DNA from: Gammaproteobacteria bacterium
GTDB taxonomy: Bacteria > Pseudomonadota > Gammaproteobacteria > Pseudomonadales > Halieaceae
Length of the DNA stretch: 64,000 nucleotides
Assembly: GCA_030427085.1 (NCBI GenBank)
Contig: JAUHXH010000004.1
Location: forward strand, 434,001 to 498,000
Reading direction: 5' to 3'
Position 1 is the first letter of the stretch. Each line of letters opens with the position of its first letter. The translations under genes and the position numbers were made by a program. Positions 1 through 64,000 of the stretch are shown here, piece by piece. The notes under the pieces were generated by a model, which was not told where the DNA came from, searched no databases, and saw only the letters and a list, made by a program, of their open reading frames with translations.

Positions 1-1445
1 TCCAGCGTGACCGCGCGATTGCCGATGTACACCAGCGGCACCAGTTCCGTGGTGTGTTGGGTGTGCTTCTGGCCGGAGTCGTAGTCCTGCATCTGCTCGC
101 AGTTGCCGTGGTCGGCAGTGACCAGAGCCTGTCCGTCCACTTCGAGCAGGGCTTCCTCAACGCGGCCCAGGCAGGTGTCCAGGGCTTCCACCGCTTTGAT
201 CGCCGCTTCGTAAACGCCGGTGTGGCCAACCATGTCGCCATTGGCGTAGTTGACCACTATCAGGTCGTATTCGCGGGAGCGAATGGCCGCCACCAGTTCA
301 TCGGTGACTTCCGGCGCACTCATTTCCGGTTTGAGATCGTAGGTGGCCACATCGGGAGAGGGCACCATGATGCGCTTCTCGCCGTCGAACAAGGCTTCAC
401 GGCCGCCGCTGAAGAAGAAAGTCACGTGGGCGTACTTCTCGGTTTCGGCCATGCGCAACTGGGTCATGCCGCGCTGGGCCAGGTAGTCGCCGAGCACGTT
501 GTCGAGGCTCTCCGGTGGGAAGGCGCAGGGGGTGTTGATGTCGGCAGAGTATTCGGTGGTCATCACAAACTCCGCCAGTGCCGGCGTGGCGCGACGCTCG
601 AAGCCGTCGAAGGCCGGGTCGACAAAGGCGCGGGTGAGCTGGCGGGCGCGATCGGCGCGGAAGTTCAAGAACAGTACGGTGTCGCCGTCGGCGATCGAAA
701 CCGGGGCACTGCCGTCGGGGCAAATGGTGGTGGCGCCGACAAACTCGTCGTTTTCATCCCGGGCGTAGGCAGCTTCCAGGCCGGCAACGGCGCTGGTGGC
801 CTTGTGGGGTGCTTCGCCCAGGGTCAACAGATCGTAAGCCTGTTGCACACGGTCCCAGCGATTGTCCCGATCCATGGCGTAGTAGCGGCCGACGATACTG
901 GCGGTGCGGCCACAGCCGAGTTCGGCAAACAGGGCATCGGCTTTCTCCAGCGAGGCCTGGGCGCTGCGCGGCGGCGTGTCGCGGCCATCGAGGAAGGCGT
1001 GCAGATAGACTTTGGTGGCGCCACGTTTGGCGGCCATACGCACCGCAGCGAAGATCTGTTCTTCGTGGCTGTGCACGCCGCCCGGGGACAGCAGGCCGAG
1101 CACATGCACGGCTTTGTCCGCCTTCACCGCCTTGTCGATGGCGTCGGTGTATACCGGGTTGGTGTCGAAGCTGCCCTCTTCGATAGCGCGATCGATGCGG
1201 GTGATGTTCTGGTACACCACCCGGCCGGAACCCAGGCTCATGTGGCCCACTTCGGAGTTGCCCATCTGCCCGTCGGGCAGGCCCACGTCGATACCGGAAC
1301 CGGAGATCAGGGTGTGGGGAGCTTGCTGCCACAGGCGGTCCCAAACCGGCGTGTTGCCGTTGGCGATGGCGTTGTCGCGGGTGTCTTCGCGATAGCCCCA
1401 GCCATCCAGAATGATCAATACAGTGGGCTGTTTGGCAGTGCTCAT
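1..1445 (-). CDS. gpmI: 2,3-bisphosphoglycerate-independent phosphoglycerate mutase (partial, C-terminus off window)
   Basis: This cytosolic glycolytic and gluconeogenic enzyme interconverts 3- and 2-phosphoglycerate through a phosphoserine and two Mn ions. About 481 residues are visible of the usual 510-515, so only the last 30 or so are missing beyond base 1. The protein opens [19 protein letters not shown]. The motif [11 protein letters not shown] holds the nucleophile at Ser64, and a late [10 protein letters not shown] motif carries metal ligands. It is divergent from the rhodanese-grxC-secB genes, as gpmM is from yibN in E. coli. A long open frame of about 550 codons on the opposite strand is only a GC-rich shadow of this gene. 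Confidence 0.96.
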
Positions 1446-1657
1446 AAAGCGGTTCCAGTGCTTGAATTTCAGGCGCAACATAATACCTGCTCAGCCCGTT
1501 CAACGCACGGCCGAGGTGGCCTGAAATGCCCGAAATACGGGGGCTGGCCGGGATTTATCGGAGCCTGTATACTTGGCGCCTTTTTGAGCAGCCCGCCGCT
1601 GGCGTTAGCATGGCACCCCATTCGGGGGCCCAGGTGGCGGGCCCACACGGATACTCC

Positions 1658-2071
1658 ATGGCATTGTTTTTCGAATTCCTGGCCCAGCAGTGGATCCTGG
1701 TGGCGGCCCTATTGACGATGGTGGCGCTGCTGATTTTCCACGAGTCCCGCAAATCCGGCCCGTCGGTGTCGCCCCAGCAGGCGATTCACCTCATTAACCG
1801 GGAAGAGGGATTGTTTGTCGATTTGCGCGATGGCGGTGATTTCAGCGCCGGACACATCTCTGATGCGGTCAACATTCCCACCACCAAGGTGGAAAGTCGC
1901 ATGGCAGAGCTTGAAAAATTCCGCGACAGACCCATTGTCCTTGTATGCAAGATGGGTCAGCAGGCCGGCGCGGTAGGCAAACAGTTGCGTGCCGCGGGTT
2001 TCAACCAGGTCTATCGCATGACGGGGGGCATGATGGAATGGAACAGCCAGCAGCTCCCCCTGGTGAAATAG
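1658..2071 (+). CDS. Membrane-anchored single-domain rhodanese (YibN-like)
   Basis: This 137-residue protein has one N-terminal membrane helix (residues about 8-24, AQQWILVAALLTMVALLIF) followed by one rhodanese domain, giving a tethered sulfurtransferase on the cytoplasmic side. The active loop is VCKMGQQAG with the persulfide Cys. I chose the ATG at 1658 because MALFFEFLAQQW puts the helix at the start; an upstream in-frame start at 1526 would add 44 residues without domain character. It lies 13 bp before grxC, matching E. coli yibN-grxC-secB. The true sulfur acceptor is unknown. Confidence 0.9.
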   Translation: MALFFEFLAQQWILVAALLTMVALLIFHESRKSGPSVSPQQAIHLINREEGLFVDLRDGGDFSAGHISDAVNIPTTKVESRMAELEKFRDRPIVLVCKMGQQAGAVGKQLRAAGFNQVYRMTGGMMEWNSQQLPLVK

Positions 2072-2084
2072 AAGATCGGATTTT

Positions 2085-2357
2085 ATGTCAGCAGTTACCC
2101 TTTACAGCACCCGTTTTTGCCCGTTTTGTATCCGGGCCAAGCAATTGCTGCAAAGCAAGGGCGTTGCCTACCGGGAGATCCCGGTGGATGGCGACGACCA
2201 GGCCCGGCGCCGCATGATGGAACTGAGCGGCCGCCGGACCGTACCCCAGATCTGGATTGGTGAGCGACATGTGGGTGGGTTTGACGACCTGGCTGCACTG
2301 GAGCGCGCCGGCCAACTGGACCCCCTACTGGAGCAGGCCCAAGCGGCCGTCAATTAA
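2085..2357 (+). CDS. grxC: Glutaredoxin 3
   Basis: This small 90-residue dithiol glutaredoxin uses glutathione to reduce protein disulfides and mixed disulfides in the cytosol. The redox motif is CPFC at residues 12-15 (usual bacterial GrxC has CPYC). The [18 protein letters not shown] stretch gives the cis-Pro loop and the GG-D glutathione-binding motif. Length is normal for GrxC. It sits between the rhodanese and secB, probably in one transcript. Confidence 0.95.
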
Positions 2358-2401
2358 GCACAGCGTTTTCAAGCGCCATTACGATAAAGAGGAACGCGGC
2401 C

Positions 2402-2923
2402 ATGGCCGACGAACAGAACCAAGCAACCGAAGGCGCCGCAGGCGCTGAAGCACAAGCGCCGGAACAGGCGTTCACCATCCAGCGTGTTTACACCAAGGAT
2501 GTTTCATTTGAATCGCCCGCTACCCCACAGGTTTTCCGCAAGCAGTGGACGCCCAAGGTCAATGTTGACCTGAACACCCGCAGCGAGAAGCTGGACGAAG
2601 AAGGCAATTTCGAAGCCGTGCTGACCATCACCGTCACCGCTTCTGTTGAAGACGAAACTGCCTTCCTGATCGAAGTGCAGCAAGCCGGTATCTTCTTCGT
2701 GAAGGGCATCGAGGGTGAAGACCTGCAGCGTGTACTCGGCACTGCTTGCCCCACCATCCTGTTCCCCTACGCCCGCGAAAACATCGACGCCCTGGCAGTC
2801 AAAGGCGGCTTCCCGCCCGTGATGCTGGCACCGGTGAACTTCGACGGCCTGTACCAGCAAGCACTGGTGCAGCGTCAGGCCCAGGCCGAAGGCGCCCAGG
2901 CTGGCGAGGCGGCGACTCACTGA
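2402..2923 (+). CDS. secB: Protein-export chaperone SecB
   Basis: SecB is a tetrameric cytosolic chaperone that keeps secretory precursors unfolded and hands them to SecA. The 173-residue protein has the SecB core ([19 protein letters not shown] near residue 25 and the [17 protein letters not shown] stretch). The start is the ATG at 2402 after an AGGAACGCGGCC leader. In E. coli gpsA follows secB; here gpsA is absent and a bidirectional terminator comes instead, facing trmL. Confidence 0.96.
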
Positions 2924-2943
2924 GTCGGCCAAACCAACTGAAT

Positions 2944-2971
2944 AAAAAAGGGAGCTCAGGCTCCCTTTTTT
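2944..2971. terminator. Bidirectional Rho-independent terminator between secB and trmL
   Basis: A GGGAGC-TCAG-GCTCCC hairpin (2950-2965) has an A run on the left and a T run on the right, so it can stop transcription from both convergent genes. Confidence 0.9.
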
Positions 2972-2983
2972 ATTATTGGGGCG

Positions 2984-3448
2984 TCACCCCAGCCCCGGGT
3001 ACTCCAGTTGCCGTAGGGCCTCATAGGTAACAATCGCCACGGCATTGGACAGATTAAGCGAGCGGCTGTCGGCCTGCATGGGAATGCGCAGGCGCTGTTC
3101 AGCTGGCAGCTTATCCAGCAACTCCTGGGGTAATCCACGCGTCTCAGGGCCGAACAACAGGGCGTCGCCGTCCTGGTACTGGGCCTGACTGTGAGGCGTG
3201 CGGCCGCGCGTGCTCAGCGCGAAAACGCGGGCGGCGGGGAGTGGGCCGAGGCAGTCTTCCAGGGATTGGTGGCGGGTAACGTTGGCCCAATCGCGGTAAT
3301 CCAGGCCGGCGCGGCGCATGCGCTTGTCATCCAGCTCAAAACCCAGCGGTTCAATCAGATGTAGCGAGCAACCACTGTTGGCGCACAGGCGCATGATGTT
3401 GCCGGTGTTGGGTGGAATTTCCGGCTGATAGAGAATGATATGCAGCAT
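2984..3448 (-). CDS. trmL: tRNA (cytidine/uridine-34 2'-O)-methyltransferase
   Basis: TrmL is a SPOUT-family dimer that 2'-O-methylates the wobble nucleotide of tRNA-Leu isoacceptors with SAM. The 154-residue protein starts [17 protein letters not shown], as in known TrmL; an ATG three codons upstream (3457) is also possible. The trefoil-knot SAM-binding motifs are visible as [11 protein letters not shown] and [19 protein letters not shown]. It is convergent with secB and lies downstream of ntrC on the same strand. Confidence 0.93.
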
Positions 3449-3492
3449 GGCCGGCATGGTAGCCGGGTGACTGGCCGGGGGCCAGCCGAAGC

Positions 3493-4896
3493 TTACATAT
3501 CCAGTTCTTTCATTTTCCGTGTCAGGGTGTTGCGACCCCAGCCGAGCAATTCCGCGGCGTCGCGCTTGCGGCCGTGGGTGTACTGCAGGGCGGTTTCTAT
3601 CATGACGCGTTCAAACTCCGGCGTGGCCTGGCGCAAAATCTGGGCGCCGCCTTCGCGCAGGGCGCCGCGGGCCCATTCTCTTAACAGCTCTTGCCAGCTC
3701 GACTGGCGATCACCACCCACCGCAGGTTCGGGCTTGCCCAACTCTGGCGGCAAATCGCCCATGTGGACTTCGCGGCCGGCGGCCATCACGGTGATCCAGC
3801 GACAGGTGTTTTCCAGTTGCCGCACGTTGCCCGGCCAGTCCAGCGCGCACAGGTAAGCCTCGGTTTCCGGTAGCAATACTTTGGCTTCGCCGCCCAGTTC
3901 ATCGGCGGCCCGGCGGAAGAAGTACTGCATCAGGCGCGGTATATCCTCGCGCCGTTCGGCCAGCTTGGGAATGTGGATGCGGATGACGTTCAGGCGGTGG
4001 AACAAATCCTCCCGGAAGCCGCCCTGTCGCACCAGTTCTTCCAGGTTTTGATGGGTGGCGGCGATAATGCGCACATTGGCCTGCACCGGGGTGTGGCCGC
4101 CCACTCGGTAGAATTCACCGTCGGCCAGCACCCGCAGCAGTCGCGTTTGGGTGTCGGCGGGCATATCGCCAATTTCGTCCAGGAACAGGGTGCCGCCGTC
4201 GGCCTGCTCGAAGCGGCCGGCGCGCTGGCTATTGGCGCCGGTGAAGGCGCCCTTTTCGTGGCCAAACAGCTCCGACTCCATCAGGTCCTTGGGTATTGCC
4301 GCCATGTTGAGGGCAATGAAGGGCGAACCAGCGCGGGGGCTGTGGCGATGCAGAGCCCGGGCGACCAGTTCCTTACCGGTGCCGGACTCGCCGTTGATCA
4401 ATACCGTGATATTGGACTGCGCCAGGCGTCCGATGGCGCGGAACACCTCCTGCATGGCCGGTGCCTCACCGATGATCTCGGTGCTCGGCAGCTGGGTGTC
4501 GTCGGGCAAGTCGCCCCGTTTTTCCCGCGCCAGTGCCAGCGCGCGTTCGGTGGTGGCCACCACTTCGTCCACGTCGAAGGGCTTGGGCAGGTATTCGAAG
4601 GCGCCGCGTTGGTAGGAGGCCACCGCGGATTCCAGATCCGAATGAGCGGTGGTGATGATCACTGGTAAGTCCGCGTGGCGTTCACCGATTTGGCTCAACA
4701 ATTCCAGGCCATCGATGCCGGGCATGCGGATGTCGCTGATGATGGCGTCGGGGCGGGCCTGATTCAGGCGGTCCAGCAGGGCCTCGCCACTTTCAAAGCA
4801 CTCGTTTTCGATCCCGGACTGGGACAGCGCCTTTTCCAGGACCCATCGGATCGAGCGGTCGTCGTCGACGATCCAGACTTTGGCGGCTTTAGGCAT
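3493..4896 (-). CDS. ntrC: Nitrogen regulation response regulator NtrC (NR-I)
   Basis: This sigma-54-dependent activator of nitrogen-limitation genes has 467 residues. It has an N-terminal receiver with phospho-acceptor Asp55 (IISDIRMPG), a central AAA+ ATPase and a C-terminal Fis-type helix-turn-helix ([20 protein letters not shown]). The AAA+ domain shows Walker [16 protein letters not shown] and the sigma-54 contact loop [14 protein letters not shown]. The start overlaps the end of ntrB by 8 bp, so the two are coupled. Palindromes fitting the NtrC consensus lie upstream of ntrB and glnA. Confidence 0.97.
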
Positions 4897-5974
4897 TGGT
4901 CACTTCCATTGGTAAATACATACTGAATACGGTTTTGCCGGGCTCGCTGGTGAAATCCAGCATGCCCTGATGGCGGTTAACGATGGCCTGGGAGATGGAC
5001 AGGCCCAGGCCTGTTCCCTCGGCCCGGCCGGTGATCATGGGCACGAAGATGGTGGACTGCAGGGCCTGAGAGATACCGGGCCCGTTGTCTTCCACGTCCA
5101 TGCGGCACACCAGGCGGTGGCGTTTGTGGCCGATGGTGAATTGGCGCTGGGCGCGGGTGCGCAGGGTGATCGAGCTGTTGGCTTGCCCCTGCGTGGCCTG
5201 CCAGGCGTTGCGCACGATGTTCAGGGTGGCCTGGATCAGCTGGGCGCGGTCGCCATTGAGGTCTGGCAGGCTGGGGTCGTAGTCGCGACGAATCTGCAGC
5301 TCCTCGCCAGCCTCGGCGAGAATCAGGCTGCGCACGTGCTCGGTAACTTCGTGGACATTGACTGGCGCCAGTTCAAGGTGTGTCTTGGGGCCGAGCATCC
5401 GATCCACCAGGTCGCGCAGGCGGTCGGCCTCCTCGATGATGATGCCGGTGTATTCCTGCAGGCCTTCGTCCTTCAATTCCCGCGCCAGCAGTTGTGCAGC
5501 GCCGCGTACCCCGCCCAGAGGGTTTTTAATTTCGTGGGCCAGGCCGCGGATAACCGTGCGTGTGGCTTCGTGGGCGCTGATCATGCCTTCGTCGCGGCTA
5601 ATCTTCAGCAGGCGGTCTACCGGTTGGATTTCCACCACCATGGCGGGGCCTGCACCTTCCAGGCCGGGGCTGGCCGACACGTCGAGAGTGATTTCCTGCC
5701 CGCTGTCGAGAATCAGCTGGAGTGCCCGGCGGGTGCAGGGGCTGCCGGAATGGCGTGCCTCGCTCAGCACTTCTATCAAGGGGTCGGAGCGCAGCAGGAT
5801 CTGCTCGATGGGTGCACCTTCGCTACGGGTGCGGCTAACTTCCAGCAAGGCCTGGGCAGCGGAATTCAGGTAGCGCACCCGAAACTGTGCATCCAGCGTG
5901 ATCACGCCCGTGCTCAAGCCTTCCAGAATCTGATTTTCAACCTGCATGAATACCGCTTCTCCCGGACGGGGCAT
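4889..5974 (-). CDS. ntrB: Nitrogen regulation sensor kinase NtrB (NR-II)
   Basis: This cytoplasmic histidine kinase/phosphatase partner of NtrC is governed by PII proteins. It has an N-terminal PAS domain (GVITLDAQFRVRYLNSAAQ), the phospho-accepting His in RGLAHEIKNPLGGVRGAAQ (His147 from this start), and an ATPase domain with DNGPGIS and GTGLGLSISQAIV. I chose ATG 5974. An upstream TTG at 6007 falls inside the predicted sigma-54 promoter, so it cannot be the start of the message made there. ATG 5947 (MQVENQILEGL) is an equally good alternative. Confidence 0.95.
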   Translation of the reverse strand: MPRPGEAVFMQVENQILEGLSTGVITLDAQFRVRYLNSAAQALLEVSRTRSEGAPIEQILLRSDPLIEVLSEARHSGSPCTRRALQLILDSGQEITLDVSASPGLEGAGPAMVVEIQPVDRLLKISRDEGMISAHEATRTVIRGLAHEIKNPLGGVRGAAQLLARELKDEGLQEYTGIIIEEADRLRDLVDRMLGPKTHLELAPVNVHEVTEHVRSLILAEAGEELQIRRDYDPSLPDLNGDRAQLIQATLNIVRNAWQATQGQANSSITLRTRAQRQFTIGHKRHRLVCRMDVEDNGPGISQALQSTIFVPMITGRAEGTGLGLSISQAIVNRHQGMLDFTSEPGKTVFSMYLPMEVTNA

Positions 5975-6002
5975 CGTTGCCCCGATATCAGACACAATCC
6001 CT

Positions 6003-6018
6003 AGCAAGAACAGCGCCA
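6003..6018 (-). promoter_or_regulatory. Sigma-54 promoter of ntrBC
   Basis: On the minus strand the sequence reads TGGCGC-N5-TTGCT, with the -24 GG and -12 GC separated by exactly 10 bases as sigma-54 requires. The expected start of transcription is near 5992. The NtrC-type palindrome centred at 6163 lies about 170 bp upstream, a normal enhancer distance. This suggests ntrBC is amplified by its own product during nitrogen limitation. Confidence 0.8.
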
Positions 6019-6148
6019 GTCCTGACTTAGACCTGATTTAAATGACCATTTCCGCTATTTCAGTGCTTTTGGGGTTTGTAAGTGCTCACACATGGCGCCA
6101 GAACATTTAGCTGACCCAGATTCAAAAGAATTCGCGTGCACTTTATTA

Positions 6149-6177
6149 GTATAGCGCACCAAAATGGTGCGCTATAC
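6149..6177. promoter_or_regulatory. NtrC-binding palindrome (enhancer) upstream of ntrBC
   Basis: A perfect inverted repeat, GTATAGCGCACC-N5-GGTGCGCTATAC, contains the NtrC core GCACC-N5-GGTGC. Its 12-bp arms are longer than the usual NtrC consensus. It lies between the 3' end of the DUF4124 gene and the ntrB promoter. As RNA it could also form a hairpin ending the DUF4124 transcript, but no T run follows on that strand. Confidence 0.8.
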
Positions 6178-6268
6178 CGGGCGCTCTATGAAGTGCGGCG
6201 CAGATCTGGTGCGTGTGATGTGGCGGTGGGCGGCGCTGTGTCGCTGGATGCGCCGCGGCGGGGCAGGG

Positions 6269-6793
6269 CTAACGGGGAACAGTGACCGTAATGAGACCGG
6301 AGCGGGTGAGGGTTTTGCCTCGCTTATCGAGTACCGCCACCTGGAGGCTACGCAAGCCCGGTTCCATGTGGTTCACGTCCCAAGCCGTGCTGCTCTGGGC
6401 GTCGCCATAGGGTTGCCCGTCCAGTAATAACTGCAATTTGAGATCAGCGGGAACGGTACCCGAAAGCTGGACGGTTACCGTCACGCTGGCAGAGGCATTT
6501 CTCACCAGCGTGGCGTTGCGCGGCCAGGTGATCTCGGCGCGCAGGGGAGGCTTGGCGGCCTCAGGCGGGCGGGGTGTTTTCGTCGAGCGGGGAAGGTTGG
6601 CGTTGGTGCTCGGGACAGTATTGATCGGGCTGACCGGTATCGCCTCGCTGCGGGCTTCCTCCCCGGATGGCGGGGCGTCGCTGTAGGTCACGTTCCCCTT
6701 CTCATCCACGGTCTTGTAAACCTGCTGGGCGTAGATCGCACTACTGAGCAGGCCGGTAAGTATCAAGGTGGTGAAGGTGGTCAGCCTGAGCAT
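6269..6793 (-). CDS. DUF4124-domain exported protein
   Basis: This 174-residue protein of unknown function is predicted to be exported. The signal peptide is MLRLTTFTTLILTGLLSSA with cleavage near IYAQ. The DUF4124 signature follows (QVYKTVDEKGNVTYSDAPPS), then a Pro-rich linker, then a beta-rich C-terminal domain (residues about 80-174) with Ig-like character. ATG 6793 is chosen for the signal peptide and a GGGGGAA ribosome site; an upstream frame adds 17 residues. DUF4124 genes next to glnA-ntrBC are common in gammaproteobacteria, but the role is not known. Confidence 0.85.
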   Translation of the reverse strand: MLRLTTFTTLILTGLLSSAIYAQQVYKTVDEKGNVTYSDAPPSGEEARSEAIPVSPINTVPSTNANLPRSTKTPRPPEAAKPPLRAEITWPRNATLVRNASASVTVTVQLSGTVPADLKLQLLLDGQPYGDAQSSTAWDVNHMEPGLRSLQVAVLDKRGKTLTRSGLITVTVPR

Positions 6794-6871
6794 GGAAGTT
6801 CCCCCAATCGGATACGGGGTCAACCCTAGCCGGAGCGTAAGCAAAGCGCAATTTAAAGCCGCCGAAAATGA

Positions 6872-6898
6872 AAAAGCCCGCGCAATGCGCGGGCTTTT
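6872..6898 (-). terminator. Rho-independent terminator of glnA
   Basis: An 8-bp GC stem, GCCCGCGC-AAT-GCGCGGGC (6876-6894), is flanked by A and T runs, 20 bp beyond the glnA stop. The flanks would let it act in both directions. Confidence 0.9.
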
Positions 6899-6917
6899 CC
6901 GGGTGCAGCTGAGGGGC

Positions 6918-8324
6918 TTACACGGAGTAGTACATGTCGAACTCGACCGGGTGAGTGGTCATGCGCAGGGCTTCGATGTCCTCAGCCTTCAGTTCCATGT
7001 AGGCGTCGATCATGTCGTCGCTGAATACGCCACCAGCGGTCAGGAAGCTGCGATCTGCGTCCAGTGCTTCCATGGCCATTTCCAGGCTGGAGGCAACGGT
7101 CGGGATGGCTTTGCCTTCTTCCGGGGGCAGGTCGTACAGATCCTTGTCGGCTGCGTCGCCGGGGTGGATCTTGTTCTGGATGCCGTCCAGGCCAGCCATC
7201 AGCAGAGCGGCGAAGGCCAGGTAGGGGTTGGCAGTCGGGTCGGGGAAACGAACCTCGATGCGCTTGCCCTTGGGGCTCGGCTCGTAAGGGATACGGATGG
7301 AAGCGGAGCGGTTGCGGGCGGAGTAGGCCAGCATTACCGGTGCTTCGAAGCCGGGTACCAGACGCTTGTAGCTGTTGGTGGAGGCGTTGGTGAAGGCGTT
7401 CAGCGCGCGAGCGTGCTTGATGATACCGCCGATGTAGAACAGGGCAGTTTCAGACAGGCCAGCGTAGCCGTCGCCAGCGAACACGTTCTCACCGTCTTTG
7501 GAGATGGACTGGTGAACGTGCATACCGGAACCGTTGTCACCTACCAGCGGCTTGGGCATGAAGGTGGCAGTTTTGCCGTAGGCGTGAGCCACGTTGTGTA
7601 CGCAGTACTTGAGGATCTGTACTTCGTCAGCCTTCTCAACCAGGGTGCTGAACTTCACACCGATCTCACACTGGCCGGCAGTGCCCACTTCGTGGTGGTG
7701 TACTTCAACTTCCAGGCCCATCTGCTGCATGGCGCCACACATGGCGGCACGGATGTCGTGCAGGGAATCGACCGGAGGTACGGGGAAGTAACCGCCTTTA
7801 ACGCGGGGGCGGTGGCCGGTGTTGCCGTCTTCGAAAGACTTGTTGGAGGACCAGGCCGCTTCTTCAGAGTTGATGGTGTAGCTGGCGCCGCTCATGTCGA
7901 CTTGCCATTTCACGTCGTCAAACACGAAGAACTCGGGCTCGGGGCCGAAGAAGGCGGTGTCGCCGATGCCGGTGGACTTCAGGTATTCCATGGCACGCTT
8001 GGCCACAGAACGCGGGTCGCGCTCGTAACCCTGCATGGTAGAGGGCTCAACGATGTCACAGCGGATGATGATGGTGGGCTCGTCGGTGAACGGGTCCATG
8101 ACTGAGGCACTGTCGTCAGGCATGAGGATCATGTCGGACTCATTGATGCCTTTCCAGCCGGCGATGGAGGAGCCGTCGAACATTTTACCGCCTTCGAAGA
8201 AATCGTCGTCGATTTCAGTCGCAGGGATGGAAACGTGCTGTTCCTTACCCTTGGTGTCGGTAAAGCGCAGGTCGGCCCAGCGCGCATCGTTTTCTTTTAT
8301 GAGATTCAGAGTGTTCTCTGACAT
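6918..8324 (-). CDS. glnA: Glutamine synthetase type I
   Basis: GlnA makes glutamine from glutamate, ammonia and ATP as a cytosolic dodecamer and is the main route of ammonia assimilation. The 468-residue length is typical. Visible motifs are [10 protein letters not shown], the metal-binding [13 protein letters not shown], and [16 protein letters not shown]. The [10 protein letters not shown] loop carries the Tyr that GlnE adenylylates, so this is the GSI-beta type. ATG 8324 ([16 protein letters not shown]) follows a GGAGG site; a longer frame to 8423 has no support. Expression is probably from the sigma-54 promoter at 8449-8464. Confidence 0.98.
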
Positions 8325-8448
8325 TCTATTTCCTCCATCGGAATGTAAACGGGCTGCTGTAGCCGCCCGTGGATTCGTTGCCTCGCTGGCCCCGAACGTT
8401 TGTCGGGGCGAGGACAATGGCAATCAAATGATTAGCACGAACGCTTGA

Positions 8449-8464
8449 AGCAAGAGCTGTGCCA
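8449..8464 (-). promoter_or_regulatory. Sigma-54 promoter of glnA
   Basis: The minus strand reads TGGCAC-N5-TTGCT, a full consensus -24/-12 element with 10 bases between GG and GC. Transcription would begin near 8438, giving a leader of about 110 nt before glnA. Two NtrC-type palindromes lie 105-130 bp upstream of that start. Confidence 0.88.
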
Positions 8465-8535
8465 AAAAGGTGCCATTTGTAAGTCACTGATTAAAAAGCG
8501 CTTGTTAGGCCTCTGTGCACAAGCATTGCTCTCCA

Positions 8536-8552
8536 TGCACAACTATAGTGCA
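8536..8552. promoter_or_regulatory. NtrC site, promoter-proximal, glnA
   Basis: TGCAC-N7-GTGCA fits the NtrC consensus (extended to ATGCAC and GTGCAT). The centre at 8544 is 21 bp from the next site, two helical turns, so two dimers could bind side by side. A weaker half-site (TGCAC at 8516-8520) continues the same 20-21 bp spacing towards the promoter. Confidence 0.75.
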
Positions 8553-8556
8553 TAAA

Positions 8557-8573
8557 TGCACTGCTGTGGTGCA
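8557..8573. promoter_or_regulatory. NtrC site, promoter-distal, glnA
   Basis: This second TGCAC-N7-GTGCA palindrome is centred at 8565. It completes the enhancer pair in the 337-bp glnA-thiI intergenic region. Confidence 0.75.
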
Positions 8574-8621
8574 CTGAAGGCTTGCCGGTATCGAGCATCG
8601 CCTCCGCAGGGCCCTTCGCCG

Positions 8622-8627
8622 TATAAT
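8622..8627 (+). promoter_or_regulatory. -10 box of the thiI promoter
   Basis: A perfect TATAAT sits 35 bp before the thiI start and would place transcription near 8634. No convincing -35 box is seen at the usual distance, so the call is tentative. Confidence 0.45.
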
Positions 8628-8661
8628 ACGCGGCCCCGCGAGCGCAAACCTTATCAGCCCG

Positions 8662-10113
8662 ATGAACTTTATTGTCAAGTTTTTCCCAGAGATCACCATC
8701 AAGAGCAAGCCGGTGCGCCGGCGCTTCGTGAGTCAGTTGAGTGACAACGTAAAGGCGGTGTTGCAGGAGTTGTCGCCGGATTTCACGGTTCAGAAGCACT
8801 GGGACAAACTGCAGGTGAGCCATGCGGGTGATGATCCCGTACTGCGGGAACAGGCCCTGGATGCGCTGCAGCGCATTGCGGGTATCGGTTTGATCCTCGC
8901 GGTTCGCGAGCACCCGCTGGGCGACTTTGACGACGTGCTGGCCCGCACCGCCGAGGTTTACTTGCCGCGCATCGCCGGTAAAACCTTCGCTGTTCGCTGC
9001 AAGCGCAGCGGCAAGCATGACTTCCGTTCCGTCGATGTGGAGCGCTATGTGGGCGGCGGCCTGATGAAGCAGGGTGAAGCCGCAGGCGTGAATCTGGGCA
9101 ATCCCGACGTCACCGTACAAATGGAAATCGCCCAGAACCGCCTCTACGTTGTGGATGGCCGGTACCAAGGGCTCGGAGGCTTCCCGCTGGGCAGTATTGA
9201 TTCGGTAATGTCGCTCATTTCCGGCGGTTTTGACTCACCGGTGGCCAGCTACCTGACCATGAAGCGCGGCCTGCGCACCCACTTCCTGTTTTTCAACCTG
9301 GGTGGTCGCGATCACGAGATCGGTGTGAAGGAAGTGGCGCTGTACCTGTGGCAGCGCTATGGCTCCAGGCAGCGAGTGCTGTTCATCAGTGTGCCCTTTG
9401 AGGAGGTGGTAGCCGAACTGCTGGCCAGAGTGCAGGACAGCCAGATGGGGGTGATCCTCAAGCGCATGATGCTGCGCGTGGCGGACCGGCTTGCGGAAGA
9501 GTTGGAAGTAGACGCCCTGGTCACCGGCGAGGCGGTCGCACAGGTCAGTTCCCAGACCCTGCGCAACCTGTCGGTTATCGATAGCGTCACGGATCGGCTG
9601 GTGCTGCGTCCCCTGATCGCGGCCGACAAAGAGGACATCATCCGCACCGCCGGACAGATTGGCACCGAGGATTTCGCCGCCAACATGCCCGAATATTGCG
9701 GCGTGATATCGGTGAATCCCACCACCCGCGCTCGCCCGGAGCGTATCGCGGAGGAAGAGGCCCGTTTTGACATGGGCATTCTCGACCGCGCCATTGCCAA
9801 CGCCAAGCAGACGCGCATCGATCGCCTGGCGGAGGAAGAGTTGGAGCGTGTGGATGTGGAGGTGCTGTCGGTGCCGCTGGCAGAGTCGACAATTATCGAC
9901 ATTCGCCATCCCACGGAAGAAGAGCTGGCGCCCCTGCAGGTTCACGTGCCGGTGCTTAAAATCCCCTTCTACGAACTGCACAGCAAGGCGGCTGCGCTGC
10001 CCGCCGGACAGACTTACATGCTGTACTGCGGGAAGGGGGTGATGAGCCGTCTGCACGCCAGCCATCTGGCGGACTCCAGCCAGATCACGGTAAAAGTTTA
10101 CGCCCCCGGCTGA
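8662..10113 (+). CDS. thiI: tRNA 4-thiouridine synthase / ThiI with rhodanese domain
   Basis: ThiI makes 4-thiouridine at position 8 of tRNA and, in enteric bacteria, passes sulfur to ThiS for thiamine thiazole. The 483-residue protein has the full gammaproteobacterial layout: ferredoxin-like and THUMP domains (residues 1-165), a PP-loop ATPase domain with SGGFDSPVASYLTMKRG, and a C-terminal rhodanese domain. The rhodanese loop LYCGKGVMSRLHA carries the persulfide Cys. ATG 8662 gives the family N-terminus MNFIVKFFPEITIKSKPVR. Confidence 0.97.
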   Translation: MNFIVKFFPEITIKSKPVRRRFVSQLSDNVKAVLQELSPDFTVQKHWDKLQVSHAGDDPVLREQALDALQRIAGIGLILAVREHPLGDFDDVLARTAEVYLPRIAGKTFAVRCKRSGKHDFRSVDVERYVGGGLMKQGEAAGVNLGNPDVTVQMEIAQNRLYVVDGRYQGLGGFPLGSIDSVMSLISGGFDSPVASYLTMKRGLRTHFLFFNLGGRDHEIGVKEVALYLWQRYGSRQRVLFISVPFEEVVAELLARVQDSQMGVILKRMMLRVADRLAEELEVDALVTGEAVAQVSSQTLRNLSVIDSVTDRLVLRPLIAADKEDIIRTAGQIGTEDFAANMPEYCGVISVNPTTRARPERIAEEEARFDMGILDRAIANAKQTRIDRLAEEELERVDVEVLSVPLAESTIIDIRHPTEEELAPLQVHVPVLKIPFYELHSKAAALPAGQTYMLYCGKGVMSRLHASHLADSSQITVKVYAPG

Positions 10114-10150
10114 GGGGAAATTCACACTGCATCCGTAACACGCACTAGGG

Positions 10151-10156
10151 TATAAT
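10151..10156 (+). promoter_or_regulatory. -10 box of the typA promoter
   Basis: TATAAT lies 46 bp before the typA start, between thiI and typA. The -35 region (TGCATC at 17 bp) is weak. Confidence 0.45.
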
Positions 10157-10202
10157 CCGCGCCCTCTTTTTGACCTGCCGCTGTGCCGGCCCGGGATTTC
10201 CC

Positions 10203-12014
10203 TTGATCGACAATCTTCGCAATATCGCCATCATCGCCCACGTTGACCATGGCAAGACCACTCTGGTGGACTGCCTGCTGCAGCAGTCGGGCACCCTGGA
10301 CCGCAAAGCCGCCGGTGCCGAGCGCATCATGGACTCCAATGACCAGGAGAAAGAGCGCGGCATTACCATCCTGTCCAAAAACACCGCCATCAAGTGGGGC
10401 GATTACCGCATCAACATTGTGGATACCCCCGGACACGCCGACTTCGGTGGTGAGGTGGAGCGGGTGCTGTCCATGGTGGACTCGGTGTTGCTACTGGTCG
10501 ACGCGGTCGATGGCCCTATGCCCCAGACCCGCTTCGTGACCTCCAAGGCCTTCGCCCAGGGCCTGAACCCCATCGTGGTGGTGAACAAGGTCGACCGCCC
10601 CGGCGCTCGCCCGGATTGGGTGGTGGACCAGGTCTTTGATCTCTTCGATCGCCTCGGCGCCACCGAAGAGCAGCTCGACTTTCCAGTGATCTACGCTTCC
10701 GCCATTGAAGGTATCGCGGGTGAAGATCACGAGGACATGGCCGCCGATATGGAGCCCCTGTTCCAGACCATCGTGGACAAAGTCCCCGCGCCCCAGGTGG
10801 ACGTGGACGGCCCGCTGCAGATGCAGGTGTCGGCGCTGGACTACAACAGCTACGTGGGTGTTATCGGAGTGGGTCGCATAACTCGCGGCAAATTGACCCC
10901 GAACACGCAAGTCACCGTGGTAGACAGCGAGGGCAACACCCGCAACGGTAAAGTCCTGCAGGTGATGGGTTATCTCGGCCTGGAACGGGTTGATGTAGAA
11001 GCCGCCGAAGCGGGCGATATCGTCTGTGTCACCGGCATCGAAGGCCTGAATATTTCCGACACCCTGTGCGACCCCGCCAATGTGGAAGCCCTGCCCGCCC
11101 TGAGCGTGGACGAGCCCACGGTGAGTATGACCTTCCAGGTCAACGACTCCCCCTTTGCCGGCAAGGAAGGCAAGTTCGTCACCAGCCGTAACATCAAGGA
11201 GCGCCTGGATCGCGAGTTGATCCACAACGTGGCCCTGCGGGTTGAGCCGGGTGACAGCCCCGACAAATTCAAGGTATCCGGCCGGGGCGAACTGCACCTG
11301 TCGGTACTGATCGAAACCATGCGCCGCGAAGGTTTCGAGCTGGGTGTTTCTCGTCCGGAAGTGATCCAGAAGGAAATCGACGGCGTGCTGCAGGAACCCT
11401 ACGAGCAGCTGGTGGTAGACGTTGAAGACGCCCACCAGGGCTCGGTGATGGAAGAGCTGGGCCAGCGCCGCGCCGAACTGGAAAACATGGTGCCGGACGG
11501 CAAGGGCCGTGTACGCCTGGAATTCATTATTCCGGCGCGGGGCCTGATCGGCTTCCGCTCATTGTTCCTGACGCTGACCTCCGGTAGCGGCATCCTGACC
11601 CACGTGTTTGATCACTACGGCCCGGTAAAAAATGCCGAGATCATCCACCGCAGCAATGGCGTGCTGGTGTCCATGGTCAACGGCAAGACCCTGGCCTATT
11701 CCCTGTTCACCCTGCAGGATCGCGGGCGTCTTTATATCGACCCCAACGTGGACGTGTACGAAGGCCAGATCATCGGCCTGCACAGCCGCAACAACGACCT
11801 GGCGGTGAACCCCACCAAGGGCAAACAGCTCACCAACGTGCGCGCTTCCGGCACCGACGACGCCCTGACCCTGACTCCGCCGGTGAAGCACACCCTGGAG
11901 CAGGCGCTTGAATTCGTTGAAGACGACGAGTTGGTGGAGGTAACGCCGGAAAGCATCCGCCTGCGCAAGAAGCTGCTGAAAGAGCACGAGCGCCGCCGCG
12001 CCGGCCGCGTTTAA
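10203..12014 (+). CDS. typA: Ribosome-associated translational GTPase TypA/BipA
   Basis: TypA is an EF-G-like GTPase that binds the 70S ribosome and helps 50S assembly, cold growth and stress responses. The 603-residue protein shows G1 [13 protein letters not shown]2 [12 protein letters not shown]3 [14 protein letters not shown] and G4 [10 protein letters not shown], then EF-G-like domains and the TypA-specific C-terminal domain. The start is a TTG at 10203 giving [13 protein letters not shown], matching the family. Another TTG at 10170 would add 11 unrelated residues. Confidence 0.97.
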
Positions 12015-12023
12015 ACTCGCCCA

Positions 12024-12461
12024 GTGAAAGCCCTGCTGCAACGCGTCAGCGCTGCCCGCGTTGAAGTGGGCGGGGACTGCGTGGGTGAGATTGGCGCGGG
12101 GCTGTTGGTGTTGCTGGGTCTGGACAAAGGCGACGATCTGACGGCAGGGCAGCGCCTGCTCGACAAGCTGCTGGCCTATCGCATTTTCGCCGATGACGAA
12201 GGCCGGATGAACCGCAGCGTGGCGGATATCGAGGGCGGGGTATTGCTGGTGTCCCAGTTCACCCTGTCGGCCGATACCCGCAAGGGCTTGCGGCCGAGCT
12301 TTTCCAGCGCGCTGCCACCGGCGGAAGCCGAAGTTCTGTATCTTGAGTTGGTGGATTCACTGCGCCAGCGCCACCCCAATGTCGCCACCGGTCAATTTGG
12401 TGCCGATATGCAAATCACCCTCACCAACGACGGGCCGGTGACCTTCCTGCTGGAAAGCTAG
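12024..12461 (+). CDS. dtd: D-aminoacyl-tRNA deacylase
   Basis: Dtd hydrolyses D-amino acids (and glycine from tRNA-Ala) off mischarged tRNA, a cytosolic proofreading step. The 145-residue length is normal. The catalytic stretch SQFTLSADTRKGLRPSFS and the C-terminal NDGPVTFLLES (Gly-cisPro motif) are both present. The start is a GTG 9 bp after typA, so the two are probably cotranscribed. The last four bases overlap convergent elaA. Confidence 0.96.
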   Translation: MKALLQRVSAARVEVGGDCVGEIGAGLLVLLGLDKGDDLTAGQRLLDKLLAYRIFADDEGRMNRSVADIEGGVLLVSQFTLSADTRKGLRPSFSSALPPAEAEVLYLELVDSLRQRHPNVATGQFGADMQITLTNDGPVTFLLES

Positions 12462-12931
12462 CCGCGATACACCATGTGGAAGTGGGGAATGCCGTCTTCT
12501 ACGTACTCCTCCCCCACCGCTTCAAAACCCAGCTCGCCGTAGAACTTCAGCAAATACGATTGCGCGCCGATCTCGATGGCGGCATCGGGCCAGTGTTGCA
12601 GGTTGTACTCGATACCGCGTCGAACCAGTTCCCGGCCGGTGCTGGTACCTCTGGCATCCGGGTGCACCACGATGCGGCCGATGGCGCTGGCCGGCCAGGA
12701 TAGCCCCGGCGGCAGGCACCTCAGGTAGGCGAGGATTCGTCCATCCACAGAGCCACACAGGTGCGCGCTCTGGGGGTCGAGGCCGTCGATGTCCGGGTAG
12801 GCACAGTCCTGCTCTACCACGAATACGTCCTGCCGCAGCGTCAGTATTTCCAGCAACAGGCGGTTTGGCAGTTCGTCGAAGGTGTAGAACTGCCAACCGA
12901 GGTCCAAAGTGGATTGTGGTTCAACAGGCAT
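12458..12931 (-). CDS. elaA: ElaA-family GNAT N-acetyltransferase
   Basis: This 157-residue acetyltransferase belongs to the ElaA family, whose substrate is not known to me. Family marks are ILTLRQDVFVVEQDCAYPDIDG near residue 30 (broken here at VFVVEQ for identification), the acetyl-CoA loop VVHPDARGTSTGRELV, and the C-terminal YGELGFEAVGEEYVEDGIPH. It is divergent from the cyclic-nucleotide-domain gene, with 117 bp between them, and convergent with dtd by a 4-bp overlap. Confidence 0.9.
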   Translation of the reverse strand: MPVEPQSTLDLGWQFYTFDELPNRLLLEILTLRQDVFVVEQDCAYPDIDGLDPQSAHLCGSVDGRILAYLRCLPPGLSWPASAIGRIVVHPDARGTSTGRELVRRGIEYNLQHWPDAAIEIGAQSYLLKFYGELGFEAVGEEYVEDGIPHFHMVYRG

Positions 12932-13048
12932 ATAGATGCTTTCCGTGCTTACTTGTTAAGATACCGGCGCAGAGGCTTGTTGCCGTTGCACCTCGTGGGG
13001 TGTCGCATCGCGTGAGCCCCAATCGCTGTCGTAAGGATTATTCGCCGG

Positions 13049-13852
13049 ATGCTGGCAAACGCCAAACTGTCGCAGGAATTTACCGTACTGAACCAGCAGT
13101 ATCGCAAGCTGGTGGCTTCGCTGCTGGAAGCGGTGGACATGCATTCCGAGCCGATGCAGGTACCGGCCACCCGGGAGGGCAACTTCCGCGGTTTCGATGC
13201 CGACAAAATGTTCGTGATCACCGAGGGTTCCCTCACCGCGCGATACCAGGGTCGTACAGTGTACATCCTCGAGGCGGGTGATATCTTGCTGCCGGATATT
13301 ACCGGCACCTCAGATCTCGATGCCACGGTGTTTTACGGCAGCGACGCCGGCGCTACGCTGGCTTGCTACCCGGCCCTTGAATTTATGCGCAAGGTACTCA
13401 CCGAACCGGTGGCCATGCGAGTCTGGACCCGCCTGCTGATCACCTATTCCGGCATTATGGTGCGTATCGCCGCCGCCAGCATCGAGGGAGAACGCCTCGC
13501 CATGCCTGGCTTTGAGGTCTATCAGCCGGGTGAGGTAATCATCCGCCAGGGTGAAAGTGCCGATTTCGTGTTTAATCTCCTGTCCGGCAGTGCTGAGGTG
13601 TTGGTGGACGATGTGGTAGTCGGCCGCGTGGAAGAGGGCGAAATTTTCGGCGCCATGGCGGCCCTTACCAACGCCCAGCGCAGTGCCACCGTGCGAGCCT
13701 TTAACGCCTGTTCGGTGGCCAAGGTGCCCCGGGATCAATTTACCGAGCTGATCAAGAATAACCCCGCGACTATTCACGGGTTGCTGGTCGATATGGCCAA
13801 CTCCATCGTGAACCTCAATGAACAACTGGTGGCGCTGCGCGGCATTGAATAA
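13049..13852 (+). CDS. Protein with two tandem cyclic-nucleotide-binding-like domains
   Basis: The 267 residues form two cNMP-binding beta-barrels and little else. The first (about 30-120) is degenerate. The second (about 145-245) is better kept, with FEVYQPGEVIIRQGESADF and the phosphate-cassette-like GEIFGAMAALTNAQRSATVR. There is no DNA-binding helix-turn-helix or enzymatic domain, so it may work through a partner. Whether it binds cAMP or any nucleotide cannot be told. It lies 58 bp before parC on the same strand. Confidence 0.8.
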   Translation: MLANAKLSQEFTVLNQQYRKLVASLLEAVDMHSEPMQVPATREGNFRGFDADKMFVITEGSLTARYQGRTVYILEAGDILLPDITGTSDLDATVFYGSDAGATLACYPALEFMRKVLTEPVAMRVWTRLLITYSGIMVRIAAASIEGERLAMPGFEVYQPGEVIIRQGESADFVFNLLSGSAEVLVDDVVVGRVEEGEIFGAMAALTNAQRSATVRAFNACSVAKVPRDQFTELIKNNPATIHGLLVDMANSIVNLNEQLVALRGIE

Positions 13853-13910
13853 CGCGCGGCAGCCACCCCTTTCTCAAATGGATTAACGGGCTGCGGCCTG
13901 GAAGTGACAG

Positions 13911-16163
13911 ATGTCTGATTTAGTGCAAATTGATCAAGAGGGCGTGGAAACACTCTCGCTGAAGCAGTACACGGAGAAAGCCTACCTGGACTACTCCATG
14001 TACGTCATTCTCGACCGGGCCCTGCCTCACGTGGGCGACGGCTTGAAGCCGGTACAGCGCCGCATCGTGTACGCCATGAGCGAACTGGGCCTGAAGGCCT
14101 CGGCCAAATTCAAGAAATCCGCCCGTACCGTGGGCGACGTGATTGGTAAGTTCCACCCCCACGGCGACAGCGCCGCCTACGAGGCGATGGTGCTGATGGC
14201 CCAGAACTTCAGCTACCGTTACCCGTTGGTGGACGGGCAGGGCAACTGGGGCTCACCGGACGATCCCAAGTCTTTCGCCGCCATGCGTTACACCGAATCC
14301 CGCCTTACCGCCTACGCCGATGTGCTGCTGGGCGAGTTGGGCCAGGGTACGGTGGACTGGACGCCTAACTTCGACGGTACGCTGGACGAGCCCGCGGTAT
14401 TGCCCGCGCAGGTACCCAACGTGCTGCTGAACGGCACCACCGGTATCGCGGTGGGTATGGCCACGGATGTGCCGCCTCATAATTTGAGGGAAGTGGTCAC
14501 CGCCGCCATTCGCATGCTGGACGCCCCGCGCAGCACCGTGGCGGAACTGTGTGAACACGTACAGGCGCCAGACTTCCCCACCGATGCGGAAATCATCACT
14601 CCGCGGGAAGAAATTCTGGCCATGTACGAAAGTGGCCGCGGCGCCCTGCGGATGCGGGCGGTGTGGGAGCGCGACGGTGGCGACATCGTGGTGCGTGCGC
14701 TGCCCTACCAGACCTCCGGCGCCCGCGTACTGGAACAGATCGCCCAACAGATGCAGGCCAAGAAGCTGCCCATGGTGGCTGACCTGCGCGACGAGTCCGA
14801 CCACGAAAACCCCACGCGACTGGTGATCGTGCCGCGCTCCAACCGCGTCGACCTCGAAGCCCTGATGAGCCACCTGTTCGCCAGCACTGACCTGGAGCGC
14901 AGCTACCGGGTCAACCTGAACGTGATTGGTATTGATGGCCGGCCCCAGGTGAAAGGTCTGGACCGTATCCTCAGGGAGTGGCTGGAATTCCGCACCACCA
15001 CCGTGCGGCGGCGTCTGGAATACCGCCTGGACAAGGTGCTCAAGCGCATCCACATCCTTGAAGGTATGTTGGTAGCTTTCCTCAACATCGACGAGGTGAT
15101 CCACATCATCCGCACCGAGGACAAGCCCAAGCCGGTATTGATGCAGCGCTTCAACATCAGCGACGTGCAGGCCGAAGCCATCCTCGAATTGAAACTGCGC
15201 AATCTGGCCAAGCTGGAAGAAATGCGCATTCGCGGTGAGCAGGATGAGCTATCCAAAGAACGCGACGAACTGCAGAAAATCCTCGGTTCTGCAGCCCGCC
15301 TGAAAACCCTGATCAAAAAGGAGCTCGTAGCCGCCGCCGAGCAGTATGGCGACGATCGCCGCTCACCGCTGGCCGAGCGTGAGGAAGCCAAGGCCTTTAG
15401 CGAACTGGAGCTGATGAGCGCCGACCCAGTCACCGTGGTGATGTCCGACAAAGGCTGGATCCGCGCGGCCAAGGGTCACGATATCGACCCCAGCGCCCTG
15501 AGCTACAAATCCGGTGACGGCTTCAAGATGGCCGCCCGCGGCAAGAGTAACCAGAACACCGTGATACTGGACTCCACCGGGCGCGCCTACACAGTACAGT
15601 CCCACAACCTGCCTTCGGCGCGGGGCCAGGGTGAACCGGTTACTGGTCGCATCAATCCTCCCTCGGGTGCGACCTTCGAAGGCCTGTTATTGGGGCCGCC
15701 AGAGCAGCGCTGCCTGCTGGCCAGTGACGCCGGTTACGGCTTTGTGGCCAAACTTGGCGACCTGCAAACCAAGAATCGCGCTGGCAAGGCCGCGCTGAGC
15801 CTGCCCAAGGGCGCGCGGGTGTTACAGCCTGCGGCAATCGACGGCGAGGGCGAACTCCACGTGGTGGCGGTCAGTAACGAGGGCCGCATGCTGGTATTTC
15901 CGCTCGCCGAGTTGCCGGAACTGGCACGCGGCAAAGGCCAGAAAATCATCGGCATTCCCGGCGCGCGGGTCGCCAGTCGGGAAGAGTTCGTGGTGGCGGT
16001 GTCTGTGGTTCAGCCCGGGCAGACCCTGGTGGTCTATGCCGGCAAGCGCCATCATAAGCTCAAGTTCTCCGACCTGGAGCACTATCTGGGTGAGCGCGGC
16101 CGGCGCGGCAACAAGCTACCGCGGGGATTCCAGAAAGTGGATCGGGTGACGGTAGAGGGCTGA
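13911..16163 (+). CDS. parC: DNA topoisomerase IV subunit A
   Basis: ParC, with ParE, decatenates daughter chromosomes. The 750-residue protein has the breakage-reunion domain with catalytic Tyr127 ([11 protein letters not shown]). The quinolone-resistance region [10 protein letters not shown] keeps Ser87 and Glu91, equivalent to E. coli Ser80 and Glu84, so it looks wild type. The C-terminal half is the beta-pinwheel DNA-wrapping domain. The stop is only 9 bp before the accessory operon at 16173, which could receive read-through transcription from parC. Confidence 0.98.
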
Positions 16164-16172
16164 TCGCCTCAA

Positions 16173-17123
16173 ATGATCTGTGTAGTCTCTCCCGAACTCC
16201 CCTGCGGTTCCGCCTGGCTTGCAAACTGCTTTTTCGAGTTGGGTATCCCGGTTTGGAATCTATGGGATGTGGGTGATTCACAATCGTGGCAGCGCACTGG
16301 GTCCAACCGCTATACCTACACTGATCAAGCCACACCCTGGCTTCAGACCCTGCCTGCACTGCGATATGGTCGGGAGTTCGAATTTCTGCAAGACCATGCC
16401 GCCAGTTTTCGTCATGTCTGGCCGGCCTACTGCTCCCGGGAACAAAAAACCCTGTTGTTCGTGAGGGATCCCAGAGATGCACTATATTCTCACTGGCGCA
16501 GGCAGACGTTTAATGACACGTCTTTCAGCCTGACCTTTGAGCAGTTCGTTCACTCTCAGTATCACCACTATCCAATATCTTTCAGGGAGTATTTACTGCT
16601 TTACCTTCATTTGTGGAGGGAGCGGGCGGCGCAGCAAGATGTGTTTGTGGTGAGGTACGAGGACTACCGGCTGGCTGCCACGGAAACACTGACCGCCGTG
16701 CTGCATTTTCTGGGTTTAGAACTACCTGCAGAAAATATTGAGCGGGCCATCCGCCGATCTGATTTCAGCCGGGTTAAAGGTGTTGAAGATCAGATGCAGC
16801 AGGATGGAGAACTGGATCGGCGGTTCAACTATGCAGGTGTTCCCTACGAATACGCGCAACATTTCACTGCCGCCATGCACGATTCTCTGGGAAGTGAATT
16901 CGATGAGTACTATGAATGGTTGGGGTATGAGCCATACGGTTCTCCACGTGAGTTAGCGCGCGGGCCTGGTTCCGGGATTGCTCGACTGGATAGGCTGGTC
17001 GAAGTGATGGCTTGTCAATCATTGGCCAATCAAAACGCTGATCCAAGCCCTGAACCGCAGCGAGAATCTCTAAGGCTGGATTTACAGTCCTGCTCACATC
17101 TTCTCTCAAGTCGCTATTGCTGA
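16173..17123 (+). CDS. Sulfotransferase-fold protein; candidate phosphoramidyl transferase
   Basis: This 316-residue protein has the sulfotransferase fold. An N-terminal PELPCGSAWLANCFFELG resembles the 5'-phosphosulfate-binding loop. LLFVRDPRDALYSHWRR (about residues 94-110) is the 3'-phosphate-binding motif, and VVRYEDYR follows. Sulfotransferases normally use PAPS. Here the neighbours make no PAPS but predict 3'-phospho-CDP-amidate, a donor with the same 3'-phosphonucleotide shape, so I infer transfer of a phosphoramidate to an unknown acceptor. Ordinary sulfation with imported PAPS supply remains possible. Its stop overlaps the next start (TGATG). Confidence 0.75.
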   Translation: MICVVSPELPCGSAWLANCFFELGIPVWNLWDVGDSQSWQRTGSNRYTYTDQATPWLQTLPALRYGREFEFLQDHAASFRHVWPAYCSREQKTLLFVRDPRDALYSHWRRQTFNDTSFSLTFEQFVHSQYHHYPISFREYLLLYLHLWRERAAQQDVFVVRYEDYRLAATETLTAVLHFLGLELPAENIERAIRRSDFSRVKGVEDQMQQDGELDRRFNYAGVPYEYAQHFTAAMHDSLGSEFDEYYEWLGYEPYGSPRELARGPGSGIARLDRLVEVMACQSLANQNADPSPEPQRESLRLDLQSCSHLLSSRYC

Positions 17124-17626
17124 TGGGGAGAGTAATCTGGGTTACCGGGCTGGCCGGTGCGGGTAAAACTAGTCTGGCCAGGGAGCTATTCCACCAACTG
17201 AGCCCAGCCGACCCTTCACTTATTCACCTGGATGGAGAGGATGTACGGGATGTGCTATCTGCCATGCATTTTCACGAGTCGTCCGATCGACGTGAATTGG
17301 CCTTTCGCTACGCCCGCCTGTGTCACTTGCTGGCTGACAGGGGCGCCAGTGTCATCTTCTCCACGATCTCTATGTTCCGCGACGTTCGGGCGTGGAATCG
17401 GGAGCACGTGAGTAACTATACCGAAATTTACTTGAAGTGCTCCGAAGAAACGCTCATGCGCAGGAACAAGAATGGCCTGTACAGCGCTGAAAACGTACAG
17501 GCTATTCCCAATGTTGTGGGTGTCGATATCAAAGCGGAGTTACCCGAAGGCGCTGACCTGACGCTCGTTAATGACGGCGGTGCGACTATATCTGAGTTAG
17601 TGGAGCAAGCGTTGCATGTCATCTGA
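17123..17626 (+). CDS. APS-kinase-like protein; predicted cytidine diphosphoramidate 3'-kinase (Cj1415-like)
   Basis: The 167-residue P-loop kinase resembles CysC. It has Walker A GLAGAGKTS at residues 9-17, LDGEDVRDVL at 36-45, and STISMFRDVRAWNR in place of the usual ISPFR region. No other sulfate-assimilation gene (cysD, cysN, cysH) is near. Its neighbours instead match the Campylobacter jejuni phosphoramidate set, in which the CysC homologue Cj1415 phosphorylates the 3'-OH of CDP-amidate. I infer that activity. ATG 17123 overlaps the stop of the sulfotransferase-like gene. A true APS kinase is the alternative. Confidence 0.75.
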   Translation: MGRVIWVTGLAGAGKTSLARELFHQLSPADPSLIHLDGEDVRDVLSAMHFHESSDRRELAFRYARLCHLLADRGASVIFSTISMFRDVRAWNREHVSNYTEIYLKCSEETLMRRNKNGLYSAENVQAIPNVVGVDIKAELPEGADLTLVNDGGATISELVEQALHVI

Positions 17627-18380
17627 GGGCCTCAAGCTGGCATGGGATTACTCGCCATTGGCAAAGTTCTATGCCAAACGTCCCGGGTATCCAGAACAAA
17701 TCATTGATCGCATAGCCAGCCATATTAACCTTGGCCAGGAATGGTCCGTGTGTGACATAGGCGCCGGGACAGGCAACCTGACTTCACTGCTGTCCGAATA
17801 TGCGAACAGTGTTATTGCCGTTGAGCCAAACTCCGCGATGCGCGCGGAGGGGCTCAGGGCGACGTCGAGCAAAGTTAATGTTCACTGGATCGCGGCCACG
17901 GGCGAGAACACGGGGTTGGAAACGGGTGCCGTTGATCTCGCGGCCTTTGGGTCTTCATTTAATGTTGTGGATCTGTCTTTGGCCCTGCCTGAGGCAAAAC
18001 GCATTTGTCGACCGGGTGGCTGGTTACTGGCTATTTGGAACTATCGTGACCTTGACGACCCGATACAGCAGAAGATCGAGCGCGCTATTAAACAGCTTTT
18101 ACCTGACTATTCCCTTGGCTCCCGTCGGAGCAACTGGGAGTTGTTTTTAAATGAAACAGGTGCGTTCTCCAGCGTTACCGAGTTTTCCCACAAGACCATT
18201 CATAGACAGGCGCCCGACGATATTCTTGAAGCGTGGCGCTCACACGCGACTCTGGCTCGTCAGGCGGGCCACCTGTTTCCGGCCGTGCTGGCGGAAATCG
18301 AATGCATCCTTGCTCCGTACGCCGGCTCCGCGGTGTCGGTACCTTACACCAGCAAGGCCTGGGCAGCGCAGTTCCGTTGA
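17616..18380 (+). CDS. Class I SAM-dependent methyltransferase (phosphoramidate operon)
   Basis: The 254-residue cytosolic protein has the SAM-binding motif VCDIGAGTGNLTSLL at about residues 45-59 and the acidic strand end VIAVEPN. The N-terminal YSPLAKFYAKRPGYPEQIID is typical of the ubiE/COQ5-like superfamily. Its place between the predicted kinase and the glutamine kinase parallels Cj1419/Cj1420, the two methyltransferases of the C. jejuni cluster, so the likely product is an O-methyl phosphoramidate. Only one methyltransferase is present here. The start overlaps the previous gene by 11 bp. Confidence 0.78.
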   Translation: MSSEGLKLAWDYSPLAKFYAKRPGYPEQIIDRIASHINLGQEWSVCDIGAGTGNLTSLLSEYANSVIAVEPNSAMRAEGLRATSSKVNVHWIAATGENTGLETGAVDLAAFGSSFNVVDLSLALPEAKRICRPGGWLLAIWNYRDLDDPIQQKIERAIKQLLPDYSLGSRRSNWELFLNETGAFSSVTEFSHKTIHRQAPDDILEAWRSHATLARQAGHLFPAVLAEIECILAPYAGSAVSVPYTSKAWAAQFR

Positions 18381-20737
18381 ATAGCACGTCGCTGGCTGCT
18401 GCGCCGCAGGTGGAGTTTGAGTCGAAGGCGGGCACGCTCGCCCGGTTGTTCGGTAAGCTGGAGCACGCTACGGTACTCCCGCAAATATCCTTCACTGTCG
18501 ATCAATGGCTTCGCAGCGGCGGGCGATGGACGAACTTCCAATGCAATGAACCCTGGCTGGACGGGGCACTCATCGTGAGGAGTAGCGCCACTACAGAGGA
18601 TCAACCCCGTTGTTCAGGGGCGGGGCGCTTCCTTTCTATTGGCGATATAAGCAATGAGCCTGATCTGGAACGGGCCATTTCTTCGGTGATTGCAGCCTAT
18701 GGTGACGCCCGGGTCGACCATGAAGTGTTGGTGCAACCTATGTTGCAAGATGCCTCAGTCTACGGTGTGGGGCTGAGTTACTCGCCGGCTGAGCGCGCTC
18801 CGTACTACTTGCTTAATTACGATGCGACCTCTGGCAGGCACGATGCCGTTACCAGTGGCTCGAGTACTGACATCCGTACCTGTTATGTCGCGCGAAATGC
18901 GAGGATTCAGCCGGGCGGTTGGAAGTCGCGCGTGATAAAGCTGCTGAAGGAACTCGAAGGCATCTTTTCGACAGAAGAACTCGACATTGAGTTTGACGCC
19001 TCCCGCTCCGGCGAACTCTACTTGTTGCAGGTTCGTCCCCTAACGGGTGTTTCCAATCCGCTGTGTAGCATGGCGGATCACAAACTGGCGCTGCAGAATG
19101 CGGCCGCGCGCTTTTCCAGCGCGCAGAAAGCTCCTGCGCCGCTGCTGGGAAAACGAGCCATCTGGGGCCTGATGGCGGACTGGAATCCTGCCGAGATTAT
19201 TGGTGTTCGCCCGAGGCCCCTCAGCTACTCTCTGTATAAATACCTGGTCACTGATAATAGTTGGGCCGAAAAACGCTTCGAGTACGGTTACCGGGATGTG
19301 CGAGGGGTGCCCCTCATGCATTCGGTGGGTGGGGTGCCCTACATCGATGTACGAGCGAGTTTCAGTTCCCTAATTCCCCGTTCAATCTCCGATGACTTTG
19401 CTGCTCGTCTGGTGGATTGGTATGGGGACGAATTACTAATGCAACCACAATGGCACGACAAGATCGAAGCCAGGGTGCTGAGCTGCGTTGAAAGCCTGTC
19501 GCCCACCCGCCCACTGGACTCACGATTGCTGGGGCCAGTGTCCGAAGCGGAATGCGAGGCCTTGGCGGCAGCCCAGCGTCAGTTGAATCGGAATATTCTT
19601 GATCGGTCCGATGGACACTGGCTCAAAGACATTGCTCTGGTCAGTGAGCTACCCGCACTTCACGCAGCGCAACTTCGCATCGAAGATTCCAGAGAGCGCC
19701 TTCGCGGCTTGCTCTCGGTGTGCACAAGCCATGGCACACTGCCGTTCGCCGGACTCGCACGTGTCGCCTTCATCGCCGCCGGTTTTCTGCAGTCCATGGT
19801 GCGTGACGGCATTCTGTCCGACAGGGAGAGAGCGGCTGTGTTGAGCGCCGCGTCAACGATCAGCTCCACCGTGCTCCACGATTTTCACACGCTGGATGAA
19901 TCGCGTTTCATGGCACGATACGGCCACATGCGACCTTCCATGTATGACATTTTATCGCCGCGCTACGATGACGCTTATCAGCGCTATTTCCCCGAGGCTT
20001 CTGCTCGCGCTCGTCCCTCTGGTCCCGCGGTAAATACAGGGTTCAGCCTATCCGCCAGGCAGCATGAATTGATTCAAGGGCTGTTGGTCTTTCATCACCT
20101 GGACGACTATACGCCCGATGAGTTTATGGCGCTTATTGGCCATGCCATTCGCTGGCGGGAGCAGGGCAAGTTTTTGTTTTCTGCCACGCTGAGCGATCTG
20201 TTGGAAACCTGTAAAGCCGTAGGCGCAGAACATGACCTTAGCGTCGAAGATGTTTCATATCTGGACGTGGAACACTTACTTTCTTCCCTGGATGTTGGCG
20301 CGACCGGGGATATGTTGCGGGCCCGCCGCCACCGGTTCAATGTGACGCGAAGCCTGAAAGTACCTCCGCTGGTGAGCGCGCCTGAAGATTTCTACAGTTT
20401 CGAAGTGCCTCGGCATTACCCCACTTATATTTCGCAGCAGAAAGTTGTTGGGCCAGTGGTCACTTTGTCAGAGCGATCGGGCCTGTCGTTACCAGAAATT
20501 GAGGGGAAAATTGTCGTGCTTGAGGCGGCAGACCCGGGATACGACTGGATCTTCACGCACCGCGTACTCGGGTTTATCACGCTCTACGGCGGGTCAAACT
20601 CACACATGGCCATTCGCGCCGCGGAGCATGGCGTACCAGCGGCGCTGGGTGTGGGTGAGTCGATTTATCAGGTCTGTGTAAGCGCGTCCGTTCTCGAGCT
20701 GGATTGTATGGCCGAACAAATCATCCCAGTGCTATGA
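18377..20737 (+). CDS. PEP-synthase-like kinase; predicted L-glutamine kinase (Cj1418-like)
   Basis: The 786-residue protein has the two ends of a PEP-synthase-type phosphotransferase. An N-terminal ATP-grasp part carries LIVRSSATTEDQPRCSGAG (about 66-84) and ELYLLQVRPLTG. A C-terminal swivelling phosphohistidine domain, YGGSNSHMAIRAAEHGVPAA, has the acceptor His at about 743. There is no PEP/pyruvate barrel. In C. jejuni, Cj1418 of this build phosphorylates the amide nitrogen of glutamine with ATP, and I infer the same here. The start is TTG 18377, which overlaps the methyltransferase stop (TTGA); an upstream frame would run deep into that gene. Confidence 0.82.
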   Translation: MNSTSLAAAPQVEFESKAGTLARLFGKLEHATVLPQISFTVDQWLRSGGRWTNFQCNEPWLDGALIVRSSATTEDQPRCSGAGRFLSIGDISNEPDLERAISSVIAAYGDARVDHEVLVQPMLQDASVYGVGLSYSPAERAPYYLLNYDATSGRHDAVTSGSSTDIRTCYVARNARIQPGGWKSRVIKLLKELEGIFSTEELDIEFDASRSGELYLLQVRPLTGVSNPLCSMADHKLALQNAAARFSSAQKAPAPLLGKRAIWGLMADWNPAEIIGVRPRPLSYSLYKYLVTDNSWAEKRFEYGYRDVRGVPLMHSVGGVPYIDVRASFSSLIPRSISDDFAARLVDWYGDELLMQPQWHDKIEARVLSCVESLSPTRPLDSRLLGPVSEAECEALAAAQRQLNRNILDRSDGHWLKDIALVSELPALHAAQLRIEDSRERLRGLLSVCTSHGTLPFAGLARVAFIAAGFLQSMVRDGILSDRERAAVLSAASTISSTVLHDFHTLDESRFMARYGHMRPSMYDILSPRYDDAYQRYFPEASARARPSGPAVNTGFSLSARQHELIQGLLVFHHLDDYTPDEFMALIGHAIRWREQGKFLFSATLSDLLETCKAVGAEHDLSVEDVSYLDVEHLLSSLDVGATGDMLRARRHRFNVTRSLKVPPLVSAPEDFYSFEVPRHYPTYISQQKVVGPVVTLSERSGLSLPEIEGKIVVLEAADPGYDWIFTHRVLGFITLYGGSNSHMAIRAAEHGVPAALGVGESIYQVCVSASVLELDCMAEQIIPVL

Positions 20738-21366
20738 AAAGGGTCCTGGTGACACAGCGCTGTGACTTTGATGCGTCCAGAGGCGAGTGGCGAGACAGCC
20801 TTGATAAGCGATGGGCTGATTTATTGCAGGCTGCGAACGTGTTTCCGGTTTTGGTGCCGAATAATTTGAGTTACGTTAGCCATGTCCTCGCCACCGAAAC
20901 ATTCGACGGGTTGCTGTTAACAGGCGGTGCCTCTCTGGCTGACCACGGTGGGCCACCCTCTGATCGGGACGCCGTGGAGCTTCATCTGCTGGAAGCGAGC
21001 ATTCGCAGTGCTACGCCGGTGCTGGGTGTCTGCCGTGGAATGCAGGTGATTCAGCATTACTACAATCATAGTTTAGGGAAAATGGAAGGCCATGCAGGCG
21101 CTACCTGGGCTCTTACGGAGGTGTATAGCAGCGAGCTGTGGGCGCCGTTTCGCCAGATTGAGCATTTGCGGTTTTACCACGAACTTGGGTGTCTGCACTC
21201 CCACCTCCCCCTATTGAGTGCTGCGATCACATCAGACAAGGTGGTTGTGGCCTTGCAGCATGTTGATAAGCCTGTATTCGGCATAATGTGGCATCCGGAG
21301 CGGGAGGTGGAAAGTAGATCGGTGCAAATCGAATTTCTCCAAAAAATCTTTCACGCACAGACATGA
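20734..21366 (+). CDS. Class I glutamine-amidotransferase-like hydrolase; predicted gamma-glutamyl-CDP-amidate hydrolase (Cj1417-like)
   Basis: This 210-residue stand-alone GATase-fold protein keeps the triad: nucleophile Cys100 in LGVCRGMQVIQ, then His187 and Glu189 in IMWHPERE. TGGASLADHGG precedes the nucleophile elbow, as in the peptidase C26 family. In the C. jejuni pathway the homologue Cj1417 cleaves CDP-glutamine to CDP-amidate and glutamate, which fits its place here between the kinase and cytidylyltransferase. ATG 20734 overlaps the upstream stop as ATGA. A gamma-glutamyl peptidase of other use is the alternative. Confidence 0.8.
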   Translation: MKRVLVTQRCDFDASRGEWRDSLDKRWADLLQAANVFPVLVPNNLSYVSHVLATETFDGLLLTGGASLADHGGPPSDRDAVELHLLEASIRSATPVLGVCRGMQVIQHYYNHSLGKMEGHAGATWALTEVYSSELWAPFRQIEHLRFYHELGCLHSHLPLLSAAITSDKVVVALQHVDKPVFGIMWHPEREVESRSVQIEFLQKIFHAQT

Positions 21367-22121
21367 GAGCCTTGATTCTCGCTGCAGGTCGAGGGCGGCG
21401 TATGGGGCAGCTCACAGAAAACTCCCCGAAATGTCTTCTGGAGATTTTCGGTAGACCCTTGATCGAGTGGCAGCTCAAGGCGCTTCGCGAAGTGGGTATC
21501 AGTGAGTTAGGTATTGTGACGGGATACCTCGCTGGGCAGATTGACTACGACCTTACCTATTTCCACAACGAGGAATGGGCCAGTTCCAATATGGTGACTT
21601 CGCTGCTGTCTGCGGCCGACTGGTTGCAGCATTCATCCTGCGTTGTAAGTTATAGCGATATCGTTTACTCCAGTGACGCGCTTACCCGTCTCATCTCATC
21701 TCCCGGCGACATTGTGTTGACCTTTGATCCCAACTGGCTGGAACTGTGGCAGTTGCGGTTCGATAACCCACTCATCGACGCCGAGTGTTTCCGCGAGGAA
21801 AACGGGATGCTTCAGGAAATCGGCGGGAGGGCGTCCACGACGGAAGATATACGGGGCCAGTATATGGGGCTGGTCAAAGTAACACCGGCGGGATGGAAGT
21901 CGATTGAAGAAACTTTGGCCAGCCTCCCCCCCGAGAGGGTGAAATCGCTGGATATGACGGGATTATTCAGTCTTATGCTCGAACGGGGAGTGGAAATCCG
22001 TGCAGTGCCGGTCAGGGATGCCTGGGTGGAAGTTGATACGCTGGAAGATCTGGCCTGCTATAACCAGGGCAGTGCCGACTACATACGGCGTGCCTGGTTA
22101 ATGGGAGTGAACACAACTTAA
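21363..22121 (+). CDS. Sugar-nucleotidyltransferase-like protein; predicted CTP:phosphoglutamine cytidylyltransferase (Cj1416-like)
   Basis: The 252-residue protein has the nucleotidyltransferase Rossmann signature MRALILAAGRGRRMG at its start, PKCLLEIFGRPLIEWQL next, and a SYSDIVY metal-site motif near residue 100. In C. jejuni the homologue Cj1416 joins CTP and N-phosphoglutamine to CDP-glutamine. The position, last in an ATGA-linked chain, supports that reading. A sugar-1-phosphate or phosphocholine cytidylyltransferase is possible on sequence alone. No clear terminator follows in the 78 bp before the convergent AhpA/YtjB gene. Confidence 0.8.
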   Translation: MRALILAAGRGRRMGQLTENSPKCLLEIFGRPLIEWQLKALREVGISELGIVTGYLAGQIDYDLTYFHNEEWASSNMVTSLLSAADWLQHSSCVVSYSDIVYSSDALTRLISSPGDIVLTFDPNWLELWQLRFDNPLIDAECFREENGMLQEIGGRASTTEDIRGQYMGLVKVTPAGWKSIEETLASLPPERVKSLDMTGLFSLMLERGVEIRAVPVRDAWVEVDTLEDLACYNQGSADYIRRAWLMGVNTT

Positions 22122-22199
22122 GCTCTTGCTCGATGGGATACGGTCGTGACCTTCCTGTCAGTATTCAACGACAGTTTAGCCCCTGGTCTTAGTTGGGTT

Positions 22200-23453
22200 T
22201 TACTGATCCTGAGTTTTCAGGTGAGACCACACCAGCCGTAGCTGACGCTCCAGCAGTTGTGTGTGCTGCTCGTCAAAACGCTCCAGGCTGCTATAGGCAT
22301 GCACTTCTGTCGGCGCCAATTCGGCGCAGCGCTGCAGTGAGGCATCCTCTGCGGCATCCGGAGAGAACAACACGCGCGGCGGTTTGCTGGCGCACACCAG
22401 GTGCAGCTGATCCAGGGTGTGCTGCATGTACAGGCCGGGGTAGAGGTCGCGGGCACTGCCGGGCCCGAGTTCGCTGAGATCTACCGCCTGCGAGCAACGC
22501 ACGGACAGCGGCAGGTAGTTTTCCATCTCGCGACACAGTTCCCCCACCAGCCAGGCGGTGAGCCCGGCGCGGCGCACTGGACTGCCGGCGCTGTGTTCAC
22601 CACTGAAATACAGGGCCAGCCCGAACTGGCGTACCACCTGTAGATGGCCCCCGTAGAATCCTGCAGCGCCGCACACCACTTGGTGTAGCTGGCTGATGTA
22701 GCGATGCAACAGGCGTTCGTCCAGCGTATCGACGTAGTTTTCGAGGCTGTGCAACTGGATGTATAACACGGCGGTGCTGTTGTACTGCTCTTCGTCCGAA
22801 CCGGTGCTGCGCACTGCGCGCAGTAATTCCAACGGCAGGGCGTCGATACGTTTTTCCAGCAAGCGCAGTTCGTTGTCTACCGAAGGGTTGGGGCGGGTTT
22901 CGGCGCTGTCCAGCGACAGCCGCTCTGCCTGGCCGTGCAGGTAGGTGGCCAGTCTGCGGCCGTAATAGCCCGTCAGGGCGTACACGCCCACGCTCAACAA
23001 CACAGCAAGACCCAGCAGGCTCGCTATGAGTTGCCGCTGGCCCGAGGCCACCGGATCAGCGGCAAGTGCTACCTGTACTTCACCGGCAATGTTGTCATCG
23101 ATGGTGACCGGGGCTCGCCAGAAGCGCATGGCCTGCTCGTCAGCCTCGCCGGCTACGCCGAGGGCTTTACCTTCCACATCGAACAGGGTGACCTGCTCAG
23201 CGGAGGACGTCTCCACAAACTGCTGCAGCGAAGCGGCAACATCCAGCAGATCGCCGGAGGCCAGGGGTTGGTTGATACGCTGGGCCAGGCGTTCGGCGAG
23301 TGCTGTACCGAATGCGTCCTGCTGGCTCATTTGCACGTGGCGGCTGGAGTAGCTGCCCAGCGCTACCAGTGAGAGGCTGGCGACCAGACAGGTGCCGGCG
23401 ACCAGCAAAGCCATCTGCCGACCAATACTGACGCTGGATTCCCTGAACTTCAC
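22200..23453 (-). CDS. AhpA/YtjB (Smp) family membrane protein
   Basis: The 417-residue inner-membrane protein has a first helix at residues about 14-34 (LLVAGTCLVASLSLVALG), a periplasmic part with GDLLDVAASLQQFVETS, and a second helix near 143-162 (LIASLLGLAVLLSVGVY). A cytoplasmic region of about 250 residues without recognisable catalytic motifs follows. The arrangement resembles a sensor. It is divergent from serB, as ytjB is in E. coli. The function is not established. Confidence 0.78.
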   Translation of the reverse strand: MKFRESSVSIGRQMALLVAGTCLVASLSLVALGSYSSRHVQMSQQDAFGTALAERLAQRINQPLASGDLLDVAASLQQFVETSSAEQVTLFDVEGKALGVAGEADEQAMRFWRAPVTIDDNIAGEVQVALAADPVASGQRQLIASLLGLAVLLSVGVYALTGYYGRRLATYLHGQAERLSLDSAETRPNPSVDNELRLLEKRIDALPLELLRAVRSTGSDEEQYNSTAVLYIQLHSLENYVDTLDERLLHRYISQLHQVVCGAAGFYGGHLQVVRQFGLALYFSGEHSAGSPVRRAGLTAWLVGELCREMENYLPLSVRCSQAVDLSELGPGSARDLYPGLYMQHTLDQLHLVCASKPPRVLFSPDAAEDASLQRCAELAPTEVHAYSSLERFDEQHTQLLERQLRLVWSHLKTQDQ

Positions 23454-23567
23454 TGCCCGCCCCCTGTGTGCTGGGCGGATTATAAACCAATCGTTTTGCC
23501 TGCGCGGTTTCGATTGGCCGGTGCCGCCGTTAAAATACCCCGCTTTGCAGCCCGGGATCCAAGTGCC

Positions 23568-24779
23568 GTGAGTGATGTATTACTGATTACCTTTTCTGGG
23601 GAAGACCAGCCGGGCTTCACCGCTGCGCTCAGCGCGCTGCTGGCCGACCATCAGATCAACATCCTCGACATCGGCCAGGCGGTGATCCACGACACCCTGT
23701 CGCTGGGCACGCTGGTGGAGGTGCCCGACGGTTCACATCAGGGCTTACGTGAGGTGCTGATGGACTTCGCCGAGTCCGTCGGATTGCGGGTGCGCTTCAC
23801 CGAAATCAGTGCCGACAGTTATGCCCACTGGACCGAAGGCCAGGGGCTGGCGCGCTACATCGTGACCCTGCTGGCGCGCAAGATCACCGCGGAGCAGATC
23901 GCCCGGGTCACCGCGGTAGTGGCCCGGCACGGCCTCAACATCGATGGGATTACCCGCCTGTCAGGCCGCCTGCCGCTGGGAGAATTACCCCGACTGAGTA
24001 AGGCCTGCGTGGAGTTTTCCCTGCGCGGCGATCTCGCCGATGCCGATGTGTTGCGCCGCGACCTGTTGGAGGCGGCATCCGATCTGGATGTTGACCTGGC
24101 CGTGCAGGAGGACAACCGCTACCGTCGCCACCGCCGCCTGGTGGCATTTGACATGGACTCCACGCTGATTGAAGCGGAGGTAATCGATGAACTGGCCCGT
24201 GTGGCGGGGGTTGGCGAACAGGTGGCGGCGATTACCGAACGGGCGATGCGAGGTGAGATCGACTTCAGTGAAAGTTTCCGCGCGCGAATGGCGCTATTGG
24301 AAGGCTTGCCCGAGACGGCCCTTGCGGAAGTTGCTGCCTCCCTGCGCATCACCGAAGGTGCGGAACACCTGATCTCAACGTTGCGCAGCCTTGGTTATCG
24401 CACAGCCATCCTGTCCGGCGGCTTTACCTACTTTGCGCGCCACCTGCAGCAGCGCCTGGGTATCGACCACGTTCACGCCAACGACCTGGAGATTGTCGAT
24501 GGCAGAGTAACGGGTCGGGTAACCGGCACCATCGTGGATGGCCAGCGCAAGGCGGAGTTGCTGCGCCAGATCGCCGGCGAGGAAGGCGTGGACCTGCAAC
24601 AGGTCATAGCCGTAGGTGATGGCGCCAATGACCTGCCCATGCTCAGCATTGCCGGCCTGGGGGTGGCCTTTCGCGCCAAGCCTCTGGTGCAACGCGAGGC
24701 GGAGCAGTCCATCTCCACCCTGGGGCTGGATGCAATTCTTTACCTGCTGGGCATCGGGGACCGCTACCAGGGCAGCTAA
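23568..24779 (+). CDS. serB: Phosphoserine phosphatase
   Basis: SerB performs the last step of serine biosynthesis. The 403-residue form has an N-terminal regulatory region with two ACT-like modules (VLLITFSGEDQPGFTAAL at the start) and a C-terminal HAD phosphatase. HAD motifs are DMDSTLI with Asp195 and Asp197, ILSGGFTYFA, and GDGANDLPML. Start GTG 23568 gives the N-terminus expected for the roughly 405-residue Pseudomonas type; the frame is open upstream to 23466. Confidence 0.96.
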   Translation: MSDVLLITFSGEDQPGFTAALSALLADHQINILDIGQAVIHDTLSLGTLVEVPDGSHQGLREVLMDFAESVGLRVRFTEISADSYAHWTEGQGLARYIVTLLARKITAEQIARVTAVVARHGLNIDGITRLSGRLPLGELPRLSKACVEFSLRGDLADADVLRRDLLEAASDLDVDLAVQEDNRYRRHRRLVAFDMDSTLIEAEVIDELARVAGVGEQVAAITERAMRGEIDFSESFRARMALLEGLPETALAEVAASLRITEGAEHLISTLRSLGYRTAILSGGFTYFARHLQQRLGIDHVHANDLEIVDGRVTGRVTGTIVDGQRKAELLRQIAGEEGVDLQQVIAVGDGANDLPMLSIAGLGVAFRAKPLVQREAEQSISTLGLDAILYLLGIGDRYQGS

Positions 24780-26572
24780 ATGTCATCCCACAGAGATTTG
24801 AAGTCCATATTGGGCGGTGGTTGATCCGCCACCACCTCTTCCAGGTGCTGGATCGGGCGGAAAGTAAACTGGGCGAACGAAGTAGTCGCCGAGACCTGCT
24901 TTTCCAGGTGGACCAGGCGCTCCTCGCCGTCGCGCAGCAGAGTGACCTTCTGATTTTCACGAAAGCCGGAGCGCGGCGTTACCAGTGTGGCGTCCTGGCC
25001 AAACACGGGCACGGCGGGCATCAGTAATACGCGCGATACCTCGGGTGCCTCACCGGTCTTGCGCTGAATGCGGGCGCCAAAGGGCTGGGCTCGCGGGCCG
25101 AGCAATTCCAGGCCGATGATGGTGTCTTCGTGAGCCAGTTGGCTCACCCAGCGAATCACGGCAACGACCCAGTCGCGGGAGCCATCCTCGCGCACCACCA
25201 GCAGGTCGCCGCTGTGGATATCCCCCGGTAGTTCACGGGACCACTCGACGCAGTAGCCATTGGGGCTGGTGTTCAACATACGCACCGGGTAGCAGGGGTG
25301 TTTTTCCTGTTCGGTCAGGGCGCGGGCAAAACGTTCGCGGGCCGGTGCCTCCTGTAGCACTTCCAACGGACTGAGCTGACGGGTGTCTTCCACCCCTTCG
25401 GCGGCTTCGCGTGTACCCGCCTGCGACACCGCCTGATCCCAGCCAGCACGGGGGGGCGCGCTGGTGGTGAGGAAGGGGTTGGTCCAGGGCTTATCTGTTT
25501 CCCCAGCCCGGCTGCCGTAGCACAGGCGCTGGAAGGGGACCCCCTCGGCGACGTAGAAGTGTGCGTTGCTAAAGCCAATGCTGAGCCACAAACGATCCGT
25601 GCTGTACTGGCGTGAATAGCGCCGGGTAGTGGGTTCCCCCCAGGCTTCCAGCAGGTGCTGTAGCAGCTCCCGGGGTGGTGTCGGGCCTTCGGCCGGGCGC
25701 GCGCGAAGTAGCGTTTCAAGCGTTTGCACCAGTTGTTCGGTAAGCACGAGCCGATGGTGCGACTGGGGCGTTTGCTCGGTGAGCACCGTATAAACCGGTG
25801 GCCGGTCAGTCTGTAGATTGACCTGTAACAGGGCCCGGGTCGTCGCCGTTGGAGCCACAATTTCCGCGTGACCCGCCCAACCTTCGAGGTACTGGTAGAT
25901 GGTGCCCAGTTCCTGCTGGCTGAGTTCATTGGCCTTGCTGGCTCCCAGGAGTACCCCGCGCAGATAGATCTGGGTAATGGTGCTGTTGCCCAGTAGCGGG
26001 TCGGTAACGATGGTCTGGTGCAGATTGTGGCGCTCGGCCAGCGCGTAGAGCTGATGTTGGCTGAGCCAGCAGTCCTCGTCAGGCGGTCGGCGCAGCTGCA
26101 GGGTTTGCAACAGGCGCAGATTGTTCAGAGCCAGTGCGCGGTGCAGGCTCTGCCCGACCAGGCCGGCGCGAACACTGTCGCGCAGGTTGCCGCGCCGCTG
26201 CAGGGCGTGCAGGGCAACTATCGAGTAGCCGGTAATAGCCGCGCGGTAGAGGCGCTGGCAGAGGCGGGCGTAGCGTTCGTTTTCGTCTGGCAGGATAACC
26301 GGCTGGTTGAGGATCAAGCGTTCCAGGGTGCCCGCACACTGCAATAACGAAGGCCGCAACGCCTCCAGCACGGCAAAGCGTTGCTGGGGGTCCTGCTCCA
26401 CCCGATTGAGGTCACTGACAGCCGGCAGTAAAAACTGCGCCGCACGGGCACCGTTGGTCAGGGGCAGGCCCTCTGCCCACTGCCGCGCAGCACCCGGCTC
26501 CAGCGGAAACAGCGGGTAATCCGGCAAGTCCTGGGGTGGTATTCGCAGTTTGATTGCGGTCGGTTTGGTCAT
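24776..26572 (-). CDS. Large PilZ-like domain protein, function unknown
   Basis: This 598-residue cytosolic protein is mostly alpha-helical (residues 1-330). A late beta-rich region (about 430-540) contains NTSPNGYCVEW and GDLLVVREDG, which resembles the D/NxSxxG part of a PilZ c-di-GMP-binding domain. The upstream RxxxR half of the site is not clear, so binding is doubtful. Similar long proteins sit beside serB in Pseudomonas-like genomes. It is convergent with serB (4-bp overlap) and 69 bp downstream of epmB. Confidence 0.6.
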   Translation of the reverse strand: MTKPTAIKLRIPPQDLPDYPLFPLEPGAARQWAEGLPLTNGARAAQFLLPAVSDLNRVEQDPQQRFAVLEALRPSLLQCAGTLERLILNQPVILPDENERYARLCQRLYRAAITGYSIVALHALQRRGNLRDSVRAGLVGQSLHRALALNNLRLLQTLQLRRPPDEDCWLSQHQLYALAERHNLHQTIVTDPLLGNSTITQIYLRGVLLGASKANELSQQELGTIYQYLEGWAGHAEIVAPTATTRALLQVNLQTDRPPVYTVLTEQTPQSHHRLVLTEQLVQTLETLLRARPAEGPTPPRELLQHLLEAWGEPTTRRYSRQYSTDRLWLSIGFSNAHFYVAEGVPFQRLCYGSRAGETDKPWTNPFLTTSAPPRAGWDQAVSQAGTREAAEGVEDTRQLSPLEVLQEAPARERFARALTEQEKHPCYPVRMLNTSPNGYCVEWSRELPGDIHSGDLLVVREDGSRDWVVAVIRWVSQLAHEDTIIGLELLGPRAQPFGARIQRKTGEAPEVSRVLLMPAVPVFGQDATLVTPRSGFRENQKVTLLRDGEERLVHLEKQVSATTSFAQFTFRPIQHLEEVVADQPPPNMDFKSLWDDI

Positions 26573-26641
26573 TCCCTGCTGGCGGCCTTAATGTTTATCT
26601 GGGCAAGATTACCCTAAGCCGGGTGAGGGGTCAGCATGGCC

Positions 26642-27658
26642 TCAATTAATACCAAATTGAGGCACCTTGTAGGGCGCGCCGGCGCGCTCCCGAACCAGCG
26701 TTGGCACCAGGTAACCGGAACTGCGTGCCCGCAGCGCGTCGTAGAGCGACAGAGCCTCTTCCAGGGGCAGGTCGAAATGGGCGGCGCCGCGCACCGGGTC
26801 CAGCAAATGCAGGTAATAGGGCTGAACCCGGTAATCGAACAGGGCCTCACCCAATTGGGCCAGGGTGTCCACGCAGTCGTTCACGCCCCTCAGTAACACG
26901 GTCTGGTTGAGTACCGTGGCGCCCGCCTGGTGCAGTGCCAGAAAGGCCTCGCCGGTGGCCACGTCAATTTCCGCCGGATGATTGCAATGCACCACCACCA
27001 CGGGGCGTAAGCGGGTTTCCCGCAACAGGTTCTGCAGTGATGGCGTGACCCGCTGTGGCAACACCACGGGCAGCCGGGTGTGAATGCGCAGGCGGCGCAC
27101 GTGAGGTATGCGCTCAAGTTGTGTCACCAGTTGCGCGAGGTAGGCATCCTGATGCAGCAGAGGATCGCCACCTGACAGGATGACTTCTTCAATGTCGGCG
27201 TCCGCCGCGATGTAATCCAGTACCGGCTGCCACTGCCGCCGCCCGTTGGCGTTGCCGTCGTAATCGAAATGGCGGCGGAAGCAGTAGCGGCAGTTCACGG
27301 CACAGCCGGTGGCGGTAATCCACAGCACCCGGCCCTGGTATTTGTGGATCAGGCCGGGCACCGGGTTGGCGTCCTGTTCCGCCAGCGGGTCGTCCACATA
27401 ACCGGGGGTGGGGGTCATTTCCTCGGCTAGCGGCAGCACCTGGCGCAGTAGCGGGTCGTTCGGATCGCCGGGTCGCATCCGCGCGGCATAGGGCCGCGGA
27501 ACCAGCATCGGGAAGTCCTGGCAGGCGGCCAGCAGGGCGTCTTGCTCGGGTGTTGGCAGGTCCAGCCAGGCCAGTAGTTCCGCGGGATCGCGGAAGGCCT
27601 GCCGCAGACCCTGTTGCCAGTCGGTCTGCTGCCATTGGAGGTCAGTCTGGGGTATCAT
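26642..27658 (-). CDS. epmB: EF-P-specific lysine 2,3-aminomutase
   Basis: EpmB is a radical-SAM, PLP enzyme that turns (S)-alpha-lysine into (R)-beta-lysine for attachment to EF-P by EpmA. The 338-residue protein has the CAVNCRYCFRRHF cluster motif, LSGGDPLLH and TRLPVVLPQRVTP. Its length is typical of EpmB rather than the longer catabolic aminomutases. ATG 27658 (MIPQTDLQWQQ) is the sensible start; the longer frame runs into efp on the opposite strand. It is divergent from efp across 33 bp. Confidence 0.95.
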   Translation of the reverse strand: MIPQTDLQWQQTDWQQGLRQAFRDPAELLAWLDLPTPEQDALLAACQDFPMLVPRPYAARMRPGDPNDPLLRQVLPLAEEMTPTPGYVDDPLAEQDANPVPGLIHKYQGRVLWITATGCAVNCRYCFRRHFDYDGNANGRRQWQPVLDYIAADADIEEVILSGGDPLLHQDAYLAQLVTQLERIPHVRRLRIHTRLPVVLPQRVTPSLQNLLRETRLRPVVVVHCNHPAEIDVATGEAFLALHQAGATVLNQTVLLRGVNDCVDTLAQLGEALFDYRVQPYYLHLLDPVRGAAHFDLPLEEALSLYDALRARSSGYLVPTLVRERAGAPYKVPQFGIN

Positions 27659-27691
27659 TGGCCGCCTTTGAATTAGCGTACAGAGAACATC

Positions 27692-28264
27692 ATGGCTAAC
27701 TATTCTACCAACGAATTCCGCTCCGGTCTGAAGGTGATGCTGGACGGCGATCCCTGCAGCATCCTCGACAACGAATTCGTCAAACCCGGCAAGGGCCAGG
27801 CCTTTAACCGCGTTAAATTGCGCAATCTGAAAAGTGGCCGCGTCTGGGAGCGCACCTTCAAGTCTGGCGAGAGCCTTGAAGGCGCCGATGTGATGGATCG
27901 TTCCATGGAATACCTCTACAACGACGGCGAGTTCTGGCACTTCATGGAGCCGGACACCTTCGAGCAGTTCCAGGCCGACGAAAAAGCAGTGGCCGATGCC
28001 AAACAGTGGTTGAAAGAGCAGGACGTGTGCGAAGTGACCCTGTACAACGGCGCGCCCCTGTCCGTTGCGCCGCCGAACTTTGTGGAGCTGGAAATCGTCG
28101 AAACCGACCCCGGCCTCAAGGGCGATACCGCAGGCGGCGGCAACAAGCCGGCCACCCTGAGCACCGGCGCCGTGGTGAAAGTGCCCCTGTTCCTGAGTCA
28201 GGGCGAGGTGGTTCGTGTGGACACCCGCACCGGCGAATATCAGGGCCGCGCCGCTAAATCCTGA
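27692..28264 (+). CDS. efp: Translation elongation factor P
   Basis: EF-P rescues ribosomes stalled on polyproline. The 190-residue protein has the standard KOW/OB three-domain length and the modification loop [12 protein letters not shown], with Lys34 as the beta-lysylation site. The genes for that modification flank it on both sides (epmB divergent, epmA 7 bp downstream), so the pathway is complete in 2.6 kb. Confidence 0.97.
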
Positions 28265-28271
28265 TCGCCAG

Positions 28272-29219
28272 GTGAACTGGCTGCCCTCCGCGGGCCTGCC
28301 TCAATTACAGGCCCGCGCCCAACTATTCCAACAGATCCGCGATTTCTTCCGCGACCGGCAGGTGCTGGAAGTGGACACCCCCCTGCTCTGTAGCGCCGGC
28401 GTCACCGACCCGGCGATCGAACCCCTGACGGTGATCGGCGGCCTCTCCGTACCCGCTACTCGCTACCTGCAAACGTCGCCCGAGTACGCCATGAAGCGGC
28501 TGCTGGCCGCAGGTAGTGGACCGATCTACCAACTCGGCAAGGCCTTCCGGGACGGTGAGGCCGGACGCCGCCACAACCCGGAGTTCACTATGCTGGAGTG
28601 GTATCGCCCGGGCTTCGATCACCACCAGTTGATGGCGGAGGTGGCGGCGCTGATGCAGCACTGCCTGGGCCGCGATGAATGGCGCAAGGTGAGTTACCGC
28701 GAGCTGTTCCAGCAAACGCTGGATATTGACCCCTTTACTGCCGGTGTGTCGCAATTGCGCGACTGTGCGCGAAGCAGGATCGAGGTGGAGTTCGACAGCG
28801 ATGATGCGGATCTGTGGTTAGACCTGTTGATGTCGCACATCATCGAGCCAGGCTTGAGCGGGCTGTGTTTCGTTTACGACTATCCCGCTACCCAGGCCGC
28901 GCTGGCGCAACTGCGCGAAACCGAAGACGCCGTTGTGGCGGAACGTTTCGAGCTTTATATCGACGGTGTTGAGTTGGCCAACGGCTACCACGAACTGGGT
29001 GATGCCCGGGAACTTCAGCAGCGCTTTGAGCGCGACAATGCCCGCCGCGTGGCCAACCGGCAGTCACCCCGCCCGCTGGATGAGCGCTTTCTCGCTGCCA
29101 TGGTGGCGGGCATGCCTGCGTGTAGTGGTGTGGCGTTGGGCGTTGATCGCCTGCTGTCAATCGCGACCGGGGAAGCGGATATCCGCAAGTTGATGCCGCT
29201 GGCCTGGGACAACTGCTAG
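28272..29219 (+). CDS. epmA: EF-P beta-lysine ligase (PoxA/GenX)
   Basis: EpmA is a class II lysyl-tRNA-synthetase paralogue lacking the tRNA-binding domain; it ligates (R)-beta-lysine to Lys34 of EF-P. The 315 residues show motif 2, RDGEAGRRHNPEFTMLEWY, and motif 3, GVALGVDRLL. The start is GTG 28272 (MNWLPSAGLPQLQAR), just after efp; the frame upstream overlaps efp without sense. The end overlaps the convergent thioesterase by 4 bp. Confidence 0.95.
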   Translation: MNWLPSAGLPQLQARAQLFQQIRDFFRDRQVLEVDTPLLCSAGVTDPAIEPLTVIGGLSVPATRYLQTSPEYAMKRLLAAGSGPIYQLGKAFRDGEAGRRHNPEFTMLEWYRPGFDHHQLMAEVAALMQHCLGRDEWRKVSYRELFQQTLDIDPFTAGVSQLRDCARSRIEVEFDSDDADLWLDLLMSHIIEPGLSGLCFVYDYPATQAALAQLRETEDAVVAERFELYIDGVELANGYHELGDARELQQRFERDNARRVANRQSPRPLDERFLAAMVAGMPACSGVALGVDRLLSIATGEADIRKLMPLAWDNC

Positions 29220-29662
29220 GCCTGCTCGGCCAGAACCGCGACACCATAGCCATCGATGAATTCTTTCGGCAGCCGGCGCGGCCGGCCGCTGTCCAGTTCA
29301 ACGCAGGCAAAGTGCATCAGCCCGCGGAGCAGCGTGGCGCCGTCCGCCGGGCGCACGATCTGGAAGGCGCGCCGCATGGTCAGTTTGCGATCCCAGTCCA
29401 GAATCCAGGTGCCGGCCACCAGCTCCTGTCCGGCATGTGAGGCGCGCAGGTAGTCAAATTCACTGCGGGTGATCACCATGGCGCGGTTGAGGCTTTCGTA
29501 GCACGCCAGATCGAGGCCAAGACTGACCGAGTGCGACCACGCCACCTGCTCGCACCACTTCACATACTCGGTGTTGTTGGTGTGGCGCAGACCGTCCATG
29601 TGCTCCGCGCCCACGGTGACTGCCAGCGTATGAGGCGCCGGATGATCCCACAGTTCGCTCAT
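29216..29662 (-). CDS. Hotdog-fold acyl-CoA thioesterase
   Basis: This 148-residue single hotdog domain of the 4HBT type carries GAEHMDGLRHTNNTEYVKW, with the usual Asp/His-N-N-Y active-site helix. Such enzymes hydrolyse acyl-CoA esters; the chain length preferred here is unknown. Its start overlaps the nhaC-like stop by 4 bp, so the two are cotranscribed. Confidence 0.85.
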   Translation of the reverse strand: MSELWDHPAPHTLAVTVGAEHMDGLRHTNNTEYVKWCEQVAWSHSVSLGLDLACYESLNRAMVITRSEFDYLRASHAGQELVAGTWILDWDRKLTMRRAFQIVRPADGATLLRGLMHFACVELDSGRPRRLPKEFIDGYGVAVLAEQA

Positions 29663-31131
29663 GATGTGGCCGCTTCTGATTCCGCTGCCAGCGGTTTCTG
29701 GGCGATGTTGAAGGCCGCGTAAACCAGCGCCACCAGCGGACACAGGTAATTGAAAATGGCGAAGGGCGCATAGCTGAATGTGGCCACACCCAGCGTGGCC
29801 GACATGTAAGCGCCGCAGGTATTCCAGGGAATCAACGCGGAAGTGATAGTGGCGGAATCTTCCAGGGTGCGCGACAGATTCAGCTTTGACAGGCCGCGAC
29901 GTTCGTATTCCTCGGCGTACATGCGCCCGGGGATCGCCACCGAGATGAACTGGTCCGCCGCCAGGATGTTGGCGCCAATGCAGGTACCCACGGTGGTCGC
30001 CACCAGGGAAGCAGTCCCGTGCACGCCTCGCAGAGCCAGCTGCAGCAAGCGCTGGAGAATCCCCACTCGCTCCAGTGCACCCCCCAGTGCCAGCGCGCTG
30101 AAAATCAGCCACACCGTGTTCAGCATGCTGGACATGCCGCCCTTGCTGAGCAGTGCGTCGAGGAACTCATTGCCGCTATTGGCGGTGTAGCCGTCGAACA
30201 AACTGATCCACAGACCCTTGGCGAGCAGCATGGCCTGGCTGAAGCCCGCGCTGTCGCCGGCCAGGGCGATGGCGGCTTTGGGCTGGAATACCAGCGCGAA
30301 CACAATACCCACCAGAGAGCTGATCACAATGGCCGGAAAGGCGGGGAAGCGCCGCCAGGCCAGGAACAGCATCACCAATAAGGGAATCAGCAGGTGCAGG
30401 CCAAGGTTGAACTCCACCTGAAGGCTGGCCTGCAGGCTCTGGATTTCCTCCGGCGTGGCCGCGCCTTCTCCCCCGATCAGGGCGAAACAGATCAGGGCGA
30501 TAGTAAATGCGGGCACGGTGGTCCACAGCATATGGCGAATATGGTCGAACAGATCCACCCCGGTGGCGGCAGACGCCAGGTTGGTGGTGTCTGACATCGG
30601 CGACATCTTGTCGCCAAAGTAGGCGCCGGAAACAATGGCGCCAGCGGTGATGGCGGGGGACAGGTCAAAGCTGCCGGCAATTCCCATCAGGCCAACCCCG
30701 AGGGTGCCGGCAACCGTCCAGGAGCTACCGATACTGACCGCAACGATGGCGCAAATGGCGGCGCTGGCGGCGTAGAACACGCTGGGGTCCAGAATCTGCA
30801 CGCCGTAGTAGATCATCGCCGGGACGGTGCCGGAGAGAATCCAGCTACCGATCAGCATGCCCACCGACAGCAGGATCATGACCGGCCCGAGGCCGATGGC
30901 GATGCCGTGGATCATGCCATCCTGGGCGGCCTTCCACGGCACGCCGGCTCTCATGCCGACCAGACCCGCCACGCAGGCGGTGAGGATCAGTACGATCTGG
31001 TTCGCACCGTAGGAAGAATCGGCGCCGAAGAGGTACACCGACAGCGCCAGGCAGGCGACCAGAAATACAATAGGTAGCAGCGTCAGGTGCGTGGGTAGCT
31101 CCTGCTCCGGGGGATCGATAGTGGGGTTCAT
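29659..31131 (-). CDS. NhaC family Na+/H+ antiporter
   Basis: This 490-residue inner-membrane protein has about 11 hydrophobic segments and the NhaC signatures SGAYFGDKMSPMSDTTNLA and EDSATITSALIPWNTCGAYM. It likely exchanges sodium for protons, which suits a marine habitat. ATG 31131 (MNPTIDPPEQELPTHLT) gives a normal N-terminus; the frame upstream is not protein-like. Some NhaC relatives exchange organic acids instead, so the substrate is an inference. Confidence 0.88.
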   Translation of the reverse strand: MNPTIDPPEQELPTHLTLLPIVFLVACLALSVYLFGADSSYGANQIVLILTACVAGLVGMRAGVPWKAAQDGMIHGIAIGLGPVMILLSVGMLIGSWILSGTVPAMIYYGVQILDPSVFYAASAAICAIVAVSIGSSWTVAGTLGVGLMGIAGSFDLSPAITAGAIVSGAYFGDKMSPMSDTTNLASAATGVDLFDHIRHMLWTTVPAFTIALICFALIGGEGAATPEEIQSLQASLQVEFNLGLHLLIPLLVMLFLAWRRFPAFPAIVISSLVGIVFALVFQPKAAIALAGDSAGFSQAMLLAKGLWISLFDGYTANSGNEFLDALLSKGGMSSMLNTVWLIFSALALGGALERVGILQRLLQLALRGVHGTASLVATTVGTCIGANILAADQFISVAIPGRMYAEEYERRGLSKLNLSRTLEDSATITSALIPWNTCGAYMSATLGVATFSYAPFAIFNYLCPLVALVYAAFNIAQKPLAAESEAATS

Positions 31132-31272
31132 GCTTATCCTTATACGCAGGCGCGTGGCGCCGGGTCTATGCGGTGCAGAATGCCTGAAATACCCCGGGCA
31201 GGCAAAAACGGGCGTCGTTGCGGCAAGTGGCGTACCATAGGCGCGTTGCAACTCACAGCTCTGGAATTTCCT

Positions 31273-32430
31273 ATGTATCGCCCAGCCGTCAACGGCCTGC
31301 TTGCCCTGTTTTTACCCCTCACCCTGTCCCTCAATGCCTGCACCGCCCAATCCGGTGCCAGCGGTGATCCGCTGGTGGGCAGCCATACTCGCGAAATCCT
31401 CTCCGGTTCGCCGTCGATTGAAGTGGAGTACCTGGTGGCGGGGCTGGACTCCCCCTGGGGCATGGATTTTCTGCCCGATGGCAACTTGCTGGTGACTGAG
31501 AAATCCGGTGCGGTAAAACGCGTGAACGCTGCAGACTGGTCGGTAACCACGCTCTCCGGTGTTCCCGTCAGCGTCGACCCGGGGCAGGGAGGCATGCTGG
31601 ATGTGGCCGTGCATCCCGATTTTGCCGACAACGGGCTGGTTTATCTCAGTTACACCGCCGAACTGGACGACGGCACCACGACGCGGGTGTCCCGCGGCGT
31701 TCTTGGCGGCGACCACTTGAGTAACGTGGAAACGCTGTTCACCGCTCAGCCCGCCTTTGACCAGAAGCGTCACTATGGTTCCCGGCTGCTGCTGAACGAC
31801 GGCTATCTGTTCTTCACTGTTGGGGATCGCGGTAACCGGCAGCTGGCGCAGAGCCTGGAAACCCACAACGGCAAGGTGATTCGCCTTCACGAGGATGGCC
31901 GGGTACCGGCTGATAACCCCTTCGTGGCCACTACCGGGGCGCAGCCGGAAATTTACTCCTACGGACACCGCAATCCCCAGGGGCTGGCGCGCCACCCGTT
32001 GTCGGGAGAAATCTGGTTGTCTGAGCACGGTCCGCAGGGGGGCGATGAAATCAATCGCGTCCTGCCCGGCACCAATTACGGTTGGCCGCTGGTAACCTAC
32101 GGCGAAGAGTACGGCGGTGGCAAGATCGGCCAGGGCACAGCGGCTCCCGGCATGGAGCCCCCGCTGTTTCACTACGTTCCCTCCATCGCCACTGCAGGGA
32201 TCGCCTTCTACACCGGTGACAACTACACCACCTGGGAGCCCTCGCTGCTGGTGGCTGCACTGCGCGACACTATGGTCAGCCGGGTTGAGCTCAAGGGTGA
32301 CGGACTGGGTGAACGCCACGATTTTCTCAATGAGTTGAAGCTGCGTGTGCGTGATATCCAAATGGGCCCCGACGGACTGGTCTACCTGCTGGCCGGGGAC
32401 CGCCTGCTGCGCCTCAATCCCCAACCCTGA
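31273..32430 (+). CDS. PQQ-dependent aldose sugar dehydrogenase, lipoprotein (YliI/Asd-like)
   Basis: This 385-residue beta-propeller of the glucose/sorbosone dehydrogenase family oxidises aldoses in the periplasm with PQQ. The N-terminus is a lipoprotein signal with lipobox LNAC (Cys20), so it is probably membrane-anchored. Propeller motifs are DSPWGMDFLPDGNLLVTEK, QGGMLDVAVHPDF, YGHRNPQGLARHP and SEHGPQGGDEIN. Start ATG 31273 is chosen for the signal. It is divergent from nhaC. No PQQ biosynthesis genes are in the window. Confidence 0.88.
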   Translation: MYRPAVNGLLALFLPLTLSLNACTAQSGASGDPLVGSHTREILSGSPSIEVEYLVAGLDSPWGMDFLPDGNLLVTEKSGAVKRVNAADWSVTTLSGVPVSVDPGQGGMLDVAVHPDFADNGLVYLSYTAELDDGTTTRVSRGVLGGDHLSNVETLFTAQPAFDQKRHYGSRLLLNDGYLFFTVGDRGNRQLAQSLETHNGKVIRLHEDGRVPADNPFVATTGAQPEIYSYGHRNPQGLARHPLSGEIWLSEHGPQGGDEINRVLPGTNYGWPLVTYGEEYGGGKIGQGTAAPGMEPPLFHYVPSIATAGIAFYTGDNYTTWEPSLLVAALRDTMVSRVELKGDGLGERHDFLNELKLRVRDIQMGPDGLVYLLAGDRLLRLNPQP

Positions 32431-32454
32431 TCGCGGCGCTGAGGATGACGGCCC

Positions 32455-34146
32455 GTGGCTGACGAGCGCGGGGCACTAACAGAGGCACCACTGGCGCCGC
32501 GCTACTATCTGGAGAATTTTCGGCGGCTTTCCGAGGTGGTCGAAGCCCAGTATGGCGACATGCTGTCGGCCGAGGAGCGCCACTGGTTGACGGCGATCGC
32601 AAGCTGCAGCGATGAGGCGCAATGCCTGTTGCTGCGGCTATTGTCGCGAGTGGGCCCCGAATTTCGCCTGGCCTCCCTCAATTACCCGGAAATTGGCGCA
32701 CTGGAGCAGCCCTCAGCCGAGTTGGCTGAGGCGGGTTTGCTGCTGGCGCTCGATAGTTTGAGCGCGGAGCAGGCCCTTCGTCTTTATACTCGCGCAGAGC
32801 TGCTGGGTGTTTTTGCTGAATCACTGGGCCTGCCGCGGGCGACGTCAAAATCGGTGTTGGCACAGGCGATGTCAGCGCCCGAGGCAGAGCTCGAGCCAGA
32901 GCCCCTCGACTATTACCGTTTGCTGCAACAGCGGTTTCCCGAACGTATTATTGCTCCCCTTGGCGCTGACGTACTGGCGGTGCTGCAACTGCTGTATTTT
33001 GGCAATCGCCGCCAGAGCCTCACCGATTTTGTACTCAGCGACCTGGGCATCCAGCGCTACTACCCCTACCAGCTCGACCGCGCCCGGCGCCGCTTTGTGG
33101 ATCGCGGTTCGCTGGATGAATACCTGTCGCTGGCGCAGTTCGGGGATGTACTCGAAGAAGCGCTGGAGGCGGGCGATGAGGACGCGTTGCTACACCTGGC
33201 CGAAGTGCTGGCGCAGCATCCAGTGAACTACGACAGCAGCCGTTCCCGTCGGGACCGTTTGTGCAACCGGCTGGGCCGTGAATTGGAGCGCCGGGACCAA
33301 TTGTCACTGGCCGAGTCGCTGTATGCATTATCGCAGCGCCACCCCGCCCGCGAGCGCCAGTTGCGAATTCTCGAGCGCCGCGGTGACTACGAGAGCGCAC
33401 TGCGGCTCGCCGACACGATTGAACAGGACCCGCGCTGCGAAGCGGAGCGAGACGCCCAGCTTCGTATTCGCCCACGTCTGCTTCGTCAGTTGGGCCGACC
33501 CGCTCCCGCGCGACCCCGCGACGATTTCCCGCGCCGGGATCTGTGCATCGACTACCGCGCCGAACCGGTGGAATTGCTGGCGGCTGAATCGCTCACCGGC
33601 GAGTGGCACCAGGTCCACTACGTAGAGAACAGTCTGTTTACGGGATTGTTTGTACTGGCTTTCTGGGAGCAGATCTTTGCGCCCATTGCCGGCGTCTGGA
33701 TGAACCCCTATCAGGATGCACCGGCAGACCTTTATGAAGCGGACTTTCTGGCTCGCCGCGCGTCGTTATTCAAGGAGCGATTCCAGGCGCTGGACGCCGG
33801 GCAGCTGCAGGCTGAGTTACTGCAGGCCTGGGATCGCTACCAGGGCTACCGCAACCGCTGGCTGGACTGGCGCAGCATTGACAGAGCACTGGTCGCCACC
33901 GCGTTGGAGCATCTGTCGGCCAACACGCTGCAAGCCATCTGGCAGCGCATGCTGTTCGACCTGCGCGAAAACCGCAGTGGCTTTCCCGACCTGATCGCCT
34001 TCGGCGGCGAGGCCCCCGGCTGGTGTCTGATCGAGGTGAAGGGCCCCGGGGACAAACTGCAGGACAACCAGAAACGCTGGCTGCGTTTTTTTGCCGAGCA
34101 CGACATTCCCTGCCAGGTGGCCTGGGTGACTTGGCGCGATGACTGA
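32455..34146 (+). CDS. FAN1-like VRR-NUC domain nuclease
   Basis: The 563-residue protein ends in a VRR-NUC (PD-D/ExK) nuclease. GFPDLIAFGG followed by WCLIEVKGPGDKLQDNQ gives the catalytic Asp, Glu and Lys, and the long helical N-terminal part fits bacterial FAN1. FAN1 is a structure-specific 5' flap nuclease and exonuclease in crosslink repair. The start is GTG 32455 behind GAGGA. The stop overlaps the downstream helicase by 8 bp, so the two proteins are probably made together. Confidence 0.88.
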   Translation: MADERGALTEAPLAPRYYLENFRRLSEVVEAQYGDMLSAEERHWLTAIASCSDEAQCLLLRLLSRVGPEFRLASLNYPEIGALEQPSAELAEAGLLLALDSLSAEQALRLYTRAELLGVFAESLGLPRATSKSVLAQAMSAPEAELEPEPLDYYRLLQQRFPERIIAPLGADVLAVLQLLYFGNRRQSLTDFVLSDLGIQRYYPYQLDRARRRFVDRGSLDEYLSLAQFGDVLEEALEAGDEDALLHLAEVLAQHPVNYDSSRSRRDRLCNRLGRELERRDQLSLAESLYALSQRHPARERQLRILERRGDYESALRLADTIEQDPRCEAERDAQLRIRPRLLRQLGRPAPARPRDDFPRRDLCIDYRAEPVELLAAESLTGEWHQVHYVENSLFTGLFVLAFWEQIFAPIAGVWMNPYQDAPADLYEADFLARRASLFKERFQALDAGQLQAELLQAWDRYQGYRNRWLDWRSIDRALVATALEHLSANTLQAIWQRMLFDLRENRSGFPDLIAFGGEAPGWCLIEVKGPGDKLQDNQKRWLRFFAEHDIPCQVAWVTWRDD

Positions 34147-36433
34147 GTACAGCGTGGGGGTGAGGGCGCTGGCTGCGTTTTGTTTCCGCAGCGGCGATAT
34201 CGATCAGCGCTTCACGCCCTCACCCACCGGCGAGCAGGGTGTGGAGGGACATCGGGAGGTGTATCGCCGCCGACCGGACTCCTACCAGAGTGAATTCCCG
34301 GTGCAGCATCGGCAGACCTTCGATGGCCTGACATTGTTGCTGCGCGGTCGCGCCGACGGTTACGACCGCGACGCAGCGATGGTGGAGGAGATTAAAACCT
34401 GCCGGGTGGCGGTGGAGCGCATTCCCGAATCGGTTTCGGCCATGCACATGGCTCAGGGCAAGCTTTACGCAGCACTGATCGCGCAAGCTGAATCCCTGGC
34501 CGGTCTGACCGTGCGACTGACCTGGTTCCACCTGGATAGTGCTGAAGAGCACAGCAACGAGGAGTACTGGAGCGCCGAGGCACTGGCAGAATTCCTGGCC
34601 GACACACTGGCGCAGTTCAGTGCCTGGCTACATCGTCTCAGTCAGTTGCGGCTGGCTCGCGACAACAGCGTCACCACCCTGACATTCCCCTATTCAGAAT
34701 TTCGCAGTGGCCAGCGCGAGATGGCCGAGTTGGTCTACAAATGTTGCGACCAGGCCGGTGACCTGCTGCTGGAGGCGCCCACCGGGATCGGTAAAACAGC
34801 GGCGGTGTTGTACCCCGCGCTGAAAGCGCAGAGCCTGGGCAAGTTCGACAAACTGGTGTTTGTGACCGCCCGGAGTGTTGGCCGACTCGCCGCCGAGCAG
34901 ACGCTGTCGCATTTCAGGGCTGCGGGATTTCAAGGCCTGGCCCTGAGCCTGAGCGCTCGGGAGCGAGTTTGCCTGTCGCCGGGTAAGGCCTGCCATGCCG
35001 ATGACTGCCCCTACGCCGAGGGCTACTACGACCGCTTGCCCCGGGCGATGCTCGCCGCGCTGGAGCAACCCTGCCTGCGCCGGGAGGAACTGGAACAACT
35101 GGCGCGAGAGTTCACTGTTTGTCCCTACCAGCTGGCGATGGATTTACTGCCCTGGGTGGATCTGGTGATTGCCGATCTGTTCTATCTGTTCAGCCCCGGC
35201 GGCGGCATTGCGGCGCGCGGCGCGGCAGAGGGAGAGCGTTGGTCGGTATTGTTGGACGAAGCACACAACCTCCCCGGTCGTGCGCGGGATATGTACAGCG
35301 CGCGGCTGCGCAAGGACCGCCTGCTGGCGGCAAAACGCGACAGCGAGGGGGTGCTAAAAAAAGCGCTGGAGCGCTGCAATCGGGCGATGCTGGCGCTGTC
35401 AAAGGCAGCGTGGCCAACGGGGGAACCGCAGTCGGAGGGGGATCACCACACCCTTATTGAATGCCCGCCAGCGCTCCAGTTCAGTGTGTCGGGTGTGCTA
35501 TCTGCCTGTGGAGAAGCACTGGCCCAGGATCCACTGTATTTACAGGCGCGCCCGGCCCTGCAGGATTTCTTTTTCGATCTGCTGCAATTCCAGCGCATTC
35601 TCGAGTTGTGGGGTGACGAATACCGACTGGATCTTGAGCGCGGCGATCGGCCCCAGTCACTGGTGCTCAAGCTCAACTGTCTGGACGCGGCGCGCCTGCT
35701 GCGGCTGCGCCGGGCGCCGCTGCACGCGCTTTGCGCTTTTTCCGCCACCCTGTCTCCACCCAACTGGATGGCAGACAGCCTCGGACTTTCTGCGGGCGGG
35801 GTGCAACGACAGTTGCCTTCGCCATTTCTTGCCGAGCAGCTTCAGGTGGAATTGGAAACCGGCATCGACACCCGCTACCGCGCCCGTGCCCAAAGCTTGC
35901 CTCGGCTCGCAGCGGTGATCGAGCAGTGGCTGGAATCCGTGCCGGGCAACTGCATTGTCTACTTCCCCGGCTATCGCTACATGGAGGATTGCCTGGCGCT
36001 GTTGCCCCCGGGCCCTGCCGGCCGAGCGCTGTGGCGCCAACAGGCGGATCAGGACGATGCCAGTCGCGCGGAATTGCTGCAGCGGCTGAATGATCGGCAG
36101 GACAACGTGGCGTTCTGTGTTTTGGGCGGCGTGTTTGGCGAGGGGGTCGATCTGCCGGGAGAGCTGCTGACCTCAGTGGTGGTTGTGGGGGTGGGCCTGC
36201 CTGCTGTGGATCGCGATACGGAGATCCGTCGAGGCTGGTACGGCGCACAAGGTCGCGATGGATTTGATTGTGCGTATCGCTTCCCCGGTATGCAAAAGGT
36301 CGCTCAGGCGCTGGGGCGCGTGGTGCGCAACGAGCAGGATCACGGTAAAGCGCTGCTTATTGACCCGCGTTACGCCCAGCGCGAGTACCGGGCGTTGCTG
36401 CCGCCCGCGTGGGATTATCGCGAACGGCGCTGA
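34139..36433 (+). CDS. DinG/XPD-type iron-sulfur helicase with N-terminal RecB-like nuclease domain
   Basis: The 764-residue protein begins with a PD-(D/E)XK nuclease-like domain (about 1-170; GRADGYDRDAAMVEEIKTC has the Asp, Glu and Lys). A superfamily 2 helicase follows: Walker A LEAPTGIGKTAAVLYP, DEAH in LLDEAHNLPGRA, and a late ALGRVVRNEQD motif VI. Four cysteines between ERVCLSPGKACHADDCPY and VCPYQLAMD match the 4Fe-4S domain of XPD/DinG. With the FAN1-like protein this gives two nucleases and one helicase, most likely for DNA repair. Confidence 0.88.
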   Translation: MTEYSVGVRALAAFCFRSGDIDQRFTPSPTGEQGVEGHREVYRRRPDSYQSEFPVQHRQTFDGLTLLLRGRADGYDRDAAMVEEIKTCRVAVERIPESVSAMHMAQGKLYAALIAQAESLAGLTVRLTWFHLDSAEEHSNEEYWSAEALAEFLADTLAQFSAWLHRLSQLRLARDNSVTTLTFPYSEFRSGQREMAELVYKCCDQAGDLLLEAPTGIGKTAAVLYPALKAQSLGKFDKLVFVTARSVGRLAAEQTLSHFRAAGFQGLALSLSARERVCLSPGKACHADDCPYAEGYYDRLPRAMLAALEQPCLRREELEQLAREFTVCPYQLAMDLLPWVDLVIADLFYLFSPGGGIAARGAAEGERWSVLLDEAHNLPGRARDMYSARLRKDRLLAAKRDSEGVLKKALERCNRAMLALSKAAWPTGEPQSEGDHHTLIECPPALQFSVSGVLSACGEALAQDPLYLQARPALQDFFFDLLQFQRILELWGDEYRLDLERGDRPQSLVLKLNCLDAARLLRLRRAPLHALCAFSATLSPPNWMADSLGLSAGGVQRQLPSPFLAEQLQVELETGIDTRYRARAQSLPRLAAVIEQWLESVPGNCIVYFPGYRYMEDCLALLPPGPAGRALWRQQADQDDASRAELLQRLNDRQDNVAFCVLGGVFGEGVDLPGELLTSVVVVGVGLPAVDRDTEIRRGWYGAQGRDGFDCAYRFPGMQKVAQALGRVVRNEQDHGKALLIDPRYAQREYRALLPPAWDYRERR

Positions 36434-36437
36434 AACC

Positions 36438-36884
36438 TCATCTTCCGGCGCGGCGCGGGTCTGTCTGCCAGTACCGTTCCATCTGGATGTACATGAATGA
36501 CGCCGTCCAGGCGATGAACACCAGCCCCATCATGGCCTCGGTGCCGACCAGAAAACGTACCCAGCCGACGGGGATGATGTCGCCGAAGCCCAGCGTGCTG
36601 TAACAGACGAAGGAGAGGTACAGACAGTCCCAGATATCAGCCACCGGTTGTTCACCAATGAAACCGCCCAACTGAGTGAAGTGGAGGCTGAGATAGTAGC
36701 CCAGGGCAAAGATCCAGATTTCCACCACATGAGCCACGATGGCCAGGCAGATCGCCAACATAACGTTGATGCGTGCCGGAAACCGGGCTCGCTCGATGAT
36801 GCCGGAAAGGCGAAACAGGAACTCGTAATGGATCGCTACGCACAAAAGGAGGATCAACAGTGTCAGGGCGATGATGGAGAACAT
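36438..36884 (-). CDS. Two-helix potassium-channel family protein
   Basis: This 148-residue membrane protein has an N-terminal hydrophobic segment, a second at about 40-68, a pore loop with filter STLGFGDI near residue 96, and a last helix. The filter reads TLGFGD instead of TVGYGD, a variant seen in small bacterial channels, so K+ selectivity is likely but not certain. No RCK domain is attached. It is convergent with the helicase gene, with 4 bp between them. Confidence 0.8.
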   Translation of the reverse strand: MFSIIALTLLILLLCVAIHYEFLFRLSGIIERARFPARINVMLAICLAIVAHVVEIWIFALGYYLSLHFTQLGGFIGEQPVADIWDCLYLSFVCYSTLGFGDIIPVGWVRFLVGTEAMMGLVFIAWTASFMYIQMERYWQTDPRRAGR

Positions 36885-37213
36885 GTGAGTCCTGGATTTT
36901 TGTGGTCAGCTTACCTGTCAGTCCGCGGCGCTAGCAACACGGGCGACTGTCACCCCGCCCTTGAGAAAATTAGTTACAAGAATAACTATCTCGAAGGCGA
37001 TTCATAGTGTGAATGTTGGCCATTTGGCAATCAATGCCTAGAGCTGTGGTACAGTCTGCGGCCGCCGTGCACTTCTGGGGTGCACGGGCAGACCCTGACC
37101 GGCGACTCGCAACGTCGGGCAGAGCCCTGATAAAAGGGCCGAAAAGGGCTGGGGCGCGCCACAGAAGCCAGGGCAGCAGTGCTGCCAAAAGTTACCAGTG
37201 GGGTTATAAAACT
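36885..37213 (+). promoter_or_regulatory. Promoter and long leader of the pnt operon
   Basis: No gene is seen in these 329 bp. An extended -10 (TG-G-TACAGT, 37047-37055) would start a leader of about 150 nt. The leader holds an inverted repeat CCGTGCAC...GTGCACGG around 37066-37086 and two G/C-rich stem-loops near 37127-37160 (GCCC-TGATAAAA-GGGC). The inverted repeat also fits TGCAC-N7-GTGCA, the NtrC pattern, at 37068-37084. I do not recognise a known riboswitch. Confidence 0.5.
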
Positions 37214-38356
37214 ATGCTAATAGCCGTTCCAAGGGAGATGCATCCTGGTGAAAACCGGGTTCCCGTTATTCCCGACGTTGCCAAGAAATTGGTGCGCCTG
37301 GGAGCCGAAGTTACCGTCGAGTCCGGCATGGGTGCCGGCAGCGGTTTTTCCGATGAGGAATACCGCGAGGCGGGCGCCACCATCAGTAGTGACCGCAACA
37401 CACTGATCGGCAGCGCCGACATTATTCTCCGTATCCGCAAGCCGGCGTTGGATGAAGTCAGCCTGATGAAAAAAGGCTGTATTCACATCAGCTTCCTGGA
37501 CCCGTTCAACGAACATGAACTGGTGAAGGCCCTGCAAGCGCAGGGTGTGACTGCGATCAGTATGGAGATGATTCCCCGCACTACCCGCAGCCAGAAAATG
37601 GACGCGCTGAGCTCCCAGGCCAACCTGGCGGGCTACGTGATGGTGATGCTGGCCGCACAGCACTTGCCCAGAATCTTCCCCATGATGATGACCCCGGCGG
37701 GCACCCTGAAACCGGCCAAAGTCTTCGTCATCGGCGCCGGAGTCGCGGGCCTGCAGGCCATTGCCACCGCCAAGCGCCTGGGCGCCAAGGTCACCGCCTT
37801 CGACACCCGCCCGGTAGTAGCCGAGCAGGTGCAGTCCCTCGGCGCGAAGTTCCTCGAGATCGACCTCGGTGATACCGGCGAAACCTCTGGCGGTTACGCC
37901 AAAGAGCTGACCCCCGAGCAGATTCAGTTACAGCGCGACGCCCAGAAAGCCGTCATCGCTGAATCCGACGTGGTCATCACCACCGCCCAGGTGTTCGGCC
38001 GCAAACCGCCGGTGATCGTTACCCGCGACATGGTCGAGGGCATGGCTCCCGGCTCCGTGGTCGTCGATATGGCTGCCGAGACCGGCGGCAACGTGGAAGG
38101 CTCAGTACCGAACGAAGTGGTAGACGTGAACGGCGTGACCGTTGTGGGGCAGGGCAACCTGGCCAACGAAGTGTGCCGCGACGCCTCCCAGATGTACGCC
38201 GCCAACCTGTTCAACCTGGTGGAAGACGCCTGGGATGAAGAGGCGAGCAGCTTCAAAGTCGACTTCGACCACGACATCCTGCCCGGCTGCATCATCACCC
38301 ACGACGGGGCGATTGTGCACGACACCATCAAGAACATTATCGAGGGAGGTGCCTGA
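37214..38356 (+). CDS. pntA: NAD(P) transhydrogenase subunit alpha 1 (NAD-binding)
   Basis: This is the 380-residue soluble domain I of the proton-pumping transhydrogenase, which makes NADPH from NADH at the expense of the proton gradient. The family N-terminus MLIAVPREMHPGENRVP starts at ATG 37214. VIGAGVAGLQAIATAKRLGA is the NAD-binding loop. The alpha subunit is split from its membrane part, as in Rhodospirillum rubrum and unlike E. coli. It leads a three-gene operon. Confidence 0.96.
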   Translation: MLIAVPREMHPGENRVPVIPDVAKKLVRLGAEVTVESGMGAGSGFSDEEYREAGATISSDRNTLIGSADIILRIRKPALDEVSLMKKGCIHISFLDPFNEHELVKALQAQGVTAISMEMIPRTTRSQKMDALSSQANLAGYVMVMLAAQHLPRIFPMMMTPAGTLKPAKVFVIGAGVAGLQAIATAKRLGAKVTAFDTRPVVAEQVQSLGAKFLEIDLGDTGETSGGYAKELTPEQIQLQRDAQKAVIAESDVVITTAQVFGRKPPVIVTRDMVEGMAPGSVVVDMAAETGGNVEGSVPNEVVDVNGVTVVGQGNLANEVCRDASQMYAANLFNLVEDAWDEEASSFKVDFDHDILPGCIITHDGAIVHDTIKNIIEGGA

Positions 38357-38358
38357 TC

Positions 38359-38650
38359 ATGGTCGCAGCAGAAGTATTCCTGACCTTCATCCTGGTACTG
38401 GCGATCTTCCTCGGTTTCGAGCTGATCAACAAAGTACCGGCAACCCTGCACACACCGCTGATGTCCGGTGCCAATGCGATTTCCGGCATCACCGTGGTGG
38501 GCGCCATAAGCCTGGCCGGCACTGGCCAGCAAGACCTGGCCAACTGGCTCGGCGCGGGCGCCGTGGCTCTGGCCACCATCAACGTGGTGGGCGGCTACAT
38601 GGTGACCGACCGCATGTTGGCCATGTTCAAGAAGAAGGAGGGCGGCCAGA

Positions 38651-38658
<8 letters not shown>
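38359..38658 (+). CDS. NAD(P) transhydrogenase subunit alpha 2 (membrane)
   Basis: This 99-residue membrane subunit corresponds to the C-terminal part of E. coli PntA. FLTFILVLAIFLGFELINKV and HTPLMSGANAISGITVVGA are the first two helices of about three. It starts 2 bp after the alpha 1 stop behind a GGGAGGT site and overlaps pntB by 8 bp. Confidence 0.95.
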
Positions 38659-40003
<1,345 letters not shown>

Positions 40004-40021
40004 GTTTTTTTAGCCTTGCTG

Positions 40022-40056
40022 AAGGCCTGCTCTCTTATTGAGGGTGGGCCTTTTTT
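40022..40056 (+). terminator. Rho-independent terminator of the pnt operon
   Basis: The stem AGGCCTGCTCTC-TTATT-GAGGGTGGGCCT pairs throughout as RNA, allowing three G-U pairs. It is followed by a run of T. Confidence 0.85.
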
Positions 40057-40110
40057 GTGGGTGTTGGTATTTGGGTATTTGGGTTTTTGTTTGATGGAGC
40101 TTCGTAGGAC

Positions 40111-40229
40111 GGCCCACGAAGCGATTCCCTCTGTTCCGGAACCGCCAAACGGCGTCATCCATGACAGGCTGCGCTCGGGCCATCCTTGGCCCGAGAGCTT
40201 CCTCCACAGAGGGAATCGCTTCGCGGGCC
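40111..40229. repeat. Nested palindromic element, copy 1
   Basis: Outer arms of 23 bp (40111-40133 and 40207-40229, one mismatch) enclose an inner hairpin CTCGGGCC-ATCCTT-GGCCCGAG (40174-40195). Between them is the core CCATGACAGGCTGC. It forms part of a 415-bp gap between pntB and the lipoprotein gene that holds no gene. The core recurs in copy 2 on the other strand while both stems differ. Confidence 0.8.
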
Positions 40230-40274
40230 TCGGCACATGCCAACGAACAGCGTAGGGAATTACGCTCGGTATGA

Positions 40275-40389
40275 GGCGGGAGGTGAAACCTGTTTTGCAG
40301 GGAGCTCAGGCGCCATGGATGGCGCCTGTGCAGCCTGTCATGGACGACGCTTTTTGGCGGTCCCGGCAAAACAGGTTTCACCTCCTGCC
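40275..40389. repeat. Nested palindromic element, copy 2 (inverted relative to copy 1)
   Basis: Outer arms of 24 bp (40275-40298 and 40366-40389, one mismatch) enclose a perfect inner hairpin CAGGCGCCAT-GG-ATGGCGCCTG (40307-40328). The reverse strand has the same CCATGACAGGCTGC core and ACCGCCAAA segment as copy 1. It looks like a dispersed REP-like or miniature element; no transposase is near. Confidence 0.8.
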
Positions 40390-40418
40390 GGAAAAAGCGC
40401 TCCAGAGTTTCGCGCTAG

Positions 40419-41201
40419 CTATTCACGCTTCAACTGAATAGTCCCAACCGCCGGCGACCCGGTAGTAAAGTTCACCGTGTAATCCATCATGATCGTGTTC
40501 CGGGTCACGGGGCCGCTGGCGATGTAGGAGTCGAAGCCTGGTAGCGGTAACTCGGGAATTTCAAAGGTGAGAATCCCGTTGGCATCCAACTCCGCTACAA
40601 CGCGTGCTTCAACACCCTGAATCGTGTGAATGGCATCGTAGCTGAAGCGGCCGTCGGCATTGGGCATGATGTTTACTGTGACAGGTGGGGGATTGGAGCC
40701 GCCGAAGACATTGCCGTCCACGTCGTTGGTGATCGTGATGCTGCCGTTGGATTGGCGTTCGATCATGGTGGTCATGTCGCCGCGCGATCCGAAGGTTTCG
40801 TTGTGCCATTCGCCGCGCCAGGTGCCGCGCAGGACATTGTTGAGGTTGGCGAATTGAGGGGCGAGGAAGAAGACTTCGTCGCTGTTCAGGAAGCCCATCA
40901 GTGTGTCGTTGCCGCCAAATTCCGAGGTGAACAGGTCACAGGGTTCGCGCTTGTTACCGCAAAAATGCCGGCCGGCTTTTTTCCAGCCGATGAAGATGAA
41001 GCCGTCGTTGGGGACGGCGACGAAGGATTCGTCGAAGAAGATATCCACCACGTCAACGTCGCAGGATTGGCCGGCTTTGCAATCGACGAGGTCGGAGACC
41101 GTGATTACGCCGCCGCCATTGGGCACGACGATGCGAATTTTGCAGCCTGCGACCAGCAGAGTTGAAAGTGTAATGAGTAGAATCCAGCGTAGTTTTTTCA
41201 T
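40419..41201 (-). CDS. Hypothetical lipoprotein
   Basis: The 260-residue protein starts with a lipoprotein signal, MKKLRWILLITLSTLLVAGC (Cys20). A cysteine-bearing beta module at about 35-80 (CKAGQSCDVDVVD, GFIFIGWKKAGRHFCG) resembles the bacterial InlB-B/Listeria-Bacteroides type repeat. The rest is beta-rich with no known motif. Start ATG 41201 has a GGGGGAA site. It is divergent from nrdR. The function is unknown. Confidence 0.75.
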   Translation of the reverse strand: MKKLRWILLITLSTLLVAGCKIRIVVPNGGGVITVSDLVDCKAGQSCDVDVVDIFFDESFVAVPNDGFIFIGWKKAGRHFCGNKREPCDLFTSEFGGNDTLMGFLNSDEVFFLAPQFANLNNVLRGTWRGEWHNETFGSRGDMTTMIERQSNGSITITNDVDGNVFGGSNPPPVTVNIMPNADGRFSYDAIHTIQGVEARVVAELDANGILTFEIPELPLPGFDSYIASGPVTRNTIMMDYTVNFTTGSPAVGTIQLKRE

Positions 41202-41292
41202 TGTGTTCCCCCGTAGATACAGCGCCCTCGCCTCTCTCTGAGCATAGACGGACTGTGATATTCTTCCACCAATTCGCCCTCGGAACCCCGCC

Positions 41293-41778
41293 ATGCATTG
41301 CCCGTTTTGCGCCGCCGATGACACCAAAGTAATTGATTCTCGCCTCGTTGCCGAGGGCGACCAGGTTCGCCGTCGTCGGGAGTGCGTGAGTTGTCATGAA
41401 CGCTTCACGACGTATGAGGTGGCGGAGTTGGTGATGCCGCGGTTGGTGAAGCAAAACGGTAGTCGCGAGCCTTTCAATGAAGAGAAGCTCCGTGCGGGCT
41501 TTATGCGGGCGCTGGAGAAGCGTCCGGTGTCGGTGGAGGATATTGAGGCGGTGATCAACCAGATCAAGCATGCGTTGCGCGCGACGGGCGAGCGGGAGGT
41601 GAAGTCGCTGGTGGTGGGTGAACTGGTCATGGAACACCTGCGTGAGCTGGACCAGGTGGCCTATGTGCGTTTCGCCTCGGTTTATCGCAGTTTCCAGGAC
41701 CTCTCTCAATTCCGCGATGAAATTGAACGACTCGAGGCTGATCCCGGTCAGGCGTCTACTGACCAGCCTGAGCACTGA
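41293..41778 (+). CDS. nrdR: Ribonucleotide reductase transcriptional repressor
   Basis: NrdR senses ATP/dATP through an ATP-cone and represses nrd operons by binding paired NrdR boxes. The 161-residue protein has the zinc ribbon (CPFC and [12 protein letters not shown]) and the ATP-cone ([18 protein letters not shown]). It heads the riboflavin operon 10 bp before ribD, as in many gammaproteobacteria. Confidence 0.96.
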
Positions 41779-41788
41779 AGCTACCCCT

Positions 41789-42904
41789 ATGTTTTCCGCC
41801 CTCGATACCGAGCTGATGTCGCGCGCCTTGCGCCTGGCGCGGCGGGGTCGGTTCTGGGCGCGGCCCAATCCGCATGTAGGCTGTGTGTTGTGGCGCGACG
41901 GACGGGTTATAGGCGAGGGTTTTACGCAGCCTGCCGGTGGTAATCACGCGGAGGTGGAAGCTTTGTCGGCCGCGGGGGATGCCCGCGGCGCCACTGCCTA
42001 TGTCACTTTGGAGCCCTGCAATCATCGGGGTCGCACGGGGCCGTGTTCGGAAGCGTTGCTGGAAGCGGGTGTGGCCCGTGTGGTGGCGGCCATGGAGGAC
42101 CCGAATCCGCAAGTGGCTGGCGCTGGCCTGGCGCGATTGCGGGACGCGGGGGTGGCGGTGAGCAGTGGGCTGCTGGCCGCTCAGGCTGAGGCGACCATCG
42201 CTGGCTTTGTGCAGCGGATGCGCACAGGGCGGCCTCGTGTACGCATCAAGATGGCTATGTCGCTGGACGGCCGAACGGCTATGGCCAGCGGTGAGAGTCA
42301 GTGGATTACCGGGCCGGCTGCGCGCGCGGATGTGCAGCGCTTGCGAGCGGCCAGTTGTGCCATTCTCACGGGCTCCGGCACAGCGTTGGCGGATGACTGC
42401 TCCCTGACTTTGCGCCCTGCGGAGTTGGGTTTGTCGCCTGAATTGGCGGAGCGGGCATTGGCTCACCCCCCGCTGCGAGTGCTGCTGGATAGGCAAGGCC
42501 AGCTGCCAGCCAGCGCCCGGATATTTGATGATTCATCCCCCACGTTGGTACTTGGCGCCGATGGCGCCACACCGGCGGCGCCCAAGGTGGAATTTGAGGC
42601 ACTGCCGGTGGTTGACGGCGCCCTGGACCTGGCCGCTGCCATGCACGCCCTCGGCGCGCGGCAAATCAATGAAATTCTGGTAGAATCTGGCCCCCGCCTC
42701 GCCGGGGCCCTGTTACGGGCCGGGTTGGCGGACGAGATTGTGGTGTATATGGCGCCCATTTTGATGGGTAGCAACGCCCGGCCTCTACTCGATTTACCAC
42801 TGGCCAGCATGGCCGACAAAGTCCCGCTCGAGGTCACTGACCTGCGCCGGGTGGGCGAGGATTGGCGCTACAGCATTCGTGTGGGCCAGCACAAACAGGA
42901 TTAA
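41789..42904 (+). CDS. ribD: Bifunctional riboflavin deaminase/reductase
   Basis: RibD deaminates and then reduces the pyrimidine product of GTP cyclohydrolase II. The 371 residues comprise an N-terminal deaminase with zinc ligands in NHAEVEAL and PCNHRGRTGPCSEAL, and a C-terminal reductase (KMAMSLDGRTAMASGESQW). ATG 41789 gives MFSALDTELMSRALRLAR. It is 2 bp before ribE. Confidence 0.95.
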   Translation: MFSALDTELMSRALRLARRGRFWARPNPHVGCVLWRDGRVIGEGFTQPAGGNHAEVEALSAAGDARGATAYVTLEPCNHRGRTGPCSEALLEAGVARVVAAMEDPNPQVAGAGLARLRDAGVAVSSGLLAAQAEATIAGFVQRMRTGRPRVRIKMAMSLDGRTAMASGESQWITGPAARADVQRLRAASCAILTGSGTALADDCSLTLRPAELGLSPELAERALAHPPLRVLLDRQGQLPASARIFDDSSPTLVLGADGATPAAPKVEFEALPVVDGALDLAAAMHALGARQINEILVESGPRLAGALLRAGLADEIVVYMAPILMGSNARPLLDLPLASMADKVPLEVTDLRRVGEDWRYSIRVGQHKQD

Positions 42905-42906
42905 TC

Positions 42907-43563
42907 ATGTTCACAGGCATCATCCAGGCGGTAGGCGAGGTGATCGCGGCCCAGCCCAGCGGCGGCGATTTGCGCCTGCGCATCCATACCGGGAAATTAC
43001 CGCTGGATGACGTGGCGCTGGGCGACAGTATCGCCACCAATGGCTGCTGCCTGACTGTGGTGGAATTGCCTGGCGACGGCTTTTGGGCCGATGTGTCGGT
43101 TGAAAGCCTGAATTTCACTACGCTGGGGCAACTCAAGCCCGGTTCAGCCGTGAATCTGGAGAAGGCGCTGACCGCAACTACGCGGCTTGGCGGGCACATT
43201 GTGAGCGGCCATGTGGACGGTGTTGGCGAGGTGGTTTCGCTGGAGCGGGACGCTCGCTCTGTGCGTTTTCGCCTGCGCGCGCCTGACGGACTGGCCAAAT
43301 ATATTGCCCACAAGGGCAGCATTTGTGTCGATGGCACCAGCCTTACCGTGAATGCCGTGGAAGGGGCTGAGTTTGAACTCAATATCATTCCACAGACCAT
43401 GGTCGAGACGCTGTTCAGCGAGTACCGGGTAGGCACTCGCGTAAATCTGGAAGTCGATTTGATTGCCCGCTATCTGGAGCGCCTGATGTTGGGCGAAGCC
43501 GCCGCCGAGCCCACGGCAGCCGGCCTGACCCGTGCCGCACTCGGCGAGCACGGCTACCTTTAA
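42907..43563 (+). CDS. ribE: Riboflavin synthase alpha chain
   Basis: This enzyme dismutates two 6,7-dimethyl-8-ribityllumazines to riboflavin. The 218-residue protein is a tandem of two lumazine-binding barrels, the first starting MFTGIIQAVGEV, the second with GHIVSGHVDGVGEV. ATG 42907 is the family start. Confidence 0.96.
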   Translation: MFTGIIQAVGEVIAAQPSGGDLRLRIHTGKLPLDDVALGDSIATNGCCLTVVELPGDGFWADVSVESLNFTTLGQLKPGSAVNLEKALTATTRLGGHIVSGHVDGVGEVVSLERDARSVRFRLRAPDGLAKYIAHKGSICVDGTSLTVNAVEGAEFELNIIPQTMVETLFSEYRVGTRVNLEVDLIARYLERLMLGEAAAEPTAAGLTRAALGEHGYL

Positions 43564-43588
43564 TTTCCGCATACCCCGGACACAGAAC

Positions 43589-44704
43589 ATGGAACTGAAT
43601 ACCGTCGAAGAAATTATCAGCGACATCCGCCAGGGGCGAATGGTGGTGCTGCTGGACGACGATGCCGACAGCCACAATGAAGGTGTGGTGATGATGGGCG
43701 CCGAACATGTGGCGGCCAGCCATGTGAACTTCATGGCGCGGCAGGCCCGAGGCCTGGTTTGCCTGGCGATGACGCAGGAGCGCTGCGAGCAGCTCGACTT
43801 ACCCCCGATGGTGGATACGCCGGCCGGGGAAAAATCCAACTTTACCCTCTCCATTGAGGCCGCCGTGGGTGTCGATACCGGCATCTCTGCGGCTGATCGG
43901 GCGCTCACGGTACAGGCCGCCGTTGCGCCCCACGCCAAGGCCCAGGATATCGTTCAACCGGGTCACATTTTCCCGCTGACCGCCGTACCTGGCGGTGTGC
44001 TGGTGCGAGCCGGGCACACCGAGGCGGCGATCGATTACGCGCGGCTGGCCGGATTGTTGCCAGCCGCGATGATCGCCGACATCCTGACGCCCGAAGGGGA
44101 ACTGGCCGACGCCTCCGAACTGGTGGAGTTCGCCGCGCACCACAATCTGAAGATGGGCAGCATCGCCGACCTCATTCACTTCCGCATGGTCAACGAGCGA
44201 ACGATTCGTCGAGTGAGGGAAGGCGAGGTACAAACCGCTTTTGGACCGCTGCAACTGGTAGCCTATCGCGATCAGGCGGCCGACGGTGTCCACCTGGCAC
44301 TTAGCAGTGGCGATATACGCAACGATGAACCCACCCTGGTCCGCGTGCATGCCAGTTCGGTCATGCGCGATCTGGTGTGTACTGAAGTGGCGGGCCGCTC
44401 GGGCTGGAATCTGGCCAAATCCCTTGCCCGCGTCGCCCGGGACGGTGGTGTTGTGGTGCTGCTTGCCCGCGAGGAGCGCACGGATCAATTGTTGCACAGC
44501 CTGGACATGGCGCTGGGTACAGAAAACATCGCCAGCCGCGCCCCGGGTAATTCCTACACCACAGTGGGCCTGGGCTCCCAAATACTGCGCGACCTCGGGG
44601 TGGGCAAGATCCGCCTGATGGGTGCGCCGATGAAGTACAATGCTATCTCCGGCTTTGATCTGGAGGTGGTCGAGTTTGTTGACCCCCCGGCCGACCGGGA
44701 CTGA
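43589..44704 (+). CDS. ribB: DHBP synthase-like / degenerate GTP cyclohydrolase II fusion protein
   Basis: The 371-residue RibBA-type fusion should make 3,4-dihydroxy-2-butanone 4-phosphate. Its N-terminal domain aligns well ([22 protein letters not shown]), but the metal motif DDEDRENEGD is replaced by [11 protein letters not shown] (residues 23-33), losing the Arg, the Glu ligand and the final Asp. The C-terminal cyclohydrolase II region lacks the zinc cysteines ([17 protein letters not shown] where functional ribA has three). The second loss is common in Pseudomonas-type RibB, and ribA at 47851 covers it. The first is unusual and puts the catalytic activity in doubt. Confidence 0.85.
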
Positions 44705-44720
44705 ACACAAGGATACGAGC

Positions 44721-45191
44721 ATGAGTGATATCAAGACCGTGGAAGGTGACTTCACTGGTGGCAAGGGCAATTACGCCCTGGTGGTAGGGCGCTGGAACAG
44801 CTTTGTAGTTGAGCACCTGCTGGAAGGCGCCATCGACGCGCTGAAACGCCACGGCGTGGGCGAAAAGCAAATCACCGTGGTGCGCGCCCCTGGTGCCTTT
44901 GAAATCCCCCTGGTCTGCAAAAAAGTTGCTGCCAGTGGCGATTACGACGCCATCGTGGCCCTTGGCGCGGTGATCCGCGGCGGTACGCCCCACTTTGAAT
45001 ATGTGGCCGGCGAGTGCACCAAAGGCCTGGCTCAGGTCACCATGGAATACGGCATCCCGGTGTCCTTCGGCGTACTCACAGTGGATACCATTGAGCAGGC
45101 GGTTGAGCGCTCCGGCACCAAGGCCGGCAACAAGGGCGCCGAGGCGGCACTGTCGGCGCTGGAAATGGTCAGCCTGCTGGGCAAACTGTAG
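44721..45191 (+). CDS. ribH: 6,7-dimethyl-8-ribityllumazine synthase
   Basis: RibH condenses the ribitylaminopyrimidine with DHBP. The 156-residue subunit has the motifs [23 protein letters not shown] and [14 protein letters not shown], the last with the catalytic His. ATG 44721 follows AAGGA. Confidence 0.96.
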
Positions 45192-45200
45192 GTTTTACTG

Positions 45201-45650
45201 GTGAGCAACTCCTCGTCCAATAATCTGGCTGCACAGCGCCGCAAGGCCCGGCACTACGGGCTGCAGGCGCTGTATCAGTGGCACATGGCCGGCGCTGATC
45301 TCTCCACCATCGAGGCGGAATTTCGTGGTGATTATGACTTCCGGAACGTCGACCTGGATTATTTCCAGGCAATAGTTCACGGCGTGCCGAGCCAAACCGA
45401 CGAACTGGAAGCCATTCTGACTCCCTTGCTCGACCGCTCGTTGGACGAGCTTGATCCCATCGAGCGCAGCCTGCTGCGGATGGGCACTTTCGAGCTCAAG
45501 GATCGGCTGGATGTGCCCTACAAAGTGGTGATCAACGAAGCTGTGGCGCTGGCGAAGAAGTTCGGTGCCACCGACGGGCACAAGTACATCAACGGTGTGC
45601 TGGACAAAGCGGCCCGCCAATTACGCAAGGCGGAAGTCGAAGCCGGCTGA
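45201..45650 (+). CDS. nusB: Transcription antitermination factor NusB
   Basis: NusB with NusE/S10 binds boxA of rRNA leaders. The 149-residue all-helical protein shows RRKARHYGLQALYQWHMAG and the C-terminal VINEAVALAKKFG and YINGVLDKAAR. The start is GTG 45201, nine bp after ribH. Its stop overlaps the thiL start by one base (TGATG). Confidence 0.95.
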   Translation: MSNSSSNNLAAQRRKARHYGLQALYQWHMAGADLSTIEAEFRGDYDFRNVDLDYFQAIVHGVPSQTDELEAILTPLLDRSLDELDPIERSLLRMGTFELKDRLDVPYKVVINEAVALAKKFGATDGHKYINGVLDKAARQLRKAEVEAG

Positions 45651-46579
45651 TGGCCCTGGGCGAATTCGGCATCATCCAGCGCTATTTCTCGGCGCTGGGC
45701 AGCGCTGACGATGTGGTACTGGGCGTGGGCGATGACTGCGCCCTGCTACAACTCCAACCCGGCGAAGAACTCGCCGTTTCCACCGACACTGCCGTTGAGG
45801 GGGTTCACTTTCCCGAGGACGGCTTTCCCGAAGATATTGCCTACCGCTGCGTGGCTGCCGCCGCCAGCGACCTGGCTGCCATGGGAGCCAGGCCGCTGGG
45901 TATGACGCTGTCCCTGACCCTGCCATCCGTTGATGAGCTGTGGTTACAGGCCTTCAGTGAAGGGCTCGCTGCCGTGGTGAAAGCCACTGGGCTGCCTCTG
46001 GTGGGCGGTGACACTACGCGCGGTCCGCTGACCATCGGCGTGCAGGTATTGGGTGCCGTGCCTGCGGGGTTGGCACTGCGGCGTGAGGGCGCAGCGGTAG
46101 GCGACCAACTTTGTATGTCAGGAAACCCCGGCGATGCAGCAGGTGGACTCGCGCTGTTGCAGGGCGAGTGGTTGCCCGAGCCGGAGTTTGGCGAACACCT
46201 GTACCAGCGTTTCTATCGTCCCTCCTCGCGGCTGAAACTGGGCCAGTCCCTGCTTGGTGTGGCGACTTCGTGTATCGATATATCGGACGGTATGCTGGCG
46301 GATGCCGGCCATCTCGCAGACGCCTCCGGTGTACGACTGCGAATTGATCCCGAACGGCTACCGCTGTCAGCCGCCCTGCAAAGTCATCCGGCCCCGCAGC
46401 AAGCGCTGCAGTGGGCACTCGGTGGTGGCGACGACTACGAACTCCTCTTCACCCTGCCCGCCGGAGCCGACTGCCCCCCGGGCTGTACGGTCATAGGCGA
46501 GGTACTGGACGGCAGCGGTGTGGAGTGCCCGATCGAATTTGATACGCGCTCAGGCTTTGAGCATTTTGCCGAGGGCTGA
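45650..46579 (+). CDS. thiL: Thiamine-monophosphate kinase
   Basis: ThiL makes thiamine diphosphate from the monophosphate with ATP. The 309-residue protein has the AIR-synthase-like fold with GVGDDCALLQ, STDTAVEGVHF, CISDGMLADAGHL and the substrate loop GGGDDYELLF. It is in the nusB-thiL-pgpA arrangement. Confidence 0.95.
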   Translation: MALGEFGIIQRYFSALGSADDVVLGVGDDCALLQLQPGEELAVSTDTAVEGVHFPEDGFPEDIAYRCVAAAASDLAAMGARPLGMTLSLTLPSVDELWLQAFSEGLAAVVKATGLPLVGGDTTRGPLTIGVQVLGAVPAGLALRREGAAVGDQLCMSGNPGDAAGGLALLQGEWLPEPEFGEHLYQRFYRPSSRLKLGQSLLGVATSCIDISDGMLADAGHLADASGVRLRIDPERLPLSAALQSHPAPQQALQWALGGGDDYELLFTLPAGADCPPGCTVIGEVLDGSGVECPIEFDTRSGFEHFAEG

Positions 46580-46631
46580 CCGCCCGGTGCTGGCGGTGTA
46601 AGCTGGCTGACATAAGAATTCGGATTCAGCG

Positions 46632-47120
46632 ATGACGGCAGTTACTCCCCAACCTTTCCGAGACCCGGTGCAATTCCTTGCCTTCGGCTTTGGCAGTGGC
46701 CTGTCTCCCCGCGCTCCCGGTACCGTGGGTACGGTGGTGGCGGTTCCTCTGTATGCAGCGATGGCCGGGCTGCCCCTGCCCTACTACAGCGCGGTGTTAG
46801 TGCTTACCTTCCTGCTGGGTGTTTATCTGTGCGGCGCGGCCAGCCGTCGCCTCGGGGTGCACGACCACGGGGGCATCGTCTGGGATGAGTTTGTCGGTTA
46901 CTGGATCACCATGTGGGCGCTCCCGGCGCATTGGACCTGGGCACTGGCAGGCTTCGTCCTGTTTCGCCTGTTCGATATTCTGAAGCCCTGGCCAATCCGC
47001 TGGTTGGACCGGCGTGTCCACGGCGGCTTCGGCATTATGATCGACGACGTACTGGCGGGCATATTTGCCTGCGCAATACTGCATGGCGTACGCGTGTTGT
47101 GGTTTACGGGGGCCGCATGA
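46632..47120 (+). CDS. pgpA: Phosphatidylglycerophosphatase A
   Basis: PgpA dephosphorylates phosphatidylglycerophosphate in the inner membrane. The 162-residue protein has FGSGLSPRAPGTVGT, WDEFVGYWITMWA and PIRWLDRRVHGGFGIMIDD, the last two with the acidic catalytic residues. Four hydrophobic segments are visible. The stop overlaps the next start as ATGA. Confidence 0.94.
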   Translation: MTAVTPQPFRDPVQFLAFGFGSGLSPRAPGTVGTVVAVPLYAAMAGLPLPYYSAVLVLTFLLGVYLCGAASRRLGVHDHGGIVWDEFVGYWITMWALPAHWTWALAGFVLFRLFDILKPWPIRWLDRRVHGGFGIMIDDVLAGIFACAILHGVRVLWFTGAA

Positions 47121-47743
47121 GATTTGTGTTGTTGCTACTGGGGCTGTTCGCCCTGCCGGTATTCGCTGCGGAAGTGGAGGTTCAGGCCCTGTTTCGCGAC
47201 GCCGCGCTGGTAACGGTGGACGGCCAGCAGAAACTGCTGCGCAAAGGCGAAAGCCTGGGCGGTGTCACGCTGCTGTCGGCCGATTCACGGGCTGCAGAGT
47301 TGGACATAGACGGCAAAAAGCACAGCCTGGGTGTGCACCGGCGGATCGTGAGCAATTATCAGGCGCTGGAAAAACGCGAGGTCGCCATTCGCCGCAATGA
47401 CAACGCCCAGTACATCACCGGCGCCATCATCAATGGCAGGCGCGTCAACGTGCTGGTCGACACCGGCGCCAATATCATGGCCCTGAACAGCGGCCACGCC
47501 ACCGCTCTTGGCATCGATTACCGTGCCGGCCAACCCGCCCGCCTCGCCACCGCCGGCGGTAAGGTGCAGGCATGGCGCGTAACCCTGGATTCTGTCGATC
47601 TGGCGGGCATGCGGGTAGATCATGTGGATGCCACCGTGGTGGAGGGCGCCGACCCGGAGATCATCCTGTTGGGGATGAGCTATTTGAATCATGTGGAGAT
47701 TAACGAGTCGGGTGGGGTATTGCGCTTGAGTCGGGGGTATTGA
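47117..47743 (+). CDS. Exported retropepsin-like aspartic protease (TIGR02281-type)
   Basis: The 208-residue protein has a signal peptide (MRFVLLLLGLFALPVFAAE) and a C-terminal single-chain retropepsin-like domain with the active Asp in NVLVDTGANIMALNS and the flap-end ILLGMSYLNHVEI. It is probably periplasmic; the substrate is unknown. It is coupled to pgpA by a 4-bp overlap. Confidence 0.85.
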   Translation: MRFVLLLLGLFALPVFAAEVEVQALFRDAALVTVDGQQKLLRKGESLGGVTLLSADSRAAELDIDGKKHSLGVHRRIVSNYQALEKREVAIRRNDNAQYITGAIINGRRVNVLVDTGANIMALNSGHATALGIDYRAGQPARLATAGGKVQAWRVTLDSVDLAGMRVDHVDATVVEGADPEIILLGMSYLNHVEINESGGVLRLSRGY

Positions 47744-47811
47744 GGGCCCCGGAGCGCGCATTTTCGGCCACCCCCGCACCTTTGCAACGCCTGTGAAACC
47801 CCGGGGTCTAC

Positions 47812-47820
47812 TGTTAGAAT
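47812..47820 (+). promoter_or_regulatory. Extended -10 promoter of ribA
   Basis: TG-T-TAGAAT lies 31 bp before the GTG start of ribA. The -35 region is weak (TGTGAA at 17 bp). Transcription from here would start near 47827, which argues against an in-frame GTG at 47821. Confidence 0.5.
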
Positions 47821-47850
47821 GTGCGCCCTTTTCCCATTCGGACACCTAAC

Positions 47851-48447
47851 GTGGCAGTACGATTCGTCGAGTCCTCCCGTCTCCCCACTGCCTGGGGCGA
47901 GTTCGACATGCACGGCTTCGAAGACGTGGAAGCCAATAAGGAACACCTGGTGCTCACGCTGGGCGATGTCAGCGGCGGTGAGCCGGTGCTCGCCCGTGTC
48001 CACTCCGAGTGTTTGACCGGTGATGCCTTGTTTAGCATGCGCTGCGATTGTGGTAACCAGCTCCAGGCCGCACTGGAGGCAATCGCTCGTGAAGGGCGCG
48101 GTGCGCTGTTCTACCTGCGGCAGGAAGGTCGAGGGATTGGTCTATTGAACAAAATTCGCGCCTATCGATTGCAGGACGCTGGGGCCGATACCGTGGAAGC
48201 CAATGAGCGCCTGGGTTTCGGTGCTGACATGCGGGACTACAGCATTTTGCACCCCATGCTCGAGCACCTGCACATCAAGTCTGTACGCCTGATGACGAAT
48301 AACCCCCGCAAGGTGGCGGCGCTGGAAGAGCTGGGTATCGAGGTGGCCGAGCGCATTCCGCTTCACACGGGCTCCAACCCTCACAACGAAAAATACCTGG
48401 CAACCAAGGCCGGAAAGCTCGGGCATATGATTGGTGGGGAAGGGTGA
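47851..48447 (+). CDS. ribA: GTP cyclohydrolase II
   Basis: RibA opens the riboflavin pathway from GTP. The 198-residue protein keeps all zinc ligands in [18 protein letters not shown] and the catalytic stretch [17 protein letters not shown]. Start GTG 47851 matches the family length. It supplies the activity that the C-terminal half of the RibBA-type protein at 43589 has lost. Confidence 0.95.
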
Positions 48448-48496
48448 TTCCCGCGCAAAACGCTACCAACCGCGTCTCTACTCGCAAACCACGAAT

Positions 48497-49315
48497 ATGA
48501 TTGCCGATCAGTACGCAGACCTGGCCAGCGTAGCTGGTCAAAATGCACAGCGCTATGCCAGCGCAGATCCCTTTCCCCATATCGTGTTCGACGATTTCAT
48601 TGATCCGGCCGTGTTGGAGCAAGTCCTGGCTGAATTTCCGGACTTGTCTCGCCAGAACAACGTCCAGAAGTTCTCCGGCCCGAGCGAACGCAAGCTGGCG
48701 GGAAAAGGTGAGGCGCAGTTTGGTCAGCAGACCCGCGCACTCATGCATTTCCTGAATTCTGAGCCGTTTCTGCATTTCCTGCAGCAATTGACGGGCATCG
48801 AAGAAGTTTTGCTGCCGGACCCCTATTTCGCCGGTGGCGGACTCCATGAAATCAAAACCGGCGGTATGTTGAAGATGCACGCCGATTTCAATAAACACCC
48901 AACCCTGGATCTCGACCGGCGCATCAATGTGCTTGTCTATCTCAACAAGGATTGGGCGTCTGAGTGGGGCGGCGAATTGCAACTGTGGGACCGCTCGATG
49001 GAGCGCTGTGTCCAGGCGATAGAGCCTGTCTTTAACCGCATGGTGGTGTTTTCGACCAACTCAGATTCCTGGCACGGTCATCCGGATGCCTTGAAATGTC
49101 CGGAAGATCGGAGCAGGAAGTCATTGGCACTTTATTATTTTTCTCTCGGCCGGCCGGCATCGGAAGTGGCGAACATTCACGGCACAGTGTTTCGCGCACG
49201 ACCTGGCGCGGAAGGTACGGGCTGGCGGTTCAAGAATCGCGCCACGAGTCTGGCGGTGGACTGTATTCCGCCTATCGTCTTGAAAGGCTTACGACGTTTG
49301 CGGGATGGCCGCTGA
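48497..49315 (+). CDS. 2-oxoglutarate/Fe(II)-dependent oxygenase family protein
   Basis: The 272-residue protein has the jelly-roll iron site: H128 and D130 in MLKMHADFN, a distal His in SDSWHGHPDAL (193 or 195), and an Arg near 207 in RSRKSLALYYFS for 2-oxoglutarate. GGELQLWDR fits prolyl-hydroxylase relatives (SM-20/pfam13640). The substrate is unknown; relatives occur in surface-polysaccharide loci, which fits the island close by. The ribosome site at ATG 48497 is poor. It abuts ispA tail to tail with no spacer. Confidence 0.8.
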   Translation: MIADQYADLASVAGQNAQRYASADPFPHIVFDDFIDPAVLEQVLAEFPDLSRQNNVQKFSGPSERKLAGKGEAQFGQQTRALMHFLNSEPFLHFLQQLTGIEEVLLPDPYFAGGGLHEIKTGGMLKMHADFNKHPTLDLDRRINVLVYLNKDWASEWGGELQLWDRSMERCVQAIEPVFNRMVVFSTNSDSWHGHPDALKCPEDRSRKSLALYYFSLGRPASEVANIHGTVFRARPGAEGTGWRFKNRATSLAVDCIPPIVLKGLRRLRDGR

Positions 49316-50227
49316 TCAGGATTCGCGCCGCGCGATAAAAAGTGCGAGGTCGTGCAATCGACTGCCATTGGCGCCAAAAGGTTCGAGTGCCGACAGGGCT
49401 GCCTGAAGGAGCGATTCCAGTTCGTTCTGTGCGCCATCGAGTCCCAGTAAACTGGTGTAAGTTGTTTTTCCCGCGCGGTCATCTTTGCCGCCTGTTTTCC
49501 CCAGCACCTTGCTGTGTCCTACAACGTCCAGGATGTCATCCTTCACCTGGAAGGCCAGGCCGATATTTCGTGCGAAGATGTCCAGGTGCGTGCGTGACGA
49601 TGAGTCTGCTGAACAGATAGCTGCAGCCATCTGCACTGCCGCCCGAATCAGGGCTCCCGTTTTCAGCTCATGCATGGCGCGTAGCGAGTCCAGACAGGCG
49701 GCGCTTTCACCCGCTGTATCTATAGCTTGCCCACCGACCATGCCGCGCGGACCGGAGGCAGCTGACAGTATTTTCAGCAGCTCCACGTGTTGTTCAGGAG
49801 GGAGCCCGGGCGCCTCGCACAACAACTCGAAAGCACGGGCTTGCAAACCATCGCCCACCAGTATGGCGGTGGCTTCATCAAAGGCGCGATGACAGGTGGG
49901 TTGGCCGCGACGCAAGTCATCGTCGTCCATGGCCGGGAGGTCGTCGTGGACAAGGGAATAGGTATGGATGAATTCCAGGCTGCAGGCGGCGTAGTCCAGA
50001 GGTTCATCTTTCCCTGTGGCACCCAGTGCTTCGGCAGTGGCATACACCAGGGCTGGCCGGACGCGCTTTCCGCCCGCTGCCAAGACATATTCCATCGCGG
50101 AAAAAAGCCGCTTGAGCGAGGTCGGGCCGCTAGTGTATTCAGAGGCTGGCGAGCCGAGTGAACGGATCAGGTGAACGTCGACCCGACGGCGGCATGCATC
50201 GAGATAATCCAGTGTGGAAGTGCTCAT
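49316..50227 (-). CDS. ispA: Farnesyl diphosphate synthase
   Basis: IspA builds geranyl and farnesyl diphosphate from IPP and DMAPP. The 303-residue protein has both Asp-rich motifs, LVHDDLPAMDDDDLRRG and FQVKDDILDVVG. It overlaps xseB by 4 bp (ATGA). The usual downstream partner dxs is missing from this position and lies 9 kb away beyond the glycan island. Confidence 0.96.
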   Translation of the reverse strand: MSTSTLDYLDACRRRVDVHLIRSLGSPASEYTSGPTSLKRLFSAMEYVLAAGGKRVRPALVYATAEALGATGKDEPLDYAACSLEFIHTYSLVHDDLPAMDDDDLRRGQPTCHRAFDEATAILVGDGLQARAFELLCEAPGLPPEQHVELLKILSAASGPRGMVGGQAIDTAGESAACLDSLRAMHELKTGALIRAAVQMAAAICSADSSSRTHLDIFARNIGLAFQVKDDILDVVGHSKVLGKTGGKDDRAGKTTYTSLLGLDGAQNELESLLQAALSALEPFGANGSRLHDLALFIARRES

Positions 50228-50460
50228 GTTTCGTCGGTAGTGGGTTCCACTGCGACTTCTCCGCCATCCTGGTCCGCCAGGATCAGGATTTTTTGCTCCA
50301 GCTTGCTCAGTAGTTCCTGCGCTTCCCGAGTGAGCTGAACGCCCTCTTCGAACACTTTCATGGATTGCTCGAGGCTGACGTCGCCGGACTCAAGTTGTTT
50401 TACCAGTTGTTCGAGCCTCGCCAACTGGGACTCAAAGCTGGGTGGGGACTGTTCACTCAT
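50224..50460 (-). CDS. xseB: Exodeoxyribonuclease VII small subunit
   Basis: XseB is the small helical subunit of exonuclease VII. The 78 residues show FESQLARLEQLVKQLESGDV and LEQSMKVFEEGVQL. ATG 50460 is the family start. Its first 8 bp overlap the end of the glycosyltransferase gene, so translation is coupled to the glycan operon. Confidence 0.94.
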   Translation of the reverse strand: MSEQSPPSFESQLARLEQLVKQLESGDVSLEQSMKVFEEGVQLTREAQELLSKLEQKILILADQDGGEVAVEPTTDET

Positions 50461-51718
50461 ATTCGTTCCCGGGTTGGCCGCTGGAGGGCGGAGCATAACT
50501 GAAAATCCTTGATACGGCAGCATCGAACTGGTGGTTGCCGTAAAGTTGCCTGGCGCGATCAGCCATCGCCGCTCTGGACTCGCTGCTTACAGGAGGAGGG
50601 CACCGGCCTTCAGTGAGGGCTTCAGGTGGCTGAATGTTCCCGATAATGCCGCCGAATTCAGTGACCTGCTCGACAGCATTTCCGGTCAACACAGGCAAAC
50701 CGGCGAGCGCGTATTCTGCGAACTTGACCGGTGAGGCTACACGGTTGACCGGATTGGGCTGGCGAATCATCAGCGCGAGGTCAGCGGCGTTCAGCGCGGC
50801 GTTGACCTCGCTGAATGCTCTTGTCTCGATGTGAAACCTCTCTCGGAGACCGTCGGGAATGAGGGATTCAAAAGCAGAGGGGTCGGGCGTAATGATCAGT
50901 GCTCGCGAGTGCGCGGAGACGCGCAGTGCGTTGATTATCAGCTCCAGTGTTTCGGGCACGCATTGCCATGGAGCGGTTGAACCGCAGTAAACCAGTACCC
51001 GATCGGTCGGCAGGAACCGCAGGCGCTCACGTTCCTGTGTGCGCAGACCCTCGTTGAAGAAAAACTGTTCAGTAGAAGCAAGGCAGGGAATCACCGTACA
51101 GTGGGTGTCGTCCAGCCCACGACCCTGCAGCTCGCGCAGTGATTGGGAAACGAACAGAGCGTGATCACAGGATTTCCTTGCACGTGAAATCCAGCGTCTG
51201 ATCGAAAACGCCTTCAATCTGGCGACTGTGCGAACAAGGTGGCCGCTGGTCACGTACTTCATCAGCAACTCGCTCTCGGTATCGCCGCGGGCGTCCCAGA
51301 TCAAACGAAAGCGGTAACGGCTTTTTAGCGGCGCTACCATTGCGGCGGCGTAATCGGTACGGGCACTAATGACATCGCATTTCACGGCGTGGCGGCGGAA
51401 CAATGCGCGCAGCAGGAGGGAATTCAGCGCGCGAGAAAAGGGTACACGCTGGGGGATCCCCCGGAAAACTTGTATGTCGAGCTCGTAGCGCTTCCTGAGT
51501 TCGCCAGCGCGTTCCTCGGCAAGCGCCCACTGTGAAGCGTTTAGCGCGAGGCTCCAGATGGTGACGTGAAAGCCCCGGTCACGAAGTCGGGCGGCGTAGT
51601 TTAATACCTGACTTTCAACCACCGTTGGAGGTAGCCCCTCGCTCAACAAGTACATAACGGCAGGTGATTCCGTGGTTTGCATGGAAGCGCTTGCGGATGA
51701 ACGGGGGGCGGGTGTCAT
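50453..51718 (-). CDS. GT4-type glycosyltransferase
   Basis: The 421-residue GT-B enzyme has an N-terminal acceptor half (MYLLSEGLPPTVVESQVL) and a nucleotide-sugar half with RVLVYCGSTAPWQCVPE and PVKFAEYALAGLPVLTG. The last is the EX7E-like region, although the second Glu is not obvious. The sugar is unknown. ATG 51718 overlaps the flippase stop as ATGA, and the 3' end overlaps xseB. Confidence 0.8.
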   Translation of the reverse strand: MTPAPRSSASASMQTTESPAVMYLLSEGLPPTVVESQVLNYAARLRDRGFHVTIWSLALNASQWALAEERAGELRKRYELDIQVFRGIPQRVPFSRALNSLLLRALFRRHAVKCDVISARTDYAAAMVAPLKSRYRFRLIWDARGDTESELLMKYVTSGHLVRTVARLKAFSIRRWISRARKSCDHALFVSQSLRELQGRGLDDTHCTVIPCLASTEQFFFNEGLRTQERERLRFLPTDRVLVYCGSTAPWQCVPETLELIINALRVSAHSRALIITPDPSAFESLIPDGLRERFHIETRAFSEVNAALNAADLALMIRQPNPVNRVASPVKFAEYALAGLPVLTGNAVEQVTEFGGIIGNIQPPEALTEGRCPPPVSSESRAAMADRARQLYGNHQFDAAVSRIFSYAPPSSGQPGNEYE

Positions 51719-53166
51719 TCCGTTTTTCCGGCGACTTTCAACATGGCGTATAACCATTCGCGATTCCAAAGCCAAGTCAAAACGATGTACGTGACGGCGC
51801 CCACAGCTACTCCCGACATCAGCCGCACCAGCGGGACGTTGATGTCATCACAAAGCCAAAAAGCGAGCAGGACACTGACAAGTGCCAATGCCGTGGGTTT
51901 GGCGATGGCATACAAATAGGCAGAAAGCGATAAACCGGTACATGGCCGCACCAGCCAGTACCAGGCCGGGATAACCAGTGTCAGCGCAATAGTGGCCTGA
52001 GCCACTGCGAGGGCAGTGGCATCCAGTGTCATGGCGAAGAACAACAGCAGCGGCACTGACAGAGCCAGCCCCAGATTCCAGAAAAACAATCGTTGTGCTC
52101 TCCCGACTGCCAGAACGACGGCACCTACCGGGTTGCCAATAGACCGAATGGCGCCCCACAGTGCCAGCCACTGCAGGAAAACCGCGGCTTTGCCCCAGTC
52201 AGCACCAAATAAAATGGCGACAACGTCTTCTGCAAATACTGCCAGCCCTAAAAAAAGCGGCATGTTCAGTGCCGACGTGTAGGCAACCGTTTTCCGGTAG
52301 GTGTCTGCAAGTCGCTCCCGATCGTTCTGGATTTCAGACATGAGCGGGAAGCCTACCCGCGTCACCACCGGATTGAATACACCGATCAATGAGAGGCTGA
52401 GGTTTCGCGGTACGCTGTAGTATCCGACGGTATCCGGCGTGAGCATCCTGCCCGCAAGGAGTAAATCGGCCTGCGTGGCGATCAGGTTGAGCAAATTATT
52501 TCCCGTGACGTATCCGCCAAATTTCAGATGCTGACTAATCTCTGCAAGCTGCAGGCGCCACTGGGGGCGCCAGGTGCGGGGTGTCCAGAGGTACAACAGT
52601 AATGATTGCACGCTTGCATTGACGAGGTAGCCGGCCACCAGGGCATAGGCATTGCGAAACTGAAGTGCCCAGGCCACGGCCACAACAAACCCGGTGAGTG
52701 CGCCCAGGATTTCTACGCGAGCGATAACGGCAAAGTCGAGTGACTTCTCCAGCCGAATTCTGAGTTGTTGGCCCAGTGCCGCTATGAGAATAGTGAAAGA
52801 CTGTACTACCAGTACTTCCTGCAATGCGGGCAACTGAAACAGTTGGTGGCTAAGCACCGGGCTGAGTAATAACAGGCCGAGTGTCAGCAAGGTGGCGAAT
52901 ACGACATTCGCCCAGTACAGACTTGAAAACTGCTCACGGGAAATGGTGCGGTGGTGGATGACAGAACTTCCCATCCCGAGGTCATTGAGGGATTGACACA
53001 GAATCACAACACTCGAAGAGACAGCCACCAGGCCGAAATCCGCAGGACTTAGCAAGCGCGCCAGAATCGCCAACTGGGCAAACTGCAGACTGACCCTGAA
53101 GGCCATGCCAACGCCCGCCCAGCGAACGGCGCGATACGGCCTATGTGGCAGGCTGGAATCAGGCAC
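51715..53166 (-). CDS. Polysaccharide flippase (Wzx/WzxC-like, MOP superfamily)
   Basis: The 483-residue membrane protein has about 14 hydrophobic segments with the PST/MOP pattern (ILARLLSPADFGLVAVSSS near residue 33 and GYYSVPRNLSLSLIGVFNPV). It would move undecaprenyl-linked oligosaccharide units across the inner membrane. Its place between the aminotransferase and a glycosyltransferase marks the locus as a lipid-linked glycan pathway. No Wzy polymerase is recognised in the window. Confidence 0.85.
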   Translation of the reverse strand: MPDSSLPHRPYRAVRWAGVGMAFRVSLQFAQLAILARLLSPADFGLVAVSSSVVILCQSLNDLGMGSSVIHHRTISREQFSSLYWANVVFATLLTLGLLLLSPVLSHQLFQLPALQEVLVVQSFTILIAALGQQLRIRLEKSLDFAVIARVEILGALTGFVVAVAWALQFRNAYALVAGYLVNASVQSLLLYLWTPRTWRPQWRLQLAEISQHLKFGGYVTGNNLLNLIATQADLLLAGRMLTPDTVGYYSVPRNLSLSLIGVFNPVVTRVGFPLMSEIQNDRERLADTYRKTVAYTSALNMPLFLGLAVFAEDVVAILFGADWGKAAVFLQWLALWGAIRSIGNPVGAVVLAVGRAQRLFFWNLGLALSVPLLLFFAMTLDATALAVAQATIALTLVIPAWYWLVRPCTGLSLSAYLYAIAKPTALALVSVLLAFWLCDDINVPLVRLMSGVAVGAVTYIVLTWLWNREWLYAMLKVAGKTE

Positions 53167-53222
53167 GATGGCAACCGTTAAAACTGATGTTGATCGTTTT
53201 CAATTCCATCCGGCCTGCAATA

Positions 53223-54368
53223 TCACTTCGACTGATTGAAGAATGCTGCGACGCCGGCTACAACCCGTTCCTTGAACGCAGTCGGCATGCCATACCAAAG
53301 GGGGAGTCGCACAAGGCGTTCGCTCTCTTTTGTTGTGTAGATATCTTCTCCCGCAAAATGTCCGTACTTCTCACCGGCGGTGGCCGAGTGCAAGGGTACA
53401 TAGTGGAAGACTGCCCATATTTCTCGATCGAGCAGAAATTTGAGCAGGCGCGTCCGCGTGTCGAGGTCTGCGACCCGCAGGTGGAAGATATGGCCGTTGT
53501 GCAGGCAATGGGCAGGGATGTCCGGGAGTTGTATCAGGCCACTCGCGGCGAGTTCCGAGAGCTGTTGTTGATAGTACGTCCAGGTTGCCAGTCGGTCGTT
53601 GGTAATTTCGGCGAGTGATTCCAGTTGCCCCCAGAGATAGGCAGATTGTGCCTCCCCTGGCAGGTAGCTACTTCCCAGGTCGACCCAGGAATACTTCGCG
53701 ACTTCGCCGCGGAAAAATTCGGAGCGGTTGGTGCCCTTTTCTCGAAATATCTCCGCGCGGCGGACCAGGCTTTCGTCATTAATGACGAGCAAGCCACCTT
53801 CGCCAGCGCTGGTCACGTTTTTGGTTTCGTGAAAGCTGAATGTGCTCAGCGCACCGAAGGTACCCAGCGGCCTGCCTTTGTAGGTGGCGTCGATGCACTG
53901 TGCCGCATCCTCGATGACCACAACACCGTGGCGTTCTGCTATCGCCAGAATGTCGTCCATTTCACACCCGACGCCGGCGTAGTGGACTAGCACTATCGCC
54001 CGTGTACGTTCGGTAACGGCGGCTTCCAGTTTTGCTTCGTCGAGGTTGAGGGTGTCAGGCCGAATGTCGACAAACACCAGGCGGGCACCCCGAAGTGCGA
54101 AGGCATTGGCGGTGCTGGGGAAGGTGAAGCTGGGCAGGATTACTTCGTCCCCGGGCTGGATATCCAGCAGAAAGCCGCACATTTCGAGAGCATGCGTACA
54201 CGAGGGTGTGAGGAGTGCGCGCGGACAACCGAGGTGTTGTTCGAACCACGTCTGGCAGCGCCGGCCGAAGGGTCCGTCACCAGACATCTGCAGGCTGTCC
54301 ATGGCCTCCAGTACGTAGCTTGTTTCCCGTCCGGTTCTGGGTGGTCGGTTAAATTGAATCAGGGTCAT
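53223..54368 (-). CDS. dTDP-4-amino-4,6-dideoxygalactose transaminase (WecE/RffA type)
   Basis: The 381-residue PLP aminotransferase of the DegT/DnrJ/EryC1 family has the PLP Lys in FSFHETKNVTSAGEGG, DAAQCIDATYKGRPLG and LTPSCTHALEMCG. WecE-type enzymes convert dTDP-4-keto-6-deoxyglucose to dTDP-Fuc4N. The formyltransferase downstream partner and the WecF-like gene support this. rmlA and rmlB for the precursor are not in the window. It overlaps the formyltransferase stop as ATGA. Confidence 0.87.
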   Translation of the reverse strand: MTLIQFNRPPRTGRETSYVLEAMDSLQMSGDGPFGRRCQTWFEQHLGCPRALLTPSCTHALEMCGFLLDIQPGDEVILPSFTFPSTANAFALRGARLVFVDIRPDTLNLDEAKLEAAVTERTRAIVLVHYAGVGCEMDDILAIAERHGVVVIEDAAQCIDATYKGRPLGTFGALSTFSFHETKNVTSAGEGGLLVINDESLVRRAEIFREKGTNRSEFFRGEVAKYSWVDLGSSYLPGEAQSAYLWGQLESLAEITNDRLATWTYYQQQLSELAASGLIQLPDIPAHCLHNGHIFHLRVADLDTRTRLLKFLLDREIWAVFHYVPLHSATAGEKYGHFAGEDIYTTKESERLVRLPLWYGMPTAFKERVVAGVAAFFNQSK

Positions 54369-55267
54369 GATAAAAAACGAGTCCGGAAGGGGAGTGGCTT
54401 ACTTTGATGCTTGTCATCGTCCCGGTGGATCTCCCGAATCAGGAGTAATCCCTGAGCACAGATAACCACCGGACATCCCTCTCTCATGAATAGAATTTTG
54501 CCTATATGATCCTCGCGGGATTCTACTGTGACATCGGCGATAGCCTCAGCGCTTAATACCCGGTACGACCTACTGGCAGTTGTGGCGAGGGCGCCAGCGA
54601 AGGGTGGCCCCACGGCATCGCAAAAGCGAGCAATGCGCTCGGCAGGCCAGTGCCAGTTGATCGCGTAGTCGTCGCCATCTCGCCAGGGACTGTAGGTGGC
54701 CAAAGCTTCCGATTGGGGTACACCTGCTGGTAACTCGCCGGTATCGCAAACCTTGTCGAACAGTTCACAGACGAGTTGTACATAGAGTGGGCGCAACTGC
54801 GCCTGCGCCTGATCCACTTTGATGGGGTAAGTAATTTCTGTGAATTCCTGGGCCAGAATATCTCCGCAGTCGTAATCTTCCTGTGCAAGTAAGGCGGTGA
54901 CACCCAATATGGTTTCGCCGTTGATCAACATATTCGGCACCGGGGAAAAACCCCGGAAGCGTGGTAAGGGCGAATCGTGAAGGATGACAAGGTGTGCCGA
55001 AGTGGGCAGTAGATACCGCCATCCAATTGCGTAGGCGACATCGTGCGTGGGCAGTGATTGTTCGGTAGAGGCTTGCCGCAGCAGCACATGGACTTCGTGC
55101 TCCTCACAAAACGCCGCGATATCACTGCTGAAGTCGTCAGTGAGATTGGCGTCCCCATCGATGACAACGAAAGCGATAGCCTGGGGCCCAAACCGGTTCA
55201 GAAACGCTTGCAGTACGGTTAGCCCGCGAATGCCCAGAACGTAAAATCCAGCCTTTCTAGTCACCAC
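54365..55267 (-). CDS. Nucleotide-sugar N-formyltransferase
   Basis: The 300-residue protein has the formyltransferase core with LHDSPLPRFRGFSPVPN, holding the catalytic His, and EDYDCGDILAQE with the Asp. Such enzymes use N10-formyl-tetrahydrofolate to formylate dTDP-amino-sugars. Between a WecE-type aminotransferase and a WecF-type transferase, the likely product is dTDP-Fuc4NFo. The start is GTG 55267 behind GGGGGAG (a second GTG follows at 55264); it overlaps the upstream gene by 11 bp. Confidence 0.82.
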   Translation of the reverse strand: MVTRKAGFYVLGIRGLTVLQAFLNRFGPQAIAFVVIDGDANLTDDFSSDIAAFCEEHEVHVLLRQASTEQSLPTHDVAYAIGWRYLLPTSAHLVILHDSPLPRFRGFSPVPNMLINGETILGVTALLAQEDYDCGDILAQEFTEITYPIKVDQAQAQLRPLYVQLVCELFDKVCDTGELPAGVPQSEALATYSPWRDGDDYAINWHWPAERIARFCDAVGPPFAGALATTASRSYRVLSAEAIADVTVESREDHIGKILFMREGCPVVICAQGLLLIREIHRDDDKHQSKPLPFRTRFLS

Positions 55268-56306
55268 GAAAAATGCTCCCCCACTGGTCCAAAAGCCTTG
55301 CAAGCGAAAAGTGATCTTCGATGATGCCACGATTCCTGATGCTGACGCTCTCGGGTAATCTGGATAAGTCGAGAGATTCTGTTGAAGTAACCTCGCACCC
55401 CAACTGACGGAAGAGGTGCCACGGCGTTACCTCGCTGCGCAAGTGTACTCGCGCACCGTAGCCGAGGAGCGAGATCATGTTGCCCATTCCCTGCTGGCGC
55501 TTGTGATTGAATATGCCGATGTCGATGTTTTCCAGCAAGTGCCAGTACTGATCCGGTGTGAGAATTTCCAACAGTGGGTGAAAGCGGTCTCCAAAACGTC
55601 GTCGCCCCTGTTCCACTACCTGGTCTCGCGTTTTCTGGCAGCCGTAGGACAAGGGCACGTAGGCCACAAAGTCCTGCTGAGGTGAACGCTCAAGTTGATC
55701 GAAAACCTCCAGGTGGCGATTGCTCGGATCTGCGGAGTTGCCAATAAGAATTTTCAGCGTGGAATTCTTCGGAGAAGTTTCCACCCCCCCGACGGGGGGG
55801 TGGAACACATTGCTCTGGTACATCAGGCAGTCGGCGCGTTGGCCGCGTGCGCCGAATGTTGCCCTGGCGTAGTCATAGTCCCCTGGGATGTAGGTGGCCA
55901 GGTGGCCGATGCGGGGGATTACTCGCCGCCGAAGCCACTGGCCGCTATACCAACTGAGTTTTTTCTTGCCGCTGGGCTCGGTGTAGAGGTCCCCGCCCCA
56001 CATCACCCAATAGGCCTTCGAAAGCTCACTGGCGTTAAGCGCTAAAAATAACAGCACTTCCTGCTTGAAGAGCCCGTGAATGACAATCCTGGTTGCAGTC
56101 TTGAGTAGTTCCGAGTTCAGGGAATACTGGTCAAACAGACGTTTGCAGGATGTTACGGGAAGCTGCGCATCTATCTCGCCGACGCTATTGCCATACACCA
56201 CAAAGGAGTGTTCAGTGGCATCAAAATGTTCGTGCACAAACCTGATCATGGAGGGAACGAATTTCGGGTCCCAATGCATCAGGTGTAGTATGCGGGTTTG
56301 GCTCAT
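55257..56306 (-). CDS. WecF-like Fuc4N-type glycosyltransferase (GT56)
   Basis: The 349-residue protein resembles the enterobacterial-common-antigen transferase WecF, with HWDPKFVPSMIRFVHEHFD at the start, YWVMWGGDLYTEPSG, LIGNSADPSNRHLEVFDQL and FNHKRQQGMGNMISLLGYG. WecF transfers Fuc4NAc to a lipid carrier; here the donor may be the N-formyl sugar. It is the first gene of the leftward arm. A C7/G7 inverted repeat lies in its coding sequence. Confidence 0.82.
   Translation of the reverse strand: MSQTRILHLMHWDPKFVPSMIRFVHEHFDATEHSFVVYGNSVGEIDAQLPVTSCKRLFDQYSLNSELLKTATRIVIHGLFKQEVLLFLALNASELSKAYWVMWGGDLYTEPSGKKKLSWYSGQWLRRRVIPRIGHLATYIPGDYDYARATFGARGQRADCLMYQSNVFHPPVGGVETSPKNSTLKILIGNSADPSNRHLEVFDQLERSPQQDFVAYVPLSYGCQKTRDQVVEQGRRRFGDRFHPLLEILTPDQYWHLLENIDIGIFNHKRQQGMGNMISLLGYGARVHLRSEVTPWHLFRQLGCEVTSTESLDLSRLPESVSIRNRGIIEDHFSLARLLDQWGSIFRGD
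55779..55805. repeat. C7/G7 inverted repeat inside the WecF-like gene
   Basis: TTCCACCCCCCC-GAC-GGGGGGGTGGAA is a perfect 12-bp-arm hairpin that encodes FHPPVGGVE in the minus-strand gene. The two 7-base homopolymers could be prone to slippage. Confidence 0.85.
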
Positions 56307-56375
56307 CGTTCAGACTTAACGAGTGGATGCGTGTTTCGCGTAGTTATTTCTACCTACAGTATCACGGACTGATTC

Positions 56376-57263
56376 ATGAAGGCTGCTATCTTCGCACACT
56401 ACGATCCCGGGGAACGGGTCGATCCGCACGTTATCTACTATCTTCGCGCGTTGCGGGATACGGTCGATCAGCTACTGCTGGTCAGTACTGCCCGACTGTC
56501 ACCGGAAATGGTAACTGAACTGGAAGCGATGGGGCTGGAAGTTTATCTGCGTGACAACAGGGGTCTGGACTTCAGTAGCTATGCGGCGGGGCTGGAACGG
56601 CTTGAACTCAGCCGGTTGGATGGGCTACTACTGTGTAATGACAGCGTCTATGGGCCCCTGACGCCGCTGCGAGCCGTATTGGAGCAGTTCTCTACCCTGA
56701 GCAGCGATTTTGGTTGTATAACCAGCAGTCACGAAATCGCCACGCACGCCCAGAGCTACTTCCTGTGGTTTGGCCGGTCAGTACTGGAGTCAGACGCTTT
56801 TCGTGATTTTTGGCGCGGAGTCGAGCCACTGGCTAGTAAACGGGATGTGATCCGCCGGTACGAAGTGGGCCTGAGTCAGCGATTGATAAAGGCTGGCTTT
56901 CCTTTAACTGTCTATGCGCGTCACGAGGCTGGTGGACAAACCGCGGATCTGTCGACGCTGGCGACTCAGGCGCTGCGCACCTTCGCCCGGCGTTGGCGGA
57001 GTACAGATTTCTGGCGCGATGTGCGCGATGTGCTCTTGCTTCGCTCACGGCCCAGTGTGAATCCCACCCAGGTGCAATGGCGTGACTTACTCGCGACGGA
57101 TCGCTGCCCCTTCATAAAGGTGGAGTTGCTGCGGGATGACCCCAAGGGAGGGCTTGTACGTGATGAGCTGCTGCGTATTCTGCGGGCCCGTACCGACTAC
57201 CCGGTAGCTCTTATTGAAAGCCACCTGGCGCGTTTCTCGACGGAGGGTCGGGCGAGTGGCTAG
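56376..57263 (+). CDS. Rhamnan synthesis F-like protein (RgpF/pfam05045)
   Basis: The 295-residue protein opens MKAAIFAHYDPGERVDPHVI, followed by YLRDNRGLDFSSYAAGLE and LLCNDSVYGPL, the marks of the RgpF family. Members are putative glycosyltransferases in rhamnose-containing polysaccharide loci; the activity here is unproven. It is the first gene of the rightward arm, divergent from the WecF-like gene across 69 bp that must hold both promoters. Confidence 0.8.
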   Translation: MKAAIFAHYDPGERVDPHVIYYLRALRDTVDQLLLVSTARLSPEMVTELEAMGLEVYLRDNRGLDFSSYAAGLERLELSRLDGLLLCNDSVYGPLTPLRAVLEQFSTLSSDFGCITSSHEIATHAQSYFLWFGRSVLESDAFRDFWRGVEPLASKRDVIRRYEVGLSQRLIKAGFPLTVYARHEAGGQTADLSTLATQALRTFARRWRSTDFWRDVRDVLLLRSRPSVNPTQVQWRDLLATDRCPFIKVELLRDDPKGGLVRDELLRILRARTDYPVALIESHLARFSTEGRASG

Positions 57264-58401
57264 CGAAGTGCGCATTTGTGTTTTCGGTTGCTTCGAAGAT
57301 TCCGATTTGTATATGCGCAATCGTGTCCTGATTGAGGCGTTGTCAGCAAGCGGCGCGACGGTGGAATTGGTTCGCCCCGAACGGGAGGGTGTGAGTGATA
57401 ATCTTCATCGACGGACGAAAAGTCTGACGGGGCTGATTCAATATGGCCTCGACCAAATCGGAGCCTTTGTTTCCCTGTTTCGCCAACGCCGTCAGGTGCG
57501 CACCGCTGACCTTATATTTGTTCCCTATCCCGCCTATCTGGATGGCCTGTTCCTGCGCTTGATCAACGCCGGCAGTTCTCGAAAGCCTGTGGTGATCGAT
57601 GCCTTTCTCTGTCTCCACGAAACGGTGGTAACAGACCGGCAAGTGTTCCAGCCGAAATCCATTGGTGCCCGGTTAACGCGTTGGATCGAAGCCCATGCAT
57701 TGTCACAGGCCGATCGTGTTTTTATCGACACCCCACAGCAAAAGGCAATCCTTGATGCCCAATATGGTCTGGATCCGGGAAAAGTTGCTGTCGTGCCTGT
57801 GGGGCTGCTGGACAGGATCTGGGCCCCCATCGAATCCGCCCCCTCAGGCGGCCCCTTCCGGGTAATTTTCTGGGGTACCTTCATCCCCCTGCACGGTACT
57901 ACCACTTTGTTGCAGGCGGCGAGACTGCTGGCTGAATCGGCGCCGGGTGTTGAGATCGAAATCATTGGAGACGGGCAGGAGGCTAGCCGCTTTGCCGAAG
58001 AGCTTGAGCGAGATGATCCCGGCAATATTCGGTGGCGGCGAACCTTGCTACCAACAGAGTCACTGAGGCAGGCCATCGCACAGGCGCACCTGGTGCTGGG
58101 GGTGTTCGCGGATTCCGAGAAAGCGGCCAGTGTGGTGCCGTACAAGGTGCATCAGGCGCTAGCCTGTAATCGGCCAGTGGTAACACGAAGCAGTCCGGCA
58201 ATGGCGGAGCTTGCCGCCGCTAATAACAATATCGTACTGGTGCCGCCCGAAAATCCCAGGGCCCTGGCCGACGCGATTGTTCAGATGCAGTCCTCTGTGG
58301 GCGAGGACCCCGGCACGCGTAAGGTCTATGATGAGTTTTGCTCACAGCAGCGCGTGGAGCAGGTGGTGACCGACGTCATCCGGGAGGTGCTCCATGACTA
58401 G
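57256..58401 (+). CDS. GT4-type glycosyltransferase
   Basis: The 381-residue GT-B protein has VRICVFGCFEDSDLYMRN at the start and the donor-binding half with VIFWGTFIPLHGTTTLLQAA and YKVHQALACNRPVVT. The start is GTG 57256 behind GGAGGG, overlapping the previous stop by 8 bp. The sugar is unknown. Confidence 0.8.
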   Translation: MASEVRICVFGCFEDSDLYMRNRVLIEALSASGATVELVRPEREGVSDNLHRRTKSLTGLIQYGLDQIGAFVSLFRQRRQVRTADLIFVPYPAYLDGLFLRLINAGSSRKPVVIDAFLCLHETVVTDRQVFQPKSIGARLTRWIEAHALSQADRVFIDTPQQKAILDAQYGLDPGKVAVVPVGLLDRIWAPIESAPSGGPFRVIFWGTFIPLHGTTTLLQAARLLAESAPGVEIEIIGDGQEASRFAEELERDDPGNIRWRRTLLPTESLRQAIAQAHLVLGVFADSEKAASVVPYKVHQALACNRPVVTRSSPAMAELAAANNNIVLVPPENPRALADAIVQMQSSVGEDPGTRKVYDEFCSQQRVEQVVTDVIREVLHD

Positions 58402-59305
58402 GCGGGCCCTCATTCTCCTGGCGACATACAACGGGGCACAGTATCTGGAAGAGATGCTGGCTTCGCTACAGGCGCTGGACGAGTCTGATTGGCAACTATT
58501 GATATCGGACGATGGATCGCAAGATGCAACTCGCGGAATAATCGAAGAGTTTGTCAGTAAGGAGCCCAGGGCGCAGTTATTACCGGCCCGTACTGGGCCC
58601 CGGGGTCATGTAGCTAATTTCGAGTACCTCCTGCAACAGGCCCAATCGCTTGACTGCGGTGCTGTCTATCTGGCAGATCAGGACGACGTCTGGTTGGCGG
58701 GTAAGCTACAGGCGCTTAACACCCAATTGGTAGGACATGCCGCGGCTTTCAGTGACGTCGAAATCATTTCCGCAGAGGGAAAGCCGGGTGGCGCTTACCT
58801 CGAGACCATGGGGCTGCACGCTCCCAGGTCGGTAGAAGAATTGATCGCACAGAATCCGGTAGTAGGTTGCTCAATGGCTCTTGATACGGATTTACTGGAT
58901 CTGGCCCTGCCGTTTCCGGCGGATCTGGAAAATCACGATTGGTGGCTTGCTCTGTGCGCTTTGTGTAGCGACGGACTGGGGTTCTGTGACCAGGCCCTGG
59001 TGCAGTATCGGCAGCACGCAGAAAACACCATTGGTAGCAGCAGTTTGTCTCGCCAGTGGTCGCGGGTGCCTGACATCGTGCGTCGTCAGCGGCGCAGTCT
59101 GGCGGCGCGACCGAGGGCAGTAGCCGTACTGCGCCAACGGCTACTGGCGCAGGGACGTACAGTGCCTCCGGCACTGGAAGCCTACCTTGATCAGTTTCAG
59201 GAAGTGGGTCGATGGCGTTACGTCTACCGTTTGCATAAAGGCCCGTTCAGGCCAGCGACCAGAAAGTTATTGCTGATCCAGTCAGCTGCGATTCTTACTC
59301 GCTAA
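58394..59305 (+). CDS. GT2-family glycosyltransferase
   Basis: The 303-residue GT-A protein begins [17 protein letters not shown], then [16 protein letters not shown] and [13 protein letters not shown], the last with the DXD-like site. It resembles rhamnosyltransferases of this family. It starts 8 bp inside the upstream gene, and its end overlaps convergent dxs by 24 bp. Confidence 0.85.
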
Positions 59306-61243
59306 CACCGCAACATTGGACAGGCCGCCGTCATGGGGGTCGAAGGGATTTGACTGCAGGGCGCCCAAACGCTGCGACACGCGTTGACGAATGCCCTCGG
59401 CATCCAACCCAATCCAGCCCAACTGCTCCCCATGCTCCCCGTGCTCCACAAACTCATCCGGCAAGCCCAGGTGCAGCAGTGAAATGGTGCTCCCCTGGCT
59501 GGCGAGATACTCGCCCACGCCAGCCCCGGCGCCACCGGCAATGGCGTTTTCCTCAACCGTCACCAGCAGTTCGTGTTCCTGGGCCAGCTCGCTAACCAGC
59601 GCTTCATCCAGCGGTTTCACCCAGCGCATATCTACCACAGTAGCGCCCAGCTGTTCCGCAGCCTCCTGCACCGCAGGCAGTAAGGTGCCGAAATTCAACA
59701 GCGCCACCCGCGCACCGCGGCGCACTACCACGCCCTTGCCAATCGGCAGGGCCTGCATTTCATGCTGGATCATGGCGCCGGGCCCCGTTCCGCGTGGGTA
59801 GCGTACTGCGGCTGGCCCTTCGTACTGGAAACAGGTGTAGAGCAGTTGGCGGGTCTCGTTCTCGTCGGAAGGTGCCGCAATCAACATGTTGGGGATGCAG
59901 CGCAGGTAGCTGAGGTCGAAGGCGCCGTGGTGGGTGGGTCCGTCCTGGCCCACCAGTCCCGCCCGGTCGATACCGAAGGTAACGTCAAGGTTCTGAATGG
60001 CGACATCGTGAATCAATTGATCGTAGGCGCGCTGCAGAAAGGTTGAGTAGATGGCCACGACGGGTTTGACGCCGTCGCAAGCAAGGCCTGCTGCCAGGGT
60101 GACTGCGTGCTGCTCGGCGATGGCTACATCGTAGTAGCGCTCGGGGAAGCGCTCGGCAAACTCGACCATGCCGGAGCCCTCGCACATGGCAGGGGTGATG
60201 CCGACCAGCCGTGCGTCGCGCTCGGCCATGTCGCACAGCCAGCGGCCAAATACCGCCTGGTATTTGGGACGGCGAGGTCTGGGCGGTTCAGCCGGGACCC
60301 GGGTTTTGGGTTTGTCTTCGATCTTGTTGATCGCGTGATAGCCCACCGGGTCGTTTTCCGCTGGGGCGAAGCCCTTGCCCTTCATGGTCTGGATGTGCAG
60401 GAACTGTGGGCCGTCCAGTTCGGACATGTTCTGCAGGGTTTGAACCAGCTGTGGCAGATCGTGTCCGTCCAGCGGGCCGATGTAGTTGAAGCCCAGCTCC
60501 TCAAACAGGGTGCCGGGCGCCACCATGCCTTTCATGTGTTCTTCGGTGCGCTTGGCCAACTCCCAGGCCGGGCGGATTTTCTCCAGCACCCGCTTGGAGC
60601 CCTCGCGCATGGCGATGTAGGTCTTGCTGGCCCAGATCTTGGCGAAGTAGCTGGCCAGCCCGCCGCGGTTGTGGCCGATGGACATCTGGTTGTCGTTGAG
60701 GATCACCAGCATGTTGGGGCGCACATGCCCGGCGTGGGCCAGTGCTTCCAGGGCCATACCACCGGTGATGGCGCCATCGCCGATGACGGCGACCGTCTTG
60801 CGCTCGATCCCCTGATTGCGGGCGGCCAGTGCCATACCCATGGCGGCGGAAACGCTGGTGGAGGAGTGCCCTACACCGAAGGTGTCGAACTCGCTCTCAC
60901 TGCGCTTGGGGAAGCCCGCAAGGCCACCGGACTGGCGCATGGAGTGCATGCGATTCATTCGGCCGGTGAGGATTTTATGGGGGTAGGTCTGGTGGCCCAC
61001 ATCCCAGACGATACGGTCGTGTGGCGTGTTGAACACGTGGTGCAGAGCGATGGTCAGCTCAACCACACCCAGCCCGGCACCGAAGTGTCCTCCAGTCTGG
61101 CCAACCGAATAGAGCAGCCAGGCGCGGAGTTCCTCCGCCAGCTGTTCCAGTTGTTCAGTACCCAGATCGTGCAGGCTCCGTCCCTGCTCCAGTTCGTAGA
61201 GCAGCGGTGCGGGTGGCGGCGTGAGGGGTATCTTGTCCAACAT
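59282..61243 (-). CDS. dxs: 1-deoxy-D-xylulose-5-phosphate synthase
   Basis: Dxs makes DXP from pyruvate and glyceraldehyde 3-phosphate with thiamine diphosphate, the entry to the MEP isoprenoid pathway. The 653-residue protein has [18 protein letters not shown], the TPP-binding [18 protein letters not shown], and [14 protein letters not shown]. It reads towards the glycan island, and its 3' end overlaps the GT2 gene by 24 bp, a sign that the island was joined directly to it. Confidence 0.96.
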
Positions 61244-61318
61244 AGCGGCCCATTCTACCTTATCCCGCGCCTTGCGGGCGATATGGGCCGGCCGCCTGTG
61301 CGGCCGAAAAATGGAGAA

Positions 61319-62053
61319 TCAGGGGCCCTCGAACACGTCGGGCCGATGGCTCAGCATCTGGCTTTTGAGTAGCACCGCCATGTGCTGGAAACCGGTGTCG
61401 CTCAGGTGGATGCCGTCGGTGCGGAAATACTGTGCAGCGGGGCGGCCTTCGGCATCAGCCAGCAGGCGGTTTCCATCCAGCAGGCTGACTCGCGGGTCGG
61501 CGGCAGCCCAGCTGCCCAGCAGTTCGGTGGCGCGCCTGACTCGTGCTCGGTCCTCCGGAAAGCGAGGGGTCAGCAGGGGGGCGAATACGTAGAGTCGCTC
61601 GGTGATGCCATGGCCGAAATTGAGTCGGGCCAGCCGCTGAATGCCATGCACCAACTCCTCGCCGGACTTGTTATCTCGAAGGTGGAATTCCGCCGCACCG
61701 GGCAGAATTACCAGGGTGTGGGGGCGGTAGAAGCCGATCAGGCGGCTGTAGTGGTGTTCGAGGTCCTCGATAATGGCATCGGGAAATCCCCGGGTCAGGA
61801 CCGGCACCGGCGCCAGTGAGGATTCCAGATCCGGCCACAGGCGGACCAGACGGCCGCCCACCACCAACAGTGGCTCATCCGGCAGCGCGCGGTCGAGGTC
61901 CTCTTCCACGTAGGCCTCGAGGTAGGGGTGCCAGACATCGGGTCCCGGCGTCATCGACTCCGAAAATTCCGAGGCCAGCTTGTACGCCAGGTGCAATAGT
62001 GGCAGCGCCAAAAGCACAGCTGACAGGTAGCGAATGCTGTTCCAGGAAAACAT
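61319..62053 (-). CDS. SGNH-hydrolase-like protein lacking the nucleophile
   Basis: The 244-residue protein has one N-terminal membrane or signal helix (about 9-25). It then has a fold resembling SGNH/GDSL hydrolases: the spacing LAPVPVLTRGFPDAII and the last block TDGIHLSDTGF, with Asp213 and His216. The first block, where GDS(L) should carry the Ser, reads VVGGRL at 64-69, and the Asn of GxND is also absent (LPGAAEFHL). It may be a pseudoenzyme. It is 75 bp downstream of the dxs start on the same strand. Confidence 0.7.
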   Translation of the reverse strand: MFSWNSIRYLSAVLLALPLLHLAYKLASEFSESMTPGPDVWHPYLEAYVEEDLDRALPDEPLLVVGGRLVRLWPDLESSLAPVPVLTRGFPDAIIEDLEHHYSRLIGFYRPHTLVILPGAAEFHLRDNKSGEELVHGIQRLARLNFGHGITERLYVFAPLLTPRFPEDRARVRRATELLGSWAAADPRVSLLDGNRLLADAEGRPAAQYFRTDGIHLSDTGFQHMAVLLKSQMLSHRPDVFEGP

Positions 62054-62229
62054 CCCGGTGGGCTCTCTGTTCTCTTGAGCAGGGCAGTGTGGCGCAAAGT
62101 TGCGCGCACGGGCAATCGAAACGGGGGCTACGCTGTGATCAGGTTCTCAGCTTTACGCCCGGATTCGACCCTGACACGGTTCCGGCCGGTAGCATGAGCT
62201 CATAGATAACAGCAAACAATCAGGTCGGA

Positions 62230-63510
62230 ATGAGCTATCACCGGGAAATTTCCCGGGAGGAGCTGTTCAAGGCACAGCTGGAGCTGTTGCTTCAGAACGC
62301 GCGTCTTCCCGGTTTCGGTGTGCAGGTGGTGGCAATCGCCGTCAGTTGCGTGCTGTTGTGGACGGCTATTTCTCCCACATGGCTTGTGACCTGGGCTGGC
62401 ACGTTTGCCGTGCTGCTGGCCATTCAGGCTCAGTTGATGCGTCGTGCGCTGATCGAGCGAAACTACCACCGTCATCCCGCGCGCCTGTTCTGGTGGCTGG
62501 TTATTGGTTCACTGGCCAGTGGCCTGGGTTGGGCGCTCGCCTTCATCTTTGCGGCCGGCAGCGCGCCGGAGGCAACCCAGCACGTTTTACTGCTGGTGAT
62601 TATTTCGATGACCGCGCTGTTGGTCTCGGTGACAGTCGTCGTGCGCGAGTACTTCCTGGCTTTTTTGTTCGGGGGGCTGTGGCCCATCGGCTGGTGGTGC
62701 ACGGTGCACTATTGGGAACAACCCAACAACCTGGTGGTGGGCCTGTTCATGCTGTTGGTGTGCGCCCTGATGGTGTCGCTTAGTAACCGTATCCACAGTT
62801 ACTATCAGAACATCATTGCGCTCAACTGGGAGCGGGATGCGATGTCACGCGAGCTGGGCAATCTGGCGGACTCCCTGCGCGACCGCAATCGGCAGCTACG
62901 AGAGGTGCGCAAACAGCTCACGCGGCAGGCCAACGTGGATGAACTCACGGGGCTCGCTAACCGGCGCCGGGTCAACCAGGTGCTTCAGGAAGAAATTAAC
63001 CGCGCCCGTCGCGGCGGTACCCCGCTGGCGATCATCATGTTGGATGTGGACTGCTTCAAGCACTTCAACGACAGCTACGGCCACCCGGCGGGGGATGACG
63101 TGCTGCGTCGCCTGGCGGACATACTGCGGCAGGTGTCAGGACGCGCCGGTGAATTGGCGGGTCGCTATGGGGGTGAGGAGTTTCTTCTGGTTCTGCCGGG
63201 GGCGAGTCGCTCGATCGCACTGCGTACGGCGGTGCAATTGCGTCAATCCCTGGCCCGGGCGGCCATGCCCCACAACACTTCCACGGTGGCGTCTTCCGTC
63301 ACGGTCAGCCAGGGTGTGGCGGTATTGGAAGGTGAGTTTCCTGCAGAGGTAGATACTGAGGTGCTGGTCCAGCAGGCCGACACTGCCCTCTACGAAGCCA
63401 AGGAGGCCGGGCGTAATACCATCAAAGTGGCCCCTGTGCTTTCTTGCGTGGCGGCGGCCTCTGCTTGCGCGGAGGAGCCCGCTACTTCCGCGGAGGAAGA
63501 TCCTCTCTGA
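62230..63510 (+). CDS. Membrane diguanylate cyclase
   Basis: The 426-residue protein has six predicted membrane helices (residues about 35-190), a coiled-coil linker with NLADSLRDRNRQLREVRKQL, and a GGDEF domain (ANVDELTGLANRRR onward). The active site reads GGEEF at 314-318, so c-di-GMP synthesis is expected. The inhibitory I-site RxxD is replaced by RAGE at 305-308. The membrane part is not a domain I can name. Its end overlaps convergent hslR by 29 bp. Confidence 0.88.
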   Translation: MSYHREISREELFKAQLELLLQNARLPGFGVQVVAIAVSCVLLWTAISPTWLVTWAGTFAVLLAIQAQLMRRALIERNYHRHPARLFWWLVIGSLASGLGWALAFIFAAGSAPEATQHVLLLVIISMTALLVSVTVVVREYFLAFLFGGLWPIGWWCTVHYWEQPNNLVVGLFMLLVCALMVSLSNRIHSYYQNIIALNWERDAMSRELGNLADSLRDRNRQLREVRKQLTRQANVDELTGLANRRRVNQVLQEEINRARRGGTPLAIIMLDVDCFKHFNDSYGHPAGDDVLRRLADILRQVSGRAGELAGRYGGEEFLLVLPGASRSIALRTAVQLRQSLARAAMPHNTSTVASSVTVSQGVAVLEGEFPAEVDTEVLVQQADTALYEAKEAGRNTIKVAPVLSCVAAASACAEEPATSAEEDPL

Positions 63511-63892
63511 AGCGGTGAATCTGGCGCCGCTGTTTCTTGTTTGGCCGGGTGGCGGGCCGTTCGATCATGCCGCCCGCTGCCTTGCGAGCCGCCGCCTCCC
63601 GCTCCCGCTTCGCCACGCTGTCGTCGGTCTCCCGGTACAGGGCCTGTGCTTCGGGCGCGCCCCTTCGCTGGTCTGACAAGGCCTCCACCACAATGGTTTT
63701 TTCGTCCCAACCCTGTCGCAGGGTGATAGTGTCGCCGGGGCTGATTTCCCGGGAGACTTTCACCCTGTGTCCCGCCAGATGCACCTTGCCGCCTTCGATA
63801 GCCGCCTTGGCCAGGCTCCGGGTTTTGTAGAAGCGCGCGGCCCAGAGCCACTTGTCCAGGCGTAGTTTGGGCTGGGCCTGATGATCAGTCAT
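63482..63892 (-). CDS. hslR: Heat shock protein 15 (ribosome-associated, S4 domain)
   Basis: Hsp15 binds free 50S subunits carrying nascent chains after stress. The 136-residue protein has the S4 RNA-binding domain (RLDKWLWAARFYKTRSLAKA) and a basic C-terminal tail. It is coupled to the upstream yrfG-like gene by an 8-bp overlap, as in the E. coli yrfG-hslR order. Confidence 0.93.
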   Translation of the reverse strand: MTDHQAQPKLRLDKWLWAARFYKTRSLAKAAIEGGKVHLAGHRVKVSREISPGDTITLRQGWDEKTIVVEALSDQRRGAPEAQALYRETDDSVAKREREAAARKAAGGMIERPATRPNKKQRRQIHRFREDLPPRK

Positions 63893-64000
63893 GAACGGCT
63901 TCCTCGGGCATGATCTCGTCGAAGTGGTGGATGCCGGGGAAGGTGGTATCCAGTCGTTTCTGAAGGCTGCTGTCGGGCTGTAACAACGTGAGCAGGTGGG
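63885..64000 (-). CDS. C-terminal end of a HAD-family nucleotidase (YrfG-like), partial
   Basis: About 37 codons run in from the right edge and end ...FDEIMPEEAVHD. The piece LLTLLQPDSSLQKR resembles the tail of the GMP/IMP nucleotidase YrfG, which precedes hslR in E. coli. The identification rests mainly on that neighbour relation. Confidence 0.6.
   Translation of the reverse strand, partial: HLLTLLQPDSSLQKRLDTTFPGIHHFDEIMPEEAVHD

Follow-up and report, generated by a model that had tools for sequence, protein, structure and literature searches.

The six-gene operon at positions 16173-22121 (+ strand) of the window, the whole 64,000-nucleotide stretch of a Halieaceae genome analysed here, is probably a cassette, gained by horizontal transfer, for the synthesis and attachment of a phosphoramidate (P-N) group, and its first gene, which encodes a sulfotransferase-fold protein, most likely provides the phosphoramidate transferase. 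Few biological molecules contain P-N bonds, and Campylobacter is, to our knowledge, the only genus with a known enzymatic route to such bonds on surface glycans. An initial annotation of this DNA had proposed a P-N phosphoramidate decoration, a reading now supported by matches of the kinase, hydrolase, nucleotidyltransferase, APS-kinase homologue and methyltransferase to Campylobacter genes and by their clustering. The six same-direction overlapping genes it described are all intact ORFs, every one overlapping its neighbour, and Pfam matches were obtained for each of the families it had named:

16173..17123, + strand: gene 1, sulfotransferase-fold protein, proposed phosphoramidate transferase with a 3'-phosphonucleotide donor (PF00685, 1.4e-15)
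17117..17626, + strand: gene 2, APS-kinase homologue, proposed CDP-amidate 3'-kinase, Cj1415-like (PF01583, 9.9e-27)
17616..18380, + strand: gene 3, SAM methyltransferase, proposed phosphoramidate O-methyltransferase (PF08241, 7.8e-13)
18377..20737, + strand: gene 4, glutamine-kinase family, phosphohistidine kinase without a pyruvate barrel (PF00391+PF01326, NF004508)
20734..21366, + strand: gene 5, GATase-fold hydrolase, proposed gamma-glutamyl-CDP-amidate hydrolase (PF07722/PF00117, best match NF045546)
21363..22121, + strand: gene 6, MobA/LicC-like nucleotidyltransferase, proposed CTP:phosphoglutamine cytidylyltransferase, Cj1416-like (PF12804)

Gene 2 starts at TTG 17117 or, alternatively, at ATG 17123. 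The gene 4 frame is open from 18233, with ATG 18377 yielding the usual 4-base ATGA overlap, and that of gene 5 from TTG 20704, with ATG 20734 taken as the start. The operon has been inserted next to parC, between that gene and a conserved neighbour; its base composition differs from that of its flanks, where no capsule or LPS gene adjoins it.

In Campylobacter jejuni, Cj1415-Cj1418 produce CDP-phosphoramidate 3'-phosphate (PMC11800397), and the window shares with the O-methyl phosphoramidate (MeOPN) capsule pathway of that species (Cj1415-Cj1418, Cj1421/Cj1422) a homologous glutamine kinase (GlnK), nucleotidyltransferase (NTase), hydrolase, APS kinase (APSK) and methyltransferase (MT). Protein families, their catalytic residues, the recurrent clustering, the fusions and the gene 1 fold are what the analysis shows. 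In the pathway that we infer, with its activities, its acceptor and its stage of methylation, gene 4 would phosphorylate glutamine with ATP, gene 6 would join phosphoglutamine to CMP from CTP, gene 5 would hydrolyse glutamate off to leave CDP-amidate, and gene 2 would add a 3'-phosphate to give 3'-phospho-CDP-amidate, a close mimic of PAPS. With this molecule as donor, the sulfotransferase-fold product of gene 1 would transfer the phosphoramidate onto a glycan or lipid of the cell surface, and gene 3 probably O-methylates it. Campylobacter operons read MT-MT-GlnK-hydrolase-NTase(-APSK) and so contain the MT-GlnK-hydrolase-NTase order that had been noted as common to both. The operon differs in carrying the APS-kinase homologue at its front, one methyltransferase instead of two, a divergent kinase and hydrolase, and a gene 1 of PF00685 type where the Campylobacter transferases are DUF2972 proteins, and in lying outside any capsule locus. 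Cj1419/Cj1420, which the initial annotation took as established methyltransferases, have no established function, and their knockouts were without effect (PMC11800397).

In a 2022 review the discovering group describes the glutamine kinase as 'C. jejuni-specific' (PMC9561416), and the initial annotation stressed the location of this operon outside Campylobacter. Such an occurrence is no rarity: the sequence collection contains at least 568 kinase relatives, and Xanthomonas campestris and Shewanella sp. MR-4 are reported to bear phosphoramidate on their LPS (PMC3907429, PMC8042644). Those two organisms resemble the proposed system in bearing a surface-glycan phosphoramidate beyond Campylobacter, but their chemistry is known, with no gene assignment or O-methyl in PMC3907429 or PMC8042644, whereas the window organism is known from genes alone. 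The cassette occurs in about a dozen phyla. Among its carriers are gut Lachnospiraceae, Pseudomonas, Azospirillum, Acidobacteria and Shewanella jiangmenensis (locus L138), and surface phosphoramidate is therefore worth seeking widely. No kinase relative was confirmed on viral contigs; the single 'phage' record probably comes from a bacterium.

Within 6 kb of the glutamine-kinase family gene, the hydrolase was found in 94 of 97 loci, the nucleotidyltransferase in 89, the APS-kinase homologue in 75 and a methyltransferase homologue in 72, all of them lower bounds as some of the 97 loci end at contig edges. GlnK, hydrolase and NTase are contiguous in 70/97 loci, and the window order, APSK-MT-GlnK-hydrolase-NTase, is the commonest (24/97). 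In-frame APSK-GlnK fusions occur at eight loci, and one GlnK-hydrolase fusion was found. All six genes recur, identically ordered, in a Gammaproteobacterium MAG (locus L065), at 43-55% protein identity, and at lower identity in locus L048, a repetition of gene set and order which argues that the arrangement is not due to chance. The cluster on plasmid AZO_p6 of Azospirillum lipoferum 4B has the five core genes with the same content and order plus a sulfotransferase gene, named in RefSeq adenylyl-sulfate kinase, methyltransferase, PEP-utilizing enzyme, gamma-Glu-GABA hydrolase, phosphocholine cytidylyltransferase and sulfotransferase; it differs in that the sulfotransferase lies downstream (upstream in the window) and the APSK domain ends an 846-aa protein.

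Gene 4 belongs to the glutamine-kinase family: it matches NF004508 (PRK05849, Cj1418-type) at 748 bits against a cut-off of 501, covering profile positions 7-788 of 789, and is 38% identical over its full length (489 bits) to a Campylobacter sp. glutamine kinase, whose adjoining hydrolase exceeds the cut-off curated for gamma-glutamyl-CDP-amidate hydrolases. Its best matches are thus not to unrelated families, the outcome that the initial annotation had set against its own reading. Pfam detects no PEP/pyruvate-binding C-terminal barrel domain, as had been described, and the swivel-domain His743 is present, a residue invariant in 109/109 alignment rows, 12 of them from Campylobacter. The best NCBIfam match of gene 5 is gamma-glutamyl-CDP-amidate hydrolase NF045546 (Cj1417), but at 80 bits, under the curated cut-off of 250. 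Campylobacter and Helicobacter proteins fall above this cut-off and a Shewanella cassette hydrolase below it, at 94 bits; the cut-off splits by lineage and may therefore not mark function. Gene 5 is 26% identical to the Campylobacter hydrolase and keeps the triad Cys110-His197-Glu199 (numbering from TTG 20704). In its Asn-Ser-x-His motif His159 is kept and the near-invariant Asn156-Ser157, retained in about 101 of 105 hydrolase alignment rows, is replaced by Arg-Phe. A sequence search of the PDB found no structure of Cj1416, Cj1417 or Cj1418.

The substrate of the window enzymes may differ, because about 18 kinase residues deviate from the consensus in columns of 95% identity or more, and the hydrolase, without the Asn-Ser motif, scores far under its cut-off. 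As an addition to the sulfotransferase-fold reading, the two enzymes may serve a new donor substrate. Taken as an explanation in its own right, the same P-N or related chemistry in which an amide other than L-glutamine is the donor, or a modified intermediate is used, is unlikely but deserves some weight. The hydrolase of L065 likewise has Gln-Val in place of Asn-Ser; on the other side, the catalytic residues are kept, gene 6 agrees with the cassette NTase consensus at every column of 95% identity or more, the gene set and order are standard, and the L065 kinase, the nearest relative, retains most of the kinase consensus. The atypical residues that the kinase and hydrolase carry at conserved sites, together with the deviating base composition, could also mark a decaying insertion that has lost its function, yet six intact frames with tight overlaps, His743, the Cys-His-Glu triad and intact cytidylyltransferase motifs make such decay highly improbable.

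Gene 2 and gene 6 bear on two further readings. With a sulfotransferase fold in gene 1 and an APS-kinase family member in gene 2, the operon might serve sulfation, gene 2 supplying PAPS, gene 1 sulfating the product and the other genes building something else. However, no ATP sulfurylase is found among the operon genes, and a separate full CysC (240 bits) is encoded elsewhere in the same genome; a normal CysC is present in nearly all relatives too, and in genomes G000 and G007 the divergent second copy sits at the cassette. Although of the APS-kinase family, gene 2 scores 93.7 bits against the CysC equivalog TIGR00455, under its cut-off of 138.7, and 168 bits against PRK05541, over its cut-off of 127. 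Its residues T83, F87, N94, R95 and Y101 are of the cassette/Campylobacter type, where CysC has F, Y, H, E and F, and at eight loci the APSK is fused to glutamine kinase. In the APS-kinase tree gene 2 pairs with its L065 counterpart (99/95), the deep branching order being uncertain, and CysC forms one clade on a long branch once five root-level 'CysC' rows, which are wrong-strand translations, are disregarded. We therefore consider sulfation very unlikely as the role of the operon. A choline or sugar nucleotide pathway leading to a phosphocholine-type decoration is suggested by the best PDB match of gene 6, CTP:phosphocholine cytidylyltransferase 1jyk, and by RefSeq, which labels cassette homologues as phosphocholine cytidylyltransferase; its labels for other cassette genes include PEP-utilizing enzyme and adenylyl-sulfate kinase. 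Gene 6 is 33% identical to the Campylobacter cassette enzyme. Among the operon genes Pfam identifies neither a choline kinase nor a LicD-type transferase, and the partners of gene 6 are phosphoramidate genes, with the contiguous trio in most loci, so that this pathway has a negligible probability. It is the gene neighbourhood that settles the assignment to the phosphoramidate cassette. Gene 3 is 35% identical to the cassette methyltransferase of a Helicobacter sp.

For gene 1 the initial annotation was right about the sulfotransferase fold but left its role unexplained; here it is probably the transfer enzyme. Its only Pfam matches are PF00685/PF13469, and it has no DUF2972 domain, the MeOPN transferase type of Cj1421/Cj1422. 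An AlphaFold model (pLDDT 73.5) aligns to 5x2b (SULT7A1-PAP) with Z 15.6 over 211 residues and rmsd 3.8. Like PAPS-dependent sulfotransferases (PF00685), the protein keeps the 3'-phosphate-binding motif VRDPRDALYSHWR; unlike them, it reads SPELPCGSAWL at the PKSGT loop and lacks the Lys/Arg of the 5'-phosphosulfate loop, as judged from an alignment and not a complex. The same genome holds 13 further sulfotransferase genes, so the fold usually means sulfation in this organism. Gene 1 is likely a phosphoramidate transferase because the pathway donor bears a 3'-phosphate, as PAPS does. Transfer is the least understood step of the pathway, and we offer a model in which the sulfotransferase fold would read the 3'-phosphate of the donor; if true, it would also explain why the pathway adds a 3'-phosphate at all.

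An iterated profile search placed sulfotransferase-fold ORFs near the kinase in 57/97 loci, seven of them Pfam-confirmed. Such a profile could drift, and it was checked with 147 kb of control DNA, where it found none, and with a structure model of one member missed by Pfam, a 548-aa cassette-linked protein whose residues 149-473 align to a sulfotransferase domain with Z 13.4. Many 'sulfotransferases' adjoining the cassette may be misnamed. About as likely as not is the broader proposal that bacteria have put the sulfotransferase fold to a second use in phosphoramidate transfer, embracing the PF00685/PF13469 type, a 400-650-aa cassette-linked family and DUF2972 across about a dozen phyla. Plain sulfotransferase HMMs did not reach the Campylobacter transferases, and hhalign of DUF2972 against sulfotransferases gave a weak match with a small alignment. 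With 29 DUF2972 proteins the match rose to E = 0.00025 (probability 43%), suggestive of a distant relationship between the Campylobacter DUF2972 transferases and sulfotransferases at the level of sequence profiles; the controls stayed at E of at least 0.23 for five other cassette families and at least 0.35 for 30 column shuffles.

Directly overlapping genes on one strand, as proposed in the initial annotation, were confirmed for the operon, in which neighbouring genes overlap by 1 to 11 bases, with a 4-base ATGA overlap at three junctions:

16173-22121, + strand: six genes encoding, in order, a sulfotransferase, an APS-kinase homologue (APSK), a SAM methyltransferase (MT), a PEP-synthase-like kinase without pyruvate barrel (GlnK), a C26/GATase hydrolase and a MobA/LicC-like nucleotidyltransferase (NTase)

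The window kinase matched NF004508 over its full length (748 bits). Against a reference Campylobacter sp. contig (L143), whose hydrolase exceeds the curated cut-off for gamma-glutamyl-CDP-amidate hydrolase, we found 38% identity for the kinase (489 bits), 26% for the hydrolase (65 bits) and 33% for the cytidylyltransferase (141 bits), and the methyltransferase shared 35% identity with its counterpart in a Helicobacter cassette. The claim that the MT-GlnK-hydrolase-NTase order is common to Campylobacter also held, since 12 further Campylobacter loci carry MT-MT-GlnK-hydrolase-NTase, some with APSK immediately 3' or close by. In C. jejuni, Cj1415-Cj1418 jointly convert glutamine, ATP and CTP to CDP-phosphoramidate 3'-phosphate, Cj1419 and Cj1420 are without assigned function, and deletion of Cj1421 or Cj1422 removes the modification from one sugar each (PMC11800397). 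The pathway is known from C. jejuni, and surface phosphoramidate outside Campylobacter is already established chemically (PMC3907429; PMC8042644). In the open-licence literature we found no paper linking phosphoramidate, sulfotransferase and capsular polysaccharide. What is new here is the broad spread of the cassette, its putative transfer enzyme of sulfotransferase type, and the divergent version in the window.

The kinase exceeded the family cut-off in 15 of 398 Pseudomonadota genomes and has at least 568 relatives in named genomes, the best 80 of which include Pseudomonas, Shewanella, Azospirillum, Paenibacillus, Clostridium, many Lachnospiraceae, Bryobacteraceae, Pirellula, Opitutales, Prochlorococcus, Treponema, Parachlamydiales, Actinoallomurus, Helicobacter and Campylobacter. 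Within 6 kb of the kinase at 97 loci lay the hydrolase (94), NTase (89), APSK (75) and methyltransferase (72), with an unbroken GlnK-hydrolase-NTase run in 70; the most frequent arrangement, APSK-MT-GlnK-hydrolase-NTase (24/97), is that of the window. APSK and glutamine kinase domains are fused at eight loci, and kinase and hydrolase at one, L279 (MT837632.1, 652-3687, 1011 aa). The latter record is labelled Bacteriophage sp., yet it is probably a bacterial contig, because the neighbouring genes resemble thioredoxin reductase and MurC. The locus on Agrobacterium vitis plasmid pRvVAT039a (L280, 2682-9997) has the kinase, hydrolase and cytidylyltransferase genes but no APSK, methyltransferase or sulfotransferase; after the trio come genes for a LysE transporter and a CDP-alcohol phosphatidyltransferase, with asparaginase, TauD and tRNA-synthetase-like genes close by. 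This trio perhaps yields a phosphoramidate small molecule straight from CDP-amidate. On an Azospirillum lipoferum plasmid (L281, 2641-5181), the cassette APSK lies at the C-terminal end of a protein of 846 aa, and the 650 residues that start this protein matched no Pfam family.

Gene 2 is distinct from the ordinary CysC of the source genome (94 versus 240 bits). A strong APS-kinase match occurs in 54 of 58 relatives, and a divergent additional copy (~100 bits) was detected only at the cassettes of two (G000, G007). Gene 2 and the Campylobacter enzymes share the cassette-type residues T83, F87, N94, R95 and Y101 at columns consistently separating cassette enzymes from CysC, with positions 83 and 87 variable in a few Campylobacter rows.

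At first sight a sulfotransferase seems out of place here, but what the pathway finally yields resembles PAPS in being an activated group carried by a nucleotide with a 3'-phosphate. With an iterated profile, sulfotransferase-type proteins were detected near the kinase at 57 of 97 loci and nowhere in 147 kb of control DNA; Pfam confirmed 7 of 10 tested. The predicted structure of gene 1 (pLDDT 73.5) has a sulfotransferase fold, aligning with PAP-bound SULT7A1 (Z 15.6, 211 residues, rmsd 3.8); the 3'-phosphate-binding motif VRDPRDALYSHWR is retained and the Lys/Arg of the 5'-phosphosulfate loop is absent. Another, larger protein linked to the cassette (L079, a gut bacterium), missed by Pfam, gave a good model (pLDDT 87.2) with a Rossmann-like N-terminal domain preceding a sulfotransferase domain at residues 149-473 (Z 13.4, 250 residues, rmsd 4.6 to 4gbm), and the two groups matched by profile (95%, 2e-8). 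The source genome has thirteen further sulfotransferase matches outside the operon, an unusually high number. Next to the phosphoramidate cassette of L120 (3413-6600) are a genuine ATP sulfurylase-APS kinase fusion and a typical sulfotransferase (PF00685, 3e-24); this one locus may therefore produce both donors.

Campylobacter's own transferases contain DUF2972 (PMC5808241). Among 40 Campylobacter genomes, DUF2972 and the hydrolase tend to co-occur: 20 have both, 2 and 5 have one singly and 13 neither (p = 6e-5). DUF2972 aligned in register with sulfotransferases over the G-x-G loop, vRDPIs and the next element (E = 0.00025; controls 0.23 or more), which suggests relatedness but does not prove it.

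An Asn-Ser pair found in ~101 of 105 rows is absent from the window hydrolase, and the window kinase deviates at ~18 near-invariant positions. In the nearest relative (L065) the pair is also missing, yet the kinase consensus is mostly intact. The divergence of the window enzymes may reflect relaxed selection or an altered substrate.

In 21 of 23 relatives having the neighbour gene, parC lies directly beside it and the operon is absent. Operon G+C is 0.53-0.58 versus 0.60-0.63 in the flanks, and two relatives (L248, L249) carry unrelated genes at the same junction (window 16163-22200). The most likely origin of the operon is therefore an insertion at a junction that is conserved among relatives. 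Two - strand genes by parC/serB, 22200-23453 and 24776-26572, had zero Pfam matches at 1e-5; the former, the neighbour gene itself, is conserved across the family.

Follow-up and report, generated by a model that had tools for sequence, protein, structure and literature searches.

In Campylobacter jejuni, the steps of phosphoramidate synthesis are established as far as a 3'-phosphorylated CDP-amidate, a puzzling compound regarded as the probable donor (PMC11800397), and Cj1421 and Cj1422 were identified as MeOPN transferases by knock-outs (PMC3907429, PMC11800397). Both contain DUF2972, a domain of undefined function (PMC5808241). A 2022 review regarded the glutamine kinase as specific to C. 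jejuni (PMC9561416). In the open full-text literature we found no earlier proposal of a sulfotransferase-type phosphoramidate transferase, nor any work joining sulfotransferase, phosphoramidate and capsular polysaccharide.

Within the window, i.e. the whole stretch of 64,000 nucleotides that was analyzed, six overlapping genes on the plus strand form an operon from 16173 to 22121. The first (16173-17123) encodes a protein of 316 amino acids with a sulfotransferase fold, which probably serves an O-methyl-phosphoramidate-type cassette as its acceptor-side phosphoramidyl transferase. The second (17123-17626) is an APS-kinase homologue (PF01583, 94.3 bits) whose best model is NF004041 (168 bits against a cut-off of 127), while TIGR00455 reaches only 93.7 of the 138.7 bits needed; judging by these scores it is not a CysC equivalog but a predicted, Cj1415-like CDP-amidate 3'-kinase. 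Next come a class I SAM methyltransferase (17616-18380; PF08241), conserved across most cassettes and predicted to be the phosphoramidate O-methyltransferase, and a Cj1418-like glutamine kinase (18377-20737), an assignment made secure by the NF004508 score of 747.9 bits (cut-off 501). The operon ends with a class I glutamine-amidotransferase-type hydrolase (20734-21366), predicted to act on gamma-glutamyl-CDP-amidate although its best NCBIfam model, NF045546, scores 80 bits and thus below the cut-off of 250, and with a MobA-like nucleotidyltransferase (21363-22121; PF12804, 70.9 bits) at a conserved cassette position, the predicted CTP:phosphoglutamine cytidylyltransferase. No match to the TagF-type family PF04464 was found by Pfam in the six proteins.

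The overlap of the first gene with the APS-kinase homologue, already pointed out in the sequence-only reading, was confirmed. At this junction, TGATG, the stop TGA at 17121-17123 overlaps an in-frame kinase ATG at 17123, and the overlap grows to 7 nt if a TTG at 17117 is taken as the start. The next overlap is 11 nt, and each of the last three is 4 nt; these figures depend on inferred gene starts, including the TTG of the glutamine kinase, which overlaps the upstream TGA. The surroundings consist of housekeeping genes, and no acceptor, glycan or capsule genes adjoin. On one side the operon borders a topoisomerase IV subunit A-like gene, and on the other a SerB-like gene follows after a single intervening reading frame. 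GC content is 53-58% between 16000 and 22000 of the window and 58-64% in the flanks, which fits horizontal acquisition.

The 316-residue protein matched Sulfotransfer_1 (PF00685) over residues 87-241 (E 1.4e-15; 57.8 bits, cut-off 22). Sulfotransferase families were the sole Pfam matches, and DUF2972 (PF11186) was not found by this search. PDB sulfotransferases were matched in phmmer and hmmsearch, and a profile built from it together with four relatives matched 49 PDB sulfotransferase-fold sequences at E <= 0.001. An AF2 model based on five sequences was of moderate quality (pLDDT 68, pTM 0.68). All of its top 50 Foldseek matches were sulfotransferases (best E 6e-8), and VIA superposed it on PAP-bound SULT7A1 with a Z of 16.4 over 210 residues (rmsd 3.5). 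Membership of the sulfotransferase superfamily is thereby confirmed. The whole source genome has 14 Sulfotransfer_1 matches.

The protein had been credited with both phosphonucleotide-binding motifs of sulfotransferases, which proved half right, since Pro10 replaces the lysine of the 5' loop and the RKG motif is gone. The 3'-PSB motif RDPRDALYS (16464-16490, plus strand), the predicted 3'-phosphate site, is intact, with R98 and S106 at the spacing of eight seen in the SULT 3'-PSB. The SULT 5'-PSB reads PKSGTTW and includes the catalytic lysine. In the degenerate loop S6-L16 (SPELPCGSAWL; 16188-16220, plus strand), Gly12 and Trp15 are retained and set the register in which Pro10 takes the position of this lysine. 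A 5'-loop Lys or Arg is also absent from the relatives in loci L040, L042, L053, L107 and L173. The C-terminal RKG, a 3'-phosphate motif, reads NYAG in the present protein and is more or less retained in L040 and L107. The missing 5'-PSB lysine and RKG arginine could also reflect an activity that was altered or lost. With two PAPS-contact motifs degenerate and no acceptor or glycan genes nearby, the protein might be an accessory factor or a relic with a sulfotransferase fold, and the actual transferase might be encoded elsewhere in the genome. We regard this as improbable, as the gene is open and tightly coupled, shows 31-48% identity across separate lineages, and has kept both RDPRD and His81 (16413-16415, plus strand) invariant in an alignment of five window-type proteins. 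His81 is a candidate general base and the putative equivalent of the SULT histidine.

The sequence-only reading would have been refuted had this subfamily been missing from other phosphoramidate clusters, but it is present in them. Window-type homologues lie within a few kb of a glutamine kinase in G007 (L040), L042, L053 (two copies), L078, L107, L110 and G649 (L173), those of L078 and L110 being distant relatives, and wherever this was checked the window-type protein was seen only with the cassette. Genome G007 has the same six genes, its sulfotransferase-fold protein being 31% identical to the one in the window. The class was sampled with 369 genomes, and a close homologue (E <= 1e-10) turned up only in the source genome and in G649. 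The G649 operon is ordered differently (hydrolase, glutamine kinase, methyltransferase, cytidylyltransferase, kinase, sulfotransferase-fold gene), yet the overlap between the last two genes is retained (8 nt). Neither window-type relatives nor DUF2972 were found in the viral contigs scanned.

A wider survey covered glutamine-kinase relatives and their surroundings from 80 genome contigs of many phyla, and about 90 related operons were compared overall; the loci, ordered by their resemblance to the query, are not independent of each other in phylogenetic terms. Across many phyla, roughly every second locus examined had a sulfotransferase-fold gene next to the glutamine kinase. The density of such genes was 65 per Mb at less than 2.5 kb from the kinase, 44 at 2.5-5 kb, 6 at 5-7.5 kb and 0 at 7.5-10 kb. 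A second sulfotransferase-fold family adjoins the cassette in 30 of the 80 loci, again in many phyla. Most of its members tested match Sulfotransfer_3 (PF13469), and some match weakly or not at all. The Clostridial-type member L079, whose genome gave no Sulfotransfer_3 match with Pfam, is the sole one below the Pfam cut-off with its fold checked: the model (pLDDT 86.6) has a sulfotransferase fold, with a Z of 13.8 to CurM, and all 50 VIA entries listed were sulfotransferases. Two further candidates for this family, L074 and L114, were rejected because they are AMP-binding enzymes. Neighbors that had looked like possible transferases and were likewise dropped turned out to be a biotin carboxylase, UvrD helicase, flagellin, ABC transporter, radical SAM enzyme and cytochrome.

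Other loci have TagF-like genes, and the two types tend to exclude each other, as expected from two solutions for one slot. Of the 72 loci with 4 kb or more of flanking sequence, 34 had only a sulfotransferase-fold or DUF2972 gene, 22 only a TagF-like gene, 5 both and 11 neither (Fisher p = 2.7e-6; p = 1.1e-5 after leaving out Campylobacterales and L039), the p values being indicative because loosely defined TagF profiles were used and the loci are related. In L039, one of the five loci with both, the sulfotransferase is a canonical one (PKCGRTW) about 4 kb off. A rule by which the 3'-kinase goes with sulfotransferase-fold genes and its absence with TagF-like genes was rejected, as TagF-like genes also accompany the kinase.

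The predicted 3'-phosphate had been explained by the sulfotransferase fold, which would need such a handle. This holds only in part: it is attractive for loci with sulfotransferase-fold genes, but no such gene was found within 7 kb in 29 of the 66 kinase-positive flanked loci, and 19 of those 29 had a TagF-like gene; the 3'-phosphate is therefore not tied to this fold alone. TagF-like genes were also found in four of the six flanked loci without the kinase, and CDP-amidate itself may thus be the donor for some transferases. That the protein in the window likewise uses CDP-amidate directly, with the kinase product serving another step or regulating the pool, is highly improbable given the invariant RDPRD 3'-phosphate motif of window-type proteins and the overlap of the kinase gene with the sulfotransferase-fold gene.

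Several other features of the surveyed loci were recorded. In the Acidobacteria-type loci L049, L054, L058, L063, L070, L089 and L098, an APS-kinase-like domain is fused N-terminally to the glutamine kinase, which ties the 3'-kinase to the pathway. A second nucleotidyltransferase-like domain occupies the glutamine kinase N-terminus in L039 (8067-11075) and L136 (9322-12372), where the APS-kinase homologue is missing and a TagF-like gene is present. Genes for CysQ-like 3'(2'),5'-bisphosphate nucleotidases adjoin the cassette in L053, L056, L065, L095, L096, L109, L132 and L135; one of the eight lies above the curated cut-off and the rest below, and they are not confined to loci with sulfotransferase-fold genes. 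This association fits a 3'-phosphorylated donor, which would leave cytidine 3',5'-bisphosphate. In the Pseudomonas-type loci L052 (8389-9753), L060, L062 and L073, the cassette adjoins a gene for flagellin (identified by Pfam in one member), which suggests phosphoramidate on flagellin glycans.

The main rival explanation is an ordinary PAPS-dependent sulfotransferase, adding sulfate to the very glycan or metabolite to which the other operon products attach phosphoramidate. The fold would be correct for it. No sulfate-activation gene was found in the operon or among its immediate neighbors, so that the earlier statement that none is nearby holds to that extent; activation genes are situated on another contig of the source genome, with a true APS kinase (CysC) and an ATP sulfurylase at G000:C5:259472 and 260600, and PAPS is therefore probably available. 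At L096 (3362-8628), moreover, a fused ATP-sulfurylase/APS kinase, a second-family sulfotransferase-fold sequence and a CysQ-like gene lie beside the phosphoramidate cassette, and sulfate and phosphoramidate transfer may coexist there.

Against ordinary sulfation, 14 of 30 genomes with a cassette and a sulfotransferase-fold gene (G256, G258, G259, G263, G265-G270, G273, G275, G277 and G283) had neither a CysD match (E <= 1e-20) nor an ATP-sulfurylase match, several of them being MAGs that may be incomplete, while Eubacterium sp. 14-2, Lachnospiraceae 28-4 and Anaerotruncus colihominis are strain assemblies. In genomes G254, G259, G271 and G263 the cassette genes are apparently the sole Sulfotransfer_3 matches. 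Most genomes without sulfate activation have the second family, and the argument is weaker for the window-type group, where L110 (G283) is the only such case among the carriers tested. In the second family, the 5'-loop arginine is kept in members from Acidobacteria and Planctomycetes and lost in most Clostridial ones, roughly in parallel with the loss of sulfate activation, a pattern confounded by phylogeny. Ordinary sulfation also sits poorly with the loss of the 5'-PSB lysine in every window-type relative inspected, with the tendency of sulfotransferase-fold genes to exclude TagF-like genes, and with the overlap with a non-CysC kinase in two gene orders. We therefore consider it unlikely, though the ability of the genome to make PAPS speaks for it; the original suggestion of a sulfotransferase fold acting as phosphoramidyl transferase is supported in part, by the fold itself and by its recurrence in phosphoramidate clusters.

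Transfer of phosphoramidate is thus the favored function of the protein in the window, because of its fold, the intact 3'-phosphate motif, the overlapping operon, the recurrence in other clusters, the tendency to exclude TagF-like genes and the genomes in which ATP sulfurylase was not detected. For the pathway as a whole, we infer the donor, direction of transfer, acceptor and order of methylation as follows, the enzyme steps being taken from the Campylobacter literature. The glutamine kinase would form L-glutamine phosphate, from which the cytidylyltransferase would make gamma-glutamyl-CDP-amidate; the hydrolase would free CDP-amidate, and the APS-kinase homologue would add the 3'-phosphate. 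The sulfotransferase-fold protein would then bind this 3'-phosphonucleotide and deliver PO2-NH2, where an ordinary sulfotransferase would deliver SO3, to a hydroxyl group of the acceptor, with release of cytidine 3',5'-bisphosphate, and the SAM enzyme would methylate the product.

The DUF2972 proteins of Campylobacter-type loci show some resemblance to this group. Many have an HGxG-type loop, and a near-invariant RDPIS follows a hydrophobic strand. When a DUF2972 profile was compared with 44 profiles, three sulfotransferase profiles ranked first (E 0.0005-0.004, the best other being 0.02), and the longest alignment spans the RDP motif and a later YED-like segment; the hhalign probability was at most 32%, i.e. 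no significant homology, and single profile pairs scored low. Against the PDB, a smaller DUF2972 profile gave a weak match to heparan sulfate 3-O-sulfotransferase (E 0.5) that was gone with a larger profile, whose sole match was 6bdd (E 1.7e-4), an apparently unrelated protein. The shared motifs are suggestive only of a possible common fold. On a wider scale, we tentatively propose, with slightly more doubt than belief, that 3'-phospho-CDP-amidate is a second PAPS-like group-transfer currency in many bacterial phyla, and that the sulfotransferase fold was adapted to it on several occasions (in window-type PF00685 proteins, the Sulfotransfer_3-like family and possibly Campylobacter DUF2972) so as to carry PO2-NH2 rather than SO3.

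A sulfotransferase-type transferase would, if true, provide a mechanism, give the 3'-phosphate a role in loci with sulfotransferase-fold genes, and supply a testable active site. As the survey found the glutamine kinase in cassettes of many phyla, bacteria may attach phosphoramidate to their products far more often than is currently known.

Compared with known systems, the operon shares with Cj1415-Cj1418 of C. jejuni the glutamine kinase, the cytidylyltransferase, the hydrolase and the APS-kinase-like 3'-kinase, and in both cases a methyltransferase belongs to the cluster (PMC11800397). The C. jejuni transferases are DUF2972 proteins (PMC5808241), whereas the operon candidate is a recognizable PF00685 protein without DUF2972 and without adjoining capsule genes. 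With the cytosolic and bacterial PAPS sulfotransferases of the SULT family (PF00685) this candidate shares the fold, the R...S of the 3'-PSB, and the Gly and Trp of the P-loop; unlike SULTs, which have the catalytic 5'-PSB lysine and RKG, it lacks both and is situated in a phosphoramidate operon. The second cassette family has the same fold as Sulfotransfer_3 (PF13469) proteins and as the tyrosylprotein and heparan sulfate sulfotransferases, but a 5'-PSB Lys/Arg is often absent from its members, many of which belong to genomes without detected ATP sulfurylase. Finally, the TagF-type CDP-glycerol:glycerophosphotransferases (PF04464), GT-B-fold enzymes using a CDP donor without 3'-phosphate, are unrelated to the protein in the window, yet appear to fill the same slot in other cassettes.
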